A DNA stretch of 64,000 nucleotides, taken from contig NZ_CP019791.1 in assembly GCF_002007645.1 (NCBI RefSeq), forward strand, positions 2,046,001 to 2,110,000. Reading direction: 5' to 3'. The notes beneath the pieces are model-generated. The model searched no databases. It saw nothing but the letters and a program-made list of their open reading frames with translations, and had not been told where the DNA came from. The stretch is from Anaerohalosphaera lusitana (lineage in GTDB: Bacteria > Planctomycetota > Phycisphaerae > Sedimentisphaerales > Anaerohalosphaeraceae). A program made the position numbers and the translations under genes. Shown one piece after another: positions 1 through 64,000 of the stretch (positions are counted from its first letter, which is position 1; each line of letters begins with the position of its first letter).

Positions 1-1318
1 CCGGCAGGGAGGCACAGGAGAGGAGGCCGTCGAGTGAGATGTAGCCGAGGCTGTCGACCTTGAGGAAGTCGCGGATCTCTTCGAGCGTGCGGTTGTTGGC
101 GATCAGTTCTTCTTTGGTCGGGAAGTCGACGCCGAAATAGCAGGGGCTCACTAAGGGCGGGCATGCTACACGCATGTGGATCTCTTTTGCGCCTGCTTCA
201 CGCAGGGAGTTGATCTTGCCCTTGGTGGTTGTGCCGCGGACGACGGAATCGTCGACTACGACGACGCGCTTGCCTGCGACGGCTTCTTTGACGACTGCGA
301 GTTTCATTTTGACAGCGAGGTCGCGCAGTTCCTGCGAGGGGGCGAGGAAGGTTCTGCCGACGTAGTGGCTTCGTACGAATCCCATGTCGAAGGGGATGCC
401 GCTCTCGCTTGCGTAGCCTACGGCGGCGGACGTTCCGGAGTCGGGTACGGGTGTGACGATGTCGGCATCGACGGGGTGTTCCTGTGCGAGGACGCGGCCG
501 GATTGTTTTCTGAATTCGTGGACGCTGTCGCCGAATATGCGGCTGCTTTGTTTTGCGAAATAAACGTGTTCGAAGATGCAGTGGCCGGGTGTGACGGTGC
601 CGGGTTCTACGAAGAACCTGCTGCTGAGGCCTGTTTTGTCGATGGTGACTATTTCGCCGGGCTCTACGTCTCGGATGTACTCGGCTTCGATGGCGTCAAA
701 GGCACAGGTTTCGCTGGCGACGCAGTATTTGCCGGCTTTGGTTTTGCCGAGACATAGCGGTCTGAAGCCGAACGGGTCGCGGGCAGCTTCGATCCTGTCG
801 GGGAAGAGGAAAAGTATCGAAAATGCGCCGTGAAGATGGTTTAGCACGTGTGCGAGGGGGTCGGGTTTGCTGACGTGGGTGGGCTTTGCGAGCAGGTGGA
901 CGACTACTTCGGTATCGTTTGAAGATTTGAAGATGTGGCCGTATGCTTCGTACTCGTCGCGAAGGAGGTTGGCGTTGATGAGGTTGCCGTTGTGGGCTAC
1001 GGCGATCTGGCCTTGTGAGTATTCGCTGAGGAAGGGCTGAGCATTCAGGGGATTGCTTGAGCCTGTAGTGGAATATCTTAAATGGCCGATCGCGGTGGGG
1101 TTTTCGAGTTTCTCGAGGAAACCTTTGCTGGGGCGGAAAACTCGCCCGACCTGGCCCATTCCGGTGTAGCATTTTATGTATTCGCCGTCGCTTGAGGCGA
1201 TGCCTGCGGATTCCTGGCCGCGATGTTGAAGACTGTGTAAGCCGAAATATGTTTTTTTAACTGCCTCGGCATCGTCAAAAATGCCGAAAACGCCGCATTC
1301 TTCTTTGATTTCAGACAT
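1..1318 (-). CDS. purF: Amidophosphoribosyltransferase (partial, C-terminus cut by window edge)
   Basis: Catalyses the first step of de novo purine synthesis, making 5-phosphoribosylamine from PRPP and glutamine. Reading the minus strand from ATG at 1318 gives MSEIKEECGVFGIFDD, so the N-terminal glutamine-amidotransferase nucleophile is Cys8, exposed after removal of a short propeptide as in the Bacillus-type enzymes. The glutaminase region shows LQHRGQESAGI and RYSTTG; near residue 350 the PRPP-binding loop VVVVDDSIVRGTT is present. About 439 residues are visible and the frame is open at base 1, so only the extreme C-terminus is missing. A short AAAGG Shine-Dalgarno lies just before the start. 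Identity is certain; no neighbours on the other side can be seen. Confidence 0.96.
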   Translation of the reverse strand, partial: MSEIKEECGVFGIFDDAEAVKKTYFGLHSLQHRGQESAGIASSDGEYIKCYTGMGQVGRVFRPSKGFLEKLENPTAIGHLRYSTTGSSNPLNAQPFLSEYSQGQIAVAHNGNLINANLLRDEYEAYGHIFKSSNDTEVVVHLLAKPTHVSKPDPLAHVLNHLHGAFSILFLFPDRIEAARDPFGFRPLCLGKTKAGKYCVASETCAFDAIEAEYIRDVEPGEIVTIDKTGLSSRFFVEPGTVTPGHCIFEHVYFAKQSSRIFGDSVHEFRKQSGRVLAQEHPVDADIVTPVPDSGTSAAVGYASESGIPFDMGFVRSHYVGRTFLAPSQELRDLAVKMKLAVVKEAVAGKRVVVVDDSVVRGTTTKGKINSLREAGAKEIHMRVACPPLVSPCYFGVDFPTKEELIANNRTLEEIRDFLKVDSLGYISLDGLLSCASLP

Positions 1319-1358
1319 ACCTTTGTCCATTAGAATTATGTTTGGAATTGAAAGAGGT

Positions 1359-1387
1359 AGTTTAGTCAAAAGGATATGGCAAGTCAA
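1359..1387 (-). promoter_or_regulatory. Predicted sigma70-type promoter of purF
   Basis: On the minus strand TTGACT (1382-1387) and TAAACT (1359-1364) are separated by 17 nt, 41 nt upstream of the purF start codon. No PurR-like operator was recognised. Confidence 0.6.
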
Positions 1388-1528
1388 TTTGATTTTGTGG
1401 TTATTGCGCGGGTCATACGTGTGTATCTGCTGTGATGTTCCTGCAGGGCAGCTAATAAAGCGGCGGATTTGGGAGTTTTATTGTTGCATGGTGTCGAGAA
1501 CATAGATACTTATGTTGCGTATTGGGTA

Positions 1529-1557
1529 TTGACTTGAGCGTTGAGGGGGAATAAAAT
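1529..1557 (+). promoter_or_regulatory. Predicted promoter of tatA
   Basis: TTGACT (1529-1534) and TAAAAT (1552-1557) are spaced by 17 nt. Transcription would begin near 1564, giving a 30-nt leader that carries AAGGG ahead of the tatA ATG. Confidence 0.6.
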
Positions 1558-1594
1558 AGTGTTTTGACAATTTGTGTTATTAAAGGGTGTATAA

Positions 1595-1858
1595 ATGTTA
1601 GATAGCATTTCGCATTTGCAGGCATTTTTCGGTCTTCCTGGTGGTATAGAGTGGATCGTCGTTCTTGTCATTGCCGTACTGTTGTTCGGCCGTCGCCTTC
1701 CTGAGATCGCACGGGGTATGGGTAAAAGCATCACCGAGTTCAAGAAGGGCGTAAAAGAGGGCCATGATGACATTACCAAGGCCATCGAAGATGCGGACGA
1801 GGAAGAGCCGGTCGTAGATTCTGAAGAAAAGACTGAAGAAGCCAAGAAGACCGAATAG
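1595..1858 (+). CDS. tatA: Twin-arginine translocase subunit TatA/TatE
   Basis: An 87-residue subunit of the Tat pore that exports folded proteins across the inner membrane. A short N-terminal segment precedes one membrane helix (about residues 17-33, EWIVVLVIAVLLFG), then the family hinge FGRRLPEIARGMGKS, an amphipathic helix, and a strongly charged Glu/Lys-rich tail. This is the TatA/E/Hcf106 layout. The AAGGG ribosome site is 7 nt before ATG. tatC lies convergently about 300 bp downstream, so the two Tat genes are neighbours but not one transcript. TatA and TatB types are hard to separate on length alone; the Gly-rich hinge and short length favour TatA. Confidence 0.92.
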   Translation: MLDSISHLQAFFGLPGGIEWIVVLVIAVLLFGRRLPEIARGMGKSITEFKKGVKEGHDDITKAIEDADEEEPVVDSEEKTEEAKKTE

Positions 1859-2154
1859 CCGTTCAAGTCTGCATATAACTACTGCTCTAAATTGCCATGT
1901 CCGCTTGGCTTGATGTTCAAACCATTGTGGACGGTGGTTTTGTGCGCATTTACAGCCCACCCGTTGACGCAATAAATCTTTTGCATGCCTGAAGTTTCAT
2001 ATCCTGCAAGTTTACCTGAGATATTCTAGCTGAGATCTGTTGAAGGCCCATCGGACTTTTTGGCATGGGTTTTAGGCCCCGGGGAGAATTACTGCGGCCC
2101 GAAGTTTAGGCTCAGCAATCCCCAAATTCATCCTCTAAATCGTTTCGAAACCTC

Positions 2155-2946
2155 TTATTCTGTATTATCGGTCGAATCGCTTTCTTCTTTTTCGGCCTTC
2201 TTTTTGGCCGCGATCTGGCAGAATATTATGCTGGCTTCGTAGAGAAAGAACATCGGTACTGCAAGGGCGATCTGTGAAAAGACGTCCGGGGGGGTTATCA
2301 CTGCAGCGACTATGAACAGGCCCATTATAACGTATTTTCGGCCCTGTTTGAGCATGTCGACGGTGACGATTCCTATTTTGTTAGCAAATATGATCACGAT
2401 AGGCAGTTGAAAGCCAAGGCCGAAAACGATGGTCAGTGTCAGCAGGAAGCTGATGTATGATCTGAGGGTGGGATTATAGCTTAGGAAATCGGACCCGTAA
2501 TCGAGTTTGACGAAGAACCTGATGGCCATCGGACCAACGAATTTGAAGAAAAATGCCGCGCCGGTTAGAAACAAGATGGTGCAGGCGGGGGTTACCGTCT
2601 TCATGAATTTTTTTTCGTGGTTGTAGAGGCCGCTGGCGACGAATGCCCAGAGCTGGTAGATGATCCATGGGGCGGCGATGACTACGCCGATGAAGAGGCT
2701 GATCTTCAGATAGACGATAATGGGATCAGCCATTTCGATAAACTGCATGCTGGGTTCTTTGCCAGCCTCTTCCATGATCCCGCGGTACTGGGCCACGAGA
2801 AAACTTATCAAACGGCCAGCGAGAATCATTCCTATTATCATGCCTGCAAAGACTCCGCCTATGGCCAGCATAAGCCGGATACGGAGTTCTTCCAGATGGT
2901 CGCCAAGACTCATCGAAGCCAGTTTTTCGTGTTCAATTTGCATCAT
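2155..2946 (-). CDS. tatC: Sec-independent protein translocase TatC
   Basis: Receptor subunit of the twin-arginine export system and binder of the RR signal peptide. The conserved N-terminal cytoplasmic motif HLEELRIRL lies at residues 17-25, followed by six predicted membrane helices, with the periplasmic acidic/Pro segments expected of TatC. I start at 2946 (MMQIEHEKL) because an AAGAGGG ribosome site lies about 10 nt upstream; an in-frame ATG at 2976 would add ten residues. Length of 263 residues is normal. It converges on tatA, with a roughly 300-bp non-coding gap (1859-2154) in which I see nothing firm. Confidence 0.95.
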   Translation of the reverse strand: MMQIEHEKLASMSLGDHLEELRIRLMLAIGGVFAGMIIGMILAGRLISFLVAQYRGIMEEAGKEPSMQFIEMADPIIVYLKISLFIGVVIAAPWIIYQLWAFVASGLYNHEKKFMKTVTPACTILFLTGAAFFFKFVGPMAIRFFVKLDYGSDFLSYNPTLRSYISFLLTLTIVFGLGFQLPIVIIFANKIGIVTVDMLKQGRKYVIMGLFIVAAVITPPDVFSQIALAVPMFFLYEASIIFCQIAAKKKAEKEESDSTDNTE

Positions 2947-3247
2947 AGATCGAGATCCCTCTTGCGCATGAATCAAGTTTTCGCAGTTTATTAGAATGAG
3001 TCACTTTTGGCAAATCCTTTCTACGTCCGAAATTGATTATATGTGCTTTTGTGGGCATATGGGCAATCCTGTACATGCTGTGCGGACCATCACGGCGAAA
3101 ATTGACAGACCCTATTGAGATAGTAGTCAGTTCGGGAAAAATATTGAATATTTGCCAAAGGCGGGTTTTACCATGTTCGTTTGTTACCGATATGCACATT
3201 GAATCGTTTTTTTTTATTTGGCAAAGTATAGAGGAAAAGGACATGTT

Positions 3248-5284
3248 ATGGGTAAGATGAACTTTCGTACCAAATTGATCATTTGGGTAGTTCCGGTCTG
3301 TGTTGCATCGGTAGCATTGCTGGCTTTCACTTTTTACATTTCAGCGTCAAAGGGTATAAAGAGCCAGGTGAGAGTTAATCTGGATCAGATTGTCACTAAG
3401 ACACATGATCAATTGCAGGATTGGGTTTCTGACCGCGAGCGCGATGCGTTAGTTCTTAGCAAGGATAAGACGCTGGCGATGGCTTGTCAGGGAGAGAGAG
3501 TTGAAGAGGCAAGACAGAAGCTGGAGTCATATTTTGAGAATGTTCCGTTTTATGAAGCGATGTTTTTGGCCGACGCGAACGGAAAAATATTTCTGGATTC
3601 GGTAGGGGGAAACGCGACCGGTATAGACATCAGTGCGATTGACGTATACAGTCAGAACGTTAAAGAGGCGCAGGCCGGACGGGTTTATGCAGGTGATGTG
3701 GCTGTATCGCCGGCATCGGGCAGGCCCGTTTCGCTGGTTACCGCACCTATAATGAAGGAAGGTCAGTGCATTGGAATGGTAGGAACACCTATCGAGATCG
3801 AGTACCTTTCGGATAAGCTTGGTAAAGGGACTAAAATCGGTGAGACCGGTTATGTATTCATATGCAGGTCCGATGGTATGACGTTTGTGCATCCCAGCAA
3901 GAAGCACATCATGAAGACGAACATAGGCAAGCTGGATTTTGGTAAAGAGATCCTCGAGAAGAAGAACGGCGTGGTCAAGTACGAATGGCAGGGCGATGCG
4001 AAGATAGCTATGGTTAAGACTTATGATAAAAAAGGCTGGATCATAGCGGGTACTGCAACGGACAAAGAGTTCTTTGCTTCGATCGCGAAGCTGAAGTATA
4101 CAGCAACGGTCTTTGCAATCATCTCCGCAGTGGTGATCACTGGTATTACGTGGCTGGTCACGACAAAGGTATACAAGGTCATCAGCCGTGTATCGGGAGC
4201 ACTGTCCGCCTCAAGTGAACAAATACGTTCGGCGTCGGGGCAGGTATCCCAGAGCAGCCAGTCACTTGCTGAGGGAGCAACCGAACAGGCAGCGGGGCTG
4301 GAAGAGACCTCTTCGAGCCTGGAGGAAATGTCCTCTATGACAAGTCAGAACGCCGACAGCGCTCAGCAGGCAAGTACGCTGGCAAATCATTCTACAAGTG
4401 CGGCTCAGAAGGGCAGTGAAGCGATGGGTCGGATGAATGAAGCGATCGCTGAGATCGAGAAGTCATCTGATGATACAGCAAAGATAATCAAGGTGATCGA
4501 CGAGATAGCGTTTCAGACGAACCTGCTTGCGTTGAATGCAGCAGTCGAAGCTGCGCGGGCAGGCGAGGCAGGAAAAGGATTTGCAGTGGTGGCTGAGGAG
4601 GTTCGCAACCTTGCGATGCGTTCGGCACAGGCGGCCAAGGACACATCGGAGCTGATCAAGCAGTCGGTGCACAATACCGGCGTTGGTGTTGAAATCGCAA
4701 AGGAGGTCGGCGGAGCACTCGATGAGATCGTTTCAGGCGTCAATAAGACAAGCGATCTTATCGCGGAAATCGCCGCTGCTACGAGTGAACAGTCGCAGGG
4801 CATAGAGCAGGTCAATACGGCTGTCAGCCAGATGGACAAGGTGACGCAGCAAAATGCAGCCAGTGCCGAAGAAAGTGCCAGTGCTGCAGAAGAGCTGGAC
4901 GCCCAGGCAAGGCAGATGAACGGTATAGTCAATGAATTGATGGATGTGGTGGGGCTGGATCACATTTCCGAGGATGCTCACAGCAGCCGAGCTGCGGCGG
5001 GTTCTTTCAGCTTTCGTGCGTCAGACAGTGTGTTTCATGAGATAGCAGACTCTTCTGACAGGCCGTGCTGGGAATACAAAGACTGCGGGAGAATTCCCGG
5101 CGGGAAAAACGTGGATTCACTTGGCGTTTGTCCTGCGTATCCGGACCATGGACATGAATGCTGGAATGTTGCAGGCACATTCTGCGGCGGAAAAGTTCAG
5201 GGCAGCCAGGCTCAAAAGCTGATGAGCTGTGTTGAATGCGGTTTTTACAAGGGATGCAAGAGCAGAAGTGCGTGTAAAAAGTAG
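3248..5284 (+). CDS. Methyl-accepting chemotaxis protein with C-terminal two-CW cysteine domain
   Basis: A membrane chemoreceptor. Helix 1 spans about residues 9-32, a periplasmic dCache-type sensor follows, then helix 2 at about 283-305. No HAMP domain is recognisable; the chain passes directly into a long signalling coiled coil whose conserved hairpin tip ([20 protein letters not shown] and following) lies at about 417-466. After the methylation helices, residues 607-678 hold nine cysteines arranged CW-x4-C, CPAY, CW, C and C-x2-C, matching the two-CW domain seen on some bacterial sensors. ATG at 3248 is chosen over a TTG at 3218 because GAGGAAAAGGA precedes it at proper spacing. No other chemotaxis gene is in the window. 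Ligand unknown; the cytoplasmic Cys domain suggests metal or redox sensing (inference). Confidence 0.93.
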
Positions 5285-5323
5285 CGATGCCGGCTTAGGT
5301 TTCAATCAGCCCAGGCAGTTTAT

Positions 5324-5363
5324 AAAAGAGGCTCCTATGCGGTTTCAAGGAGCCTCTTTTTTA
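5324..5363. terminator. Bidirectional intrinsic terminator between chemoreceptor and HD gene
   Basis: Perfect 13-bp stem AAAAGAGGCTCCT (5324-5336) with AGGAGCCTCTTTT (5348-5360), ending in a T run on the plus strand and, by symmetry, on the minus strand. It serves both convergent genes. Confidence 0.9.
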
Positions 5364-5367
5364 TTGA

Positions 5368-5946
5368 TCAGTTCTGGCCTGCCAGGTCGAGTTCTTCCGC
5401 GGCGGTTCTCATGCCCATGATGGTTTCGGTCATCAATTCGCTCAGTTCCATGTCGAGCAGTTCTGCGCCTTGTTTGATGATGTCGCGGTCGATCTTTGCG
5501 GCGAAGGACTTGTCCTTGAATTTCTTTTTTACGGACTTGGCTTTCATGTCCATTACGCTTCTGGAGGGGCGGACGAGTGCGGTAGAGGTGATAAGGCCGG
5601 TGAGTTCGTCGGTTGCGAAGAGCACCTTTTCCATCTTGTGTTCGGGCTTGATGTCGGTGCACTGCTGCCAGCCGTGGGACAGTACGGCGCGGATGTAGTC
5701 TTCAGGCCAGTTGTTTTCGCGGAGAATTTCTTCGGTCTTTTCACAATGCTGATCGGGGAACTTTTCGTAATCGAGGTCGTGGATCAGGCCGATGACGCCC
5801 CATTTTTCTTCGTCTTCGCCGTACTTGTCAGCAAAGTAACGCATTACGGCTTCGACGGCCAGGGCATGCTTGGTCAGACTTTCGCTTTCGTTGTACTTTT
5901 GAAACAGTGCTAATGCATCATCTCTTGTTGGTGTGTAATCACTCAT
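5368..5946 (-). CDS. HD-domain (HDIG-type) phosphohydrolase-like protein
   Basis: A 192-residue soluble protein. The HD metal signature reads IHDLDY (His56-Asp57), preceded by a His in KHALAVEAVMRYFA (His27) and followed by His67 and His91, the usual spacing of compact HDIG proteins that hydrolyse phosphate esters. The second half is Lys-rich (VKKKFKDKSFAAKI) and ends in helices. Start at 5946 is chosen because GGAG lies 6-7 nt upstream; longer upstream readings lack support. The natural substrate is unknown. It stands alone between a chemoreceptor and a porin, facing the former. Confidence 0.82.
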   Translation of the reverse strand: MSDYTPTRDDALALFQKYNESESLTKHALAVEAVMRYFADKYGEDEEKWGVIGLIHDLDYEKFPDQHCEKTEEILRENNWPEDYIRAVLSHGWQQCTDIKPEHKMEKVLFATDELTGLITSTALVRPSRSVMDMKAKSVKKKFKDKSFAAKIDRDIIKQGAELLDMELSELMTETIMGMRTAAEELDLAGQN

Positions 5947-6059
5947 AATAATCTCCAAAACTTCAGTAACGAGAGTGACAAGTTTACGCATCGATGCATA
6001 TATTTTCAAATCCTTTTTTTGCATTAGCAATCCGCTCAAGACCTGCTTTTCTTTAATGT

Positions 6060-6089
6060 TTGACAATGTTGCGTGTTTAAGGATAATGC
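6060..6089 (+). promoter_or_regulatory. Candidate promoter of the porin gene
   Basis: TTGACA (6060-6065), 18-nt spacer, TAATGC (6084-6089). A second possible TTGACT lies at 6094-6099 with TATCTG 16 nt on, so two overlapping promoters are possible. Confidence 0.42.
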
Positions 6090-6153
6090 GGCGTTGACTA
6101 GTTCAAGGTTATGTGTATCTGCTAATTGATGGTGTTTTGCGGAGGCTGTTCAG

Positions 6154-7497
6154 ATGAGAAAGCTATTTTTGTGTGTGGTTATTGCTGTTTTTTGCGGAGA
6201 ATACGCTCGTGGTGAGCAGAGCGTTGAGGACAGGCTGGCAAGGCTGGAGGCATTGCTGCAGGCTCAGCAGGAGCAGATCCAGACCCAGCAGGCTGAGATC
6301 GAATCGCTGAAAAAGGAGTTGAAATCGTCTCAAGGGGGGCAGGATGATGTTGAACGAGCCGATCAGGAAGATCTGCAACTGCCGGTTCAGGACGGCGCAG
6401 CGATCGGACAGCGCGAGATCGATGAAATGGTCGATAAGGCTCTTGCAGAGCGTGAGAAGGATGGGACACCTGAATGGCTTGAGAGAATTAAGCTCAAGGG
6501 CGACTTCAGGTTCCGCCATGAGCATATCGACGACGAAGTCGCAGACAGGGATCGGGACAGGACGAGGCTGCGTTTCAGGATCGGGGCCGATGCGAAGGTG
6601 AACGATGAAGTTGATGTCGGATTCAGGCTTGCGAGCGGATCGGATGCGCCGACTTCGACGAATCAGTCATTTGACAACAGCTTTACCAGTAAGGACTTTT
6701 TCCTGGACAGGGCGTATGTGGATTACCATCCGGCAGCACTGGAAGGCGTGAATATATACGGCGGTAAGATGCCGAATCCGTATTATTTCCCGGGCAACAG
6801 TGATCTTATGTTCGATACGGATGTCAATCCGGAAGGTGCCGCGCTGACAGTGAAAAATACGCTGGCCGATAATACGGAAATGTTTGGTTCGGCGGGAGTA
6901 TTTTACGTCGAAGAAAGACCTGAGGATGCGGAATCGAGTTTGTGGGCAGCACAGGCGGGCATGAAGCGGGAACTGTTTGCGGATACGAGTCTGACAGCGG
7001 GTCTGGGCTACTTTGATTACGGCAATGCTAAGGGATTCCAGGCGTTTGAATCGAGCTATACGGGCAGTCGGCTCGGCAATACGCTGGTCAATGACCGTTA
7101 CGATATGGACTATGACATATTTCAGATGTTCGGCCAGCTTGGCTGGGATGCCGGCGGGGTGCCGATGGTCGTCTTCGCTGATTATATGAAGAACACGGAC
7201 GCGACTGTAAGCGGGGATACGGCATACCTGTTCGGTACGGGCCTTGGCAAGCGTTCAAAGCCGGGTACGTGGGACGTTTTCTATAACTACAGAAGGATTG
7301 AATCGGATGCTGTGATCGCAGCTTTCACGGATGCGAATTTCGGGGGCGGCAGGACAGGCAGTAAAGGACACAAGGTTAATTTCAACTACCAGGTTTCCAA
7401 GAACTGGGTGTTTGCTACGACCTATATCTGGGGCGATTTCGTCGGTTCGGGTAAAGACTACCGCGATCTGTACTTCGATATGAAGTTCAAATTTTAA
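6154..7497 (+). CDS. Putative outer-membrane porin
   Basis: A 447-residue exported protein. A signal peptide (MRKLFLCVVIAVFCGEYARG) is followed by a coiled coil rich in Glu/Gln (about residues 26-60), an acidic linker, and from about residue 110 a run of alternating polar/aromatic beta strands beginning LKGDFRFRHEH and ending with Phe (FDMKFKF), the typical C-terminal residue for outer-membrane barrel insertion. The layout, N-terminal coiled coil plus a 14-18 strand barrel, is that of the putative porin family (Porin_5-like). The coiled coil may anchor the barrel to the cell wall. It is a single-gene unit closed by a terminator. Transported solute cannot be told. Confidence 0.82.
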   Translation: MRKLFLCVVIAVFCGEYARGEQSVEDRLARLEALLQAQQEQIQTQQAEIESLKKELKSSQGGQDDVERADQEDLQLPVQDGAAIGQREIDEMVDKALAEREKDGTPEWLERIKLKGDFRFRHEHIDDEVADRDRDRTRLRFRIGADAKVNDEVDVGFRLASGSDAPTSTNQSFDNSFTSKDFFLDRAYVDYHPAALEGVNIYGGKMPNPYYFPGNSDLMFDTDVNPEGAALTVKNTLADNTEMFGSAGVFYVEERPEDAESSLWAAQAGMKRELFADTSLTAGLGYFDYGNAKGFQAFESSYTGSRLGNTLVNDRYDMDYDIFQMFGQLGWDAGGVPMVVFADYMKNTDATVSGDTAYLFGTGLGKRSKPGTWDVFYNYRRIESDAVIAAFTDANFGGGRTGSKGHKVNFNYQVSKNWVFATTYIWGDFVGSGKDYRDLYFDMKFKF

Positions 7498-7520
7498 TCA
7501 GCTTAACGCTAATGCGGATC

Positions 7521-7555
7521 AAGGCTCGTCCTGCAATGGGGCGGGCCTTTTTTTT
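7521..7555 (+). terminator. Intrinsic terminator after the porin gene
   Basis: Stem AAGGCTCGTCC (7521-7531) pairs with GGGGCGGGCCTT (ending 7549) with two G-T pairs, followed by eight T. The tail overlaps the stop codon of the convergent rtcB gene. Confidence 0.85.
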
Positions 7556-8984
7556 ATCCTTTGACGCAGATGACCGGTACGAGGCGGGCGACCCTGTTGG
7601 CGAGGCCGGCGTTTTGTGCAGATTCGACGACGGCGTCGACATCCTTGTATGCGCCCGGGGCCTCTTCGGCGACGCCTCGGAGGGACTTGCTGCGGATGAG
7701 AACGCCTTCGCCTGCCAGTTGATTGACGACGGATTTGCCTTGCCAACGTTTGGTGGCTGAACGTCGGCTCATGGTTCTGCCCGCGCCGTGACAGGCCGAG
7801 CCGAAGGACAGTTCGCGGCTTTTTTCGGTGCCCACGAGAATGTGAGACGCGGTGCCCATTGTGCCGCCGATGAGTACGGGCTGGCCGAGGTCTTTGTACT
7901 CGCGGGGAAGGGAGGGATCGCCGGGTCCGAAAGCTCGGGTCGCTCCTTTGCGGTGGACGTAGAGGCTTTTTTTGCCGTCCTGTATGGTATGTTTTTCACG
8001 TTTGCAGGTGTTGTGCGAGACGTCGTAGAGCAGGCGGATGTTGGCTTTGGGCAGGACCTTTTCGACGGCCTGGCGGACCAGGTGGGTGATTACCTGGCGA
8101 TTTGCCATTGCGCAGTTGACGCCGGCGGCCATCGCGCCGAGGTAGTCGAGGCCGATGGGGGAGTCGAGGCGGGCGCAAGCGAGTTCACGCTCGGGCAGGT
8201 CGATGCCCATGCTGTTTGCGGCGGTGGCCATGGATTTGAGGTAGTCGGTGCCGATCTGGTGACCGAGGCCGCGGCTGCCGCAGTGGATGCTTATCTTTAC
8301 GTCGCCTTCGTGTATGCCGAACGCTTTGGCGGTTTTTGGGTCGTATATTTTGTCTACGACCTGGACCTCGAGATAGTGGTTGCCGGAGCCGAGAGTGCCG
8401 ACCTGTTCGAGCTGGCGTTTTTTTGCGTGGTCGGAGACTTTCGACTGATCGGCATCGGGCATGCAGCCGTTCTCTTCGATGAAACGCAGGTCGTCGGTCA
8501 GGCCGTAACCGTGTTCGACGGCCCATTTGGCGCCGCCGGTGAGTACGTCGTCGATCGAGTGCATGCTGAGTTTGACTTTGCCGGTGCTGCCTACGCCTGC
8601 GGGGATGTGTCGGAAGAGGGCCTCGGCGAGCTCTTTGCGAACGGATGCGATGTCTTCGGCGGTGAGGTTTGTGTGCAGGGTTCGGACGCCGCAGGCGATG
8701 TCGAAACCGACTCCGCCGGCTGATACGACTCCGCCTTTGTCGGGGTCGAAGGCGGCGACACCGCCTATGCAGAAGCCGTAGCCCCAGTGGGCGTCGGGCA
8801 TTGCGTAGGAGGCCTGGACAATGCCGGGCAGTTGGGCGACGTTACGGACCTGGTCGAAGACCTTGTCGTCCATTGCTTCGATGAGTTCGGCGGTGGCGTA
8901 TATGATGCCGGGCACGTTCATTTTGCCGTGGGGTTCGATACGCCATTCGTTTTTGCTTATTCGCGTGAGTCTGTTCGTGTCCAT
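7554..8984 (-). CDS. rtcB: RNA-splicing ligase RtcB
   Basis: Mn2+/GTP-dependent ligase joining 2',3'-cyclic phosphate (or 3'-phosphate) and 5'-OH RNA ends. At 476 residues it has family length. Signature segments: PDAHWGYGFCIGG (about 63-75), GGVGFDIACGVR with metal ligands Asp95 and Cys98, IHCGSRGLGHQ, YDVSHNTCK, HRKGATRAFGPGD, GTASHILVG, and the guanylylated-His region SFGSACHGAGR near residue 397. An AGAGAGG ribosome site precedes the ATG. It follows archease by 21 nt on the same strand, the known partner arrangement in which archease promotes RtcB turnover. Likely role: RNA repair or tRNA maturation; no target RNA is seen here. Confidence 0.97.
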   Translation of the reverse strand: MDTNRLTRISKNEWRIEPHGKMNVPGIIYATAELIEAMDDKVFDQVRNVAQLPGIVQASYAMPDAHWGYGFCIGGVAAFDPDKGGVVSAGGVGFDIACGVRTLHTNLTAEDIASVRKELAEALFRHIPAGVGSTGKVKLSMHSIDDVLTGGAKWAVEHGYGLTDDLRFIEENGCMPDADQSKVSDHAKKRQLEQVGTLGSGNHYLEVQVVDKIYDPKTAKAFGIHEGDVKISIHCGSRGLGHQIGTDYLKSMATAANSMGIDLPERELACARLDSPIGLDYLGAMAAGVNCAMANRQVITHLVRQAVEKVLPKANIRLLYDVSHNTCKREKHTIQDGKKSLYVHRKGATRAFGPGDPSLPREYKDLGQPVLIGGTMGTASHILVGTEKSRELSFGSACHGAGRTMSRRSATKRWQGKSVVNQLAGEGVLIRSKSLRGVAEEAPGAYKDVDAVVESAQNAGLANRVARLVPVICVKG

Positions 8985-9005
8985 GTTTGCCTCTCTTGCT
9001 TAGTC

Positions 9006-9425
9006 CTACACATCTACTACGCACTGGGCGGCCCAGTCGCCCTGGGCGTTCCGGTAAACTTTTAATTCTGAATAGGTGGCGGCTTTTACTTCCACGGCGA
9101 TGTCGTGTTTTTCGGGGTCGGCCTTTTCGCCCCAGGCTTTTGCGTGGAGTTCACTGCCGTCGATGTGGACCTCGAATTTTCGATAGAGCATGCCGTTGAC
9201 GGCCATCTGGAGGATGAGTTGATTGAGCCAGTCGGCGAAGAGAAGCTCTATGTCGGGGGCCTGGCAGTGGATGTCTTCGGCTGTGGCTGGTTCTACGGTT
9301 TCATAGTCGCATATGACCTGCGTGAGGCCGATCGCGCCTTGCTCGAATGCTTCTTCGATGGTGGGGCCGATGCCTCGTACGCCTATGTCGGCCTGGTGCT
9401 GGAAGTGTTCGTATCTGGCTGTCAT
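9006..9425 (-). CDS. Archease, RtcB activator
   Basis: A 139-residue protein that helps RtcB form and turn over its guanylate intermediate. The N-terminal HFQHQADIGVRGIG carries the family Asp (Asp13) and the C-terminal segment ends with the typical VVDV strand (AAQCVVDV), which places acidic metal ligands together. ATG at 9425 has GGAG seven nt upstream; a longer 5' reading to 9488 would run through a terminator hairpin and is rejected. rtcB follows after 21 nt, so the pair is one operon. Confidence 0.93.
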   Translation of the reverse strand: MTARYEHFQHQADIGVRGIGPTIEEAFEQGAIGLTQVICDYETVEPATAEDIHCQAPDIELLFADWLNQLILQMAVNGMLYRKFEVHIDGSELHAKAWGEKADPEKHDIAVEVKAATYSELKVYRNAQGDWAAQCVVDV

Positions 9426-9434
9426 TTCGTGCTC

Positions 9435-9474
9435 CAAAAAAAATACGCGGACAGAGCACCGGCTCCATCCGCGT
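9435..9474 (-). terminator. Terminator after ahcY, abutting the archease ribosome site
   Basis: Minus-strand stem ACGCGGA (complement of 9468-9474) with TCCGCGT (complement of 9445-9451), 16-nt loop, then a run of eight T. The T run runs straight into GGAG, the archease Shine-Dalgarno. Read-through would be needed for ahcY to co-transcribe archease-rtcB. Confidence 0.75.
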
Positions 9475-9496
9475 TCAGTTTTCATCACGTTTGCTG

Positions 9497-10921
9497 TTAG
9501 TACCTGTAGTGCTCCGGTTTGAACGGTCCTTCAGCGGATATTCCCAGGTATTCGGCTTGCTTTGGTGTGAGCTTTGTTACCTTTGCGCCGAGTCTTTCGA
9601 GGTGCAGTCGGGCGACTTCTTCGTCGAGCTTTTTGGGCAGGGTGTAGACCTTGTTTTCGAGGTCCTCTTCTGCGAGCATGATCTGGGCGAGGCACTGGTT
9701 TGTGAAGCTGTTGCTCATTACGAAGCTTGGGTGGCCGGTGGCACAGCCGAGATTTACGAGTCTGCCTTCTGCGAGCAGGATGATGGATCGGCCGGAATTG
9801 AGCGTCCATTTGTCGACCTGCGGTTTGATGGTCTGTTGATGGCAGCCGGGGTTTTCGTGCAGGTAGATGGTTTGAATTTCGCTGTCGAAGTGGCCGATGT
9901 TGCAGACGATGGCTTCGTTTTTCATCTGCTCCATGTGCTCACCGGTGATGACGTCGCAGCAGCCTGTTGCGGTGACGAAGATGTCGCCGATGCTTGCGGC
10001 TTTGTCCATGGTGGTGACTTCGTAGCCTTCCATGGTGGCCTGGAGGACGCAGATGGGATCGATCTCGGTTATGAGTACTCGTGCGCCGAGGCCCCGCATG
10101 GACTGGGCGCAACCCTTGCCTACGTCGCCGTAGCCTGCGACGACGACGATCTTGCCGGAGACCATGACGTCGGTGGCTCGTTTGATGCCGTCGGCGAGGG
10201 ATTCGCGGCAGCCGTAGAGGTTGTCGAACTTGGATTTGGTAACCGAGTCGTTGACGTTGACGGCGGGGAAGGGCAGGTCGCCGGTGTTCTGCATCTGATA
10301 GAGGCGGTGGACGCCGGTTGTGGTTTCTTCGGATACGCCCTTGATGTTTGCAGCGATATTAGTCCATTTCTGCGGGTCGGTCTGACGGCCGGCCTTTATG
10401 CGGTCCATGACGATCTGCAGTTCGGGGTTGTCGTATTTCTGTTCGAGCAGGCTCGGGTCCTTTTCGGCTCGCATACCCTGGACGACGAAAAGCGTTGCGT
10501 CGCCGCCGTCGTCTACGATGAGGTCCGGTCCGGAGCCGTCAGGCCAGGTGAGGGCCTGTTCGGTGCACCACCAGTATTCTTCGAGGGTTTCGCCTTTCCA
10601 TGCGAATACGGCGGCGGAGCCTTTTTCGACGATGGCTGCGGCGGCGTGGTCCTGCGTGGAGAAGATGTTGCAGGAGGCCCAGCGGACGTCGGCGCCGAGT
10701 TCGACGAGTGTCTCGATCAGCATGGCGGTCTGTATGGTCATGTGCAGGCTGCCCATGACCTTGAGGCCTTTGAGGGGTTTTTGTTTGCCGTACTTGGCGC
10801 GTGTGGCCATGAGGCCCGGCATTTCGTTTTCAGCCAGTTCCATTTCGGTCCGGCCCCATTGGGCGAGTGATATATCTGCGATCTTGTGATCAAGATTCTT
10901 GTCCAGTTCGATTACTGCCAT
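9497..10921 (-). CDS. ahcY: Adenosylhomocysteinase (SAH hydrolase)
   Basis: Hydrolyses S-adenosylhomocysteine to adenosine and homocysteine, sustaining methylation. The 474-residue chain has the N-terminal substrate region ([32 protein letters not shown]), the NAD-binding loop [16 protein letters not shown] near 262-269, and the C-terminal lid ending KPEHYRY, where the conserved Lys-x-x-x-Tyr completes the neighbouring NAD site. The inserted segment typical of the longer bacterial form is present ([18 protein letters not shown]). GGAAAGGG precedes the ATG. I looked for a SAH riboswitch in the 200 nt upstream and did not find one. Confidence 0.97.
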
Positions 10922-11129
10922 GAAAAACCCTTTCCGTTATCATGAAATTAAGCAACAGGTTCAGTCAAATTTCCAATAGAACCTATTTCGGCCTTGTTTG
11001 CAACTATAAATGTTCGTTTTGCGGGCCTGGCGGAGGGTTGGAGATAAATAGGCGAGGTGGGGACTGGTTGGTATTAGTGGTTTGTCTTAATGCCGACTGA
11101 AATTATTTAATATTGCGTATGTCGGACGG

Positions 11130-12032
11130 TCAGTATCTGATCTCGATTTTCTTTATGGATCTATTGAAGGGCAGGGCGACGGCGAATAATTGGGGCTGGT
11201 CGTCGATATCCCGCATTCGGCAGATGGATCGCCCGATGAGTTCACCTTCTTTGTCGAAATACTCGCAGGAGAGGCTTTTGCGAGCAAGGGCCTCGACCGC
11301 CATTGCGGCGTAAAGGTTGTCCCGGCTTTGCAGCCATTGCTCGTTGAGCTTGTCAGCGGAGGCAGGGAATTCGGGGGTTTTGCGGCAGAGGAGTATGAGC
11401 TGGTTGTTCTGGCGGTCCCGGTCGATGTCTTCGACGGTGAAATACTCGTGGAAGTTTTCGGCTTGTACGGATACGTCCTCGATCTTATATGGTTTTAGGC
11501 CCTCGTAGATATCCGAAGCGATCTTGCCATAGGGGACGAAAAAGGCGGAGATGCCCACCACAATCGCCAGTATTGCGAAGGCTGCTGCGCCGATCTTGAG
11601 TTTGTCTTCGAGGGGCATTTCGGCGGCAGGGGGGACGGTGTCGGCGGGTACGGATCGCTGTTCGATCATCAGGCCGCCGTCCGGGCCTATGCAATAAAGG
11701 GCCTGTTTTTCGGTGTCGGGAGAATATTCGATGCTTCGCAATGTGGAGATGAATTTTACTGCGTCGTCGGCGGCGAAGCAGGCAAGCAGGTTTTCGAGCG
11801 GGTGCTTGAGAAGTGAGCTGACCGACTCGACTGATTGGGGAAGGCGGTTGGTTTTTTTGTCGGGCAGGAGAGTGAATCTTTCGCCCTCGGTTGACAGGTG
11901 GAAATGGAGCTTGCATTCTTTGGCCTGCCGGAGGAACCTGCGGAGACATTCTTCGTCATTCGCGTCGGTGATGTATCCTTCGAGCATGCCGTCCAGTATG
12001 TATGTGCCTTCGATCTTTTTATTGCGGTTCAT
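11130..12032 (-). CDS. Hypothetical protein with one central membrane helix
   Basis: A 300-residue protein I do not recognise. Residues 1-140 are soluble and mixed alpha/beta; one hydrophobic helix lies at about 147-168 (AAAFAILAIVVGISAFFVP); residues 170-300 form a second soluble domain ending VALPFNRSIKKIEIRY, which looks like a beta-sandwich. No signal peptide is visible. Its ATG overlaps the stop of the upstream GYF-type gene by four bases (ATGA), so the two are translationally coupled and probably act together at the membrane. No catalytic motif is visible. Confidence 0.75.
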   Translation of the reverse strand: MNRNKKIEGTYILDGMLEGYITDANDEECLRRFLRQAKECKLHFHLSTEGERFTLLPDKKTNRLPQSVESVSSLLKHPLENLLACFAADDAVKFISTLRSIEYSPDTEKQALYCIGPDGGLMIEQRSVPADTVPPAAEMPLEDKLKIGAAAFAILAIVVGISAFFVPYGKIASDIYEGLKPYKIEDVSVQAENFHEYFTVEDIDRDRQNNQLILLCRKTPEFPASADKLNEQWLQSRDNLYAAMAVEALARKSLSCEYFDKEGELIGRSICRMRDIDDQPQLFAVALPFNRSIKKIEIRY

Positions 12033-12628
12033 CTGCTATCTCCCCATGCAAGCTGGCTGACCCTATCGGCTCGCGCCCATTCTACGAGGGAACGGTGCCA
12101 TACGTATGTCGAATCCTTGATGACGCCTTCGGTGAAATACTGTCTGAGTTGGCCGAGAGTTACTGGGCCGACCTGTACTCCGTCGGCTTCATAGTACCAG
12201 CCGAGCTCGTTGCCGTTGTCGGCGGCGGAAGATTCTACCGGTCTGCGGTCGCTGGGGTCGGGCGGTATGACGGGTGCTTGCTGTTCGCCCTCGATCAGGT
12301 GCTGAAGGTTTTCGTTGGGGCGTATCGCTGTTTTGGTATCGAGGCCCAGGGCGTCGTCGTGTGTGTCGAGTCTGCCCTGGGTGTATTTGCGGAACTGTTC
12401 GTTCTTCATGCGTTCCTGGCGTAATTGTTCCTGGAGGCGTCGGTGTTCGATCTTCAGTTGTTCCTCGCGCTGCTCCTGTGACTTTTTATCGGAGACCACG
12501 AGAATCAATATCAGTCCCAGAAGTCCTAAAAAGAAACCTATTAAGAACCAGCCAACGACACTTCTGCCTTTCTGTTTAGCTAGCAGTGCTGTCAGAACTC
12601 CGAGAATGAGTGCGAATATCCAGAACAT
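12029..12628 (-). CDS. Membrane protein with C-terminal GYF_2-like domain
   Basis: A 199-residue protein with two N-terminal membrane helices (about 1-16 and 22-45), then a Glu/Gln/Arg-rich coiled coil (50-90), a Pro-rich linker, and a C-terminal domain at about 140-190. That domain carries LGWYYEADGVQVGPVTLGQL and VWHRSLVEWARAD, the signature of the GYF_2 fold that often binds partners in bacterial membrane proteins. GGAG lies five nt before ATG. It overlaps the next gene by four nucleotides. Function is unknown; a scaffold role is plausible but only inferred. Confidence 0.8.
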   Translation of the reverse strand: MFWIFALILGVLTALLAKQKGRSVVGWFLIGFFLGLLGLILILVVSDKKSQEQREEQLKIEHRRLQEQLRQERMKNEQFRKYTQGRLDTHDDALGLDTKTAIRPNENLQHLIEGEQQAPVIPPDPSDRRPVESSAADNGNELGWYYEADGVQVGPVTLGQLRQYFTEGVIKDSTYVWHRSLVEWARADRVSQLAWGDSR

Positions 12629-12657
12629 ACCGACTCCAATTGTTTTTTAGAATAAGT

Positions 12658-13491
12658 TTAGAAATTTGCGATTAAGGGGAATATGAAAACCGCAACTGCA
12701 TTATGTACGAAGTGCAAGATCATCGGAGGGTAAAGACTGCCTGTCTTGTATTTGACCCAGGCCAGGAGCATACCCACTGCGAACAGGTATGGCGCGCTTA
12801 GTACGGTCAGGTGCAGGGCGGTGAAGAGGGCGGAGGCTAAGAGCATCGCCTTTAGCGGGGTGATCGCTCTTACCAGCCAGTGCTGTATCAGGCCTCGGAA
12901 TGCTATTTCTTCGACGATCGCGGGGATGATGCAGATGAAAAACAGCAGCGAGAGGGCACCGAGGCCTGCCTCTTCGAAATGCGTTGGGATGTGTTTGAAC
13001 TCGGTGAAGGTCTGGAGGAGGATGTAATGATAGATGTAGTTTATCGTGAGCAGTCCGAAAAGAGCTGTAACTGACAGTGCCATAGCGGGTGTGAAAAGAC
13101 CCAGCCGTTTGAACTGCACTACAAGAGAGGGCCAGAATCTGCAGGAAAAAAAGATGGTTACGCCGGACATCAGGATCGATCCGAGCACCAGCATGTATGC
13201 GAACGCTGAATCGCCGGCATCCATCAAGATACCCAGGATAAGCAGGATGAAGAGGACCACTGTATAGGACCAGAAGACGGGCCAGACATTCGGTGCCCTG
13301 GTCTTTATCAGGTCGGGGTCGGTGACGGCCTCGAAATTGCTGAATTTGCCGGTGATGGCTTCGACCGGCTTGTAGGGGGTGGCGCAAACAATGCAGAAAT
13401 AGAATGCGGGGTGGAGTTTGGCGCCGCAGCACGGACATGTGCGACCCTTGTTCTGCAGGGCATTATCGCGATGTTCAGACAAATCATTCAT
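12658..13491 (-). CDS. CPBP-family intramembrane metalloprotease with N-terminal zinc ribbon
   Basis: A 277-residue membrane protein of the CPBP (Rce1/CAAX-like, Abi) family. The three active-site motifs are visible: EEIAFR (EExxxR), FTALH and HFVHN. The N-terminus carries a zinc-ribbon CPCCG and CIVCA, which is uncommon in this family and suggests a cytosolic sensing or docking element. Start at 13491 (MNDLSEHRD) is supported because a promoter-like TTGACA/AATAAT lies inside the longer possible reading frame, and the -10 box ends only 10 nt before this ATG. No clear ribosome site is present, so the transcript may be nearly leaderless. Substrate unknown. Confidence 0.85.
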   Translation of the reverse strand: MNDLSEHRDNALQNKGRTCPCCGAKLHPAFYFCIVCATPYKPVEAITGKFSNFEAVTDPDLIKTRAPNVWPVFWSYTVVLFILLILGILMDAGDSAFAYMLVLGSILMSGVTIFFSCRFWPSLVVQFKRLGLFTPAMALSVTALFGLLTINYIYHYILLQTFTEFKHIPTHFEEAGLGALSLLFFICIIPAIVEEIAFRGLIQHWLVRAITPLKAMLLASALFTALHLTVLSAPYLFAVGMLLAWVKYKTGSLYPPMILHFVHNAVAVFIFPLIANF

Positions 13492-13501
13492 TAGAAACTC
13501 T

Positions 13502-13529
13502 ATTATTGTGCTGGGCGGGGATTTGTCAA
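13502..13529 (-). promoter_or_regulatory. Predicted promoter of the zinc-ribbon CPBP gene
   Basis: Minus-strand TTGACA (13524-13529), 16-nt spacer, AATAAT (13502-13507). The -10 box is 10 nt from the ATG at 13491, implying a leader of only about three or four nucleotides. Confidence 0.55.
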
Positions 13530-13763
13530 CGTTTTTTGTTCTAAATAGGGTGATGCGGCAACTTTTTTGGCTCATCACGGAATAACGAGGAGCGTTAACT
13601 TGAGCCGGGGCAAATTTAACAGCCTCGCCTCCGACGAACTTTGAAGGGGTCCATTCTCGGCGGACTGTGAAATTATGCGGTTGAAGGGCTTGGCAAACAG
13701 CAGTTATACTAAACGGTACTTCCGTTCCCAGATAACTTTTTTGCTGTTGACCATGAAATTGTC
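13530..13763. other. Intergenic stretch without recognised gene
   Basis: Between the CPBP promoter and the trp promoter I see no open frame with a ribosome site, no RNA gene and no repeat. Confidence 0.5.
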
Positions 13764-13793
13764 TTGACTTAGCGAATAGGGGTTTTGTATTAT
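13764..13793 (+). promoter_or_regulatory. Predicted trp operon promoter
   Basis: TTGACT (13764-13769), 18-nt spacer, TATTAT (13788-13793). Transcription is expected at about 13800-13801, which is the first base of the leader peptide's ATG. No separate operator palindrome is evident over the promoter. Confidence 0.72.
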
Positions 13794-13800
13794 GATTTGC

Positions 13801-13869
13801 ATGATGCAGAACGTTTACGCAAATTTTGCTAGCTGCTGGTGGTGGCCTGTCATGAAACGTGACAGGTAG
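13801..13869 (+). CDS. trpL: trp operon leader peptide with three tandem Trp codons
   Basis: A 22-codon open frame: starts ATGATG, ends TAG, and reads MMQNVYANFASC, then Trp-Trp-Trp (13837-13845), then PVMKRDR. Three consecutive tryptophans are very improbable by chance and are the hallmark of trp attenuator leader peptides. The Trp codons directly precede the first arm of the pause hairpin (13846-13852), so a ribosome stalled for charged tRNA-Trp would cover that arm. The first ATG coincides with the predicted transcription start, with no ribosome site, so the peptide is probably translated from a leaderless mRNA, as described for trpL of Sinorhizobium meliloti. It lies 134 nt before trpE. 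Confidence 0.88.
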   Translation: MMQNVYANFASCWWWPVMKRDR

Positions 13870-13952
13870 CGGGTTCTGCTATATACATTCAAAGAACCGG
13901 ACGATTTTCAATCGCAGCCTGTCCTTTTCCGACAGAGTTGCGATTTTTTTTT
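13846..13952 (+). promoter_or_regulatory. trp transcription attenuator (pause, antiterminator and terminator arms)
   Basis: Arm 1 CCTGTCA (13846-13852) and arm 2 TGACAGG (13860-13866) form a perfect 7-bp hairpin right after the Trp codons. Arm 2 GACAGG (13861-13866) can instead pair with arm 3 CCTGTC (13918-13923), extended by one wobble and two more pairs beyond a mismatch. Arm 3 otherwise belongs to the terminator with arm 4 GACAG (13931-13935). Ribosome stalling at Trp codons would mask arm 1, favour 2:3 and allow read-through; fast translation would favour 1:2 and 3:4 and stop transcription. Confidence 0.85.
13910..13952 (+). terminator. Attenuator terminator hairpin of the trp operon
   Basis: AATCGCAGC (13910-13918) pairs with GTTGCGATT (13937-13945), then a one-base bulge and CTGTC (13919-13923) with GACAG (13931-13935): about 14 bp in all, followed by T to 13952. 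It lies 51 nt upstream of trpE. Confidence 0.9.
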
Positions 13953-14003
13953 GCTCTGTCGGCTTGCTGCTCAACTAATAACGACGATGCTGAGGGACAA
14001 AAA

Positions 14004-15629
14004 ATGAACGATTTCAGACATTCAATCTACCAGGGCAAGCCGGGCGATATAGTGCCGCTGGTCAGGAAGCTGGATATGACCTGTCCGCTGGAGTTTTTCG
14101 CCAAATTGAGCGACTACGGGCAGAAAAAGCATAGCTGTCTGCTCGAGTCACGTGATTATCTGGCCTCTGACGGCTCAAACGAGCTGACTTTCGGGACGGC
14201 TGATCCGGCTTTGTATCTTACGGGCAAGGGCAATGAGTTTCGAATCGAGGCGCTGAACAAGACGGGTCGGCGGATGGTGCAGTTTCTGGCATGTGATGAG
14301 TCACGCTTTGATTTTTGTGAGTCCGTGGAGTTTACAGATGAGCTGATAACGGGTACTGTCCCTGAAATGCCAGAGGTCATCGATGAGGAATCGAGGCTTA
14401 AAACGACCAATCAGATGGACGTTTTAAGGGCGGTGGCGTTTGCGTTCAAGCTGGCTTACAAGCCTTTCAGAGTTACCTGCGGACTGATCGGGGCGTTGAG
14501 TTATGATTTCGTTGATCAGTTCGAGACGCTGCCGGCCAACGAATCAGACGAGCTTGAGAATCCCGATTACGAGCTTTATTTTGCCGACCATATGTTTTTG
14601 ATGGATCATGCGACGGGTGAGGGGTATGTGATAGTTAACGCCCTGATTACCGACGACGATCCGCACGGCGTGATCGAGGATGCACAGAAATGTTTCAGTT
14701 ATTATACGGAAGCTGCCGAACGTGAGATTAACGTCGGCAAGTCCGGAGGCGATGCCGAGGCCGAAAGAGCAAGCGATACCAGTGAGGGTGAATACACCGA
14801 CATGGTCGCAAAGGCTCGCGAGCACATTATTGACGGTGACATTTTCCAGGTGGTGCTGAGCAAGACCATCAGTCAGACCTGTCACGATCTGCCGTTGGAT
14901 GTTTACCGCAGGTTGCGGAAGCAGAATCCTTCGCCTTATATGTTCTATCTCAATACGGGCAATACAGTGCTGCTCGGGGCGAGTCCGGAGCTGAATCTGC
15001 GGGTGAGCGGATCGAAGCCATTTAATGTTGAGATCAGGCCCATTGCAGGTACACGACCGAGGGGGATGGCGAATGGGCGGATCGATGCGGAAACCGATGC
15101 ACGGTACGAAGCCGAGTTGAAGCTGGATGAGAAGGAACTGGCAGAGCATATGATGCTTGTGGATCTTGCACGCAATGATATTGCGAGGGTGGCTCAGCCG
15201 GGTACGAGGCTGGTCAATGAAATGCTTGTCACAGAGAAATATCAGTCTGTTATGCATCTTGTGAGCAATGTGAGGGGTGTGCTGAGGGAGGATCTGGATG
15301 CGCTGAGTGCTTACCTTGCGACGATGAACATGGGAACGTTGACCGGGGCACCCAAGATAGAAGCGATGAAAATAATTCGCGAGCTCGAAAAGAACAAGCG
15401 AGGTTATTACGGCGGGGCCGTGATGTATCTGACTGTGGATGGTCAGTTCGACAGTTGTATTACGATCAGAAGCATGCAGATAAAGGACGGCAAGGCTTAT
15501 GTGCGGGCGGGAGCGGGCATAGTGCACGACTCGGTGCCCAAGAATGAATTTGCGGAAACAGAGCACAAGTCCAGATCATGCCTGAGGGCGGTTGAGTCCG
15601 GCAGGGCCGTGCAGGAGGTGACAAAATGA
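14004..15629 (+). CDS. trpE: Anthranilate synthase component I
   Basis: Converts chorismate to anthranilate using ammonia supplied by TrpG. The 541-residue chain has the N-terminal feedback motif LLES (46-49), where tryptophan binds in this family, and the C-terminal chorismate-binding core with GDIFQVVLSKT, PSPYMFYLN, EIRPIAGTRPRG, DLARNDIARV and GTLTGAPKIEAMKIIRELE. ATG at 14004 has AGGGAC at suitable spacing; an upstream in-frame reading passes through the terminator hairpin and is rejected. It is the first structural gene after the attenuator and its stop overlaps trpG by four bases (ATGA), coupling translation of the two subunits. Confidence 0.97.
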   Translation: MNDFRHSIYQGKPGDIVPLVRKLDMTCPLEFFAKLSDYGQKKHSCLLESRDYLASDGSNELTFGTADPALYLTGKGNEFRIEALNKTGRRMVQFLACDESRFDFCESVEFTDELITGTVPEMPEVIDEESRLKTTNQMDVLRAVAFAFKLAYKPFRVTCGLIGALSYDFVDQFETLPANESDELENPDYELYFADHMFLMDHATGEGYVIVNALITDDDPHGVIEDAQKCFSYYTEAAEREINVGKSGGDAEAERASDTSEGEYTDMVAKAREHIIDGDIFQVVLSKTISQTCHDLPLDVYRRLRKQNPSPYMFYLNTGNTVLLGASPELNLRVSGSKPFNVEIRPIAGTRPRGMANGRIDAETDARYEAELKLDEKELAEHMMLVDLARNDIARVAQPGTRLVNEMLVTEKYQSVMHLVSNVRGVLREDLDALSAYLATMNMGTLTGAPKIEAMKIIRELEKNKRGYYGGAVMYLTVDGQFDSCITIRSMQIKDGKAYVRAGAGIVHDSVPKNEFAETEHKSRSCLRAVESGRAVQEVTK

Positions 15630-16240
15630 GTGACAAAAAATGTAAAGTGCTGTTTATAGATAATTTCGACTCGTTCACGTACAACCTTGTCGATGAGTTC
15701 GGCAAGAGGGATTGTGAGCTGCTGATCTATCGGGCGGATACGCCTATGGAAGTCCTGAAGCGGGTTGCGGATGAGTTTGGGCCGGACTTGCTGGTTATTT
15801 CGCCGGGTCCGGGCAATCCGGATACCGCGGGGGTTACTCTCGAAGCGATCGAGCATTTCAAGGACAGTGTGCCCATATTCGGTGTTTGCCTGGGACTGCA
15901 GTCGATCGTACAGCATTTCGGCGGGAAGATCGGGCACGCTCCTTGTGTGATGCACGGCAAGTCTTCGCGGATCACTCATGCGGGCGAAGGTGTATTTGAG
16001 GGGATCGAGAATCCGCTGCATGCGGGAAGATATCACAGTTTGTCGGCGATAGACGTTCCTGACTGCCTGAAGGTTACTGCTGAATTTGACGGTATTCCGA
16101 TGGGGATCCAACACAGGGAACTGCCGATACATGCTGTGCAGTTTCACCCGGAAAGCATTCTCACGCCGACCGGTGGAAAGATAATTGAAAATGTAATGAA
16201 AATTGCCGCTGAGGGAAGTGAACTGGCTTCTGCAAACTGA
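15626..16240 (+). CDS. trpG: Anthranilate synthase component II (glutamine amidotransferase)
   Basis: Releases ammonia from glutamine for TrpE. The 204-residue class I amidotransferase shows IDNFDSFTYNL at the N-terminus, the oxyanion segment SPGPGNP, the nucleophile in FGVCLGLQ (Cys88), and the His-Glu pair in QFHPES (His174, Glu176). It lacks any fused phosphoribosyltransferase, so it is the stand-alone type. In some bacteria such a subunit also serves PabB; no pabB is seen in the window, so dual use is possible but unproven. Translationally coupled to trpE. Confidence 0.96.
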   Translation: MSDKKCKVLFIDNFDSFTYNLVDEFGKRDCELLIYRADTPMEVLKRVADEFGPDLLVISPGPGNPDTAGVTLEAIEHFKDSVPIFGVCLGLQSIVQHFGGKIGHAPCVMHGKSSRITHAGEGVFEGIENPLHAGRYHSLSAIDVPDCLKVTAEFDGIPMGIQHRELPIHAVQFHPESILTPTGGKIIENVMKIAAEGSELASAN

Positions 16241-16258
16241 ATTGGGAGAACGGGAAGA

Positions 16259-17275
16259 ATGGCTAAAATAACAGAATATCTGGAGTTGATCCTCGAGGGT
16301 GAAAACCTTACATTTGAGCAGTCAAAGGAACTGCTCGACACGATCTTTGACGGTGAAGTGGCCGATGTGCAGATAGCGGCTTTTCTGGCGGCGATGCGGG
16401 TCAAGAGGGCAACTGTCGAGGAATTGGCTGGGCTGGCTTCATCGCTGAGAAGTCACTGTGTGAAGGTAGAGACGGGCCTGGAAAATGTGGTGGATACATG
16501 CGGGACCGGCGGTGCGAAGCTCAAGACTTTCAACATCTCGACGGCGGCGGCGCTGGTGGCTGCGGGTGCGGGTGTGCCGGTCGCAAAGCACGGTAATCGT
16601 GGAATAACAAGTTCGTGCGGTTCTGCGGACGTGCTGGAGGCGCTGGGTGTGAATGTCGAGGCTTCGCCTGATGTTATCGCGGAATGTATTACGAAGGCAG
16701 GTGTCGGTTTTATGTTCGCGCCGAGGTTTCATCCGGCGATGAAGCATGTTCAGCCGGTGCGTAAGAGTCTGGATTTCAGGACGGCGTTCAATATACTCGG
16801 CCCGTTGGCGAATCCTGCGAATGCGACGGGGCAGGTCATGGGTGTGCCGAGTGATGACATGATGATGCGGATCGCGAAGTCGCTGCAGATGCTGGGAATT
16901 AAAAAGGCGATGGTGGTGCACAGCGAAGGCCTTGACGAGATAAGTACATTGTGGCCGACTAAGATCGCGACTGTGTGTGAGGATGACGTTAAGGTTGATG
17001 TGTTTGATCCTCGGGATCATGGGATCGAGCTGGCGCGGTTTGATGATCTTAAAGGTAAGGATGCACAGGTGAACGCCGAGATAGTAAAAGGCGTGATAAC
17101 CGGTAAACTGGACGGTCCCAAGAAAGACATTGTGCTTATAAATGCTGCTGCGGCTATAATGGTGGGGCTTAAGGCGGATAATTTTGATGAGGGGCTTGCG
17201 ATGGCTCGTGAGTCGATACAGTCCGGCAAGGCTCAAGGTTCGCTGGACAAACTGGTTGAAATTTCGAATGGATAG
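16259..17275 (+). CDS. trpD: Anthranilate phosphoribosyltransferase
   Basis: Transfers phosphoribose from PRPP to anthranilate. At 338 residues it has normal length. The PRPP and anthranilate sites are visible as DTCGTGGAKLKTFNIST, KHGNRGITSSCGSADVLEALG and the metal-binding region preceding PTKIATV. GGGAGAACGGGAAG precedes its ATG 18 nt after trpG. Normally trpC lies next in such operons; here trpF follows after 21 nt, with no indole-3-glycerol phosphate synthase domain attached to either gene. Confidence 0.97.
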   Translation: MAKITEYLELILEGENLTFEQSKELLDTIFDGEVADVQIAAFLAAMRVKRATVEELAGLASSLRSHCVKVETGLENVVDTCGTGGAKLKTFNISTAAALVAAGAGVPVAKHGNRGITSSCGSADVLEALGVNVEASPDVIAECITKAGVGFMFAPRFHPAMKHVQPVRKSLDFRTAFNILGPLANPANATGQVMGVPSDDMMMRIAKSLQMLGIKKAMVVHSEGLDEISTLWPTKIATVCEDDVKVDVFDPRDHGIELARFDDLKGKDAQVNAEIVKGVITGKLDGPKKDIVLINAAAAIMVGLKADNFDEGLAMARESIQSGKAQGSLDKLVEISNG

Positions 17276-17296
17276 TTAAGGAAGAAGGATTCTTCG

Positions 17297-17920
17297 ATGG
17301 CTCTTGTAAAGATCAAGGTTTGTGGGATAACGAATGTAGAAGATGCAATGGCGGCGATCGACATGGGGGCGGACCTTCTCGGGTTCAATTTTTACCGGGA
17401 GAGTCCGCGTTATTTGGATGCTGCGGATGCGCTTGATATAATAAACAAGATACCGACTTTTGTTGATACTGCGGGTGTGTTTGTCAATCCGAGCATGGAA
17501 GAGCTTCGGGAGATAGTGGAGCTTGGATTTTTGAACTGGGTGCAATTGCATGGTGATGAGGACCCCGACTTCTGCGATTCGCTTAGGTATATGAACTGCC
17601 GTACGATAAAGGCTATTCGGGTCAAGTCTCAAGAGGATATAAAGCGTGCCAAGGATTATTATACCGATGCTGTTTTGTTCGATGCGTATCATCCGAACTA
17701 TTACGGCGGCACGGGTGAGACATTTGATTGGCGACTGATCGATGATCTTAACAGGCGGGTGTTCCTGGCCGGCGGGCTGGATCCGGATAATGCTGAGGAT
17801 GCGGTTTCCGTTGGGGTTTACGGCATCGATGTGTGCAGCGGGATCGAGTCGTCACCCGGTAAGAAGGATCTTAACGAAATGAAGCGTTTCTTTGACAACA
17901 TCAGGCATCTGGTTAATTAG
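17297..17920 (+). CDS. trpF: Phosphoribosylanthranilate isomerase
   Basis: Isomerises N-(5-phosphoribosyl)anthranilate to CdRP. A 207-residue TIM barrel that starts KIKVCGITNVEDA, carrying the catalytic Cys, followed by GADLLGFNFYRESPRY, LNWVQLHGDE, and the phosphate-binding LAGGLDPDN and GIDVCSGIESSPGKKD with the catalytic Asp. It is free-standing, not fused to TrpC. GAAGGA lies about seven nt before the ATG. Confidence 0.97.
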   Translation: MALVKIKVCGITNVEDAMAAIDMGADLLGFNFYRESPRYLDAADALDIINKIPTFVDTAGVFVNPSMEELREIVELGFLNWVQLHGDEDPDFCDSLRYMNCRTIKAIRVKSQEDIKRAKDYYTDAVLFDAYHPNYYGGTGETFDWRLIDDLNRRVFLAGGLDPDNAEDAVSVGVYGIDVCSGIESSPGKKDLNEMKRFFDNIRHLVN

Positions 17921-17947
17921 GCGGCCTGGCAAATTTAAGGTGATGTT

Positions 17948-19123
17948 ATGAAACATAAAGGCAAGTTTGGTGAGTTCGGGGGCTATTATGTGCCGGAGCT
18001 GTTGATCCCGCCTCTCGAGGATATCGAACAGGCGTTTTATCAGTACAAGGATGATAAGGATTTTGTGGCGGAGCTGAGCAATCTATATGCTGATTATGCA
18101 GGGCGACCGACGCCGTTGTATTTCGCGGAGCGTTTCAGCGAGTATGTCGGCTACAACGTTTACGTCAAGCGGGAGGATCTGCTGCATGGCGGGGCGCATA
18201 AGGTGAATAACACGCTTGGCCAATGTTTGCTCGCCAAGTATATGGGCAAGAAGAAGATCATTGCTGAGACCGGAGCGGGGCAGCATGGGCTTGCGACAGC
18301 GATGACAGGGGCGCTGCTGGGGATGGAAACGAAGATATTCATGGGGAAGATCGACGTTGAGAGGCAGAGCGTGAATGTGCATAAGATGAGGCTTTGCGGT
18401 GCGGAGGTTATTCCGGTGGCTGGCGGGACGGGTACACTGAAGGACGCGATCAATGAAGCGCTGCGGTACTGGACGGCGAATGTGGAAGATACGTTTTATG
18501 TATTCGGTTCGGTGTGCGGGCCGCATCCGTTCCCGACTGTGGTGAAGCATTTTCAGTCGCCGATCGGTACCGAGGCGAGGGCGCAGTGCATGGAGAAGCT
18601 AGGTAAGCTGCCTGATATGGTCACTGCGTGTGTGGGCGGCGGGTCGAACAGCATTGGGCTGTTTTCCGCGTTCGTGGCGGATGAGTCCGTGCGTATCGTC
18701 GGTGTTGAGCCTGCGGGTAAGGGGCTTGCGACCGATCAGCATGCGGCGAGCCTGGCGGCAGGGCGGGTTGGTGTGTTCCACGGCTCGAAGAGCTATCTGC
18801 TGCAGGACGATGAGGGGCAGGTGCATGAGACGGAATGCGTTTCTGCGGGGCTGGATTATCCCGCGGTGGGGCCGGAGCACTGTCATCTCAAGGACAGCGG
18901 CAGGGCGGAGTACGTTACGGTTACGGATGAGCAGGTGCTCGATGCGTTTGAGACGTTTACTCGTACGGAGGGGATTTTGCCCGCGCTGGAGAGCTCGCAC
19001 GCGATCGCGCATTTGATCGCGCTTAAGGGCAAACTTGCCGCGGAGACAAACGTTGTGCTGAATCTGTCCGGTAGGGGTGATAAGGACGTCGGCATTGTAG
19101 AAACTTACAGACCACTTGCATAG
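17948..19123 (+). CDS. trpB: Tryptophan synthase beta chain
   Basis: PLP enzyme joining indole and serine. The 391-residue chain starts [13 protein letters not shown], has [14 protein letters not shown], the PLP lysine in LHGGAHKVN (Lys85), the catalytic Glu region [13 protein letters not shown], and the PLP-phosphate loop [12 protein letters not shown], typical of the TrpB1 type that pairs with TrpA. trpA follows after 14 nt, as expected for the alpha-beta complex with an indole tunnel. A GTGATG-style ribosome site region AAGGTG precedes the start. Confidence 0.98.
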
Positions 19124-19137
19124 CTGGAGTAAAGGTG

Positions 19138-19932
19138 ATGACCACATATAAGCAAATATTTGAAAAGCTCGATTCAGCGGCACTTATTCCGTTTTTTGTG
19201 ATCGGTGATCCTAATTATGACAGCAGTCTGAAGATCGTAAAGTCGGCATTGGATGCCGGTGCGGATATTTTGGAGCTGGGTATTCCGTTCTCGGATCCGA
19301 TCGCTGACGGGCCGACGATACAGAAGGCCAATATACGGGCACGCAAGTCGGGTATGACGGTTGAGAAGGCGCTGGCGTTCATTAAGGAGGTTACGAGCCA
19401 TAAGCCTGTGCCGGTGGGGCTGCTGGTCTATTATAACTTGATCTATCAGTACGGCGTCGAGCGGTTTATGGCTGATTTCAAGGCGGCAGGCGGGACTTCA
19501 GTGCTTGTTGCGGACGTTTCGATCGACGATTCTGAAGAGATCGCCGGGCCTGCGCAGAAGGCGGGTCTGGAGACTGTCTTTATGGTTACGCCTAATACGC
19601 CCGATCACCGGATGGCGAGTATTGCTTCGAAGACAACCGGATTTGTCTATACGGTTTCCACGATGGGTGTAACGGGGGCGAGGACGAAGCTTTCCGATAC
19701 CGTCGCATCGCTGGTGGAGAGGATCAAGGGAGTGTCCGAGGTGCCGGTATGTGTCGGTTTTGGGATCAGCAGTCCCGAGCAGGCCAGGCGGGTCGCCGAT
19801 GCGGGGGCCGATGGTGTAATAGTAGGCAGCCGAATAGTCCAGATCATCGAAGACAACGCGGACTCGGTTGAGGATGCGTGTGCGGGTGTGGGGCAGTTTA
19901 TTGCAGATGTAAAATCGCGGCTCAATGGTTAG
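19138..19932 (+). CDS. trpA: Tryptophan synthase alpha chain
   Basis: Cleaves indole-3-glycerol phosphate to indole and GAP. A 264-residue TIM barrel with LELGIPFSDPIADGPTIQ, which carries catalytic Glu46 and Asp57, then VLVADVSIDDS, VSTMGVTGAR and the phosphate-binding VGFGISSPEQ and DGVIVGSRIV. I start at ATG 19138, which has GGAG upstream; a GTG one codon earlier is possible. It is the last gene of the operon, and no clear terminator was found in the 140 nt that follow. Confidence 0.97.
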   Translation: MTTYKQIFEKLDSAALIPFFVIGDPNYDSSLKIVKSALDAGADILELGIPFSDPIADGPTIQKANIRARKSGMTVEKALAFIKEVTSHKPVPVGLLVYYNLIYQYGVERFMADFKAAGGTSVLVADVSIDDSEEIAGPAQKAGLETVFMVTPNTPDHRMASIASKTTGFVYTVSTMGVTGARTKLSDTVASLVERIKGVSEVPVCVGFGISSPEQARRVADAGADGVIVGSRIVQIIEDNADSVEDACAGVGQFIADVKSRLNG

Positions 19933-20008
19933 TGTATGGGCGGTGCAAGGGCGGACTCGGCCGGCTTCTGAGTTGTTAAATTCGTTCGTGCTCACCTGCG
20001 GAATTTTC

Positions 20009-20037
20009 TTGGAATTCGCGGGCGTTTTTTATATTAT
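20009..20037 (+). promoter_or_regulatory. Candidate promoter of the fused dehydrogenase gene
   Basis: TTGGAA (20009-20014), 17-nt spacer, TATTAT (20032-20037), 38 nt upstream of the ATG at 20076. This would separate the gene from the trp operon. Confidence 0.55.
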
Positions 20038-20075
20038 CTGCTCTTTGCGAATTCTTTTTACCGAGGATGTGAATC

Positions 20076-23000
20076 ATGCGCAGAATCACACAGCACCCCA
20101 TTCTGGACATTGAGCCAGCCAGAACTACGGCGTTCGACTATAACGGCGATAAAGTTGTTGGCAGAAAAGGATTTACGATCGCTGCTGCGCTGCACCAGGC
20201 CGGTTATCCAGTGCACAGTCACAGTCTGAAGAATCGTAATCGTTCGCTGGAGTGCGGGATCGGGAAGTGCGGTGCGTGTGAAATGCTGGTCGATGGGCAG
20301 ATCAGGCGAATCTGCATTACCAAGGTTGACGGCGTTGAGGAGGTTAGGGAGATACCGCGGGGCTATGAGCCGCCGACCATGCCGGTCAGCAAGGACGAGC
20401 AGACCCGTATTTACCGTACCACTGTTGCTATAATTGGTGCCGGGCCGGCGGGACTGGCAACGCGGGAGGAGCTTAACAAGCATAATATAGATAACATCGT
20501 TATCGACAACAATGACTGCATTGGCGGACAGTTTTTGATGCAGACACACCAGTTCTTTTTCTTCGAGAAGGAGAAGAAGTTCGGCGGGATGAGAGGTTTT
20601 GACATTGCCAGCACACTCGCTGGTGAGAATCATGAAGGTATATTTCTCAACTCCACGGTGTGGGACCTGCTGGAAGGCAAACGGCTGGCGGTGAAGGATT
20701 TGACGGCTGACAGGGTTTTCTATATTGATGCCGATTATCTCGTGGTCGCAACCGGTGCGGTACCGTTCATGCCGCCTTTTGAAAATGATGATCTGCCGGG
20801 CGTTTATACCGCAGCGGTTGTGCAGAAGATGATGAACACCGAGTTTACTCTGCTGGGGAAAAATGTACTCACTGTCGGTGCGGGGAATATTGGCTATCTT
20901 ACTTCATATCAGCTCATGCAGGCCGGTGCGAATGTCAAAGCTATTCTGGAAGCACGCAACCAGGAGGGCGGGTTTCCCGTGCAGGCCAATCGTGTCCGGC
21001 GGCTGGGCATTCCTTTTATTCTCTCGCATGTGCTTGTGGAGGCGATACCGAACGAGAAGCATGACGGTATAATAGGGGCGGTCGTTGCTGAGTGTGAGAA
21101 CTTCCAGCCTGTGCCGGGTACGGAAAAACGAATCTACGGCATTGACGCGATAAACATCTGTACGGGTCTGGTGCCTGACGATCAGTTGCTTCGCAAGGGT
21201 CATGACGTATTCGGCAGGCAGTGTCTGGGGGCGGGGGACGCGATACGGATCGGAGAGGGGACCAGTGCCGTTCTTCGCGGACAGCAGGTCGCTTACGAGA
21301 TACTGGAGCAGATGCATGCCCGATATGATTATGACGCCTATCTGCAGGTTTCAAAGGAATACATCGATTCGCAGCAGCATCCGGTGAAGGTGTTCGAAAT
21401 GCCTTTCAAGCCCACGCATGATAGAATGCAAAAGCCTTTCGTGCTGATAGACTGCATATATGGTTTTGCGTGCAATCCCTGTGCGTTCGCCTGTCCGTAT
21501 GGGGCTATTACAAAGACATCGACCAGTTCGGTGCCTCGGATCGATTATGATAAGTGCGTTGGGTGCATGCAGTGTGTGCATCAGTGTCCCGGTCTGGCGA
21601 TATTCGGGTATAATCTGCAGAAGGGGCTTTTGTATCTGCCGATCGAGTACGAGGTTGACGAAAAAGCTGAAGTTTATATCGTAGACAACAGCGGTCAGAA
21701 GCTGGGTGAGGGCATTATCGAAAAGGTCCTTCTAAAGGATAACAAAACTAATGTCGCACGGGTCAGGTCACTGGATCTTACCGGTGAAGCACTTATGCAG
21801 GCGCGGGGTTTTGTATTGAAGGAGAGATTTCCAAAGCCCCTCGAATTCGGTCAGCATGAGCGGACGGTGGATTCGGAGAAGTATATCTGCCACTGTGATG
21901 ACGTGAAGCTGGAAGAGATACTGGAGGTCATCGGCGATCGGAAGTTTATTTCCATCGATGAGATCAAGCATACAACGCGGCTCGGTATGGGAGCGTGCCG
22001 GGGCAAGCGATGTATCGGTCGATTGAGGCAGACGCTGTCTCCGATGGGCATTTCGATAGTGGGAAGACCTACGCCGCGGGCGCCGCTGTCAAATCAGTTG
22101 AGCATGGGTGAGCTGTACCCGCACGATGCGCATGCGAAAGTTATTACAAATCTCAACGGCCGAAGTTATAAGGTCATAAGGACCAAAGCATTCATTGCGG
22201 GTGGGGGAATAGGCGGCAGCGCCCTGTTCAGGTATTTTGCCGAAGCGGGTCAGAATCCTGTGATGATCAATTTCGGCAGGGGAGCAAGCTGGCGGAACAT
22301 TGCAGGTGGCCGGCCGGCGTTCTCGGTTCCTGAGCTGTCGGACATCGCTCAAAAGAACCACGAGATATTCAAGCAGCTTCAAAAAGTCAAAAATATTGAT
22401 TACCGCCAGATAAAATACGTGACATTTGCGCACGATCAGGCGACTTACGACGCGCTGGATGCATCACGCAACTGGTCCAATGCTAAGATGATCGAGCCTG
22501 AAGATTTCAACAAGGTCATTTCGCCCGCTTTCAATGGCGATCTCGATACATACCTTGCTGCACTGGTGACGGAGGACTGCTGGCAGGCGACGCCTGGCAG
22601 GGTTGTCGATCTGCTTCGCACCATGGGAATAAGTGCCGGCGGACAGGTATTCGAGGATTGCGAACTGATCGATGTGCAGAAGTCGGGTGATATCTACGAG
22701 ATTCTGGTCAGGGATCACAACAGACAGTATATCACTTTCAAGGCGGATCATTTCGTTAATGCGTTGGGGCCGGAAGGGGATACATTTGCAAGGCGTCTGG
22801 GACACCATACAGGGATATATCCTGTGAAGCATCAGGCGTTTATAACGAGAAGACTGCCCATGATGGGATTCGATGGTGAGCCGTTGCCTATGGTTATTGA
22901 CAGGCGCAAATATAAGGGATTCACGGCTGTTTACGGGCAGCAGCTTGCAGAGACGGGGCAGATAATCGGCTGTGCGAGTCCTGCGGTTGATCCTGCCGAG

Positions 23001-23306
23001 ACGGACAAGGATCTGAAGATCAATTCGCGTGATTTTCTGGAGATCGTGTCCGAGGTATTCGTAGACTGGCTGCCTTCGCTTTCGAGCGTTGGTTTCCAGG
23101 CTGTCTGGGCGGGTTACTATGTAGAGCCGAGAATGATAGTCGATCCGGATGCGGGGCTGTTCATCGGTTTGCGGGGTCAGGGATTCATGCTGGGGCAGTA
23201 TCTAGCCAAGCTTTACGTTGATAAGATCATGGGCAAGGAAACGCCTGAGTATTTCGACCGGCTCAAGCTGTCCGGTGACGGTCTGCTCGAAAAGGCCTTC
23301 AAGTAG
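20076..23306 (+). CDS. Fused iron-sulfur/FAD dehydrogenase (HcnABC / sarcosine-hydroxyproline dehydrogenase-like, three subunits in one chain)
   Basis: A 1076-residue multidomain redox enzyme. Residues 1-100 form a 2Fe-2S domain with Cys60, 65, 68 and 80 (CGIGKCGAC). Residues 115-440 form an NAD/FAD oxidoreductase with GAGPAGLA (121-127) and GAGNIG near 267. Two 4Fe-4S motifs follow (CNPCAFACP from 466, CVGCMQCVHQCP from 494). A BFD-like 2Fe-2S site has CHCDD at 605 and CRGKRC at 641-646. Residues 700-1076 are a D-amino-acid-oxidase-like FAD domain beginning AFIAGGGIGGSALF. The same parts occur as separate A, B and C subunits in HcnABC and in opine, D-hydroxyproline and sarcosine dehydrogenases. 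Likely substrate: an imino or amino acid (inference). GAGG ribosome site present. Confidence 0.85.
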   Translation: MRRITQHPILDIEPARTTAFDYNGDKVVGRKGFTIAAALHQAGYPVHSHSLKNRNRSLECGIGKCGACEMLVDGQIRRICITKVDGVEEVREIPRGYEPPTMPVSKDEQTRIYRTTVAIIGAGPAGLATREELNKHNIDNIVIDNNDCIGGQFLMQTHQFFFFEKEKKFGGMRGFDIASTLAGENHEGIFLNSTVWDLLEGKRLAVKDLTADRVFYIDADYLVVATGAVPFMPPFENDDLPGVYTAAVVQKMMNTEFTLLGKNVLTVGAGNIGYLTSYQLMQAGANVKAILEARNQEGGFPVQANRVRRLGIPFILSHVLVEAIPNEKHDGIIGAVVAECENFQPVPGTEKRIYGIDAINICTGLVPDDQLLRKGHDVFGRQCLGAGDAIRIGEGTSAVLRGQQVAYEILEQMHARYDYDAYLQVSKEYIDSQQHPVKVFEMPFKPTHDRMQKPFVLIDCIYGFACNPCAFACPYGAITKTSTSSVPRIDYDKCVGCMQCVHQCPGLAIFGYNLQKGLLYLPIEYEVDEKAEVYIVDNSGQKLGEGIIEKVLLKDNKTNVARVRSLDLTGEALMQARGFVLKERFPKPLEFGQHERTVDSEKYICHCDDVKLEEILEVIGDRKFISIDEIKHTTRLGMGACRGKRCIGRLRQTLSPMGISIVGRPTPRAPLSNQLSMGELYPHDAHAKVITNLNGRSYKVIRTKAFIAGGGIGGSALFRYFAEAGQNPVMINFGRGASWRNIAGGRPAFSVPELSDIAQKNHEIFKQLQKVKNIDYRQIKYVTFAHDQATYDALDASRNWSNAKMIEPEDFNKVISPAFNGDLDTYLAALVTEDCWQATPGRVVDLLRTMGISAGGQVFEDCELIDVQKSGDIYEILVRDHNRQYITFKADHFVNALGPEGDTFARRLGHHTGIYPVKHQAFITRRLPMMGFDGEPLPMVIDRRKYKGFTAVYGQQLAETGQIIGCASPAVDPAETDKDLKINSRDFLEIVSEVFVDWLPSLSSVGFQAVWAGYYVEPRMIVDPDAGLFIGLRGQGFMLGQYLAKLYVDKIMGKETPEYFDRLKLSGDGLLEKAFK

Positions 23307-23308
23307 CG

Positions 23309-23959
23309 TCAAGCGGCGCCATAGGCGATCCATGAGATCGCTGTGCTGATCGAGATGTCCGCGATCAGGTGCGACAGGTAGGGCAGGGCAAGACCGCCAA
23401 GATGCAGGTATGTCTGCCTGTACAGGTAGGCGGCGAACATGAGTGTGAAAAACAACGGAACGCACCATAGAAAATCTATCGCCATCATAGCGACGGGTAC
23501 ATGATAGCCTGCGAAAGCGGCATCAGCCCAGTTCGGCCATTTGCTTGGGCCGTCAATGAATCCACGCCAGAAGGTCTCTTCGAGCAGGGGATTAACTGCG
23601 ATAGAATATACGACGAATACAAACCGCCAGTGACCGCCGATGCTTAGTCTGTTCAGCAGGGAAGCCAATTCAACGTCTTCGCTTCTGGCTAAGGGCCAGA
23701 CTACCACGATTGCCAGACCTGACGCCAGGCCAACAGCAGCTAAGGCTAGAAAGACTTTGCAGTTCCAGCCCTTCAGGACCTTGCCGAAAATGTCTCTTCG
23801 AAACAGCAATAAACAGGTCAGCAGCCAGAGATGGTAGATGAGAACAGTGGCCCATGAGTTATCGAAGTAGTAGCACCCACATATTATAACCGGATAGGGA
23901 ACCAGGGCTGCGAATGCTCTGATCTTCACACTTTCGGAGTTCATTAGTTGGAGTTTCAC
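23309..23959 (-). CDS. CPBP-family intramembrane protease (glycogen operon)
   Basis: A 216-residue protein with about six membrane helices. The CPBP motifs appear as LLEETFWRGF (EExxxR), FAGYHV and HLIADIS, in order. It starts at GTG 23959, six bases after the stop of the debranching-enzyme gene, with AGGA upstream; an ATG at 23944 is an alternative without a ribosome site. It is therefore the last gene of the glycogen operon, an unexpected companion. Its substrate is unknown. A start codon of GTG and short length are otherwise unremarkable. Confidence 0.8.
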   Translation of the reverse strand: MKLQLMNSESVKIRAFAALVPYPVIICGCYYFDNSWATVLIYHLWLLTCLLLFRRDIFGKVLKGWNCKVFLALAAVGLASGLAIVVVWPLARSEDVELASLLNRLSIGGHWRFVFVVYSIAVNPLLEETFWRGFIDGPSKWPNWADAAFAGYHVPVAMMAIDFLWCVPLFFTLMFAAYLYRQTYLHLGGLALPYLSHLIADISISTAISWIAYGAA

Positions 23960-23965
23960 CGGTTC

Positions 23966-25990
23966 CTAACTGTGCCTGCGTATGATCTTGTAGAGCCTTA
24001 GGACCTCTGCAACGGCCCAGCCCTGAGCGAAGCATCCGCGGGGCGCATGGGGCTCATCACCGTCAAATATTTCGGAAATGCTCCCGATACAGCCTGAACC
24101 GTTGAAATGATCCATAAGGGGCTGCAGGTATTTTCCGGCGGTCTCCACGCTTTCTTTGCTGAAATCGTTTACTTTGAGATATGCCTCCAGGAAAGGTCCG
24201 ATCAAATGGGGCCATACAGTGCCCTGATGATATGCACAGTCCCGCTGCATTTGATCGCCTTCGTACGTGCCCTTGTATCGGCTGTCCTCAGGTGCCAATG
24301 TCCGCAAACCGTAAGGCGTCCAGAGCTCTCGCTCCACTGCGTTGACGACTGCTTTCTGTTTTTCTGTGTCCAGCGGTGAGAAGAACAGCGAAACCGCGTA
24401 AATCTGATTCGGCCTCAAGGACGCGTCGGTCTTGCCGTCCGGCAGTATGCAGTCGTTAAGACAGTTGAGAGACTCGTTCCAGAAAACGCTCTCAAAGTTT
24501 TCGCCTGCTGTCTCAGCGAGATTACCGAAAAACTCGCCTCTTTCCTGATTGCTGTCCCTGAAGAATTCCGCCAGTGAGCAAAGGGCGTTGTACCAGAGGG
24601 CGTTCACCTCGACAGCTTTGCCGTACCTTGGTGTGAAGGCTATGCCGCCGCATTTGGCGTCCATCCATGTCAGTTGTGTCTTTTCATCGCCTCCGCAGAG
24701 AAGGGCGTCCTCGTCGGAATGGATGCCGAACCTTGTGCCGTTGCGGTAGCCCTCAACGATTTCGAGAACTGCGTCGAGAAGCACACTTGCGAAGAAATCT
24801 CTGTCGTTCGTTGCCCGCAAGTATTCGAAGCAGGCGTTGACAAACCAGAGCGACGCATCGATGCTGTTATAGTGAGGCTCGCCTCCGTAGTCATCGAATC
24901 TGTTTGGAACCATACCTTCGCTGACAGCGTGGGCGAAAGTCTCCAGTACGTTTTTGGCATCATCCAAGCGTTCGGTGCTAAGCAGTAGGCCGGGCAGGGC
25001 GATGAAAGCGTCACGGCCCCAGTCAAGAAACCAGGGATATCCCGCCAGCAGAGTTATGGAGGGTTTGTCGTTTACCAGTCTTTCGACCACGAATTGATCG
25101 GCAGCAAGATGGAGCTCGGCAAGCGTCTGATCCCTTTCAGCTTCGTCGCTAAGGATGTCGTGTTGTTTAATGCTTAGAGCATCGAGCACTCCCTCAAGCT
25201 CCGGCTGGACGAAATTATCGGCTACTATTGGGTCCTTTGACAGGCTGGCCCAGAACACTATTTTGCCAGGCTTTTCCTGGGTGCATGAATATACTCCGGG
25301 TGACCAGAGGTCCTCAAGGTATTCCTGCCCTCGTTCTCGGTCCTTGCGGTAAAGGAAGTTGTACCACCACTGCTGGGACTCATCGAACTGCATATTCTCG
25401 CAACTTAAGACGAGATTACCGGTCATGCCGGAAGCGTCACGGATGACAAGGTGCGAGTTGGCCCAGTGGGTCTGGAACTGAGCGCCTTCTCGCAGAACAG
25501 CGTGGAAATCACGCAAAGCGATCAGGGGTCTGAGCTCGAATTCGGCCGGCTGTTCCAATTGCGAAAGGTCGTAAACGATCGCAACCTGGTCCATGTCGGG
25601 GTTGAGATATATTGAGCGTTTGACGGTTTTGCCATCCAGGTCGAAGACGAAGTGAATGCCTGTATCGCGTTCGATATGAGTGAGGTTGTTGTGGCCTCGG
25701 GGGGTGATGGCGCCGTCGAACTCGAAAGTGCTCAGGATATGCTCACGGCCGTCGAAGCGTATGGTTTCGAGGCAGTTTGACAGGGAAACTATCCTGTTTG
25801 CAGGCGGCGTCAAAGTGCCTGTAAGCAGGGCGTGGTAGCGTCTGGTGTTGCATCCCGCGAGGGTGCCGGAGGAGAAGCCGCCCCGGGAATTGGTCAGCAG
25901 CCACTCTCTTTCGAGCAGTTCGGAAATGCTTTCACCCCATATTGGTGTTTCTTGTGACTTTCCTGCAACAGCGTGCTTTAAGGTAAGCAT
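23966..25990 (-). CDS. Glycogen debranching enzyme (amylo-alpha-1,6-glucosidase, GH133-type)
   Basis: Removes alpha-1,6 branches from glycogen. The 674-residue chain has the N-terminal domain with EWLLTNSRGGFSSGTLAGC and NTRRYHALL, typical of archaeal-type GDE proteins, then a C-terminal (alpha/alpha)6 catalytic domain with AGYPWFLDWGRDAFIALPG, EGMVPNRFDD, TWMDAKCGG and YHQGTVWPHLIGPF. Cytoplasmic, no signal peptide. It lies between GH57 and the CPBP gene on the same strand, 52 nt after GH57. Together with the GT4 gene it forms a storage-polysaccharide module. Confidence 0.93.
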   Translation of the reverse strand: MLTLKHAVAGKSQETPIWGESISELLEREWLLTNSRGGFSSGTLAGCNTRRYHALLTGTLTPPANRIVSLSNCLETIRFDGREHILSTFEFDGAITPRGHNNLTHIERDTGIHFVFDLDGKTVKRSIYLNPDMDQVAIVYDLSQLEQPAEFELRPLIALRDFHAVLREGAQFQTHWANSHLVIRDASGMTGNLVLSCENMQFDESQQWWYNFLYRKDRERGQEYLEDLWSPGVYSCTQEKPGKIVFWASLSKDPIVADNFVQPELEGVLDALSIKQHDILSDEAERDQTLAELHLAADQFVVERLVNDKPSITLLAGYPWFLDWGRDAFIALPGLLLSTERLDDAKNVLETFAHAVSEGMVPNRFDDYGGEPHYNSIDASLWFVNACFEYLRATNDRDFFASVLLDAVLEIVEGYRNGTRFGIHSDEDALLCGGDEKTQLTWMDAKCGGIAFTPRYGKAVEVNALWYNALCSLAEFFRDSNQERGEFFGNLAETAGENFESVFWNESLNCLNDCILPDGKTDASLRPNQIYAVSLFFSPLDTEKQKAVVNAVERELWTPYGLRTLAPEDSRYKGTYEGDQMQRDCAYHQGTVWPHLIGPFLEAYLKVNDFSKESVETAGKYLQPLMDHFNGSGCIGSISEIFDGDEPHAPRGCFAQGWAVAEVLRLYKIIRRHS

Positions 25991-26042
25991 AGTGCGGCCT
26001 TCCGTTGAATTCCAGTGTCACTTTGCCCCCGCTCACCAGGTT

Positions 26043-27257
26043 TTAACCAGCTATTGCGGTTTTTTTATCCGCGTCATCGCCCGTCTCGCATCGGGCCTTT
26101 AGACTGTGCAGCACGTTCATGAAATTTATGTAAGAATCATATGGTGAATCATAGGGGCTGAAGTATTTGTGTACGTCCCCATCGTTGAAGTACTTTGTGC
26201 ACATATAGTAGAAATGGTCGGAAGTCTGGAGCTTACGCCAGTCTTCGAGCAATTCTTTATCACCGGTTAGCTTGACGAGGTTTTCCAGTCTGTACGCTTC
26301 GTGCAAAGCATTGGACTGCATAGCATTACCCAGCCATGCGGAGAGGTCCCTTGCTTCGTCGGCCCAGCTTATTACATGCGGAACAGAGACTTCACCCATG
26401 TCGTGGTAGGAATCTACAACCTCGCTGGGTGTCTTGAAGTCGTTGTCGGGGTGCTGCATGATCTGCTCGGGAAGATGGGCCATGAAATCGAAGATGCCTG
26501 TGTCGGCCCACTGGTGTTCGCCGAAGGTTTCGTAATCCATGAACAGATTGATGATGTTTCCGTTGCCGTTGACAGCGTTAACCCAGTTGGCGAATTTGCC
26601 CGCATAGAGCGGGTATTCGGGCCATTGCTTGTTGGAAAACCTGAACGCGATGTCGTCACTGAGACTGTAGTTTTTCAACAGCAGCTTAAGATTTTCGCAA
26701 CCGGCAGGTTTGTAAACAAAGTCAGGCGTTCGGTCTCCGAGAATATGGTCCGCGCCTTCCGTGAGAACGGCATCGAAGCAGCCCATGGATTCGATCTCTT
26801 TGGCCAGCTCGTCGTTGTAGATGAGCTCGGTATTGCGGAATATTCGCGGTCGCTGGCCGAAAAGCGATTCGATGGTGTCGCTGTGTTTTTTGACCTGCTC
26901 TGCGAACTCGTTTCGGGAATAAAGGAAGCTCAGGCTGTGGTAGTACGTTTCGGCGAGAAATTCGACACAGCCGGTCCTTGCCAGGGCGTCGAACGTGCTC
27001 ATGACCTCAGGGCAGTATTTCTCGAACTGTTCCAGGGCGACGCCTGTGATGCTGAATGCCACCTTGAATCGACCCTGATGTTTTCTGATCAGTTTGAGAA
27101 GCAGACGGTTGGCGGGCAGATAGCATTTGTTGGCAACCTTTCTGCATATGGCGGCATTTTTGTATTCGTCAAAATACGAATCGTTCTGCTCGAAGATCGT
27201 ATAATGCCTGAGCCTGAAAGGCTGGTGAACCTGGAAATAAAAACAAACTGAAGCCAT
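26043..27257 (-). CDS. Glycoside hydrolase family 57 (alpha-amylase/4-alpha-glucanotransferase type)
   Basis: A 404-residue cytoplasmic alpha-glucan enzyme. Family GH57 signatures: FYFQVHQPFRLR at the start, the catalytic nucleophile in FRNTELIYND (Glu144), and the acid/base in LFMDYETFGEHQW (Asp241). The compact single-barrel size agrees with the short GH57 group found next to glycogen genes. GGAGG lies about 11 nt before ATG. It sits 18 nt after the GT4 gene and before the debranching enzyme. Exact activity (amylase, branching or transferase) cannot be told from sequence alone. Confidence 0.93.
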   Translation of the reverse strand: MASVCFYFQVHQPFRLRHYTIFEQNDSYFDEYKNAAICRKVANKCYLPANRLLLKLIRKHQGRFKVAFSITGVALEQFEKYCPEVMSTFDALARTGCVEFLAETYYHSLSFLYSRNEFAEQVKKHSDTIESLFGQRPRIFRNTELIYNDELAKEIESMGCFDAVLTEGADHILGDRTPDFVYKPAGCENLKLLLKNYSLSDDIAFRFSNKQWPEYPLYAGKFANWVNAVNGNGNIINLFMDYETFGEHQWADTGIFDFMAHLPEQIMQHPDNDFKTPSEVVDSYHDMGEVSVPHVISWADEARDLSAWLGNAMQSNALHEAYRLENLVKLTGDKELLEDWRKLQTSDHFYYMCTKYFNDGDVHKYFSPYDSPYDSYINFMNVLHSLKARCETGDDADKKTAIAG

Positions 27258-27275
27258 TCGGATTTATCCCTCCCA

Positions 27276-28613
27276 TTAATTTAGGGCTTTCGCCCCGGTA
27301 ACAACTTGTTGATATACTCTATTGCAGCCTGCTGCTGCGTCTTCCCACTTTAGCTTTCTAACTTCGAAATTGCCATGTTCCTTCAAGGTCATCTGCAGGG
27401 GGCGGTATTTTAGAACCGCCAGTATTTTGTTGGCCATTTCGTCAGTGTCCCAGAAATCGACCTTCAGCGCGTGTGTCAGAACTTCGGATACGCCGCTTTG
27501 TTTGCTGATCAGGACCGGCACATCGTAATTAAGGGCTTCGAGAGGGGCTATCCCGAAGGGCTCGGAAACGGACGGCATAACATACAGGTCCGCCATTTCG
27601 TAGACTCTCTGAACGTCCGGGCCACGTAAAAAGCCGGTGAAGAGTACCTTATTGCCGATGCCGAGTTCTGCAGCCATTTCGATGGTCTTTTCCATCATAT
27701 CGCCCGAGCCAGCCATCACGAACTTCACGTCCGGCATGACTGAGAGCACCTTCTTTGCTGAGTGCAGGAAATACTCGGGCCCTTTCTGCATGGTGATCCT
27801 GCCCAGGAACAGGACAATCTTCTCATTCCTTCGGATGCCTACTCTGCTGGGCAGTTTGGGCTGGCCGTTGCGTTCGACGCCGTTGTAAACCACTTCCACT
27901 TTTTCGCCTTCGACGCCGTACCGGGAAATGATTATGTTTCGTGTGAGGTGGCTAACCGCGATTATCCGGTCGGCGGCATGCATCCCAGCACGTTCGATAT
28001 CATAGACCAGTTGATTCACGTGTTCGCCGCTGCGGTCGAATTCGGTAGAATGGACGTGGATCACAAGGGGTTTGCCGGTCTGAGCTGCTGCGGCGATTCC
28101 GGCTGGGTATGTCATCCAGTCATGAGCGTGGATGAGATCGAAGTCCTCGCCGGCAGCGAGTCTGGCGGCGGAATATGCATAGCGGTGTACCTCAGTGTAC
28201 ATGTCCTCGCCGTAGTTGGCTTTCTGGCCTTGGGCAGCTTCGGTAGTGTCCTCATACCATTCTTCGACAAGTCTGCTGGTCGAACGTTTGTTCCTTATGA
28301 TCTGTTCGTATCTTTCGTGGTATTCCTCCGGCGTGGAATAGGGTTCGAGCAGGGACTCGATCTTGCGGAACTCCACATTTGTGAGTATATCTTCCAGCGG
28401 TTCGCCGGGCACGTAATAGGTGCGTTTCTTTACATTTCCGCGAGGGGAGAGCATCTTAACGTGCGTGCTGCTGGAAGTATCTACCGCTTTGGGAAGCGCA
28501 AACAGCACTTCGGTTCCCTGCTGGCTCATTGCCTTGGTAAGGCCGTAGCATGCAGTCCCTAAGCCCCCGCTTATGAAGGGCGGAAACTCCCAGCCTAGCA
28601 TGAAAACCCTCAT
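27276..28613 (-). CDS. Glycogen synthase-like glycosyltransferase (GT4 family)
   Basis: A 445-residue GT-B glycosyltransferase. The N-terminal nucleotide-sugar fold begins MRVFMLGWEFPPFISGGLGT, the shape of starch/glycogen synthase-type enzymes; the acceptor domain has HAHDWMTYPAG and HVHSTEFDRSGE; the C-terminal donor domain has LFLGRITMQKGPEYF and the conserved SEPFGIAPLEAL with the two Glu residues. It heads the minus-strand glycogen operon GT4-GH57-GDE-CPBP. The donor is likely ADP- or UDP-glucose, but could be a different sugar nucleotide. Confidence 0.9.
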   Translation of the reverse strand: MRVFMLGWEFPPFISGGLGTACYGLTKAMSQQGTEVLFALPKAVDTSSSTHVKMLSPRGNVKKRTYYVPGEPLEDILTNVEFRKIESLLEPYSTPEEYHERYEQIIRNKRSTSRLVEEWYEDTTEAAQGQKANYGEDMYTEVHRYAYSAARLAAGEDFDLIHAHDWMTYPAGIAAAAQTGKPLVIHVHSTEFDRSGEHVNQLVYDIERAGMHAADRIIAVSHLTRNIIISRYGVEGEKVEVVYNGVERNGQPKLPSRVGIRRNEKIVLFLGRITMQKGPEYFLHSAKKVLSVMPDVKFVMAGSGDMMEKTIEMAAELGIGNKVLFTGFLRGPDVQRVYEMADLYVMPSVSEPFGIAPLEALNYDVPVLISKQSGVSEVLTHALKVDFWDTDEMANKILAVLKYRPLQMTLKEHGNFEVRKLKWEDAAAGCNRVYQQVVTGAKALN

Positions 28614-28870
28614 ATTGATCCCCCAACTGCATTCAGTGATGTTAAAACTGAGAAACCCACCAATTCGTTTAGATCAGACGTCAAGGTATCCGTACCTCTC
28701 TTTCCTTTCGGAATCTATAAAATAGCACACGTAGTATAAGCCCCTCAGGATTAGTTCGTCCATCAAAAAATCCAGAAAAATGAAGCATTTGTGCGGCTTG
28801 TAACGATTGTCACGGCCTGCTACTTAAGGAGTTATCAGGAGTCTTGAAGTAATGTTAATTATTGGGTTAA
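28614..28870. other. Intergenic region upstream of the glycogen operon
   Basis: No gene or RNA is recognised. Minus-strand TATACT-like and TATTTT-like boxes near 28710-28735 could serve the glycogen operon promoter but no good -35 box is paired with them. Confidence 0.4.
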
Positions 28871-28903
28871 AATGAAAACGGGCCACCCCTCGAGGCGGCC
28901 CGT
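28871..28903 (-). terminator. Terminator of the histone-like gene
   Basis: Perfect stem ACGGGCC (28878-28884) with GGCCCGT (28897-28903); read on the minus strand it is followed by TTTTCATT. Confidence 0.8.
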
Positions 28904-28943
28904 CTTCAGATTCTTCTTTGCGGCTACCGTGATCTGTTGGCGC

Positions 28944-29270
28944 TTACAGATCCTGCGGCTTAACTGTACTGCGGCGATTTGACTCTGTGCGAGCTGCAGC
29001 GTCATCGATCATAGCATAGATCTTGTCGTTGATCGCTTCAACAGCATCGCTTGAAGTCATCAGTCCCTTGGACTTGATGTAGGCCTTGACCTTGCTTGTT
29101 ACAACAAGCATTTCCTTCTGAGCGGCCTTTTTAGCCTTTTTCTTTGTGCCCTTCTTCTTTGTTGCTTTCTTCTTAGTCGTCTTCTTCTTTTTGGTTGCCT
29201 TTTTCTTGGTTGTCTTCTTCTTTGCTGCTTTCTTAGTTGTCTTCTTTTTCTTTGCTTTCTTCTTTGCCAT
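28944..29270 (-). CDS. Histone-fold protein with lysine-rich H1-like N-terminal tail
   Basis: A 108-residue basic chromatin protein. Residues 1-53 are almost only Lys, Ala and Thr (repeats of the KKKTTKKKA kind), like the tails of eukaryotic H1 and bacterial H1-like proteins. Residues 54-108 resemble a single bacterial/archaeal histone fold: short helix 1 (TSKVKAYIKSKG), loop with MTSSDAV, long helix 2 (EAINDKIYAMIDDAAARTE), then NRRSTVKPQDL, equivalent to the histone R-(K/S)-T-(V/I)-x-x-x-D-(L/I) loop, with helix 3 almost absent. ATG at 29270 follows a near-perfect GGAGGT. Likely role: DNA compaction. The fold call rests on pattern matching by eye. Confidence 0.8.
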   Translation of the reverse strand: MAKKKAKKKKTTKKAAKKKTTKKKATKKKKTTKKKATKKKGTKKKAKKAAQKEMLVVTSKVKAYIKSKGLMTSSDAVEAINDKIYAMIDDAAARTESNRRSTVKPQDL

Positions 29271-29567
29271 TTTTTTGACCTCCATGTTAACGTTACACTA
29301 ATCTAAGTTCCTATAATCAGGGGCAATTGCCGCAAATAACCCCTTACAGTCGATATTTTTCAATTATAAGACCACTTTGCAATAAAAAAATCGGCTAAGG
29401 ATGCAAAAAACTGTACTTATAAGGCCATTTAGAGCAAATCCGAGAGTTTTCCGGCTCAAATAGAGCCCGCAGAGGGCATTCTTTGGGCCATTTTCATTTG
29501 TTTTCGTGTTAAACCGCAGGTCGATGTGTCCGATGAAATAAGCAATTGGATGCAGATATTTGCAGTA
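29271..29567. other. Divergent intergenic region, histone-like gene and DUF2007 gene
   Basis: AT-rich. A minus-strand TATAAT (complement of 29363-29368) could be the -10 box for the histone-like gene, but its -35 is unclear. No RNA gene is recognised. Confidence 0.35.
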
Positions 29568-29593
29568 TTCACAGGTATGTTCAGACCTGTGAA
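29568..29593. repeat. Perfect 9-bp inverted repeat upstream of the DUF2007-like gene
   Basis: TTCACAGGT (29568-29576) and ACCTGTGAA (29585-29593) with an 8-bp spacer, ending 26 nt before the start codon. No T run follows, so it is not a terminator; it could be an operator or an RNA hairpin near the ribosome site. Confidence 0.6.
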
Positions 29594-29619
29594 GTCATAG
29601 CCGTAGAGGAGAAATGGAT

Positions 29620-29928
29620 ATGAGCAGTAAACGTAAAAATACCAGGTCCAGAGGTTATGTGGCAGTTGACTATGTCACTGTAGCATTTGCAGAGGATCGT
29701 GAGCTTGCCAGGCAGTATGAGGAGCTTTTGGCAGCAAACGGTATCTCGGCTGCGATTAAGAAACAGGACGGAACCGAGTTCGGCAGTTATGCCGTTCTGG
29801 TTTCTGAAGAAAATCTGGAAGAAGCGCACTATATGATCGAGTCGGAACGCTCAATGGATACGCTTTTCGATATCAGCTTCGGCGATGATGCCTTTACGGA
29901 TCTCGAAGCGGATACTGATTTCGATTAG
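29620..29928 (+). CDS. DUF2007-like small signal-transduction-type protein
   Basis: A 102-residue protein. The core, YVTVAFAEDRELARQYEELL, then ANGISAAI and YAVLVSEENLEEAHYMIES, has the ferredoxin-like beta-alpha-beta pattern of DUF2007 proteins, which report an amino-acid-binding-like fold of unknown ligand. The N-terminus is basic and the C-terminus acidic. AGGAG is eight nt before ATG 29620; ATG 29614 adds two residues but is too close to the ribosome site. A basic-rich small gene follows 52 nt downstream on the same strand, probably co-transcribed. Confidence 0.75.
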   Translation: MSSKRKNTRSRGYVAVDYVTVAFAEDRELARQYEELLAANGISAAIKKQDGTEFGSYAVLVSEENLEEAHYMIESERSMDTLFDISFGDDAFTDLEADTDFD

Positions 29929-29980
29929 ACCGTTGCAGCTTCCACTCTCAGTGATCAATTTGCATAAGGATAAGTTTATC

Positions 29981-30301
29981 ATGGCAGAAAAGAGAGAAAA
30001 ATCAGGCGAGAAGTTCGTCGAAAGACGAAAAAGCGTTGTCGATCGGCGGCTTGGTCTTGACAGACGCAGGGGGCCGGGAATCCGCAGGTCACTTGACCGC
30101 AAGGCAGCCGAAGAGGGAGAAATGACGGACGAGCAATTCCAGTTCCTCATGGCTATAGACAAATATAAGAGGGCGAATCAAAGGCCTTTTCCTACCTGGA
30201 CCGAAGTGCTGGACGTCATAAAGGCTCTGGGCTATCGAAAAGTGGAAGAACCCTGTTCGCTCGAAGATCTCAAAAAACAGCAGGAAAGCGTGGAAGCTTA
30301 A
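29981..30301 (+). CDS. Small conserved hypothetical protein, basic N-terminus
   Basis: A 106-residue soluble protein. Residues 1-45 are very rich in Arg and Lys (VERRKSVVDRR, DRRRGPGIRR), probably binding nucleic acid or ribosome. Residues 50-90 hold a compact helical motif (TDEQFQFLMAIDKYKRANQ, then PFPTWTEVLDVIKALGYRK) that looks like a small winged-helix or helix-turn-helix piece. I do not know a characterised family member. ATG 29981 is chosen because the earlier frame lacks a ribosome site and the region before it overlaps the upstream gene. A terminator follows. Confidence 0.7.
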   Translation: MAEKREKSGEKFVERRKSVVDRRLGLDRRRGPGIRRSLDRKAAEEGEMTDEQFQFLMAIDKYKRANQRPFPTWTEVLDVIKALGYRKVEEPCSLEDLKKQQESVEA

Positions 30302-30334
30302 GGGCAGTCCCTGCTGAGAATAGACCGTGCAATC

Positions 30335-30371
30335 AAGGTGCAGCATCTTGCAAAGGTGTTGCGCCTTTTTT
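30335..30371 (+). terminator. Intrinsic terminator between convergent genes
   Basis: AAGGTGCAGCA (30335-30345) pairs over 11 bp (two G-T) with TGTTGCGCCTT (30357-30367), followed by T. Confidence 0.85.
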
Positions 30372-30387
30372 ATGCCGGGCAGCTCAA

Positions 30388-31242
30388 TTAAGACTGCATG
30401 AATTTTCTGTCCATCAGCAGCCGCGTCTTTTTGTAGGACTCGGCTGACATGCGTTTGCGAAGGATCTTCTTTGCTTCTCCAATGCCCATTCTCTGGGTGA
30501 GGTGCGTCACTATTATTGTCTGATTATCCATACGCTCGACGAGATCGGCGAACTGATCTATGTGCATGTGTCTGCCCGCATGGGCTCTTTCTCGGTGCTC
30601 TTCCAGCAGAAATGTACATTCGGCGATCAGTATTTTGCTCTTGCGGACATGTTCGAGCTGGGCGAAATCCATGTATTCTGTGTCACCCAGGTAGCTCACC
30701 AGCGGTATCTCTACCGTGTAATCGATGGTCACTCCTTGTTTCTTCAGGTCCACGATCTCTGGTCCGCTCAGCCCCAGGTATTCTTCTTTGAGCTTTTTGC
30801 GCCTTTCAATCACTGAGTAGCCGACAGCTCCCCGGCTGTGCTTTGTGGCGAAGGCGCGGGCGAAAATGTTCGGCTTGATCTCACACTCATCCCCGTCTTC
30901 AACGCCCACCAGATAGACGGGGATCTCGTTGCCGTCAAGCTTGCCCCAGGCTTTGACTATGGTGCTGATAGGTTTGACGGTGTTTTTCGGAGTTAGCACG
31001 GTGCCGGGCTTTTGGCCGCAAAATTTACGGTGGGACAGATAGTACGCGATGCCTGCTGCGTGGTCCATGTGGCCGTGAGTCAGCAGCAGATTATCTATTG
31101 AAATGACCTGATCCGGGGCCTTGCCGATGTCAAAGCACACGTCAAGCTGTGGAACAGCAACGACCGTTTCTTCGCCGGCAACGGAATATCCCATTACGGT
31201 CAGGTCATCAGTTTCTATGTAAGCTAGTTTGTGACTTCCCAT
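30388..31242 (-). CDS. Metallo-beta-lactamase-fold hydrolase, RNase Z-like
   Basis: A 284-residue hydrolase. The zinc signature is LLLTHGHMDHAAG (HxHxDH), followed by a conserved His in FATKHSRG, Asp in YLGDTEYMD, and a final His in VTHLTQRM; the order is that of the RNase Z branch. Start at ATG 31242 is chosen because a consensus promoter (TTGACA/TAATAT) sits inside the longer reading. It may process tRNA 3' ends or act on a small phosphodiester; the substrate is not shown by the sequence. It converges with the small basic gene. Confidence 0.82.
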   Translation of the reverse strand: MGSHKLAYIETDDLTVMGYSVAGEETVVAVPQLDVCFDIGKAPDQVISIDNLLLTHGHMDHAAGIAYYLSHRKFCGQKPGTVLTPKNTVKPISTIVKAWGKLDGNEIPVYLVGVEDGDECEIKPNIFARAFATKHSRGAVGYSVIERRKKLKEEYLGLSGPEIVDLKKQGVTIDYTVEIPLVSYLGDTEYMDFAQLEHVRKSKILIAECTFLLEEHRERAHAGRHMHIDQFADLVERMDNQTIIVTHLTQRMGIGEAKKILRKRMSAESYKKTRLLMDRKFMQS

Positions 31243-31267
31243 TATTGTCTCGAAGCTAAAAACCGAG

Positions 31268-31296
31268 ATATTAGAGAGAATCCTCAGGCCTGTCAA
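31268..31296 (-). promoter_or_regulatory. Predicted promoter of the MBL hydrolase gene
   Basis: Minus-strand TTGACA (31291-31296), 17-nt spacer, TAATAT (31268-31273): close to consensus. It also fixes the start codon downstream at 31242. Confidence 0.72.
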
Positions 31297-31339
31297 TTAT
31301 TTTACCACAGTTGTCCTTTTTTACAATAAACAGCGACCG

Positions 31340-31368
31340 TTGCCTAAGATGCGGTTTGGATTTATAAT
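31340..31368 (+). promoter_or_regulatory. Predicted promoter of the DUF434 gene, leaderless
   Basis: TTGCCT (31340-31345), 17-nt spacer, perfect TATAAT (31363-31368). The ATG at 31375 lies only six nt after the -10 box, so transcription should begin at the A of the start codon. Confidence 0.75.
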
Positions 31369-31374
31369 GACCAC

Positions 31375-32136
31375 ATGCCTGACAAAAGAAAACATCGAGG
31401 GCCTAATCCTCGTGACAGCAAGCTGTTCGCTGATGCGACTTTGCCCGATTTGCGGACGGCGGTGCAGCATTTTTCGATGCTGCTTTCGCTTGGATACGCT
31501 TTTGACAGTTCATTGAAGCTGGTGGGGGATCATTTTTCGCTGACAAAAAGGCAGAGGCTGGCGGTGAGAAGGGCATCATGTTCCGACGAACAGCTTCAGC
31601 GCAGACGGAGAACGGAGATGGCGTTGCAGGAGCTGACAGGGCGTGAACTTGTGATTGACGGCTACAATGTGCTGATCGGTATCGAGGCTGCGTTGAGCGG
31701 CGGGCCGATATTCATTGGCAGGGATAGTTGCTACCGTGATATTGCCTCGGTTCATGGTTCGTATCGGCGCGTAGAGGAAACGGTGCATGCGTTGCATATA
31801 ATAGCTGATGCAGTTCAAGGCCTGCGGGTTGCGGGTTGCAGAATCCTGCTCGACAGCCCGGTGTCTAATTCCGGCAAACTCAAGACAATGATGCGGGAGC
31901 TGGCTGAGCAGAATGGCTGGCGGTGGGAAATAGAGCTTCTGTATAACCCGGACAATGAGATGATCGAATCTGATGTTCCGGTTGCAACCAGTGACAGTGA
32001 TGTGCTTGACCGCTGCTCGAAATGGATCAATCTAGCGAGATATATTATTGATAGACTGGCTGCTGAGAGTGAACGTGTGTGGCTGGTGGATCTAAGCGGA
32101 GATGGAGGCGGTGTCGGTGGAGATGGGATCGAATAG
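31375..32136 (+). CDS. DUF434/DUF5616 protein with NYN-like nuclease fold
   Basis: A 253-residue protein of a widespread archaeal and bacterial family. Residues 1-85 are the basic DUF434 part (KHRGPNPRDSKLFA, LTKRQRLAVRRA). Residues 90-235 begin ELVIDGYNVLIGIEAAL with an Asp at 95 placed like the metal ligand of NYN/PIN nucleases, and continue with IILLDSPVSNSGKL-type strands and ATSDSDVLDR, a second acidic cluster. The combination suggests a metal-dependent RNase, but activity is inferred. No ribosome site; the mRNA is probably leaderless. Stands alone. Confidence 0.82.
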   Translation: MPDKRKHRGPNPRDSKLFADATLPDLRTAVQHFSMLLSLGYAFDSSLKLVGDHFSLTKRQRLAVRRASCSDEQLQRRRRTEMALQELTGRELVIDGYNVLIGIEAALSGGPIFIGRDSCYRDIASVHGSYRRVEETVHALHIIADAVQGLRVAGCRILLDSPVSNSGKLKTMMRELAEQNGWRWEIELLYNPDNEMIESDVPVATSDSDVLDRCSKWINLARYIIDRLAAESERVWLVDLSGDGGGVGGDGIE

Positions 32137-32150
32137 ATTTGCTCGGCTGC

Positions 32151-32176
32151 AGGCAGCGTTCAGTTGCTGTCTTTTT
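32151..32176 (+). terminator. Possible terminator of the DUF434 gene
   Basis: AGGCAGC (32151-32157) pairs with GCTGTCT (32166-32172) with one G-T, followed by TTTTT. It overlaps the stop of the convergent small membrane-protein gene. Confidence 0.55.
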
Positions 32177-32432
32177 CGAGCTTGCTTTCGATAAGGGTTT
32201 TGACGATGACGGCCTTTTCCTGGGCCAGATGTGCATATTTCTGGATGTCCTCCCCCAGTCTGGCCATGACTTTATCACCTTTGCTTTGCGGCTGCTCGGT
32301 TAACTCGCGCCCTGCGGTGGTCCTCGGCGAGTTTACTTCATCGGATGCAGGGGCGAGTGTGTAAATGGCTGTGGCAAAACCTGCGAAGTAGACCACAAGA
32401 GTCATAAGCATTTTGCCACGCCAGTTACGCAT
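32160..32432 (-). CDS. Small single-span membrane protein, hypothetical
   Basis: A 90-residue protein I do not recognise. One N-terminal helix (MLMTLVVYFAGFATAIYTLA, residues 8-27), with basic residues before it, anchors a soluble part rich in Lys, Glu and Gln. ATG 32432 is chosen because GGGAGAAAA lies upstream at correct spacing; upstream in-frame ATGs lack a ribosome site. No motif points to a function. Confidence 0.6.
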   Translation of the reverse strand: MRNWRGKMLMTLVVYFAGFATAIYTLAPASDEVNSPRTTAGRELTEQPQSKGDKVMARLGEDIQKYAHLAQEKAVIVKTLIESKLEKDSN

Positions 32433-32678
32433 AAAGTTTTCTCCCATTCTGGAAAACATCATTTTCACAAATATCCGTCTGCCGATTCCCCGGCGGCAGC
32501 GGCTGTTGTCACGCTTAAACAATAAGAAATGAAAGAAGGCTATCCAAATCTACGTACGCAGATCTTCACAAAAAGCGTGTAAAGTTGTTACGCGGAATCA
32601 TTATAACTTGCGTAACCGTTAAAGATTGCCGGGCTGGGGGGAGGTAAGTGTCTGTAAGGGGGTAAAGAGTGAGTGGTG

Positions 32679-33284
32679 CTACCTGACAAGTATAGAGCCG
32701 GCTCGGCGACATTGGGCGATCCGTTTATCATCTAAACGCCAGTCTTCCGTTCTTGCTACCATGCCGAAATAAATGGTCCGCGTTACCTTTGCACCTACAA
32801 CTTTGGCAGCCATTCGCATGGTTGTGGAGGCATTACGCATGAAGAGCCGGGTCAGAATGCTCGGTGCTGCGCTTGAGGAAATGACGACAGCTTTTTTGGT
32901 GGGTTTATCAATGCGATTTGACGGGGCCGCTTTCCCCCAGGGCCAGAACGCATATGCTACCAAACGCTCGATGAAGCTCTTCATTATAGCAGTGGTCGTC
33001 CCGAAATTGACTGGAGAACCCAGAATGAGTCCATCAGCGGCATCGATCTTGCTTAAAATGTCATTCATGTCGTCATCGATCGGGCAACTGCCTCTGGGCC
33101 AGACGTTTTCGTCCTGCGTACATATCCGGCAGTTACGGCAGAAGGCGATTTTTTTGTTGGGCAGGAATATCTTCTCCGTTTGAGCACCCGCTTTTTGAGC
33201 CCCCTCCAGTGCGGCAGATACGGCGGCATCAATGGTTCCATTCTCACGGTAGCTGCCGACTATGCCTATGACTTTTTTGCCCAT
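32679..33284 (-). CDS. Flavodoxin-fold iron-sulfur flavoprotein / NADPH-dependent FMN reductase family
   Basis: A 201-residue redox protein. The FMN phosphate loop is GIVGSYRENGTIDAA, the ring-stacking region GSPVNFGTTTAIMKSFIER, and between them four cysteines at about 49, 52, 55 and 67 in CRNCRIC and GSCPIDDD. Such cysteines mark the archaeal-type iron-sulfur flavoproteins, which carry a 4Fe-4S cluster near FMN. GGGGG precedes ATG. It follows the DegT aminotransferase gene on the same strand by 23 nt, so co-transcription is likely. The physiological electron partner is unknown. Confidence 0.85.
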   Translation of the reverse strand: MGKKVIGIVGSYRENGTIDAAVSAALEGAQKAGAQTEKIFLPNKKIAFCRNCRICTQDENVWPRGSCPIDDDMNDILSKIDAADGLILGSPVNFGTTTAIMKSFIERLVAYAFWPWGKAAPSNRIDKPTKKAVVISSSAAPSILTRLFMRNASTTMRMAAKVVGAKVTRTIYFGMVARTEDWRLDDKRIAQCRRAGSILVR

Positions 33285-33307
33285 ATCGGCCCCCAGCTTA
33301 TAGTGCC

Positions 33308-34435
33308 TTATCTAAGTACATCGTCAAGCGATGCTTTCAGCTCTTTACATACGGTCTCAACCTCTTCTTGGGTCAGGTTATTGTGGAACGGCAGAGCTAT
33401 CGTGCTTTTGCATACTGCGTCCGTTATCGGGAAATCGCCTTCTTTGAGGCCGTATTCCTGGGCTATGAACGGCTGCAGATAGACGGGCGGGAAGTAGTTG
33501 CTTACCTGCACGCCTCTGTCAAGCATGGCCTGGAGGACGGCATTGCGCTGCTCGATGGTGATGTTTTCGTCGGCGATGCGGACCACGAAGACGAACCAGC
33601 TCATTTCACAGCCAGCAGGGGCCTTTGGTACGATCAGCCGCTTTTCGTCGGCAAGCAGCTCCTGGTACATGGCTGCGACCTGTTTGCGTTTTTCAACGAA
33701 TTCGCCAATCCGTGAAAGCTGGACGATTCCGAGTGCGCAGTTGATGTCGCTGAGCCGGTAATTGTAGCCGAGCCGTTCGTGTGCGAGCCAGCCGCCGCCG
33801 CGGCCACGGCCCTGATTCCTCAGCGAAACACACATATTGGCGAGCTCATCATCATCGGTCAGGATCATGCCGCCTTCGCCGGTGGTAATCTGTTTGTTGG
33901 GGTAAAAAGCGAACAGGCTCATCGTGCCGAACGTGCCGACCTTCCGGCCGTTGAGTTCCGAGCCGAGTGCCTCGCAACTGTCCTCGATGACAGCGAGGTT
34001 GTGTCTGTCGGCTATTTCGGACACTTCATCGAGGCCTGCGGGATTGCCGAATACTACGACCGGCAGAATCGCCTTGGTCTTTTCGTTTATAGCGGCCTCG
34101 ATCCGAGAAGAATCCATGTTCAAACTTACCGGGTCGATGTCCACGAATACGGGTTTAGCGCCGGTCATCATGATCGAGGTGACCGAAGCTATGAACGTGA
34201 AGGGCGTGGTAATGACCTCGTCGCCCGGCCCGATACCCAGAGACTGCATGCAGAGGAAAAGCCCGCTTGTGCCGCTGTTTACAGCTACGGCGTGTTTTCT
34301 TCCTATGTAGTCGCAGAAGGCCTGCTCGAATTCACCGAGCTTTGGGCCCAGGGAAAGATTGGGACTTTTCAGTACTTCGGTTACCGCGTCAATTTCTGCC
34401 TGAGTTATGTCAGGTCGGGATAAATGAACTCTCAT
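33308..34435 (-). CDS. DegT/DnrJ/EryC1/StrS-family sugar aminotransferase
   Basis: A 375-residue PLP enzyme that aminates nucleotide-linked keto sugars for surface glycans. Features: SRPDITQAEIDAV, VNSGTSGLFLCMQSLGI, the pyridine-facing region DSCEALGS, the PLP lysine in FAFYPNKQITTGEGG (Lys181), YNYRLSDINCALG and the C-terminal PFHNNLTQEE. Start at ATG 34435; a GTG two codons earlier is equally possible. It precedes the flavoprotein gene. The sugar and pathway are unknown because no other sugar-nucleotide gene is adjacent. Confidence 0.93.
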   Translation of the reverse strand: MRVHLSRPDITQAEIDAVTEVLKSPNLSLGPKLGEFEQAFCDYIGRKHAVAVNSGTSGLFLCMQSLGIGPGDEVITTPFTFIASVTSIMMTGAKPVFVDIDPVSLNMDSSRIEAAINEKTKAILPVVVFGNPAGLDEVSEIADRHNLAVIEDSCEALGSELNGRKVGTFGTMSLFAFYPNKQITTGEGGMILTDDDELANMCVSLRNQGRGRGGGWLAHERLGYNYRLSDINCALGIVQLSRIGEFVEKRKQVAAMYQELLADEKRLIVPKAPAGCEMSWFVFVVRIADENITIEQRNAVLQAMLDRGVQVSNYFPPVYLQPFIAQEYGLKEGDFPITDAVCKSTIALPFHNNLTQEEVETVCKELKASLDDVLR

Positions 34436-34525
34436 ATCCACGTCATCGCCCTTTGGAAAAACAGGAAATTTTTCGTCACATGTAGTTTATGACGGTCAAA
34501 AGCCGGAGTTACTTAATCGGTTCGG

Positions 34526-35026
34526 CTATTCTACTTTGAAAAACTTTTCTTTTGCGGCGTTGCACACTGGGCATTTCTCGGGGACTTCGCCGCGCACTGT
34601 ATGGCCGCAGACAGGGCAGACGTGAACGGTTGTTTCTTCAAGATCTTCACCTTTTTCCAGGCGGGCAAGGGCCTCGCTGTAAAGGCTGTAATGGACCTGT
34701 TCGACCGCCATTGCATATTTGAACGACATGACGGCGGCGCTTTCGTTCTCGCCCTGGGCTTCCTTGATGAATTCAGGATACATGTTTTTGAATTCTTTTT
34801 CTTCACCAGCCATCGCTACCTTGAGATTTTCAGCAGTGGTGTTTACAGTCTTCAGTACACGCATGTGGTTTTTGCAGTGGACGGCTTCCGCTGCTGCGGT
34901 GGCTCTGAAAAGTTTGGCGATCTGTGTGAAACCTTCTTTATCTGCTCGCCTTGCGAATGCTTCGTATTTGCGGTTGGCCTGACTTTCGCCTGCAAATGCT
35001 TCGCTGAGATTGTCTTTTGTGCTCAT
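34526..35026 (-). CDS. rbr: Rubrerythrin
   Basis: A 166-residue peroxide-scavenging diiron protein of anaerobes. The N-terminal ferritin-like domain has AFAGESQANRKYEAFA and two ExxH motifs (AEAVHCKNHMRV and MAVEQVHYSLYSEALA). The C-terminal rubredoxin domain holds CPVCGHTV and CPVCNAAK, two CxxC iron ligands. AGGAG is seven nt before ATG 35026. Reduces hydrogen peroxide with electrons passed through rubredoxin. It fits an anaerobic or microaerophilic host. Confidence 0.95.
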   Translation of the reverse strand: MSTKDNLSEAFAGESQANRKYEAFARRADKEGFTQIAKLFRATAAAEAVHCKNHMRVLKTVNTTAENLKVAMAGEEKEFKNMYPEFIKEAQGENESAAVMSFKYAMAVEQVHYSLYSEALARLEKGEDLEETTVHVCPVCGHTVRGEVPEKCPVCNAAKEKFFKVE

Positions 35027-35214
35027 GTAGGTGCTCCTGTTATATGTGGTTCTGAAACTGTAGATTACGTTAAAGCACCAATATACAGTGAGTTGCGGAC
35101 ATATCAATCAAAATATCGGCTTAAGTGAAGGCGCACTGTCTGCGTAGGGTTGGGGACAGGGGAGTGGTTTTAGGGCAAATCGGCGGCAGATTTACGCAAG
35201 GCTCGGTGTCTAAC

Positions 35215-36081
35215 TTATCGGGTGTCCGAGAGATTTGCGGCTTTGCGGAACGTGAAGGTTTCCTGTTTCTCGTAAATGGCCATGCCGAGATCCAGCATCG
35301 CGTCATTGCCCTGCTTGTTGATAGCTATGGGGTCGATCAGCAGGTTTGCTATCATTCCGCATAGCGATCCAAAAAGCGACTTATCTTTATCGGCATCACG
35401 AACGGAGCCCACCTTTATGCTCATTTTGGGGTTGCCCTCTGTGTCCTTGAAGGCAAGCTTTTCGATCTGAGCAATGCGTTCATCCGTCCTGTTATCGTAA
35501 TGGTATCGGCCGTTTTTGGCTTCGATGCTGTAAAGACCCACGGTTACGGGACTGTCCTTTCCATCTCTTGAAAAATTAACCTCAACCTCTTCGACCTGGG
35601 CGTTGCCGTCCCTGAACCTGCCCTTGATTTCAAAAGAACCTCTGCCGCTGCCGGTAAACTCGATATAATCCAGCAGATTTTTGACGGTATCGCCTTTTTT
35701 GTGCTTTCTGGTGTTCCATTCGATCATCTGGCGCGCATCATATGTGTGTCTGTATGAGCCTTGGCCGGTGACCTCGAAAACACAACTGATCTCAAAATCA
35801 CGGCGGGAAATGTCTCGTTTGCAGTCGATAATGGTTACTTTTTGAGTGTTGACCTCGCTTGTCGAGCTTTTCATCGTCACGGGAGATATCATGGGTACGA
35901 AATACATGAATGATTCAATTTCGTTTACTGCCTTTTCGTGACCCTGCAGGCCGAGATAGAGTGTGGGGCCTTTTCGGTCCGCTGAGTCGTCAGTGCCGCT
36001 GCCGGCGATTATGGCCTCGGTACTGAACGCTGTCAGGGCGGTTAAAACACACAAAAACGTGTAAATAGCAATTCTATTCAT
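35215..36081 (-). CDS. Exported hypothetical protein
   Basis: A 288-residue protein with a signal peptide (MNRIAIYTFLCVLTALTAFS), cleaved near residue 23. The mature part is rich in alternating beta strands (FEIKGRFRDGNAQVEEVEV, SFSRDGKDSPVTVGL-like) with no recognised catalytic motif. The last 45 residues are helical. I do not recognise the family. It lies alone between rubrerythrin and a divergent small membrane-protein gene. Confidence 0.65.
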   Translation of the reverse strand: MNRIAIYTFLCVLTALTAFSTEAIIAGSGTDDSADRKGPTLYLGLQGHEKAVNEIESFMYFVPMISPVTMKSSTSEVNTQKVTIIDCKRDISRRDFEISCVFEVTGQGSYRHTYDARQMIEWNTRKHKKGDTVKNLLDYIEFTGSGRGSFEIKGRFRDGNAQVEEVEVNFSRDGKDSPVTVGLYSIEAKNGRYHYDNRTDERIAQIEKLAFKDTEGNPKMSIKVGSVRDADKDKSLFGSLCGMIANLLIDPIAINKQGNDAMLDLGMAIYEKQETFTFRKAANLSDTR

Positions 36082-36288
36082 GACTGCTCCAAGTCGAGAA
36101 TTTGATTCATCCGGAACTTATGCCTGTTACGTTCGTCAGCAGCATCTTAAAAACTACAAAATATTTTGCTCGTTTGTGGTAAATAGCACTGATTTCGCTT
36201 CAAATTCCAATGATGCCTTTTCGTGCCCGCTCAAATGACTTTTCCTGACGTAGTAACTATGAAAGGCGCTTAATGAAAGGGTCGAAAA

Positions 36289-36513
36289 ATGTATTCCGTA
36301 TCCTTAAAAAATATGATGCACAAGGCTCATTTGCCCCATGGACATGATATTGCTGTCAAGACGGGTCATCTTCTTCATGACCAGAGGTTCTGGGCAATTA
36401 TAGCTCTGATCGCTGTAATGGCATTTATTGTTGTATTGGCAATACTGATTGAGCCAACGGCAACCGAGGTAGAAAGTCCGCCCCTTATTCCGTCTTATCC
36501 AATGGGGTTCTAG
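36289..36513 (+). CDS. Small His-rich single-span membrane protein
   Basis: A 74-residue protein. The first 33 residues hold six histidines (HKAHLPHGHD, TGHLLHDQ), followed by one membrane helix (about 34-54, AIIALIAVMAFIVVLAILI) and a short Pro-rich tail. AAGGG lies seven nt before the ATG. No family is recognised. The His-rich cytosolic side could bind metal (inference). Confidence 0.6.
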   Translation: MYSVSLKNMMHKAHLPHGHDIAVKTGHLLHDQRFWAIIALIAVMAFIVVLAILIEPTATEVESPPLIPSYPMGF

Positions 36514-36549
36514 GATTAAAATGAGCTTATAATGTTATGTAAAAACGGA

Positions 36550-37941
36550 TTAAGCGATAACTTGAAGGGATTGAGCATCTTTACTTAAAAAGCCGGTCAC
36601 AAGTTCGCCTGTTTCGTATTTTCTGTTGTCTTTTATCTGGACCTCGAAATAGCGATCCGTTCGGCCGGTCTGTTTTTGTGCGTTCTCCACTATCATACGC
36701 ATTTCCGTGCCTGCGAATTGCTGGCGGAATTGTAACTGAAGCTTGCTGTCGAGCTCCCGAAGCTCTTGCGATCTGTATTTTATCTTGTCAGACGCAATTT
36801 TTGGCCTCATTTTGACTGCTGGTGTGTTTTGGCGTTCACTGAAGCTGAATACGTGTATTTTCGCGAATCGGGCGTATTCAGCCATGTTTAGTGTCGCCTG
36901 GAAGTCTGAATCCGTCTCGCCTGGGAATCCGACGATTATGTCCGTTGTGATGGCAGGGCGGTCCAGCCTGTCACACAGCAGGTCTATTGCAGCAATGAAT
37001 TCCTTCTCATTATACTGTCTGCACATTCGTTTCAGGACACGACCAGAACCTGACTGCAATGGAAGATGGAGGTGGTGCGTGATATTGTCGTGCTTGCACA
37101 TGACTTCGAGCAGTTCCTCGGTGACGTCGCCTGGTTCGAGTGAACTGAGGCGGAGCCTTTCCAGGCCCTGAATCTGGGCGATCTTGTCAAGTAACTCTGG
37201 TAATTTTCCTGTGCTTTCCTTTTCCCATTTGCGTCTTCTGACGGTTTCCTGACCGTATGCCCCTAGAAATATTCCGGTAAGAACAATCTCTTTATGTCCT
37301 GCGTATACGAGGTCACGAGCCTCTTGCAGGATCGTCTCAGATGGCTTTGAAGATATTTTGTTTCGTATTTTTGGTATAATGCAGTAAGTGCAGAAACCAT
37401 CGCAGCCATCCTGGATCTTTAAAAATGCGCGAGTCTGACCTTTGTAGCTTTTCAGGTCCGGAAGTTCGGAATCGTTGGTTTCATGACTGGTCGACTTATT
37501 CGGGGTCGGCGTTTCGGCGTTCTTTGAGTCGTTTTTATGCTTGATTTTAGCGCTTTTAAGTGTTCTACTACCAGTGGTTGTACGATTACTTGCTTCGGTG
37601 CTGTTTGCAAGCAGGGATTTAAGAGTCTGGACAAGCAGGTCCTTTTGTTCGACAATTATGGCTTGTTTTTCAAGCCCTTTTAATTCTTCTGTCTGGCCTG
37701 CCGGCAGGCATCCTGCAACCACTACGACGGAATGTGGATTTGTTTTTTTGGTTTTTCGTGTCAACTGTCTGCTTTTGGCGGATGCGACATGTGTGACACA
37801 GCAGGTGTTGATAACGACAAGATCGGGTGCTGTTTCAGCGCTCGTCTGTTCGAGCCCGTGACTTTCGAGAAGCTCTCGGACCTGTTGACTTTCATACTGG
37901 TTGACTTTGCAGCCTAGAGTTTTTATCGCAAATGTTCGCAT
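36550..37941 (-). CDS. mtaB: tRNA (t6A37) methylthiotransferase MtaB
   Basis: A radical-SAM enzyme adding a methylthio group to t6A37 of tRNAs reading ANN codons. The 463-residue chain starts with the N-terminal UPF0004 domain (FAIKTLGCKVNQYESQQV, with CCVTH) whose three Cys hold the second cluster; the radical-SAM motif is DGCDGFCTYCIIP, and a TRAM-like C-terminal region ends the protein. Between the two domains lies an insert of about 50 low-complexity residues (Thr, Ser, Lys and Asn rich), not normal in length. A -10 box ends nine nt before ATG and no ribosome site is seen, so the transcript seems leaderless. Confidence 0.95.
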   Translation of the reverse strand: MRTFAIKTLGCKVNQYESQQVRELLESHGLEQTSAETAPDLVVINTCCVTHVASAKSRQLTRKTKKTNPHSVVVVAGCLPAGQTEELKGLEKQAIIVEQKDLLVQTLKSLLANSTEASNRTTTGSRTLKSAKIKHKNDSKNAETPTPNKSTSHETNDSELPDLKSYKGQTRAFLKIQDGCDGFCTYCIIPKIRNKISSKPSETILQEARDLVYAGHKEIVLTGIFLGAYGQETVRRRKWEKESTGKLPELLDKIAQIQGLERLRLSSLEPGDVTEELLEVMCKHDNITHHLHLPLQSGSGRVLKRMCRQYNEKEFIAAIDLLCDRLDRPAITTDIIVGFPGETDSDFQATLNMAEYARFAKIHVFSFSERQNTPAVKMRPKIASDKIKYRSQELRELDSKLQLQFRQQFAGTEMRMIVENAQKQTGRTDRYFEVQIKDNRKYETGELVTGFLSKDAQSLQVIA

Positions 37942-37950
37942 GGTTTTGGT

Positions 37951-37979
37951 ATCATAGTAATTGAAAGCAGAATATACAA
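37951..37979 (-). promoter_or_regulatory. Predicted promoter of mtaB, leaderless
   Basis: Minus-strand TTGTAT (37974-37979), 17-nt spacer, TATGAT (37951-37956); nine nt separate the -10 box from the ATG at 37941. Confidence 0.65.
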
Positions 37980-38131
37980 GTTTTTATGTGGCTCAGATGC
38001 TGCATGTGTGTCGGTGAGTCATTTATAGAAGTTCGTTTGAAATCTGATATTGTGCCCCGAAGCATATTTTAGCTCAATGAGATGGTATGGTATCGGTTGT
38101 AAGTATTTTCTCAAGCAGGAGATCTTAAAAA

Positions 38132-40483
38132 ATGGCCTCAGCAGTTAACGGAGTATGGGCAATTGACATTGGCGCCAACTCTCTCAAAGCCTTGCATATG
38201 GTGCAGGGAGATGAAGGTCCTGAAGTCATCGATTTTGATTATCTCGAGCACAGCACGATGCTGGCGGGGATGGATCTGTCGGATGAGGAAAAATCAGAGA
38301 TTGCCGAAGAAACGCTGGGCAAATTCCTTCAACGCCATCACATCGAAAAAGAGCAGGTAGCGGTCTCCATTGCAGGTCAGAACAGCTTCGCTCGTTTCAT
38401 TAAGCTGCCTCCGGTGGAAGACAAGAAGATCCCGGAGATCGTCCGCTTTGAAGCCGTTCAGCAGATCCCCTTCGAGATCAACGAAGTCGAGTGGGACTGG
38501 CAGTTGATGGAGAATCCCAACAGCTCCGATACCGAGGTTGGGATCTTTGCGATTAAGAACGAGCTCATCGATCAGGCTATGGGGCCTTTCAACAGGGAAG
38601 GGCTGCAGGTTGGCTGTGTGCAGATAAGCCCGATGGCTCTTTATAATTATCTTTGCTTTGATCGTGATGATCTCGCATCCGGGGGAGGCAAGCCCATTGT
38701 TATTCTTGATATGGGCTGCGAAAACACCGACCTGATCGTCTGCACCAAAGACTCTGTCTGGCAGCGAACGATCAGAATGGGCGGAAATGCCTTTACAGAA
38801 GCTGTGGCCGAGAAGTTCAACCTGAGCTTCAAGAAAGCTGAGAAACTCAAACGGACCGCACCTACCAGTAAGTATATACGACAGATATTTGGAGCCATGA
38901 AGCCCGTGTATACCGATCTTGGCGGTGAGGTACAGAGGTCCCTGGGCTTTTATAACAGCAGCGGCGGCAGCAAGGGATTCGCACGCGTGATCGCTCTGGG
39001 CGGGGGAATGAGGCTCAAGGGTGTAGATAAGTATCTGCAGAAAACGCTGGGCGTTCCGGTTACCAAGCTTGAATCTTTTAAGAAATTACAGCTTAGTGAA
39101 GAAGCCTCTTCCGCTGAATTCCATGAGAATGTTTCTGATTACGGTGTGGCTTATGGTCTTGGTGTTCAGGCTCTGGGCGAGGCGAAGCTGGACACAAATC
39201 TGCTGCCTAAGAAGGTCGCCAGGCAGATGGCATGGGCGCGAAAGAGCAAGTTCTTAATGGTCGCCGCTTGTATGGTTCTTGCGGCCATGATACTGAGCCT
39301 TGCCAAGGCTGCCTATGACAACAGTGCATACAGTGCACGCAGTTCGCTTCGTAACGAAAACGAACGTGTAATACGAGAGGGTGTCGATGCTCAGAGCGCC
39401 TATGAAGAACAAGTGGGCCGTGACGAGCCCCTTGAGGAGAAGTTCCAGGAACACCTGAGCTATTTCAAGTATCGTGATACCATTCCTTCTCTGCTTGAGA
39501 AGATCATTTATTGTCTGCCTAATGAGGAGCACAATCCGGAACAGGCTGAACTTTATCAGGCATACAGGGCGGGCAATGTTGATGCGATCAAGCAGGTGCC
39601 CCGTGATGAACGCAAGGTTCTTTTTGTAACCAGTGTGAGTTCCGATTTTGCGCTCAGTCTTGAAGACGCTGCTTTCGATGACGACAAGCGTCCCGGACGA
39701 AGAAGGAGTGATGATTCAGGCCAGGATCAGCAACAGCAGATGCCGTTCATGCCGGGTATGTTCGGTCCTGGAATGGATCCGGGGATGTTCGGTCCCGGCG
39801 GTATGCCCGGTATGCCTGGCGGTCCAGGCGGCCCCGGCGGAGCTGCTCAGAGAAGAAGTCATGGGGCCGGTGAAGAAGAAGAGGAAGAAGAAGAAGATTC
39901 TTCCGGCTTTACGGTTGTGATCGAGGGCTACTCGCCCTACAAGGATCTCGGTGAGATCATGGACCCAGTAGGTGTTGCGGATGATCAGGAAAAATGGGGC
40001 TTCATAACGAGGTTGGCCAACTTGACCGAGCTCGATCCCGAGACGCAGTTCAGGCTTTTCGAAAAAGGCAAGGTAAGCCACTTCAGTTATGAGACAGGTG
40101 AAGTTGACCTTAAATCCAAGGAGATGCCTGGCGGTATCGGTATCGAAAAAGAGATCCGCCGTGTGCCTCTTGAAGAAGAGGAGCAGGACAATAACCTCAA
40201 CAACAGGAGGCGTTGGGGCGGAAGGGCCAGTGATCGGGATGTAGTCGAGACCGAAGAGGTACTGGTCGATCCGCTCACGAATGAAGAGATGAGCAAGACT
40301 TTTGATCTGTATACGGCTGAGGAAGTGGCCAATGATCCGGATCTTGCAAATCGGGATATAGGTCGCAAGAAGACCGACAGATACAATGGCGAACCGAAGT
40401 ATATCGTCCGGGACCACTGGTTCCGGATAAAGGCAAAATTCGAGTGGCGGGATGCCCCCGAGATCGAAGTTGAGGACAAGTAA
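38132..40483 (+). CDS. PilM-like actin-fold protein with PilN-like extension (type IV pilus assembly)
   Basis: A 783-residue protein. Residues 1-345 form an actin-like ATPase of the PilM family (WAIDIGANSLKALHM, VILDMGCENTDLIV, RMGGNAFTEAVAEKF). One membrane helix (about 370-390, FLMVAACMVLAAMILSLAKA) then leads to a periplasmic part. In it, residues 530-590 are low-complexity: MPFMPGMFGPGMDPGMFGPG, more Gly/Pro/Met, then a Glu run. PilM is normally soluble and meets PilN via a short tail, so this is a PilM-PilN fusion by layout. AGGAG precedes the ATG. It starts a three-gene operon closed by a terminator. Confidence 0.8.
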   Translation: MASAVNGVWAIDIGANSLKALHMVQGDEGPEVIDFDYLEHSTMLAGMDLSDEEKSEIAEETLGKFLQRHHIEKEQVAVSIAGQNSFARFIKLPPVEDKKIPEIVRFEAVQQIPFEINEVEWDWQLMENPNSSDTEVGIFAIKNELIDQAMGPFNREGLQVGCVQISPMALYNYLCFDRDDLASGGGKPIVILDMGCENTDLIVCTKDSVWQRTIRMGGNAFTEAVAEKFNLSFKKAEKLKRTAPTSKYIRQIFGAMKPVYTDLGGEVQRSLGFYNSSGGSKGFARVIALGGGMRLKGVDKYLQKTLGVPVTKLESFKKLQLSEEASSAEFHENVSDYGVAYGLGVQALGEAKLDTNLLPKKVARQMAWARKSKFLMVAACMVLAAMILSLAKAAYDNSAYSARSSLRNENERVIREGVDAQSAYEEQVGRDEPLEEKFQEHLSYFKYRDTIPSLLEKIIYCLPNEEHNPEQAELYQAYRAGNVDAIKQVPRDERKVLFVTSVSSDFALSLEDAAFDDDKRPGRRRSDDSGQDQQQQMPFMPGMFGPGMDPGMFGPGGMPGMPGGPGGPGGAAQRRSHGAGEEEEEEEEDSSGFTVVIEGYSPYKDLGEIMDPVGVADDQEKWGFITRLANLTELDPETQFRLFEKGKVSHFSYETGEVDLKSKEMPGGIGIEKEIRRVPLEEEEQDNNLNNRRRWGGRASDRDVVETEEVLVDPLTNEEMSKTFDLYTAEEVANDPDLANRDIGRKKTDRYNGEPKYIVRDHWFRIKAKFEWRDAPEIEVEDK

Positions 40484-40528
40484 ATCAACGCCATTCAGGA
40501 AATCAGATAAGGTAAAGGGATCGCTTAA

Positions 40529-41788
40529 ATGGATTCAGTTGTCAATTTTATAAAAAAGTACAGGTCGTTCATCATACCTGCGTGCATACTGGTCGTGGCG
40601 CTTATTCTTTTCGTGCCGCTTTCCATGGTGCGGGGCAGTCTCGCGGAGAAACTTGAAGAAAGTGCCAGGATGGGAAGCAAGGTTTCGCAGTTGATCAATT
40701 CGGCTCCGTCCGAGCTGCAGGCCCAGGTGGAGCAGGCATATCAGGATCAGCATGCCGCTGAGGTCAAAAAGGTTGACACGATCGCAACGCAGAGCACCAA
40801 GCGTGATCTGGTAAGCGCAAGACTTCGCAACTATATATTGCCTGAACCGGCAGAGCCGAATCCTCGTTTGTTTGACAAGTTCGCTGCGGCTTATCTTGAC
40901 GAGTTACGGAGCCTGCTGGACAGCATGAATGCTCTGGACGCGCCGAGCGAGTCGGAGATCGATGCTGAGCTGGCAAAAATGTCCCCGGGTTCATACAGTC
41001 GGCGGAACTACGGTGGGAGAAGTAGAAACAGTAGAAATGCCGATGATTCGCAAGAAGCGATCATAGATGCTTTGTGCGAAGAGCGGGCAGCGTCGATCTC
41101 GGTGTATGCCGGGCCCGAAGCTTTCCGATGGTATGACTACTGGGACAATTTCGAATTCGATGGCATAAACAATGCACTTGACGACTGCTGGTACTCGGAG
41201 ATCAGCAATTGGGTATACAGAGACATTGTCGATACGATCAAGACCGTCAATGCCGGCTCGAATTCGGTTCAGCAATCCGATGTCAAGCGACTGATCGGTG
41301 TGAGCTTCAGTTCTTACGCGGACTATCCAAAAAAGCGTGAAACCAAGTTCTCAAACGACTGGCCGGATTATGTTGTAGATTACACGCCGGGCATATTCGG
41401 AGTAACTCCGTGGACCGCGAGAAAATGTGATGACAACATAGATGTGATCCAGTTCAGCACAGCGGTACTGATCAATTCCAAGGCGGTCCCTGACTTCCTC
41501 AACGCTCTATGCTCGGAAAAGGATCATACATTTTCAGGTTTCAGGGGTGACCAGGAAGAGCAGACCTTCGAACATAACCAGATCACGGTTCTGGAATACG
41601 CCCAGGGAGCCATCGATCCCGATGCTGAGGTGCATGATAATTATCGATATGGGGACAGTCCTGTTGTAAGGCTCGACCTTGTTTGCGAATATATCTTTTA
41701 CAAAAAGGGTTATGACGAGATCAAACCCAAATCCATCAAGGATTATCTGAAAAAAGCTACAGAAGAGAAGAAGCAAACATATTATTAA
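40529..41788 (+). CDS. Single-span periplasmic protein of the PilM cluster (PilN/PilO-like role)
   Basis: A 419-residue protein with one N-terminal helix (about 14-34, FIIPACILVVALILFVPLSM), followed by a predicted coiled coil (KLEESARMGSKVSQLINSAP) and a periplasmic mixed alpha/beta part. Topology and position after PilM match PilN/PilO-type inner-membrane platform proteins, but I do not recognise a conserved motif and the length is larger than usual. AAGGG precedes the ATG. Probable partner of the PilM-like and third cluster proteins. Confidence 0.68.
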   Translation: MDSVVNFIKKYRSFIIPACILVVALILFVPLSMVRGSLAEKLEESARMGSKVSQLINSAPSELQAQVEQAYQDQHAAEVKKVDTIATQSTKRDLVSARLRNYILPEPAEPNPRLFDKFAAAYLDELRSLLDSMNALDAPSESEIDAELAKMSPGSYSRRNYGGRSRNSRNADDSQEAIIDALCEERAASISVYAGPEAFRWYDYWDNFEFDGINNALDDCWYSEISNWVYRDIVDTIKTVNAGSNSVQQSDVKRLIGVSFSSYADYPKKRETKFSNDWPDYVVDYTPGIFGVTPWTARKCDDNIDVIQFSTAVLINSKAVPDFLNALCSEKDHTFSGFRGDQEEQTFEHNQITVLEYAQGAIDPDAEVHDNYRYGDSPVVRLDLVCEYIFYKKGYDEIKPKSIKDYLKKATEEKKQTYY

Positions 41789-41849
41789 TCAGTGAAGTAC
41801 GTAGGTGTCCGCAATAATATTTAAATGAATTGGTGACAGGTAAGAGTAG

Positions 41850-43703
41850 ATGAAGATAAAGCTCGATTTCCTTGAACAGTACGTGGAAAAAATCGCTATC
41901 GGCATAGCCGCAGTGATATGTCTGGCAATCTTGTGGTTTTTCGTGATCCAGAGCCCGAAGGGCGAGATCCGCGGGCAGAAACTGGGTCCCGGCAAAATCG
42001 ATGAGTACGTTAAGAACCAGGCTGAGAGACTTGAAGACAAGCTGGCCCGCGATCCGGAGCCAAAGGAGTATACTCCGAAAATAGAGGTTTTTGAGGAGCG
42101 GTTCGCTCAGTCGGTGGATATGTCGACGACATCTGTTTTCCCACTGCCTGGAAAAGGTGCTCAGGTCGTTGCTGAAGACAGAATTTATCAGATGCCTGCT
42201 ATGCCTCAGCTTGCAGATGCGAAAGCTGAGAATATTCGAACCGTGGTTTTCATGCCCACCGAAGAAGTCGATCAGGAGCACCCGTATGCTGAGGTTCCGA
42301 CTGACTATGCAGACATCGATCTGGTGACGGTGCAGGCCGATTTCGATGTTCAGACTCTTTACAGGGAGTTTGAGGAAAAGTTTAACGGCCCGGCTGTTCA
42401 AAGGCAGTGGAGAGACCCATCACTGGCAAAACCTGTTTTTGCCGCGGTTAAGCTTGAGAGGCAGAAACTGAATTATGGTGCGTGGACCGAATGGGAGGAA
42501 GTGCCGTTCACCAAGGTGAATGATTATAAGGATGCGCTGAAAATCCCGGCGGACGTTAAAGAGATACCGTATGGCGGGGTCGACCTGCTTCGTGTAAAGC
42601 TGGGTCTCGATGAGATCCAGAAGACCATTATTCAGCCGTTCGCTTACGATATAGCAACCCCGAGGGAAGAATGGTTCCCGCCGGAATGGCACGAGCGTGC
42701 AGAGGAATACTGGCAGGAAGAGCGCGAACTGGAACGGCGTGAGGATAGAGAGCAGAGTCGTCAACGTGAGAGAGCCAGACGTAATAATGCAGGCGGTCCT
42801 GGCGGCATGATGCCCGGCATGTTCGGTCCGGGTATGGATCCGGGAGCACAGAATCGCAACAGAAGGGCGCAAAGACGCGATCAGGAAGAAGAGTCGATCG
42901 ATGATATAAGGGAAGCCTTTGATGAGGTGGTTATCGAGGAGTTCGATAAGCTTGGCAACCAGAGTGAGCCTCTTAAGGTTTGGGCGTTCGATGACACTGT
43001 CAAGCCCGGAAATACATACAGATATAGACTTAAGATAGGTGTTCTGAACCCCATAGCGGGTAAGAACTGGTTTGCAAGCGGCCAAAAGGACCTGCAGGAT
43101 GACGTCATTTTGTGGAGCGATTATTCGAACGCAACCGACACCGTTAAGCTCGAACCAATGGTGCACATCTTCCCGACCGAGGTTGCGGAGTCAAGGAATG
43201 CTGCGAGCATGGAGGTTGCCAAATTCTACTACGGCAACTGGCGTGTCAAGGAATTTGAAGCAGCGGTCGGTGAGCCGATAGGCGCGGTTGTAGCGATTGA
43301 AGAAGATGAGGATCAGGCCACTGCGGGGATGGGCCTTTATGGTGCACAGTACCAGGTCGATGAGATCGATTACACAACTGGCAATGTGCTGGTTGATGTA
43401 GCGACCACTACAAACTGGACCAGCAGCAGTGCGATTCGTTCGTCAGATTGTGATGAGATTATGTTTGCTGATTCGGAAGGTAAAATGTCGCATCTTGCTG
43501 TTGGACGAAGAAACTGGCCCGGGGAGATGCGAAGCCTGTATAATGAGATAACGAACCTGGCTTCGGATGAGTTCCAGTTGTTCAACAGCCGTGACGAAAG
43601 CGCCAGACGGAAGGGCAGAGAAAGAAGGAATACACCGCAGCAGGGACCGGGTAATTTGCCGGGTATGTTCCCTCCGGGCATGTTTGGACCGGGCGGCGGA
43701 TGA
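41850..43703 (+). CDS. Single-span periplasmic protein of the PilM cluster with Met/Gly/Pro-rich inserts
   Basis: A 617-residue protein. An N-terminal helix (about 15-33, AIGIAAVICLAILWFFVIQ) is followed by a large periplasmic region. Two low-complexity stretches share vocabulary with the PilM-like protein: GGPGGMMPGMFGPGMDPG near residues 313-330, and PGNLPGMFPPGMFGPGGG at the very C-terminus. An Arg/Glu-rich coiled coil (ERREDREQSRQRERARR) precedes the first. A pilus-alignment (PilO/PilP-like) role is inferred from position only. Ribosome site is weak. Confidence 0.65.
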   Translation: MKIKLDFLEQYVEKIAIGIAAVICLAILWFFVIQSPKGEIRGQKLGPGKIDEYVKNQAERLEDKLARDPEPKEYTPKIEVFEERFAQSVDMSTTSVFPLPGKGAQVVAEDRIYQMPAMPQLADAKAENIRTVVFMPTEEVDQEHPYAEVPTDYADIDLVTVQADFDVQTLYREFEEKFNGPAVQRQWRDPSLAKPVFAAVKLERQKLNYGAWTEWEEVPFTKVNDYKDALKIPADVKEIPYGGVDLLRVKLGLDEIQKTIIQPFAYDIATPREEWFPPEWHERAEEYWQEERELERREDREQSRQRERARRNNAGGPGGMMPGMFGPGMDPGAQNRNRRAQRRDQEEESIDDIREAFDEVVIEEFDKLGNQSEPLKVWAFDDTVKPGNTYRYRLKIGVLNPIAGKNWFASGQKDLQDDVILWSDYSNATDTVKLEPMVHIFPTEVAESRNAASMEVAKFYYGNWRVKEFEAAVGEPIGAVVAIEEDEDQATAGMGLYGAQYQVDEIDYTTGNVLVDVATTTNWTSSSAIRSSDCDEIMFADSEGKMSHLAVGRRNWPGEMRSLYNEITNLASDEFQLFNSRDESARRKGRERRNTPQQGPGNLPGMFPPGMFGPGGG

Positions 43704-43734
43704 TCTTAGTCTGTGCTCCGACTAATTGAATTTC

Positions 43735-43773
43735 AAGGCAGTGCCGTATATTTACCGGTGCTGCCTTTTCTTT
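43735..43773 (+). terminator. Terminator of the PilM cluster
   Basis: AAGGCAGTGCCG (43735-43746) pairs over 12 bp with CGGTGCTGCCTT (43756-43767, two G-T), then TTTTCTTT. Confidence 0.85.
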
Positions 43774-43829
43774 ATGGACTTTTTCAGTGATTTTCATTCA
43801 AGTCTGATAATTTGCGGCTTTTTAGTACC

Positions 43830-43858
43830 TTGACAGTATTCCCAAATAGGTATAATAT
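43830..43858 (+). promoter_or_regulatory. Predicted promoter of the PEP-CTERM gene
   Basis: TTGACA (43830-43835), 17-nt spacer, TAATAT (43853-43858); TATAAT at 15-nt spacing overlaps it. Confidence 0.7.
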
Positions 43859-43909
43859 CTATGTGTTGTGTGCGAGAGTTTTTCTATACCGGATAAAATG
43901 AGGTGTGGT

Positions 43910-44515
43910 ATGAGGTTTACAGCAGGGCTGGTTTTGAGCTTGATATTGGTGAGCGGGGCTGCGGCGGCGCCGGTTGCGGTAGATTTCGATTCGGAATTTG
44001 GCGCCTATCACCTGCTTGGTGAGATAGTTAGCGGCGAATGTGAAGGCATGGTCCCCGGGCTGGGCATCAAAAGTGCCGTTTATACCGATGGGGAGAGCTA
44101 TCTGTACCTGTATCAGTTGCAGAATAATGCGGGCTCAGGGGTAAAGCGCGTGACGTTTGCACCGTTTTCGGATGTGTCGCTTGATACCCTCGTAGGGTAT
44201 TTGCAGACTCACGATCTTGCTGACTTCCAAGAAGACGGACTTGCACCGGTGCTGGCAGAAACAGGAGACCACGAGCGAGTTTCTCCTTTTGCGGGGTTCA
44301 GTTTTCGAAGCTACGGCCAGGGTTCGGCACTGCTGCCCAATGAGCACAGTGCGGTTCTGTTTGTAAAGAGTGACCGGCGGCCGACCATGATTGACGCAAA
44401 TGTACTCTTTAATGATGGTAATGCTACAGGTGAGGTTTACGGCGCGGTTCCGGAACCGATGACGATTTTATTTTTGGCATCTGGGGCTTTAATGCTGAGA
44501 CGCAGGTCAAACTAA
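43910..44515 (+). CDS. PEP-CTERM sorting-signal protein
   Basis: A 201-residue exported protein. An N-terminal signal peptide (MRFTAGLVLSLILVSGAAAA) is followed by a beta-rich region and a C-terminal PEP-CTERM tail: AVPEP, then a hydrophobic stretch, then RRRSN. Such tails are recognised by exosortase/archaeosortase-type transpeptidases that fix proteins in the cell envelope or matrix. ATG 43910 is chosen by GAGG six nt upstream. Monocistronic with its own promoter and terminator. Its function beyond surface display is unknown; the exosortase is not in the window. Confidence 0.85.
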   Translation: MRFTAGLVLSLILVSGAAAAPVAVDFDSEFGAYHLLGEIVSGECEGMVPGLGIKSAVYTDGESYLYLYQLQNNAGSGVKRVTFAPFSDVSLDTLVGYLQTHDLADFQEDGLAPVLAETGDHERVSPFAGFSFRSYGQGSALLPNEHSAVLFVKSDRRPTMIDANVLFNDGNATGEVYGAVPEPMTILFLASGALMLRRRSN

Positions 44516-44540
44516 CTGATGTTGAAGAAATTAAGCCGAG

Positions 44541-44569
44541 CCCGCAGATTTTTCGTTGCGGGTTTTTTT
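44541..44569 (+). terminator. Terminator of the PEP-CTERM gene
   Basis: CCCGCA (44541-44546) pairs with TGCGGG (44557-44562), followed by seven T. Confidence 0.82.
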
Positions 44570-44608
44570 GTTGCGCCAGGGTTTTGAAAACAAATCCCAA
44601 ACGCGTTG

Positions 44609-44637
44609 TTGACAGACGGCTTTGCTTTCAATACTAT
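44609..44637 (+). promoter_or_regulatory. Predicted kdsB-pyrG promoter
   Basis: TTGACA (44609-44614), 17-nt spacer, TACTAT (44632-44637), giving a leader of about 110 nt. Confidence 0.7.
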
Positions 44638-44754
44638 ATTTCGGCAGTGGTTTCTTTGCGTTTTTACGGGGCCTTGCCCATTTTGGCGGGTGTTCCGCAT
44701 CGAGACTCAAGTCATGATCAGATTATTTGGAAATTGCTGCCGGGAAGGTTTTAA

Positions 44755-45489
44755 GTGAAGACGATTATAGTTATACCTGCTCGTTACGATTCAACTCGCT
44801 TCCCCGGTAAGGTTCTCGCTGATGATACCGGCAAATTCCTCGTTCAGCATACATATGAGCGGGCACTTTGCGCTGAGAATGCTGACGAGGTTCTGATCGC
44901 AACTGACAGTGAGAAGGTGCTGCGGGCCTGCGAATCATTCGGCGCGAAGGCGGTGATGACTTCCGGAACGCACCAGAGCGGTACTGACAGGATCGCCGAA
45001 GCTGTCACGCAAAGTGATGCTGAACTGGTTGTGAATCTGCAGGCAGACGAACCGGAGATCGATCCGGCATATATTGACAAGCTGATCGATCTGCTGAAAT
45101 CGGATGAAGGGTCGCAGATGGCAACGCTGGTTTCCGGATTCGGGAATCCGGATCAGGTGAAGGACCCTAATGTTGTCAAAGTGGTTACGCAGGTCAACGG
45201 CAGGGCGATCTATTTCTCGCGTTCGCCGATACCGTTTTCGCGGGAAAGCAATGGAGTCGGTGATCTGGATAATTACCTCAGGCATCTGGGTGTGTACGCA
45301 TACAGACGCGAATTCCTGACGGCGTTTACGTCATTGCCGCAAGGTGAACTGGAAAAAACGGAAAAACTCGAACAGCTCCGGGCATTGGAGAACGGATACT
45401 CGATCATAACAGGCAAAGTAGAGCATACGTGGGACGGGATTGACACTGCCGAGCAGTATGCACAGTTCGTAAAAAGGATCAAAGGATAG
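44755..45489 (+). CDS. kdsB: 3-deoxy-manno-octulosonate cytidylyltransferase
   Basis: Activates Kdo as CMP-Kdo for lipopolysaccharide core synthesis. The 244-residue nucleotidyltransferase has IPARYDSTRFPGKVL, GTHQSGTDRIAEA, NLQADEPEI, and SRSPIPFSR with HLGVYAYR. The start is GTG (44755), preceded by GGAAGG, six nt away. pyrG begins one base after its stop, so the enzyme making CTP is translationally coupled to the one using it. Confidence 0.96.
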   Translation: MKTIIVIPARYDSTRFPGKVLADDTGKFLVQHTYERALCAENADEVLIATDSEKVLRACESFGAKAVMTSGTHQSGTDRIAEAVTQSDAELVVNLQADEPEIDPAYIDKLIDLLKSDEGSQMATLVSGFGNPDQVKDPNVVKVVTQVNGRAIYFSRSPIPFSRESNGVGDLDNYLRHLGVYAYRREFLTAFTSLPQGELEKTEKLEQLRALENGYSIITGKVEHTWDGIDTAEQYAQFVKRIKG

Positions 45490-45490
45490 A

Positions 45491-47278
45491 ATGGCCAAAT
45501 ACAATATCACAGCGGACAGCAGGGACCTACTAGCAAAAGTCAGTGACGTCTCTACGGATACTGAGTATTTCTCGCCCATACCCAACGGCTACAAGAAGGG
45601 CCAGACACGTTACGTCATCGTGATGGGTACCGTGATGAGCGGGCTGGGAAAAGGCATATTCGCGTCATCCATGGCCAAGTTGATGCAGGACAAGGGCCTG
45701 CGGGTTGCTCCGATAAAGCTCGAGGGGTATCTGAACATTGATTCGGGTACGCTCAATCCGTTCAGGCACGGTGAAGTTTTCGTGCTGGATGACGGTATGG
45801 AATGCGATATGGACCTGGGTACCTACGAGCGCATGCTGGACAAGGACCTGAGCAGTGCGAATTTCTCGACCAGCGGCCAGATCTACAGCTCCGTTCTTCG
45901 CAAGGAGAGGCACGGCGACTATCTGGGGCGTGATGTTCAGATGATCCCGCATGTGACGGGTGAAGTTAAGCTCAAGCTGCGAAGACTAGCAATGGCCAGT
46001 GAAGCGGATATAGTGTTTGTCGAGATAGGCGGTACGGCCGGCGACCTGGAAAACGCCTTCTATATCGAGGCGATGCGTGAGCTTGCTTACGAAGAAGGGC
46101 CGGGAAGCTGCTGTTTTGTAGGTCTTACATATATTCTCGAACCCCAGGCTCTGGGTGAGCAGAAATCCAAGGCTGCCCAGCTAGGCATCAAGCAGCTCAT
46201 GCAGATGGGTATCCAGCCTGACATCGTAGCATGTCGCGCGAGTAATCCTGTCAGCGAACAAGCCAGACAGAAAATAAGTGTCTTCAGTAATGTACCCTAC
46301 GAGCGTGTGTTCAGCATGCATGACTGCCCGAGCATTTATACGGTTCCTGCAATGCTGCGTGATTGCGGCATCGATTTCGAGGTGATCCGCCTGCTGGGTA
46401 TCGAGGACAGGATCGATCTTCGTGCCGAACGCAGGGCGTGGGCGAAATGGTCAGATTTCACGGACAAGATCGAGAGTGAAAAACGCGAAGTGACAATTGG
46501 TATCACCGGCAAATACACGTCGGTGCGTGACAGTTACGCTTCGATCATCAACGCCTTGGAACATGCGGGCATACTGCTGGGCACTAAGGTGAAAATTAAA
46601 TGGATCGAGACGACGGAAATCGCCGCTGACAATGCTGATGAGCTTTTGGCAGATGTTGACGGGATCATAGTGCCGGGCGGGTTTGGTACGCGAGGCACGG
46701 AGGGCAAGATCGCTTGTGTCAAATACGCTCGTGAGAATGATCTGCCTTATCTTGGTATATGCCTGGGCTTCCAGACAGCGGTAATAGAATTTGCACGCAA
46801 TGTTTGCGGCATGAAAGATGCTAACAGCACCGAGGTTGATCCGGAATGCAAGCAGGGCGTTATTGACATACTGCCCGAGCAAAAGAAGATCGAAGGGCTG
46901 GGCGGTAACATGCGCCTGGGCGGACGCGATATCAAGATCAAGAAGGATACCAAGGCATGGGAGCTGTTCAACAAGGCCGAGTCCGCCAGAATGAGGTTCC
47001 GCCACCGTTATGAAGTGGACCCTGAGTATATCGACACCTTCGAGGATAAGGGAATGGTATTTAGCGGAAAGGCGCCGAATCAGCCTATCATGCAGATACT
47101 GGAAATACCCTCGCACCCATTTTTTATGGCGACCCAGGCACATCCTGAGCTGACGTCACGTCCGATCAGGTCACAGCCGTTCTTTGCGGGTCTTGTTGCG
47201 GCAGCGGGCCGCAAAAGATATCCCACGGAAAATCTGCCCCAATTCCTCGATGCAGCACGAGAAATATGCTTCAGGTAA
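45491..47278 (+). CDS. pyrG: CTP synthase (atypical, N-terminally extended)
   Basis: Makes CTP from UTP, ATP and glutamine. The 595-residue chain is about 50 longer than usual, with an N-terminal extension of about 40 residues. The synthetase P-loop reads GTVMSGLGKGI (46-56), then APIKLEGYLNIDSGTLNP, where the normal sequence has K-x-DPY and DPGT; Lys76 is kept. VEIGGTAGDLEN keeps the Glu ligand. The glutaminase nucleophile is Cys424 in YLGICLGFQ, and the C-terminus has QAHPEL, where the family has F-HPE. So it is a divergent but complete CTP synthase. It follows kdsB at once. Confidence 0.93.
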   Translation: MAKYNITADSRDLLAKVSDVSTDTEYFSPIPNGYKKGQTRYVIVMGTVMSGLGKGIFASSMAKLMQDKGLRVAPIKLEGYLNIDSGTLNPFRHGEVFVLDDGMECDMDLGTYERMLDKDLSSANFSTSGQIYSSVLRKERHGDYLGRDVQMIPHVTGEVKLKLRRLAMASEADIVFVEIGGTAGDLENAFYIEAMRELAYEEGPGSCCFVGLTYILEPQALGEQKSKAAQLGIKQLMQMGIQPDIVACRASNPVSEQARQKISVFSNVPYERVFSMHDCPSIYTVPAMLRDCGIDFEVIRLLGIEDRIDLRAERRAWAKWSDFTDKIESEKREVTIGITGKYTSVRDSYASIINALEHAGILLGTKVKIKWIETTEIAADNADELLADVDGIIVPGGFGTRGTEGKIACVKYARENDLPYLGICLGFQTAVIEFARNVCGMKDANSTEVDPECKQGVIDILPEQKKIEGLGGNMRLGGRDIKIKKDTKAWELFNKAESARMRFRHRYEVDPEYIDTFEDKGMVFSGKAPNQPIMQILEIPSHPFFMATQAHPELTSRPIRSQPFFAGLVAAAGRKRYPTENLPQFLDAAREICFR

Positions 47279-47288
47279 CGGAGTTTTT

Positions 47289-48221
47289 TTAATGTTCGTC
47301 ATGTTTTCTGTTGGCCATTGCAATGCGGGCGTTTCGCTTTATTCCCGCAAGTCCGGCTCGGTCGCATGGTGAATCTGACAACACCTTCAGAAAGTCCTTC
47401 TCGTCCCAGTGCAGAACCTGCTCGGCCGTTATGTTACATCTCTCGGGGAAGTAGCGAATATCTGAATTATGCCTGATTGGGGCGATCTTTTCAAAAGGGC
47501 AAGCCAGCATACAGCGGTCACAGCCGAAAAGCTGTCCGTCCATCTTGCCGGCTAGCTGTTCATCTATATCGCCCTTGTGCTCCATGCTCAAATAACTGAT
47601 GCACCTTGATGCGTCGAGTGTGCCGTCAATGTGAAGGGCCCCTGTGGGGCATGCTTCAACACAGTGATTGCAGCCGTCACACTTATTTTTAATGGGGTTG
47701 TCGGCTGGCAGGTCAAGCGTGCTCACAAGCTCGCCCAGCAATATCTGACCGCCGAGTCGTGGATTGATCAGCATGCGGTTTTTACCGATAAAGCCCAGTC
47801 CCGCACGCTCAGCAATTGCCCGCTCTGCCAAAGGTACCGTGTCGACGCAGACCTTGAACTTGAATCGGTCCGGACTTACTCGCTCTTTGATCTCAACCGC
47901 CAACATATATAGCCGATCCTTGACGAACTTGTGGTAATCTTCGTACAAAGCGTAATTGGCAAAAGCACCAGGCTTACCATTTTTCGTTGTCCGATAGTTG
48001 AGACCGACACATATAACCGAACGCGCGTTGGGCAGCAGAGCACGCGGATTCGTTCGTTTGTCGAAATTGCGACCCATATAATGCATATCACCCGCGTGAC
48101 CGCTTGCCAGCCAATCACGCAGTCTGGCTGAGTGTTTTTCACTCACCGGCTCAGCGGTTGTGAAACCGACCAGGTCAAAGCCCAGCTCAAAAGCCATTTT
48201 TTTAATTTCTGAAGGATTCAT
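47289..48221 (-). CDS. queG: Epoxyqueuosine reductase
   Basis: Cobalamin and 4Fe-4S enzyme making queuosine from epoxyqueuosine in tRNA. The 310-residue protein has the N-terminal domain LGFDLVGFTTAEPV, the cobalamin-pocket segment SVICVGLNYRT, and two Cys clusters: CDGCNHCVEACPTGA and CDRCMLACPF. Length is normal. No Shine-Dalgarno is seen; a -10 box TATATT ends eight nt before the ATG, so the mRNA is probably leaderless. It converges with pyrG with only 10 nt between. Confidence 0.93.
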   Translation of the reverse strand: MNPSEIKKMAFELGFDLVGFTTAEPVSEKHSARLRDWLASGHAGDMHYMGRNFDKRTNPRALLPNARSVICVGLNYRTTKNGKPGAFANYALYEDYHKFVKDRLYMLAVEIKERVSPDRFKFKVCVDTVPLAERAIAERAGLGFIGKNRMLINPRLGGQILLGELVSTLDLPADNPIKNKCDGCNHCVEACPTGALHIDGTLDASRCISYLSMEHKGDIDEQLAGKMDGQLFGCDRCMLACPFEKIAPIRHNSDIRYFPERCNITAEQVLHWDEKDFLKVLSDSPCDRAGLAGIKRNARIAMANRKHDEH

Positions 48222-48229
48222 CAGCCGCC

Positions 48230-48235
48230 AATATA
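48230..48235 (-). promoter_or_regulatory. Predicted -10 box of queG, leaderless
   Basis: Minus-strand TATATT eight nt before the queG ATG (48221); the -35 region is poor (TACAAT-like). Confidence 0.45.
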
Positions 48236-48374
48236 ACAGTTTCAGGTGCGATATTGTAGGCCAAATGTCATTTTAAACGCGTCCAGCAAGTTCCTCAGGA
48301 ACAAATGATCTTTGTAACTGTGACGTTGCGGGTATCCAATGACATTATACACGTTCTGACAATGGTAAAATTAC

Positions 48375-48404
48375 TTGACAAGCAGGGCGTAAAGAAGGTA
48401 GCAT
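48375..48404 (+). promoter_or_regulatory. Predicted promoter of the coiled-coil lipoprotein gene
   Basis: TTGACA (48375-48380), 18-nt spacer, TAGCAT (48399-48404). Confidence 0.55.
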
Positions 48405-48427
48405 AAGCCGTTTTCAGCAACTATTTT

Positions 48428-50026
48428 ATGGAGATGAACGTGTTGCGTAGCATATCTGTAACTATCATAAGTATTGTTTTGACGTCCGTTTTTCTGGGTT
48501 GCAGCGAAAATCCCGAAGATAAGGCCGCAAAAGAGATCCGGGCCGGCGTTGATCAGGCCCTCGGCGATGTTGCCAGCAAAGCTGATTATACCTCAGCTTC
48601 CCAGAAGCTCGAAGGTGTCCTCAGCAGAAACCAGAGAGATGCCGGCGAAAAGGCTGTTCCGGGACTGCTTGCAGCGGGCAATATTACGCTGGGCCAGGCT
48701 GAAATGATGAAGGCCAATCTCGGTTCGGTCCATAAAGGGATCAATGACCGGATCGAATCCCTGTCACAGACTGTAAGAGAGGCAGCGGACATAGAGCTCC
48801 AGAAGAATACCCTCGAACAGCTTGCCGAAAGCACCGAAAAACAGCTAGAAACGCTCAAAGAGACGCTCAATGGCACCAGTGATTCTAATAGCGTTGAAGC
48901 AAGGCTCGCTCAGGTCAACATCAAGATCGAACAATTGAAAGGCCAGATAGCCGACCTTGACAATAAATTGGGTCAGCTCAAGCAGAAAGAAAACGAAATA
49001 CAGACGCAGGCCGACACGAAATTCCGAAAAGCCGATCTGGCGTCCGGAGATCAGGCCAGCGAGCTCAAGCAGGAAGGCTATGACCTGCTGATGTCAAAAA
49101 ACAATTATTACGTCGACATTCAGGAACTGACCGACCAGATAGATGATCTGCAGAGCAGGATCGATCTTTTGGCCCCTCTTAAGGATCGTCTGGAAAGAAG
49201 CAGACGCCTGCTGGCTGAAAAAATTGCTAATATCCAGGATGTCCCCGAACGAACCGATATAAACGAGCAGATCGATGACCTGCGTTCCAGGTATCAGGCC
49301 AGCTTAACCGCTGTAAATGATTCTGCCGCTAAGCTCCTGGAAAGACTCCAGGCTTATCAGGCACAGGTCAATGGCGTAGCTTCAGTTTTTGAAGCTTCAC
49401 GTGAGGAGTATTTAAAAAAAGCAAGACGCGGTGTCCTTTCAAGGGATACAACCGACGCGGCTATAGCCCAGTGTTATTACGGAACAGGGCGGCTTCTCAG
49501 CGAATCACAGCGGTTCCTGCTAGACAACGGCGAACGCGTGGCCTCGCTTGCAACCGCAGCCGATGATTCCGTTAACGACAAAATGACCAGTGTGATCGAG
49601 TTCTGTACAACTACGAGCCAGGAGTGGCGCAGCCAGGCTATGGAGAATCTTGACTCGGCAATTCAGGCGTTTGACGAGCTCACCGGCCAGATCAGAGGCG
49701 ATGATCAGGCTCGCTGTGCAGTCTTAAAGAGTGAGCTTCTGGCGGTACATACCAAAAGAAGCCTGGCTGATGAGATGGGCTCGTTGGACGTTTACGATGC
49801 TGCTGTAACAAAGATCGACGAACTCACCACAGCAGTCGCGGAATGTGACGAGGATTTCAGCACATCCTCGCTTGCCAGGTTTATCACCGAGGGCGTGTAC
49901 TACATCCCGAGCCTCAAGACCGAAGAGATAATCGTCAAGAAGGAAGAACCCGAAGAGGAACCTGCTGAGCCCGGCCAGATGCCCGGTCAGGAGCCCGGCA
50001 AAGCGGATCCGAACAGCCTCTGGTAA
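48428..50026 (+). CDS. Coiled-coil lipoprotein, hypothetical
   Basis: Up to 532 residues. The N-terminus is a lipoprotein signal (IISIVLTSVFLGC, lipid Cys about 25), followed by very long heptad-rich coiled coils (about 100-330, LESLTQTVREAADIELQK-like repeats of Leu, Gln, Lys and Glu) and a charged Pro/Glu tail. Three starts are possible: ATG 48428, ATG 48434 and GTG 48440; GGAG spaced six nt before GTG 48440 best suits the last. A rod-like periplasmic or outer-membrane role is inferred. Not recognised as a named family. Confidence 0.72.
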   Translation: MEMNVLRSISVTIISIVLTSVFLGCSENPEDKAAKEIRAGVDQALGDVASKADYTSASQKLEGVLSRNQRDAGEKAVPGLLAAGNITLGQAEMMKANLGSVHKGINDRIESLSQTVREAADIELQKNTLEQLAESTEKQLETLKETLNGTSDSNSVEARLAQVNIKIEQLKGQIADLDNKLGQLKQKENEIQTQADTKFRKADLASGDQASELKQEGYDLLMSKNNYYVDIQELTDQIDDLQSRIDLLAPLKDRLERSRRLLAEKIANIQDVPERTDINEQIDDLRSRYQASLTAVNDSAAKLLERLQAYQAQVNGVASVFEASREEYLKKARRGVLSRDTTDAAIAQCYYGTGRLLSESQRFLLDNGERVASLATAADDSVNDKMTSVIEFCTTTSQEWRSQAMENLDSAIQAFDELTGQIRGDDQARCAVLKSELLAVHTKRSLADEMGSLDVYDAAVTKIDELTTAVAECDEDFSTSSLARFITEGVYYIPSLKTEEIIVKKEEPEEEPAEPGQMPGQEPGKADPNSLW

Positions 50027-50062
50027 TCGCTGGAGTTTTTTCAAACAAGATCAAAAATTTAT

Positions 50063-50090
50063 AAGAGCGGTCATAAAGGCCGCTCTTTTT
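50063..50090 (+). terminator. Terminator of the coiled-coil lipoprotein gene
   Basis: AAGAGCGG (50063-50070) pairs with CCGCTCTT (50080-50087), then T. Confidence 0.85.
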
Positions 50091-50319
50091 CATTCAGCCC
50101 TTTGGCAACCGCAAAACGCAGGCCCGACTTTTCCAAAATTGCTTGAGCCCGGCTAAGGGTTTGGGTAAAATGATTCTTTTTATGCGTGCTTCTCATTGCG
50201 GACAAGCATCCGCAGACCAATAAAGCGTTAAATGCATTTTCCTCCCTCTGCCATGATGGGCGGACCTTAATACTGATCCATGGCACTTGTGACATCTTCG
50301 TAGAGGGAATCCGTGTAAT

Positions 50320-50832
50320 ATGTTTATTAAAGATGACCGAAATTCTGTTAATGCCGACTCTCAAAGCAGCCGCCCAAAGCCCGGAACAGCTCTGGTCGAC
50401 AAGGCCTGCATCGGTTTCATGGATAAATGCTCCAAACAAGCGGCTCTCAACAGTCTGGTTGACCTGATAGGCAAATCCAAAGACGTTTCAGATGTTGACG
50501 AAGTACGCACCGCGATATTCCACAGAGAAACGCTCATGAGTACCGGCATCGGTTTGGGCCTTGCATTTCCCCATGCACGCCTCAGTTCGGTCAAGAAACC
50601 GGCAATGGCAGTCGGCTTATGCAGAGAAGGTATTGACGATTACGAGTCGCTCGATAATGCTGCAGTGCATTTGGTCTTCATGATAGTTGCAGGCAAGGAT
50701 CAGCATGCCCAGTACTTGCGTCTTCTCGCCTCGATCAGCAAAAAGCTCAAAGTGGAGAATGTCCGCAAGTCGCTCATAAACGCACCCGATGAAGACAGCT
50801 TTTACGCTCTGCTGAAAGAGATGGGAATTTAG
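50320..50832 (+). CDS. PTS EIIA domain protein (fructose/nitrogen type)
   Basis: A 170-residue single-domain protein of the EIIA (fructose/Ntr) fold: KQAALNSLVDLIGKS, HRETLMSTGIGLGLAFPHARL with the phosphorylatable His85, VHLVFMIVAGKDQHAQYL, and the C-terminal helices. There is no EIIB or EIIC domain. It ends three nt before the antiporter gene, so they form an operon, and the EIIA probably regulates transport rather than carrying sugar phosphate. GAGGG is about 12 nt before the ATG; the start is the least sure part. Confidence 0.8.
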   Translation: MFIKDDRNSVNADSQSSRPKPGTALVDKACIGFMDKCSKQAALNSLVDLIGKSKDVSDVDEVRTAIFHRETLMSTGIGLGLAFPHARLSSVKKPAMAVGLCREGIDDYESLDNAAVHLVFMIVAGKDQHAQYLRLLASISKKLKVENVRKSLINAPDEDSFYALLKEMGI

Positions 50833-50835
50833 GCC

Positions 50836-52503
50836 ATGGAAGATATTGGTGTTCTGCTCGTATTTGGTATAAGCATCTTCGGCGGCCTCCTCGGCGCATC
50901 CTTCTTCCAGAAGATCCGTGTACCCCAGGTAGTGGGTTACATCGCAATAGGCCTGATCATCGGCCAGAGCGGCTTCAAGCTTGTCGGTACTGAGGACATC
51001 CAGCGGCTCCAGCCTTTCAATCTTTTTGCCCTGGGTGTGATCGGCTTTCTCGTAGGCGGTGAGCTCAAGCTCGAGAGCTTCAAAAAGTATGCAAAACAGT
51101 TCAGCGCGATTCTCCTCGGCGAAGGGCTCGGAGCATTCTTCCTGGTGGGTCTGGCAAGCGGCACAGCCCTGTATTTTGTCTTCGACAGTGCTGTACTTGC
51201 CATGGCAGCCGGAATAGTTTTCGGCGCTATCGCTTCCGCCACGGACCCAGCCTCTACCATGGATGTGCTCTGGGAATACCGCGGCAGGGGAGTTCTCACC
51301 ACATCATTGATCGCGATCGTCGCACTCGATGACGCCCTCGCCATGACCCTCTATGGCATCGGCACCGGCGTTGCCGAACTCATGACTAGCAGTGACGGCT
51401 CCATCCTCGAACAGCTCAAAGTGGTTGGGATCGAGCTGTTTGGAGCGGTGGCCGTGGGCTTTGTCTTCGCCCTCGCACTGCGGTTCATTCTCATGCGTGT
51501 CCACCAGAAAGAACGCAGCCTCGCATTCGCACTGGGCCTGATCCTGCTCCTCATAGGAATCGCCAGCAAAAGCAACATGGACGTGATACTCGCCGCGATG
51601 ACTCTTGGCTTTGTACTGACCAACATTGTCCCGCGCCAGAGCGAAGAGCTGTTCGGCCTCCTGCGTGGTGTCAGCGTACCGATCTACGTACTGTTCTTCG
51701 TCCTCGTCGGTGCCCGCATAGGCCTTGCGAACATGCCAGCCTGGCTGTGGGGCATCGTTGCCATATATGTACTCGGCCGCAGCATAGGCAAAATGGGCGG
51801 AGCATACCTCGGCGCAAAACTCACGAACAGCCCTGTCGTTGTCCAGAGGTATCTCGGAATGGGCCTCTTTGCCCAGGGCGGCGTTGCTATAGGTCTTTCC
51901 ATCATGGCCAGTCATCACCTCGGCGAGATAGAGGTCCAGCCGGGCCTTATGCTCGGAGATGTGATAGTCTTCGGCGTCACCGCCACCACCCTGATCGTTC
52001 AGTTGATCGGCCCTGCAATGGCAAAACTCGCCATTAAATTCGCCGACGAGATAGGCAGGAACATCACACGCGAAGACGTGATCGAATCGCTCAAGGTCGA
52101 AGACGTTATGGACAAGGACGTGCTCGCAATACGTGACAGCGAACCCCTCATAAACGCGGTTGATACCTTCGTCGAGAACGACTTTTTCGTTTACCCCGTG
52201 GTCGACCGTTCGAACCAGATCGTCGGTATCATCTCCATCGAGGGTCTGAAAAACATCCTGGCCGATCAGGAGGCCTGGCACTGGCTTGTAGCATCCGATG
52301 TTATGCAGCCTGCAGACGATAAAGCCGTCAGATCGGCCCCACTGAAAAATACTCTGGAAACGATGGTCGAATTGCGGATCGATCAGATGCCGGTCGTTCA
52401 GACAGAGGGCGCAGGCGAACCCATCGGAATGCTCGACCTCGCCCACGTGCGGGAAAGAGTCAGCATCGAACTGTTAAAACGCCAGCAGCCTGCTATCGCA
52501 TAA
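50836..52503 (+). CDS. Cation:proton antiporter with C-terminal tandem CBS domains
   Basis: A 555-residue inner-membrane antiporter (CPA superfamily). Residues 1-400 contain about 12 helices with the signature IASATDPAS and the acidic pore region IAIVALDDALAMTLYG. The cytoplasmic tail has two CBS domains (about 420-475, VMDKDVLAIRDSEPL; 485-545, VMQPADDKAVRS), sites that usually bind adenine nucleotides. Following a lone EIIA gene by three nt, it is probably gated by both nucleotides and PTS phosphorylation (inference). Ion (Na+ or K+) unknown. Confidence 0.88.
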   Translation: MEDIGVLLVFGISIFGGLLGASFFQKIRVPQVVGYIAIGLIIGQSGFKLVGTEDIQRLQPFNLFALGVIGFLVGGELKLESFKKYAKQFSAILLGEGLGAFFLVGLASGTALYFVFDSAVLAMAAGIVFGAIASATDPASTMDVLWEYRGRGVLTTSLIAIVALDDALAMTLYGIGTGVAELMTSSDGSILEQLKVVGIELFGAVAVGFVFALALRFILMRVHQKERSLAFALGLILLLIGIASKSNMDVILAAMTLGFVLTNIVPRQSEELFGLLRGVSVPIYVLFFVLVGARIGLANMPAWLWGIVAIYVLGRSIGKMGGAYLGAKLTNSPVVVQRYLGMGLFAQGGVAIGLSIMASHHLGEIEVQPGLMLGDVIVFGVTATTLIVQLIGPAMAKLAIKFADEIGRNITREDVIESLKVEDVMDKDVLAIRDSEPLINAVDTFVENDFFVYPVVDRSNQIVGIISIEGLKNILADQEAWHWLVASDVMQPADDKAVRSAPLKNTLETMVELRIDQMPVVQTEGAGEPIGMLDLAHVRERVSIELLKRQQPAIA

Positions 52504-52542
52504 ACAAAAAAGGTCTTACACGGGATTCAATTATGTGTTAAA

Positions 52543-53007
52543 ATGACTAGCAAAGTTCTGACCTGGCCACCAAGGCCTTATAATCCCGGAAAACCTGCAT
52601 TGGACCGATTGTTCTTCAGAAAACACCAACGCATAAAAGATAACGCCGAATTCAGGCGCATTCTCAGCCGGCATTGCTGCGCTGGCCGCGGTTTCGTGCG
52701 TGTCTATGCATGGCCCAGCAAAACCGACACAAGCAGGCTTGGTGTGTCGGTTTCAAGACGTTGCGGAAACGCGGTCAACCGCAATCGTCTTAAAAGACTC
52801 GCCCGCGAATCATTTCGCCTTGAACAGAACAACATTCCCGCCCCATTTGACTATTTGTTAATATATGCGCCGAAAATGTCGAATAGAGGAAGTGGTGCCT
52901 GCCGCGATCTCTCAGAGCTGACATTCGGGGACATCAGATGCATCTTCCTGGATCTGGCTCGAAAAAGCGCTGAAAAGGCAGGTATTAAAGCAGAAAATCA
53001 GAGTTGA
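52543..53007 (+). CDS. rnpA: Ribonuclease P protein component
   Basis: Protein subunit of the ribozyme that matures tRNA 5' ends. The 154-residue basic protein carries the family signature RLGVSVSRRCGNAVNRNRLK followed by RLARESFR, with an N-terminal extension of about 25 residues. It is normally next to rpmH and yidC near the origin; here no rpmH is visible in the preceding 40 nt, and the neighbour is an antiporter gene. Ribosome site is weak. The call rests on the RNR motif and is firm. Confidence 0.9.
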   Translation: MTSKVLTWPPRPYNPGKPALDRLFFRKHQRIKDNAEFRRILSRHCCAGRGFVRVYAWPSKTDTSRLGVSVSRRCGNAVNRNRLKRLARESFRLEQNNIPAPFDYLLIYAPKMSNRGSGACRDLSELTFGDIRCIFLDLARKSAEKAGIKAENQS

Positions 53008-53031
53008 CAATGGCAGGTTGCCCGGTAATCT
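53004..53031 (+). promoter_or_regulatory. Predicted promoter of the merR-mce pair
   Basis: TTGACA (53004-53009), 16-nt spacer, TAATCT (53026-53031), overlapping the rnpA stop codon. Confidence 0.55.
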
Positions 53032-53076
53032 AGTTGAGTATGCGGAAAAACCAGTTTAGTTCCGATAATAAGAGCA

Positions 53077-53328
53077 GTGACCAATAAAAATGACCTAGTA
53101 CAGATAGGCAAAGCCGCCGAGCAGGCAGGGGTATCGCGCCAGAGCCTTCAATACTATCTGATGGTTGGGGTAGTAGAGCCGACAGAGGTTACCGATACCG
53201 GACGAAGACTGTTCGATGGTGACGCAATAGAGAAGATCAAGCTGGTTCGCAAACTTAACGAAAGCGGCTATCCGCTGCGGGCAATCAGGGACCTTTTTAT
53301 GCAGGGCAAGTTTGGACAAAAGGACTAA
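53077..53328 (+). CDS. Stand-alone MerR-type helix-turn-helix protein
   Basis: An 83-residue protein that consists only of the winged-helix DNA-binding domain of the MerR family: IGKAAEQAGVSRQSLQYYL, VGVVEPTEVTDTGRRLFD, and the wing region KIKLVRKLNESGYPLRAIRDL. It lacks the effector-binding helix and Cys residues. GTG start. It ends two nt before the MCE gene, so both are one transcript. It may regulate that operon or act in another way. Confidence 0.82.
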   Translation: MTNKNDLVQIGKAAEQAGVSRQSLQYYLMVGVVEPTEVTDTGRRLFDGDAIEKIKLVRKLNESGYPLRAIRDLFMQGKFGQKD

Positions 53329-53330
53329 GC

Positions 53331-54326
53331 ATGGCTGACTACAATACGCAGCAGAGACACAGGAATACTATCGTGGGCGGATTCGTTATCATAGCCTTTT
53401 GTGCGCTGATATGGATGATCGCGATGTTCGGCGAATTGCCCGTCATGGCCACAGAGTGGACGTCCTACGAAATAACAGCCGAGTTTCCGCAATCCGCCGG
53501 AATACACAAAACCACCCCCGTAAGATATGTTGGCTATCCCGTGGGCAAGGTCACGCAGGTCGCTGAACCCCAGTTTAATCTTGTCGAAACCCCGCAAGGT
53601 AAAATTTCTCAACCCAAAGTCACAGTCAGGATCGCTATAGATCAGGATTACAGCATGATCCCTGCAAACGTTAAGGTGCGCCTGACCACGAGAAGCATGG
53701 GCAGCAGCTACATCGAACTTCTGCCCAATGACGAAGAACCGGTCCCCATGGAAGACGGCAGTGTCAAGTTTCTAACTCAGGGCATGAGGCTGGAAGGCTA
53801 CGTCGGAGCTGCAAACGAATTCATACCCGAACACATTCAGGATAAACTGGAAGTCCTCGTGGTCAAGGTTACTGACCTTACCACCAATCTCAACGATGTA
53901 CTTGGCGACGTAGAGAACAAGAAGAACATTCAGCAGACACTTGCTCACATTGCTGATGTAACCAGACAGGCCGGCGATGCCATGGAAAAATTTACCTCAA
54001 TGACCGAGCAGGCCGGCACTACACTCGGCGATATTTCCGATCTGACCGATCGGGCTGACGATACACTGGTTTCGATCGAGGATCTTTCCCACAGCACTAA
54101 AAATGCTGTACTCGATACTGTGTCCAGACTTGATGATGCCCTTGTGTCAGTGAATAACATCCTGCACAAGATTGACCAGGGCGAAGGTACTACCGCTAAA
54201 ATGCTCAATGACGGCAAACTCTACGAAAATCTGCTCGACAGTACAAAGGAGCTGGAGAATGCTCTGCAGCAGTTCAAGAATTTCGCCGAAGAAGCCAGAC
54301 GCGACGGCCTGAAGATAAAGCTCTAA
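53331..54326 (+). CDS. MCE-domain (MlaD-like) lipid transport protein
   Basis: A 331-residue inner-membrane anchored protein. One N-terminal helix (about 13-33, TIVGGFVIIAFCALIWMIAM), then the MCE domain (ITAEFPQSAGIHKTTPVRYV, GYPVGKVTQV, VKVRLTTRSMGSSYIELLPN), then a long helical tail that may form a barrel or needle like other MCE proteins. AAGGA lies six nt upstream. Normally accompanied by ABC-transporter genes mlaEF; none lies in the window. Its partner is a MerR-type protein. Confidence 0.88.
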   Translation: MADYNTQQRHRNTIVGGFVIIAFCALIWMIAMFGELPVMATEWTSYEITAEFPQSAGIHKTTPVRYVGYPVGKVTQVAEPQFNLVETPQGKISQPKVTVRIAIDQDYSMIPANVKVRLTTRSMGSSYIELLPNDEEPVPMEDGSVKFLTQGMRLEGYVGAANEFIPEHIQDKLEVLVVKVTDLTTNLNDVLGDVENKKNIQQTLAHIADVTRQAGDAMEKFTSMTEQAGTTLGDISDLTDRADDTLVSIEDLSHSTKNAVLDTVSRLDDALVSVNNILHKIDQGEGTTAKMLNDGKLYENLLDSTKELENALQQFKNFAEEARRDGLKIKL

Positions 54327-54366
54327 AGGGCTCATCTGGTTATTTCAGTACTTGACCAAAACATGA

Positions 54367-54405
54367 AAAAGAGCAGCGAACCATCATCAGGTCCGCTGCT
54401 CTTTT
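54367..54405. terminator. Bidirectional terminator between mce and TRAP operon
   Basis: AAAAGAGCAGCG (54367-54378) pairs perfectly over 12 bp with CGCTGCTCTTTT (54394-54405); T runs on both strands. Confidence 0.9.
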
Positions 54406-54427
54406 CATTTTTCTCAGACTATAACTG

Positions 54428-55723
54428 TTATAGATCGAGCAGTTTAGGCAGTGCCGTTGAGACTGCCGGCACGAACGTGCATATAAGCAACACCGCGATC
54501 ATCGCAAGGAAGAAGGGCCAAATCTTGCGTATCATCCGCGTAACGGTCGTTTCCGCTATGCCGCAACCCAGGAACAGACATGTCCCCACAGGCGGGGTGC
54601 ACAGGCCGATACACAGGTTCAGTATCATAATGATGCCGAAGTGCACCGGTTCTATCCCGAGCCCCTTCGCGATCGGCAGGAAAATCGGCGTAAAGATCAG
54701 GATCGCAGGCGTCATATCCATGAACGTGCCTACCGCCAGCAGGATCAGGTTGATCATCAGCAGTATGACAAACTTGTTGCTGCTCAACCCCAAAAGACCC
54801 GCACTGATATCCTGAGGCACCCGCTCAGCCGCCAGCACCCATGACATCGCCATGCTTGTGCCGATCAGCAGGAATACGACCGATGTCGTGACGCCTGCCT
54901 GCAGCAGAATCTTCGGAATATCGGTCAACTTAACTTCGCGATAGAATACGACCGACAAAATGAACGCGTAAAGAACCGCTACAGCCGACGCTTCCGTGGC
55001 TGTGAAATAGCCGCCCAGAATTCCGCCGAGGACGATGATAATCAGCAGCAGGGCGGGTATGGCCTTCAGGAACCGTATGATCCCTTCTCTAAGGGCAAAT
55101 GTCTCACCCTTGCCGTAGTTGTGTTTTATCGATATCACCGCGCTGACCGTGATAAGTGCAAGGCCGACCAGTATGCCGGGCAGAATGCCCGCTATGAAAA
55201 TCGCCGCGATCGATACCGCACCGCCGGTGGCCAGCGAATAAACGATCATCACATTACTGGGCGGAATAAGCAGGCCCGTAGTAGCAGCGGTTACCGTTAC
55301 CGAGCCGTTGAAATCCTTGTCATATCCCATCTTGTTCATCAGCGGGATCATAAAGCCGCCCACCGACGAAACCGCCGCTGCCGCACTGCCCGAGATCGCT
55401 CCGAACAGCATACAGGTCAGGACATTCACAAACGCCAGCCCGCCGCGAAATCTGCCGACGAGCACATTCGCAAAATCGATCAGTCGCCTCGCGATTCCCC
55501 CATGGCCCATGAAAAGACCCGAGAGAATAAAGAACGGTATCGCAAGTAGCGAGAAGCTGTCGATCCCCGTTGCGATCTTATGCGAAACAGCGACAAACGT
55601 CGGAATATCGCCGATCGCAAGTATCGAAAGCACCGTCGAGATTCCCATGCAAAAAGCGATCGGCACATTCATTGCCATCAGTATAACAAAACTTGTTACG
55701 AGTACAAAAACAGGCAGATCCAT
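54428..55723 (-). CDS. dctM: TRAP transporter large permease subunit
   Basis: A 431-residue multi-span permease (DctM) that carries organic or uronic acids using the Na+ gradient. Twelve or so helices and motifs NVPIAFCMGIS, LMGHGGIARRL, IPPSNVMIVYSLATGG and FLLIGTSMAMSWVLAAER are visible. ATG 55723 is chosen because AGAGGGA lies upstream; the longer reading to 55786 overlaps dctQ. It is the last gene of the operon, closed by the terminator at 54367-54405. Confidence 0.94.
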   Translation of the reverse strand: MDLPVFVLVTSFVILMAMNVPIAFCMGISTVLSILAIGDIPTFVAVSHKIATGIDSFSLLAIPFFILSGLFMGHGGIARRLIDFANVLVGRFRGGLAFVNVLTCMLFGAISGSAAAAVSSVGGFMIPLMNKMGYDKDFNGSVTVTAATTGLLIPPSNVMIVYSLATGGAVSIAAIFIAGILPGILVGLALITVSAVISIKHNYGKGETFALREGIIRFLKAIPALLLIIIVLGGILGGYFTATEASAVAVLYAFILSVVFYREVKLTDIPKILLQAGVTTSVVFLLIGTSMAMSWVLAAERVPQDISAGLLGLSSNKFVILLMINLILLAVGTFMDMTPAILIFTPIFLPIAKGLGIEPVHFGIIMILNLCIGLCTPPVGTCLFLGCGIAETTVTRMIRKIWPFFLAMIAVLLICTFVPAVSTALPKLLDL

Positions 55724-55760
55724 AATCGTTCCCTCTTTATAGAATTTCTCTTCCGAAAAT

Positions 55761-56297
55761 CTAGTCGATCTCTGAAGCAGAGTCACTTACATGCAGGCTC
55801 TCGTCAACATTGCCGCTTATGAGTTCCTGGACTCGTTCGATTACGCCTATGACGCTGTACAAGGCCAGGAAGAATCCGCTTATGGGCACTGCCAGATAAA
55901 CGTAACCCATTTTGAGATTCTTGAATGTGGATGTCTTCTGCCCCAGCTCAAGCGTACGAGTAACCAACTGCCAGCCGCCAAGCATCATCACCAGTATCGA
56001 AAACGCTGCTACCAGCACGAACACAACAACTTCGATCTTGATGCGCGTCCGCACCTGGAACTTGCCAACGAAATAGTCGATTCCAAGATGGGCTCCTCTG
56101 TTCAACGCCACAGCAGAACCCAGCAAAGCAACCCAGATCAGCAGAAATGTTGCCAGCTCTTCGGTCCACGAACTGGATTGACCGAGGACGAACCTGGTGA
56201 ACACCTGCCAAAGCACATCGATCACAAGCACTGCCACAGCGACCATAACCGTCACTTCCAGCGTTTTGTCTAAAATATTTTTGATGGATTTCAGCAT
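55761..56297 (-). CDS. dctQ: TRAP transporter small permease subunit
   Basis: A 178-residue DctQ subunit with four helices: VTVMVAVAVLVIDVLWQVFT, LLIWVALLGSAVAL, VFVLVAAFSILVMMLGG and VPISGFFLALYSVIGV. The FVLGQSSSWTEELATFLLIW pattern between helices 1 and 2 is the family signature. It begins one base after dctP ends. Confidence 0.92.
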   Translation of the reverse strand: MLKSIKNILDKTLEVTVMVAVAVLVIDVLWQVFTRFVLGQSSSWTEELATFLLIWVALLGSAVALNRGAHLGIDYFVGKFQVRTRIKIEVVVFVLVAAFSILVMMLGGWQLVTRTLELGQKTSTFKNLKMGYVYLAVPISGFFLALYSVIGVIERVQELISGNVDESLHVSDSASEID

Positions 56298-56298
56298 G

Positions 56299-57273
56299 CT
56301 ATTTCACCTCCTGTATTCGCTCGATCAGGGTTCCGAGATTGGTGTCCTCATACTGTTCCCACATGGGCTTGACCGCCTCACGGAAAGGTTCCTTGTCGGG
56401 CCTGAGTATCGTTACGCCTGCTTCTTGCACGGCTTCCATGCTTTCTTCCTCTGCCGCGGCCCATAGCTTGATCTGATGCTCAACTGATTCGTCAACTGCT
56501 TCAGAGAGGATCTGCTGCTGCTCAGGCGTAAGCGAATCCCAAACCTTGGAGCTGATTACCAGCATATCAGGCAGACGCGTGTGCTCATCCAGGCTGTAAT
56601 AGTCGCATATCTCGTAATGAGCCGAGGTGTAAAAACTCGGCGGATTGTTCTCCGCTGCATCCACTACGCCCTGATCAAGCGAGGTATACAGTTCACCCCA
56701 CGAGATTGGCGTCGGGGACCCGCCCATGTATTCGATCATCTGCATCGCCATGATACTGCTCATTACGCGAACCTTGAGCCCTTCGACATCGTCAGGCCCT
56801 TCGATGGGCTTTTTCGCGTAAAAGCTTCTCGCACCGGCATCATAGTAACACAAACCGCGAAGCCCCTTTTCTTCACCTGCAACCAGCAGCTCCTTACCGA
56901 TAGGGCCCTTCATGACCTTCCAGAAATGCTCCGAATCACGGAACAGATACGGAATGCCGTAAACTTTGATCTCCGGTACGAAGTTTTCCATCGGCCCCGA
57001 AGATGTTTTGGTCATCGCGAGATAACCGAGCTGCAGTGCTTCGATGCATTCCTTTTCGTTACCCAACTGTTCGCTGGGATAGACATGCACCAGCATCTTG
57101 CCGTCGGACTTTTCCTTCACCCGCTCAGCCATGAACATCATGGCCTTGTGCACCGGATGCTCGGTATTGAGCCCATGAGCCAGCTTCAGCACCCGCGCCT
57201 TGGAATCGTCCTTCTTGCACCCGCCGATAACGACCGCCAGCGAGAGCACAGTCAAAAATGCGATCCTTTTCAT
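56299..57273 (-). CDS. dctP: TRAP transporter solute-binding lipoprotein
   Basis: A 324-residue DctP solute receptor. The signal has a lipobox (VVIGGC, Cys19), so it is membrane-anchored. The fold is DctP-type: LKLAHGLNTEHPVHKAMMFM, YPSEQLGNEKECIEALQLG, GIPYLFRD, LKVRVMSSIMAMQMIEYMGG and GVVDAAENN with the Arg that holds the acid carboxylate. AAGGTG precedes ATG 57273. Located next to uxaC, so glucuronate or galacturonate is the probable ligand (inference). Confidence 0.93.
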   Translation of the reverse strand: MKRIAFLTVLSLAVVIGGCKKDDSKARVLKLAHGLNTEHPVHKAMMFMAERVKEKSDGKMLVHVYPSEQLGNEKECIEALQLGYLAMTKTSSGPMENFVPEIKVYGIPYLFRDSEHFWKVMKGPIGKELLVAGEEKGLRGLCYYDAGARSFYAKKPIEGPDDVEGLKVRVMSSIMAMQMIEYMGGSPTPISWGELYTSLDQGVVDAAENNPPSFYTSAHYEICDYYSLDEHTRLPDMLVISSKVWDSLTPEQQQILSEAVDESVEHQIKLWAAAEEESMEAVQEAGVTILRPDKEPFREAVKPMWEQYEDTNLGTLIERIQEVK

Positions 57274-57313
57274 TTTTGCACCTTGAATAAACCCACTTTT
57301 GTAAAAAGGCACG

Positions 57314-58732
57314 TCAGCCGTTAAGCTCCATGCCGAAATAATCGTTTGCATTGTTGAAGCAGATATCCTCGACGATCTTGCCCATCCACTCCATATCCGC
57401 AGGCAGCAGGCCCTTATCAATATCGTCGCCGATGAGATTGCAGAGAACCCTGCGGAAATACTCGTGTCTCGGGAACGAAAGGAAACTGCGCGAATCAGTA
57501 GTCATGCCGATAAACCTGCTCAGCAGGCCCATATTCGACAACGCTCTCATCTGATCCGTCATCCCGTCGATCTGATCCAGGAACCACCAGCCCGAACCAT
57601 ACTGCATTTTGCCCGGCACCGACCCGTCCTGGAAATTACCGATCATCGTTGCTACCGTCTCGTTGTCCTTCGGATTGATATTGTAGATGATCGTCTTCGC
57701 AAGTTTGCCGTCGGTGTCCAGCCTGTCGAGCAATGCTGCAAGCGGCTTGGCAATCGGCGCGTCGCCCATGCTGTCAAAGCCAGCGTCCGGTCCGCACTGC
57801 TTGAACAGCCGACTGCTGTTGTTGCGGATCGGCCCGATATGAAGCTGCTGCACCCATCCGCGGTTGAAGTTCATCTCAGTAAGCTCGACCAGCAGGGCGG
57901 TCTGAAACTGCTCTTTTTCGCAGTCATTCAACGACTGTTTCGTCCGTATCTTATCGAAGATCAGCTTGACCTGTGAGTTAGTATATTCCGCAGCCAGCGG
58001 CACCTCCAGCCCGTGATCACTCAGCCTGCAACCATTATCATGGAAGTGCTGATGTCTCACATCCAGCGCCCGCAGATAATCATCATAGCCTGTTATATCA
58101 GTATCCGTCAACTGGCCCAGGCGATCGATCCACGCATTGAGCTGCTGCAGATCATCCACCCCCATCGCCTTGTCAGGCCGCCACGCAGTATGGACCGCTA
58201 CTTCACATCCGCTTTCCTTTATCGCCTGATGATGCTCCAGGCTGTCCAGCGGATCCTCGGTAGTACACACCAGCTCGACATTCATCTTCTTCAAAATACC
58301 GCGTACGCTGAACCCCGGCGAGCGAAGCATCTCACTGCACTGCTCATATATCGCATCCGCCGTGTCCGGCCCGAGAAGCTGTCCCTCGATTCCGAAGGGC
58401 TTTTTCAGCTCCATGTGAGTCCAGTGGTACAGCGGGTTGCGAATGCAGTAGGGAACCGTTTCGGCCCATTTCTGGAACTTCTCCCGGTCACTCGCATCGC
58501 CCGTACAGTACCGCTCTTCGGCACCGTTGGTGCGCATCGCGCGCCACTTGTAGTGATCACCGCCAAGCCACGCCTGCGCGAGATTGTCGAAGTTAATATC
58601 CTCAGCGATGGCGGCAGCAGGCAGATGACAATGATAATCATAGATCGGCATCTTGGCCGCAAACTCATGATAGAGCTGCCTGGCCGGTTCGCTGAACAGC
58701 AGAAACTCTTCTGTTAGAAACTTATCGCTCAT
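57314..58732 (-). CDS. uxaC: Uronate isomerase (glucuronate isomerase)
   Basis: Interconverts D-glucuronate and D-fructuronate, or D-galacturonate and D-tagaturonate. The 472-residue TIM-barrel begins with FAAKMPIYDYHCHLPAAAI, where the metal-binding HxH sits, then CTTEDPLDSLEHH, WRPDKAMG, QLHIGPIRNNSS and IGMTTDSRSFLSFPRHEYF. GGAG is four nt before ATG. It leads into dctP after 40 nt. A -10-like TATAAT (complement of 58758-58763) lies upstream, so an internal promoter is possible. Confidence 0.96.
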   Translation of the reverse strand: MSDKFLTEEFLLFSEPARQLYHEFAAKMPIYDYHCHLPAAAIAEDINFDNLAQAWLGGDHYKWRAMRTNGAEERYCTGDASDREKFQKWAETVPYCIRNPLYHWTHMELKKPFGIEGQLLGPDTADAIYEQCSEMLRSPGFSVRGILKKMNVELVCTTEDPLDSLEHHQAIKESGCEVAVHTAWRPDKAMGVDDLQQLNAWIDRLGQLTDTDITGYDDYLRALDVRHQHFHDNGCRLSDHGLEVPLAAEYTNSQVKLIFDKIRTKQSLNDCEKEQFQTALLVELTEMNFNRGWVQQLHIGPIRNNSSRLFKQCGPDAGFDSMGDAPIAKPLAALLDRLDTDGKLAKTIIYNINPKDNETVATMIGNFQDGSVPGKMQYGSGWWFLDQIDGMTDQMRALSNMGLLSRFIGMTTDSRSFLSFPRHEYFRRVLCNLIGDDIDKGLLPADMEWMGKIVEDICFNNANDYFGMELNG

Positions 58733-58792
58733 ATTGCTCCAGATCCGAAAGTTGCGAATTATACAAGATAAACTAAGACTACGCCAGCAGAA

Positions 58793-61615
58793 TCAGTTTC
58801 CTTTGAATTCCGCCAGTTTAATTTCCGTAATGGCTGTCCAGGCGTTAGCATTGCTGCCGTGCCCGATGATTCGAAGATCGCTGGCCCGGAAGCCGTCGAA
58901 CTCATACGTTTCGACATCCGTCGTCTTGCCGCTGCTCTTGCCCTTGTAAACGGTCATCCACTGGCCTCCGCCGCCGCTAAGCTGGATCTCAAAGCCGTAC
59001 TGACGCTCATCGCCCTTGTACCAGGCAATGCCGATCTCGCCCGGCTTGGCGCCGTCCACCAGTTCCAGGTCCAGATATGGATCCCTGGCCCCGCTCGACC
59101 ACCGTGTGTCAAGATCACCGTCAAAAGCGTTGGCTGCCGGGTTATCCCGCTCGGCATTGCTGGCATGCACATACCTGGCGGCCGTTTCAAGCTGTTTGAG
59201 TTTTTCCTGCATCGCCTCAAAATCAGCCTCATTAGCGATTGCGAACTTACCGCTCACCCGGATATCTTCAGAGGATCGGCCAACCATCACATTGAACTCG
59301 CCCGGTTCGACGACCCATTCCATATCGCGATTCAACAGCCGCAGATCACGGGGCCGCAACGTGAAGCTCACCGTCTTCTTTTCGCCAGATTTCAAGCTGA
59401 TGCGGTCAAAACCACGCAGATTCTTCACGTACGTCGTAACGCTGCTGACCAGATCGCGGGTATAAAGCTGTACGACCTCATCGCCGGCCCGATCACCGGT
59501 ATTCTGCACATCGACCGAAACCTCGATATTTCCGTCAGGCCTTTGCACCTTCGGACTGATCTGCAGATTCGAGTATTTGAACGTGGTGTAGCTCAGGCCG
59601 TGCCCGAACGGGTATATGAAACCGTTGACACGGACCCGCCCGTTAGCCTGCGAAGCGGGTTTGGCGAGAAAGTTCATCGGAAGCTGGCCCACATAACGCG
59701 GGAACGTAACAGACAGTTTGCCGCCCGGATTGTAATCGCCGAACAGAACATCCGCTACCGCTCTGCCGCCTTCGGAACCCGGATACCACGCCGCCAGCAC
59801 AGCAGGTATATACTTGTCCACGTAATTGATACTCAAAGGCCTGCCGCTGATCAGAACTACGACCGTGGGTGTGCCAGTCTCGTAGACCGCCTTGACCAGT
59901 TCCCGCTGCTTACCGGGCAGGTCGAGACTGGTCCTCGACTTGTTCTCGCCGCATGTATCGACATTCCCGCCGACAACCACGACAGCCACATCCGACTTGC
60001 GTGCATTTGCAACCGCCTTGGCGATCTCGGCCTTTTCCTCGTCATTCAAAGGTGAAGGCAGTATCTCGGTCGCTGGCCAGCCTTTATCCGTCAGGTCGCA
60101 TCCTTTGGTGTACAGCACCTCGAAGTTCTCGCCGGCCCGCTCACGGATACCGTCAAGCACCGTGGAAACCTCGACCGCCTGCGGACCATAGTGCGTCGTC
60201 GCATACCGTCCATCGTCGGCGTTCGGCCCGCACACAGCGATTCTCTTGATCCTGTCCTGAGCCAACGGCAGCATACCACCCTTGTTCTTCAACAGAACCA
60301 GGCTTTCGCGTGAAGCCTGAAGCGCAACCTTCCTGTGCTCTTCGCTGTAAACGACCTTATCCGCTTCGTCGTGATCCTCGACGTATGGCTTGTCGAACAA
60401 ACCGACCAGGAACTTTACCCGCAGTATATCGCGTACCCGTGCGTCGATTGTGTCCATCGAGACGGATCCTTCGCGGACAAGCTCGCGCAGCGGATTGATC
60501 CAACTGGACGGCGAGCGGAAAGTACACCTTACGTTCAGGCCCGCTTCGACCGACTGCCTGACGGCTTCCTTGTAGTCCTCGGCAACCTTGTGCTTATTGT
60601 ACAGATACATGACTGCATCACTGTCGCTGACCACATATCCCTTAAAGCCAAGATCCTCGCGAAGTCTTTCCGTCAGCCAGTACTTACTGCCTTCGATCGG
60701 AACGCCGTCATAATCATTATAGCTCGCCATAACGCCCAGCAGATCAGTCTCTTCCATAACGCGTTTGAACGGCATCATGAATATATTCTCCACCTCACGC
60801 GGAGACGTCTTCGGATCGACCCGTGAAAAACCTTCGCGGGCACCCTTGTTCACGCTGTATACAGCAAAATGCTTTGCAGTAGAGGCAACCTGAAAATCCT
60901 TCTGCAGGCCCTTAACCATCTCAATGCCAAGCTCGGAACACAGGAAGGGCGATTCACTGTAAACTTCTTCATAGCGGCCCCATCTCTGATCGTAGCCGAC
61001 ATCGAGAATGGGTGAATACACATTAGTATAGCCCAGCAGACGAGCTTCCTGCCCCGTGATCTCACCGATCCGTCTTACCAGCTCACGGTTCCAGGTATGG
61101 CCGATACCAAGCTGCGTCGGGAAATTCGTCGCCTTGTACGACTCTATGCCCCGTATGCCTTCATTTGTGAAATCGACCGGAATGCCGAGCCTGGTTTCCT
61201 CTACGAAGAAACGCTGCACCTCATCGACCGCCCACGCATGTTTAGACGCGGGCCATACATAAGGATTATCCTGCGGTGGTCTTCCCCAGCCTACGAAACC
61301 GTTCAGATGCTCATCGATCGCGCCGATACCGTCTTTCCACACCTTCTGCTTCCATGAAGGTTTCGGTAGCGCATCGCCAAGAACACGCTGATAACCATAC
61401 AGCGTAGTCATCTGGCAAGTCTTCTCTTTCAGATTCATCTGGCTGATCAGGTCGTCGATCCGTGCGTTTATGTCTGCACTGCTGTCCTCGTAGACGTCTT
61501 TTTGCCCGTTCTTGTTGAAATCTATCCAGTCGTCATGGTAAATGCTGCCCGAGTCCGCCGCCGAAGCACAGCCAGCCGACATAAAAACAAACAATATCAA
61601 CACTAATCTAATCAT
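58793..61615 (-). CDS. GH3 glycosidase lipoprotein with C-terminal F5/8 type C domain
   Basis: A 940-residue exported beta-glycosidase (glucosidase or xylosidase type). A lipobox MSAGC (Cys16) anchors it. Residues 17-40 have an EF-hand-like DFNKNGQKDVYED. The GH3 N-terminal TIM-barrel holds VDFTNEGIRGIE, STAKHFAVY and the nucleophile in GYVVSDSDAV; the second alpha/beta domain and a fibronectin-like domain (FGHGLSYTTFKYSN) follow; residues after 790 are a discoidin/CBM32-like module (NAFDGDLDTRWSS). ATG 61615 is chosen; GTG 61627 is possible. It follows gnd by 38 nt. Confidence 0.92.
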   Translation of the reverse strand: MIRLVLILFVFMSAGCASAADSGSIYHDDWIDFNKNGQKDVYEDSSADINARIDDLISQMNLKEKTCQMTTLYGYQRVLGDALPKPSWKQKVWKDGIGAIDEHLNGFVGWGRPPQDNPYVWPASKHAWAVDEVQRFFVEETRLGIPVDFTNEGIRGIESYKATNFPTQLGIGHTWNRELVRRIGEITGQEARLLGYTNVYSPILDVGYDQRWGRYEEVYSESPFLCSELGIEMVKGLQKDFQVASTAKHFAVYSVNKGAREGFSRVDPKTSPREVENIFMMPFKRVMEETDLLGVMASYNDYDGVPIEGSKYWLTERLREDLGFKGYVVSDSDAVMYLYNKHKVAEDYKEAVRQSVEAGLNVRCTFRSPSSWINPLRELVREGSVSMDTIDARVRDILRVKFLVGLFDKPYVEDHDEADKVVYSEEHRKVALQASRESLVLLKNKGGMLPLAQDRIKRIAVCGPNADDGRYATTHYGPQAVEVSTVLDGIRERAGENFEVLYTKGCDLTDKGWPATEILPSPLNDEEKAEIAKAVANARKSDVAVVVVGGNVDTCGENKSRTSLDLPGKQRELVKAVYETGTPTVVVLISGRPLSINYVDKYIPAVLAAWYPGSEGGRAVADVLFGDYNPGGKLSVTFPRYVGQLPMNFLAKPASQANGRVRVNGFIYPFGHGLSYTTFKYSNLQISPKVQRPDGNIEVSVDVQNTGDRAGDEVVQLYTRDLVSSVTTYVKNLRGFDRISLKSGEKKTVSFTLRPRDLRLLNRDMEWVVEPGEFNVMVGRSSEDIRVSGKFAIANEADFEAMQEKLKQLETAARYVHASNAERDNPAANAFDGDLDTRWSSGARDPYLDLELVDGAKPGEIGIAWYKGDERQYGFEIQLSGGGGQWMTVYKGKSSGKTTDVETYEFDGFRASDLRIIGHGSNANAWTAITEIKLAEFKGN

Positions 61616-61653
61616 GTTCACACCCACTTTAATTCGTTCTATAAAATCAATAA

Positions 61654-63114
61654 TTATACGTTGTAAGTTGACGCAGCAGTATCGCCGCCGCGACCCGTCC
61701 AGTTAGTATGGAAGAATTCGCCGCGAGGTTTGTCAACTCTTTCGTATGTATGTGCACCGAAATAATCCCTCTGTGCCTGCAGCAGATTCGCCGGCAGCCT
61801 GTCGTGCCTGTACCCGTCATAGAACGCAAGGGCGGTGCTGATGGCTGGTGTTGGTACGCCCATCTCAACGGCCTTGCTGACAACGCGTCTCCACGCCGCC
61901 TGTGCATTCTCTACCGCACCCTTGAAGAACGGGTCGAGCAGCAGGTTCGTCAGCTCAGGATTGTTGTCGAACGCTTCCTTGATCTTGCCAAGAAATACCG
62001 AACGGATAATGCATCCGCCGCGCCACATCAACGCGATACCGCCGTAGTTGAGGTTCCAGCCGTACTCAGCCGCAGCCGCACGCATGAGCTGGTAGCCCTG
62101 TGCGTAACTGACTATCTTAGACGCATACAGCGCGAGCTTGAGATCCTCGATCATCTGCATCTTGTCACCGTCAAACTTCGCATCCGGCCCGCTCAGAACC
62201 TTCGAAGCCGCAACACGTTCATCCTTGATCGCCGAAAGACATCGTGCGAACACTGCCTCGCCGATCAGAGTCAACGGCTGGCCTACATCCAGTGCCGCGA
62301 TAGCGGTCCACTTGCCTGTTCCTTTTTGGCCTGCCGTATCGAGTATCTGATCCAGCACGTAGTTGCCGTCCTCGTCCTTGTAGCCCAGGATGTCGCGAGT
62401 GATCTCGATAAGATAAGAGTCCAGCTCGCCTTCGTTCCATTCAGCGAATACCTTGTGCATCTCGTCGTTGCTCATTCCCAGACCTTCCTTCATCATCTGG
62501 TAGGTCTCGCAGATCATCTGCATATCGCCGTACTCGATACCGTTGTGCACCATCTTCACGAAATGTCCCGCTCCGTTCTCACCGACCCAGTCACAGCAGG
62601 GCTCGCCGCTTTCAGTGTGTGCAGATATCTTCTGGAAGATGGGCTTGACGTGTTCCCAGGCAGCAGGGGACCCGCCTGGCATGATAGAAGGGCCCTTGAG
62701 TGCGCCTTCTTCACCGCCCGAAACACCGGTTCCGATATAAAGCAGCCCCTTGCTCTCGACGTATTCGGTTCTGCGAATAGTGTCCGGGAAGTGCGAGTTG
62801 CCGCCGTCAATGATGATGTCGCCTTCCTCCAGCAACGGCAGAACCTGCTCGATGAATTTGTCAACCGGCGCGCCGGCCTTTACCATGATCATAACCTTGC
62901 GGGGACGCTTGAGCGTCTGCACGAACTCTTCGACGCTGCGTGCGCCGATGATATTCTTACCGCTCGCTCGACCGTCCATGAAACGGTCAACCTTCTCAAC
63001 TGTCCGGTTATAGCACGAAACGGTAAAGCCCTTGCTCTCCATGTTTAAAATAAGATTCTCGCCCATTACCGCAAGACCTACTACACCGATGTCCGCTTTA
63101 GCTGTCGCTGTCAT
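61654..63114 (-). CDS. gnd: 6-phosphogluconate dehydrogenase, decarboxylating
   Basis: Oxidises 6-phosphogluconate to ribulose 5-phosphate and CO2. The 486-residue chain starts IGVVGLAVMGENLILNMES (dinucleotide fold; a GLAVMG loop as in the long type), carries YNRTVEKVD, IIDGGNSHFPDT, GTGVSGGEEGA, GHFVKMVHNGIEYGDMQ with the catalytic Lys, and the C-terminal HTYERVDKPRGEFFHTNW. Full family length. Located between a LarA-like gene and a GH3 gene on one strand. Confidence 0.97.
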   Translation of the reverse strand: MTATAKADIGVVGLAVMGENLILNMESKGFTVSCYNRTVEKVDRFMDGRASGKNIIGARSVEEFVQTLKRPRKVMIMVKAGAPVDKFIEQVLPLLEEGDIIIDGGNSHFPDTIRRTEYVESKGLLYIGTGVSGGEEGALKGPSIMPGGSPAAWEHVKPIFQKISAHTESGEPCCDWVGENGAGHFVKMVHNGIEYGDMQMICETYQMMKEGLGMSNDEMHKVFAEWNEGELDSYLIEITRDILGYKDEDGNYVLDQILDTAGQKGTGKWTAIAALDVGQPLTLIGEAVFARCLSAIKDERVAASKVLSGPDAKFDGDKMQMIEDLKLALYASKIVSYAQGYQLMRAAAAEYGWNLNYGGIALMWRGGCIIRSVFLGKIKEAFDNNPELTNLLLDPFFKGAVENAQAAWRRVVSKAVEMGVPTPAISTALAFYDGYRHDRLPANLLQAQRDYFGAHTYERVDKPRGEFFHTNWTGRGGDTAASTYNV

Positions 63115-63201
63115 TATTCGCTCCTGATATTCTCTTCTCGTTAATTAAAAGTTTTCTATGTCTTATGCGGAAGCCGTCCTTAAAAGCCTCCAGCTCATAC
63201 G

Positions 63202-64000
63202 TTACTTAAATCTGTCAGCATGCGCCCACAGACCCATGCCCGGGTTGGATATGAAATATATTTCCTCACCGTCAACACTGTTCCAGCCGTCCTTCAGCTT
63301 CGTCGGATCGTACTTCGCCATCATCTGCCCACAGTCCGCATACTCGAAATTGACAGATTCTATTTCAGCCTGCGTAATCTTGCCCGGACAGTACGTTACT
63401 CCGAACCGCCCGTCCGATGAACCGTGCATTAGATGGGCCGCGGCACTTAGATTAACCCGCAGGTCCGCGTTTTCGTCAACCAACTCCAGCACACGATCCG
63501 TGCCTACATAGCCGTACTTCCTGATCAGCTTATCTATCTGCGGATCCTCGCCGAACTCACGCAACCCCGGCGCGAGCACTATAAGCTCACCGCCGTCCGC
63601 CATCGCCATCCGCGTTCTGTAAATGCTCTTGTTGCCAAGCCACGTGCTCTTGAACTCTTCGGGCTCGAGATATACCACAGCTTTCTTGATCGGCTTATCC
63701 AGCATCTGAAAATTTACTTTCAGCGAAAGCTCTGCAGCCTTTTCAAAGCACTCGGTATCGTCACCGATAAACAGCCCGCGTACAGCCTGACCATTTTCGG
63801 TAGCCTCTATTACCGTCTGGATGTACATAATCGGCAGATCAGCCGCAAAATGCTCCGACGCATAATTAAGCACGCGCCTCACAGGCGTATCCGCACGACC
63901 CATGATCCGCTCCATGCCGTACGCGGCACCAAGAAAATGGCTCTTGTTGATTCCTTCAACGCCGCCCGTGCCCACGAAGATATTCTTGTTGTGGTTGGCC
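63202..64000 (-). CDS. LarA-like (DUF2088) nickel-dependent racemase/epimerase family protein, 5' end missing
   Basis: C-terminal 266 residues of a protein whose start is beyond the window edge. Visible segments ANHNKNIFVGTGGVEGINK, GLFIGDDTECFEKAAELS, VVYLEPEEFKSTWLGNKSIY, and HLMHGSSDGRFGVTYCPGKI agree with the LarA/DUF2088 superfamily, which uses a nickel-pincer cofactor to move a C2 hydrogen in 2-hydroxy acids. Homologues include lactate racemase and sugar-acid epimerases. The catalytic N-terminal His-Lys region is not visible, so this is a family-level call. Its downstream gene is gnd (gap 87 nt), suggesting a sugar acid as substrate. Confidence 0.78.
   Translation of the reverse strand, partial: ANHNKNIFVGTGGVEGINKSHFLGAAYGMERIMGRADTPVRRVLNYASEHFAADLPIMYIQTVIEATENGQAVRGLFIGDDTECFEKAAELSLKVNFQMLDKPIKKAVVYLEPEEFKSTWLGNKSIYRTRMAMADGGELIVLAPGLREFGEDPQIDKLIRKYGYVGTDRVLELVDENADLRVNLSAAAHLMHGSSDGRFGVTYCPGKITQAEIESVNFEYADCGQMMAKYDPTKLKDGWNSVDGEEIYFISNPGMGLWAHADRFK

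Follow-up and report, generated by a model that had tools for sequence, protein, structure and literature searches.

The window analyzed here, a 64 kb stretch of Anaerohalosphaera lusitana DNA, carries the tryptophan operon trpEGDFBA (14004-19932, + strand), preceded by a short region with a predicted promoter, a leader open reading frame (ORF) containing three tandem Trp codons, and RNA segments able to form alternative helices. The features of the locus are as follows:

13764-13793, + strand: predicted sigma-70 type promoter, TTGACT (13764-13769), 18 nt, TATTAT (13788-13793), from a promoter match, with the same layout in 67/73 loci
13801-13869, + strand: leader ORF of 22 codons, MMQNVYANFASCWWWPVMKRDR followed by a stop, from translation and conservation in relatives
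13837-13845, + strand: candidate regulatory codons, Trp-Trp-Trp in tandem, from translation, the run being kept in 74/77 trpE upstream regions
13867-13869, + strand: leader stop codon
13846-13852 and 13860-13866, + strand: hairpin 1:2, arm 1 CCTGTCA and arm 2 TGACAGG, from folding and compensated variation
13861-13871, + strand: predicted antiterminator 2:3, 5' side, GACAGGU and GCG
13913-13923, + strand: predicted antiterminator 2:3, 3' side, CGC and GCCUGUC, which is also the 5' side of the terminator
13918-13923, + strand: arm 3 core, CCTGTC
13910-13945, + strand: predicted intrinsic terminator 3:4, T run to 13952, from folding, with a terminator behind 74/74 leaders
14004-15629, + strand: trpE, from a family search
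15626-16240, + strand: trpG, name read from the translation
16259-17275, + strand: trpD, name read from the translation
17297-17920, + strand: trpF, name read from the translation
17948-19123, + strand: trpB, name read from the translation
19135-19932, + strand: trpA, name read from the translation

The sole trpC (indole-3-glycerol phosphate synthase) lies outside the operon at G000:C1:1755352-1756134, and no leader or attenuator was found upstream of it. Just past trpA, a 1076-aa ORF (20076-23306) appears from its translation to be a two-part oxidoreductase-type fusion that contains ferredoxin-like cysteine motifs.

The initial annotation had described a leader peptide with three Trp codons, an arm 1 directly 3' of these codons that pairs with arm 2, and a terminator of 14 pairs with its T run; the sequence agrees with each of these parts at the coordinates given above, as does the fold for the terminator. 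It had also proposed pairing between arms 2 and 3, which exists, but the antiterminator is longer than claimed and consists of 7 bp (13861-13867 with 13917-13923) plus 3 bp (13869-13871 with 13913-13915). A chance origin of the arrangement is excluded: neither an ATG..WWW..stop leader nor the full arrangement appeared in any of 20,000 dinucleotide shuffles of 13764-14003, and WWW within a short ATG-started ORF occurs once on the two strands of the window, in the trp leader itself. Judged from these parts, the region has the appearance of a textbook ribosome-controlled trp attenuator of the E. coli kind, with an ordinary mechanism.

Folding of the region 13801-14003 gave -62.9 kcal/mol (z of -2.55 versus dinucleotide shuffles). 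In a fold that simulated a ribosome stalled at the Trp codons, with the polymerase having just completed arm 3, the window sequence adopted helix 2:3 with its 7 + 3 pairs as the structure of lowest energy (-19.0 kcal/mol); moving the ribosome to the stop codon left the terminator alone (-18.6 kcal/mol). The same blocking folds across the leaders yielded helix 2:3 in 74/74 cases for the Trp stall and the terminator in 74/74 cases for the stop codon. In the full-length equilibrium fold, the terminator beats helix 2:3 even with arm 1 blocked; because the complete arm 4 lets the terminator win at equilibrium, antitermination would depend on co-transcriptional kinetics. Antitermination at the E. 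coli trp operon is likewise kinetic. The terminator 3' arm CCGACAGAG (13929-13937) is also exactly complementary to CTCTGTCGG (13954-13962), located just past the T run, and this second segment is a possible fifth arm; by eye, something similar was seen in the relative L053 only.

Conservation was assessed over the 600 nt preceding trpE in 76 named contigs and the window (77 regions). The nearest named TrpE relatives are found in Planctomycetota metagenome-assembled genomes labelled Anaerohalosphaeraceae, Sedimentisphaerales, and Phycisphaerae, with a best identity of 70%. A short ORF with WW or WxW is present in 74/77 regions, usually in the form M(K/R)(Q/R)N....WWWP(V/A)(G/E), or in short M..N....WWWP.., so that the loss of the Trp run in relatives, named beforehand as a refutation, was not found. 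Relative to the end of the Trp run, arm 1 starts at offsets of -2 to +5 nt, most often -1, and it stays within 2 nt in nearly all 74. The three exceptions (L091, L098, and L101, the latter two sharing one genus, g2) keep the leader, hairpins, terminator, and promoter, with the Trp codons reduced to one or two (for example, YWRRPQA), which suggests that these loci can do without a full tandem run; they offer a natural test of the number of Trp codons needed. A covariance model of the attenuator, built from 32 of the trpE upstream regions, gave 72 matches in trpE upstream loci, window included, and exactly one match in the window's own genome. Across 248 genomes of the class, its strong matches were limited to families f1, f2, f6, and f7 of the same order, and two weak matches outside the order had no Trp leader. 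The weak matches G222:C16, G041:C16, G202, and G270, which lack a Trp leader and are probably ordinary hairpins, were rejected. Upstream of trpE in 59 regions from the class and phylum outside the order, only scattered WW/WxW ORFs were found and the conserved form was absent. These comparisons indicate that the predicted Trp attenuator is conserved across the order Sedimentisphaerales.

Analysis of sequence variation in the paired arms indicated that all three helices are maintained. For helices 1:2 and 3:4, double changes occurred at 13/17 pairs, and 67 cells were changed on both sides, compared with 29.8 after shuffling; in the terminator 3:4, 9 of the 11 predicted consensus pairs showed double changes. 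Helix 2:3 provides the most telling test because it excludes both 1:2 and 3:4, and the model alignment (A2) was fitted to 1:2 and 3:4 alone, with helix 2:3 not used. In this alignment, the main 6 bp of helix 2:3 are paired in 93.7% of cells and the extension in 69%, and shifting the entire 2:3 structure by 1-3 columns reduced pairing from 85.5% to 29-48%. The mean energy of arm 2 with its own arm 3 was -16.4 kcal/mol, compared with -13.9 ± 0.33 (sd) kcal/mol for cross-species combinations (0/20,000 permutations), a difference that shared ancestry inflates somewhat. Whole-arm replacements such as CCUAC/GUAGG in L118 are hard to explain by shared ancestry alone. The uncompensated arm changes that would have spoken against the initial annotation did not appear, as the arms, including those of helix 2:3, vary with compensation, and this pattern argues that the mutually exclusive 2:3 antiterminator is under selection.

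The predicted promoter of the window ends 7 nt before the leader ATG (13801). A strict promoter match ending 5-11 nt before the leader ATG was found in 67/73 loci (window and relatives), compared with 1.0 on average and at most 5 in shuffled sets, and the same abutting promoter occurred at the trpE start itself in 0/74. No purine-rich Shine-Dalgarno sequence was found before the leader ATG in the window or its relatives, and the anti-Shine-Dalgarno energy was -1.2 kcal/mol before the leader versus -4.5 kcal/mol before trpE. The abutting promoter together with the missing Shine-Dalgarno sequence leads us to predict that the leader ORF is leaderless, with the transcript 5' end at or a few nucleotides from the ATG, as in Sinorhizobium meliloti trpL. 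In such an arrangement, initiation on leaderless RNA would be directly readable by a simple reporter.

A rather unlikely alternative is that transcription begins at a more distant upstream promoter, giving a longer 5' UTR on which the leader is Shine-Dalgarno-led; the attenuator would then be classical in its initiation too. A weaker promoter match at 13681-13710 would fit such a transcript, and f4 and f5, two families of this order with divergent TrpE proteins (35-39% identity), point the same way. In all nine f4/f5 upstream regions examined (L048-L052 and L178-L181), a short ORF contains two to four Trp codons close together; a scored terminator follows in 8/9, and in L178 the ORF is followed by a strong hairpin whose T run is short. 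Judged by eye, most of these leader ATGs are preceded by a purine-rich Shine-Dalgarno-like sequence, the best promoter match is often farther upstream (f5 promoters tend to be farther away), and the f4/f5 Trp leaders thus appear to be Shine-Dalgarno-led. Against a longer 5' UTR in the window and its close relatives stand the promoter placed at 5-11 nt in most loci and the absent purine-rich sequence, and we retain the leaderless start as the preferred reading. Most of the f5 trpE reading frames are long, at about 700 aa, and may represent a trpEG fusion.

At the level of sequence, the parts of the attenuator, their order, their conservation, and their covariation are well documented, and the blocking folds, conservation, and covariation support the view of the initial annotation that the arrangement of the parts is what ribosome-controlled attenuation needs. 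We consider it almost certain that this region controls the trp operon by ribosome-mediated attenuation of transcription. In the proposed mechanism, transcription would start at or beside the leader ATG, and the ribosome would begin at the RNA 5' end without a Shine-Dalgarno sequence. When charged tRNA-Trp is scarce, the ribosome would stall at 13837-13845 and cover arm 1, leaving arm 2 free for pairing with the emerging arm 3, and the polymerase would enter trpEGDFBA. When tryptophan is ample, the ribosome would reach the stop codon at 13867-13869 and cover arm 2, arm 3 would pair with arm 4, and transcription would end at the T run. If no ribosome is present, helices 1:2 and 3:4 would form and transcription would presumably end as well. 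Leader translation, the leaderless start, the tryptophan response, and how strongly the terminator acts are the inferred parts of this proposal.

That the terminator is instead a constitutive promoter-proximal element, with a chance or relic leader ORF and no tryptophan-dependent regulation, is very improbable: the Trp run eroded in L091 and, within a single genus, in L098 and L101 would suit it, and the peptide, stop position, and exclusive helices kept in at least 74 genomes, with TrpE identity down to about 62%, argue against it. Even less credible is control of the terminator by a non-ribosome factor with incidental Trp codons, since, although T-box, TRAP-like protein, and riboswitch systems control trp genes in other bacteria, the window has no Rfam match, T-boxes included (none at the gathering threshold and a chance match only at the relaxed one), only three scattered (G/U)AG triplets are visible by eye in 13801-13945, and throughout the order the Trp run keeps its phase relative to arm 1.

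Leader ORFs were also sought upstream of other biosynthetic genes, and none was found upstream of hisG and ilvB. Upstream of leuA in the same genome (G000:C1:486914), a leader ORF MSTAIENISVRSNLLALLLLRR is located at L184:1296-1364; its ATG lies 7 nt past the end of a promoter TTGTCA-17-TATTAT, so that this Leu leader, like the trp leader, is predicted to be leaderless. Among 30 leuA loci from this genome and its relatives, most carry ...LLLLR(R/L/P) leaders in which the promoter is similarly spaced and a GCGCC..GGCGC hairpin sits at the stop, with no clear intrinsic terminator. We lean toward a broader view in which Sedimentisphaerales sense Trp, and probably Leu, through leader ORFs at the RNA 5' end, and in which the trp attenuator switched between leaderless and Shine-Dalgarno-led forms within the order, alongside the replacement of trpE by a divergent version.

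The initial annotation knew of no characterised case in this bacterial group, and we likewise found no report of a trp attenuator in Planctomycetota in the openly readable literature, and an earlier in silico report elsewhere is possible; Rfam Trp_leader gave no match at the gathering score or at a relaxed E-value. New relative to that annotation are the predicted leaderless arrangement, the additional pairs of the antiterminator, and the distribution across the order. Attenuation needs transcription-translation coupling, so an order-wide attenuator would be evidence that such coupling works in these structurally unusual cells.

In E. coli, trpL has two tandem Trp codons overlapping arm 1, helices 1:2, 2:3, and 3:4, and an intrinsic terminator upstream of trpE. 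The leader described here shares the tandem Trp codons, the alternative helices, the intrinsic terminator, and the position before trpE, and it differs in having three Trp codons, a predicted start at the very 5' end of the RNA with no Shine-Dalgarno sequence, another phylum, the gene order trpEGDFBA without trpC, and no sequence-level match in Rfam. A parallel for the predicted start is the ribosome-dependent Trp attenuator trpLE(G) of S. meliloti, in which the RNA 5' end is reported to start with the trpL ATG (PMC7298713). That attenuator controls trpE(G) only, whereas a six-gene operon follows here in another phylum, and our analysis gave no evidence for the trans-acting RNA or peptide roles. 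Trp leader attenuation outside Proteobacteria is likewise represented by the trp attenuators of Actinobacteria, where the leuA LEU elements (PMC1262725) resemble the leuA leaders found here in combining a Leu-run leader ORF with no clear terminator. Firmicutes provide an earlier extension of leader-peptide attenuation to a new phylum, in the form of histidine leader peptides preceding hisS/hisZ; according to the 2010 survey that described them, such systems had been known only from Proteobacteria and Actinobacteria (PMC2965389). They differ from the present case in amino acid, genes, and phylum. Compared with these systems, the predicted Planctomycetota attenuator would extend classical ribosome-mediated attenuation to a further phylum with about 75 comparative examples, and it is of value for its phylum, its deep conservation, and its predicted leaderless start.
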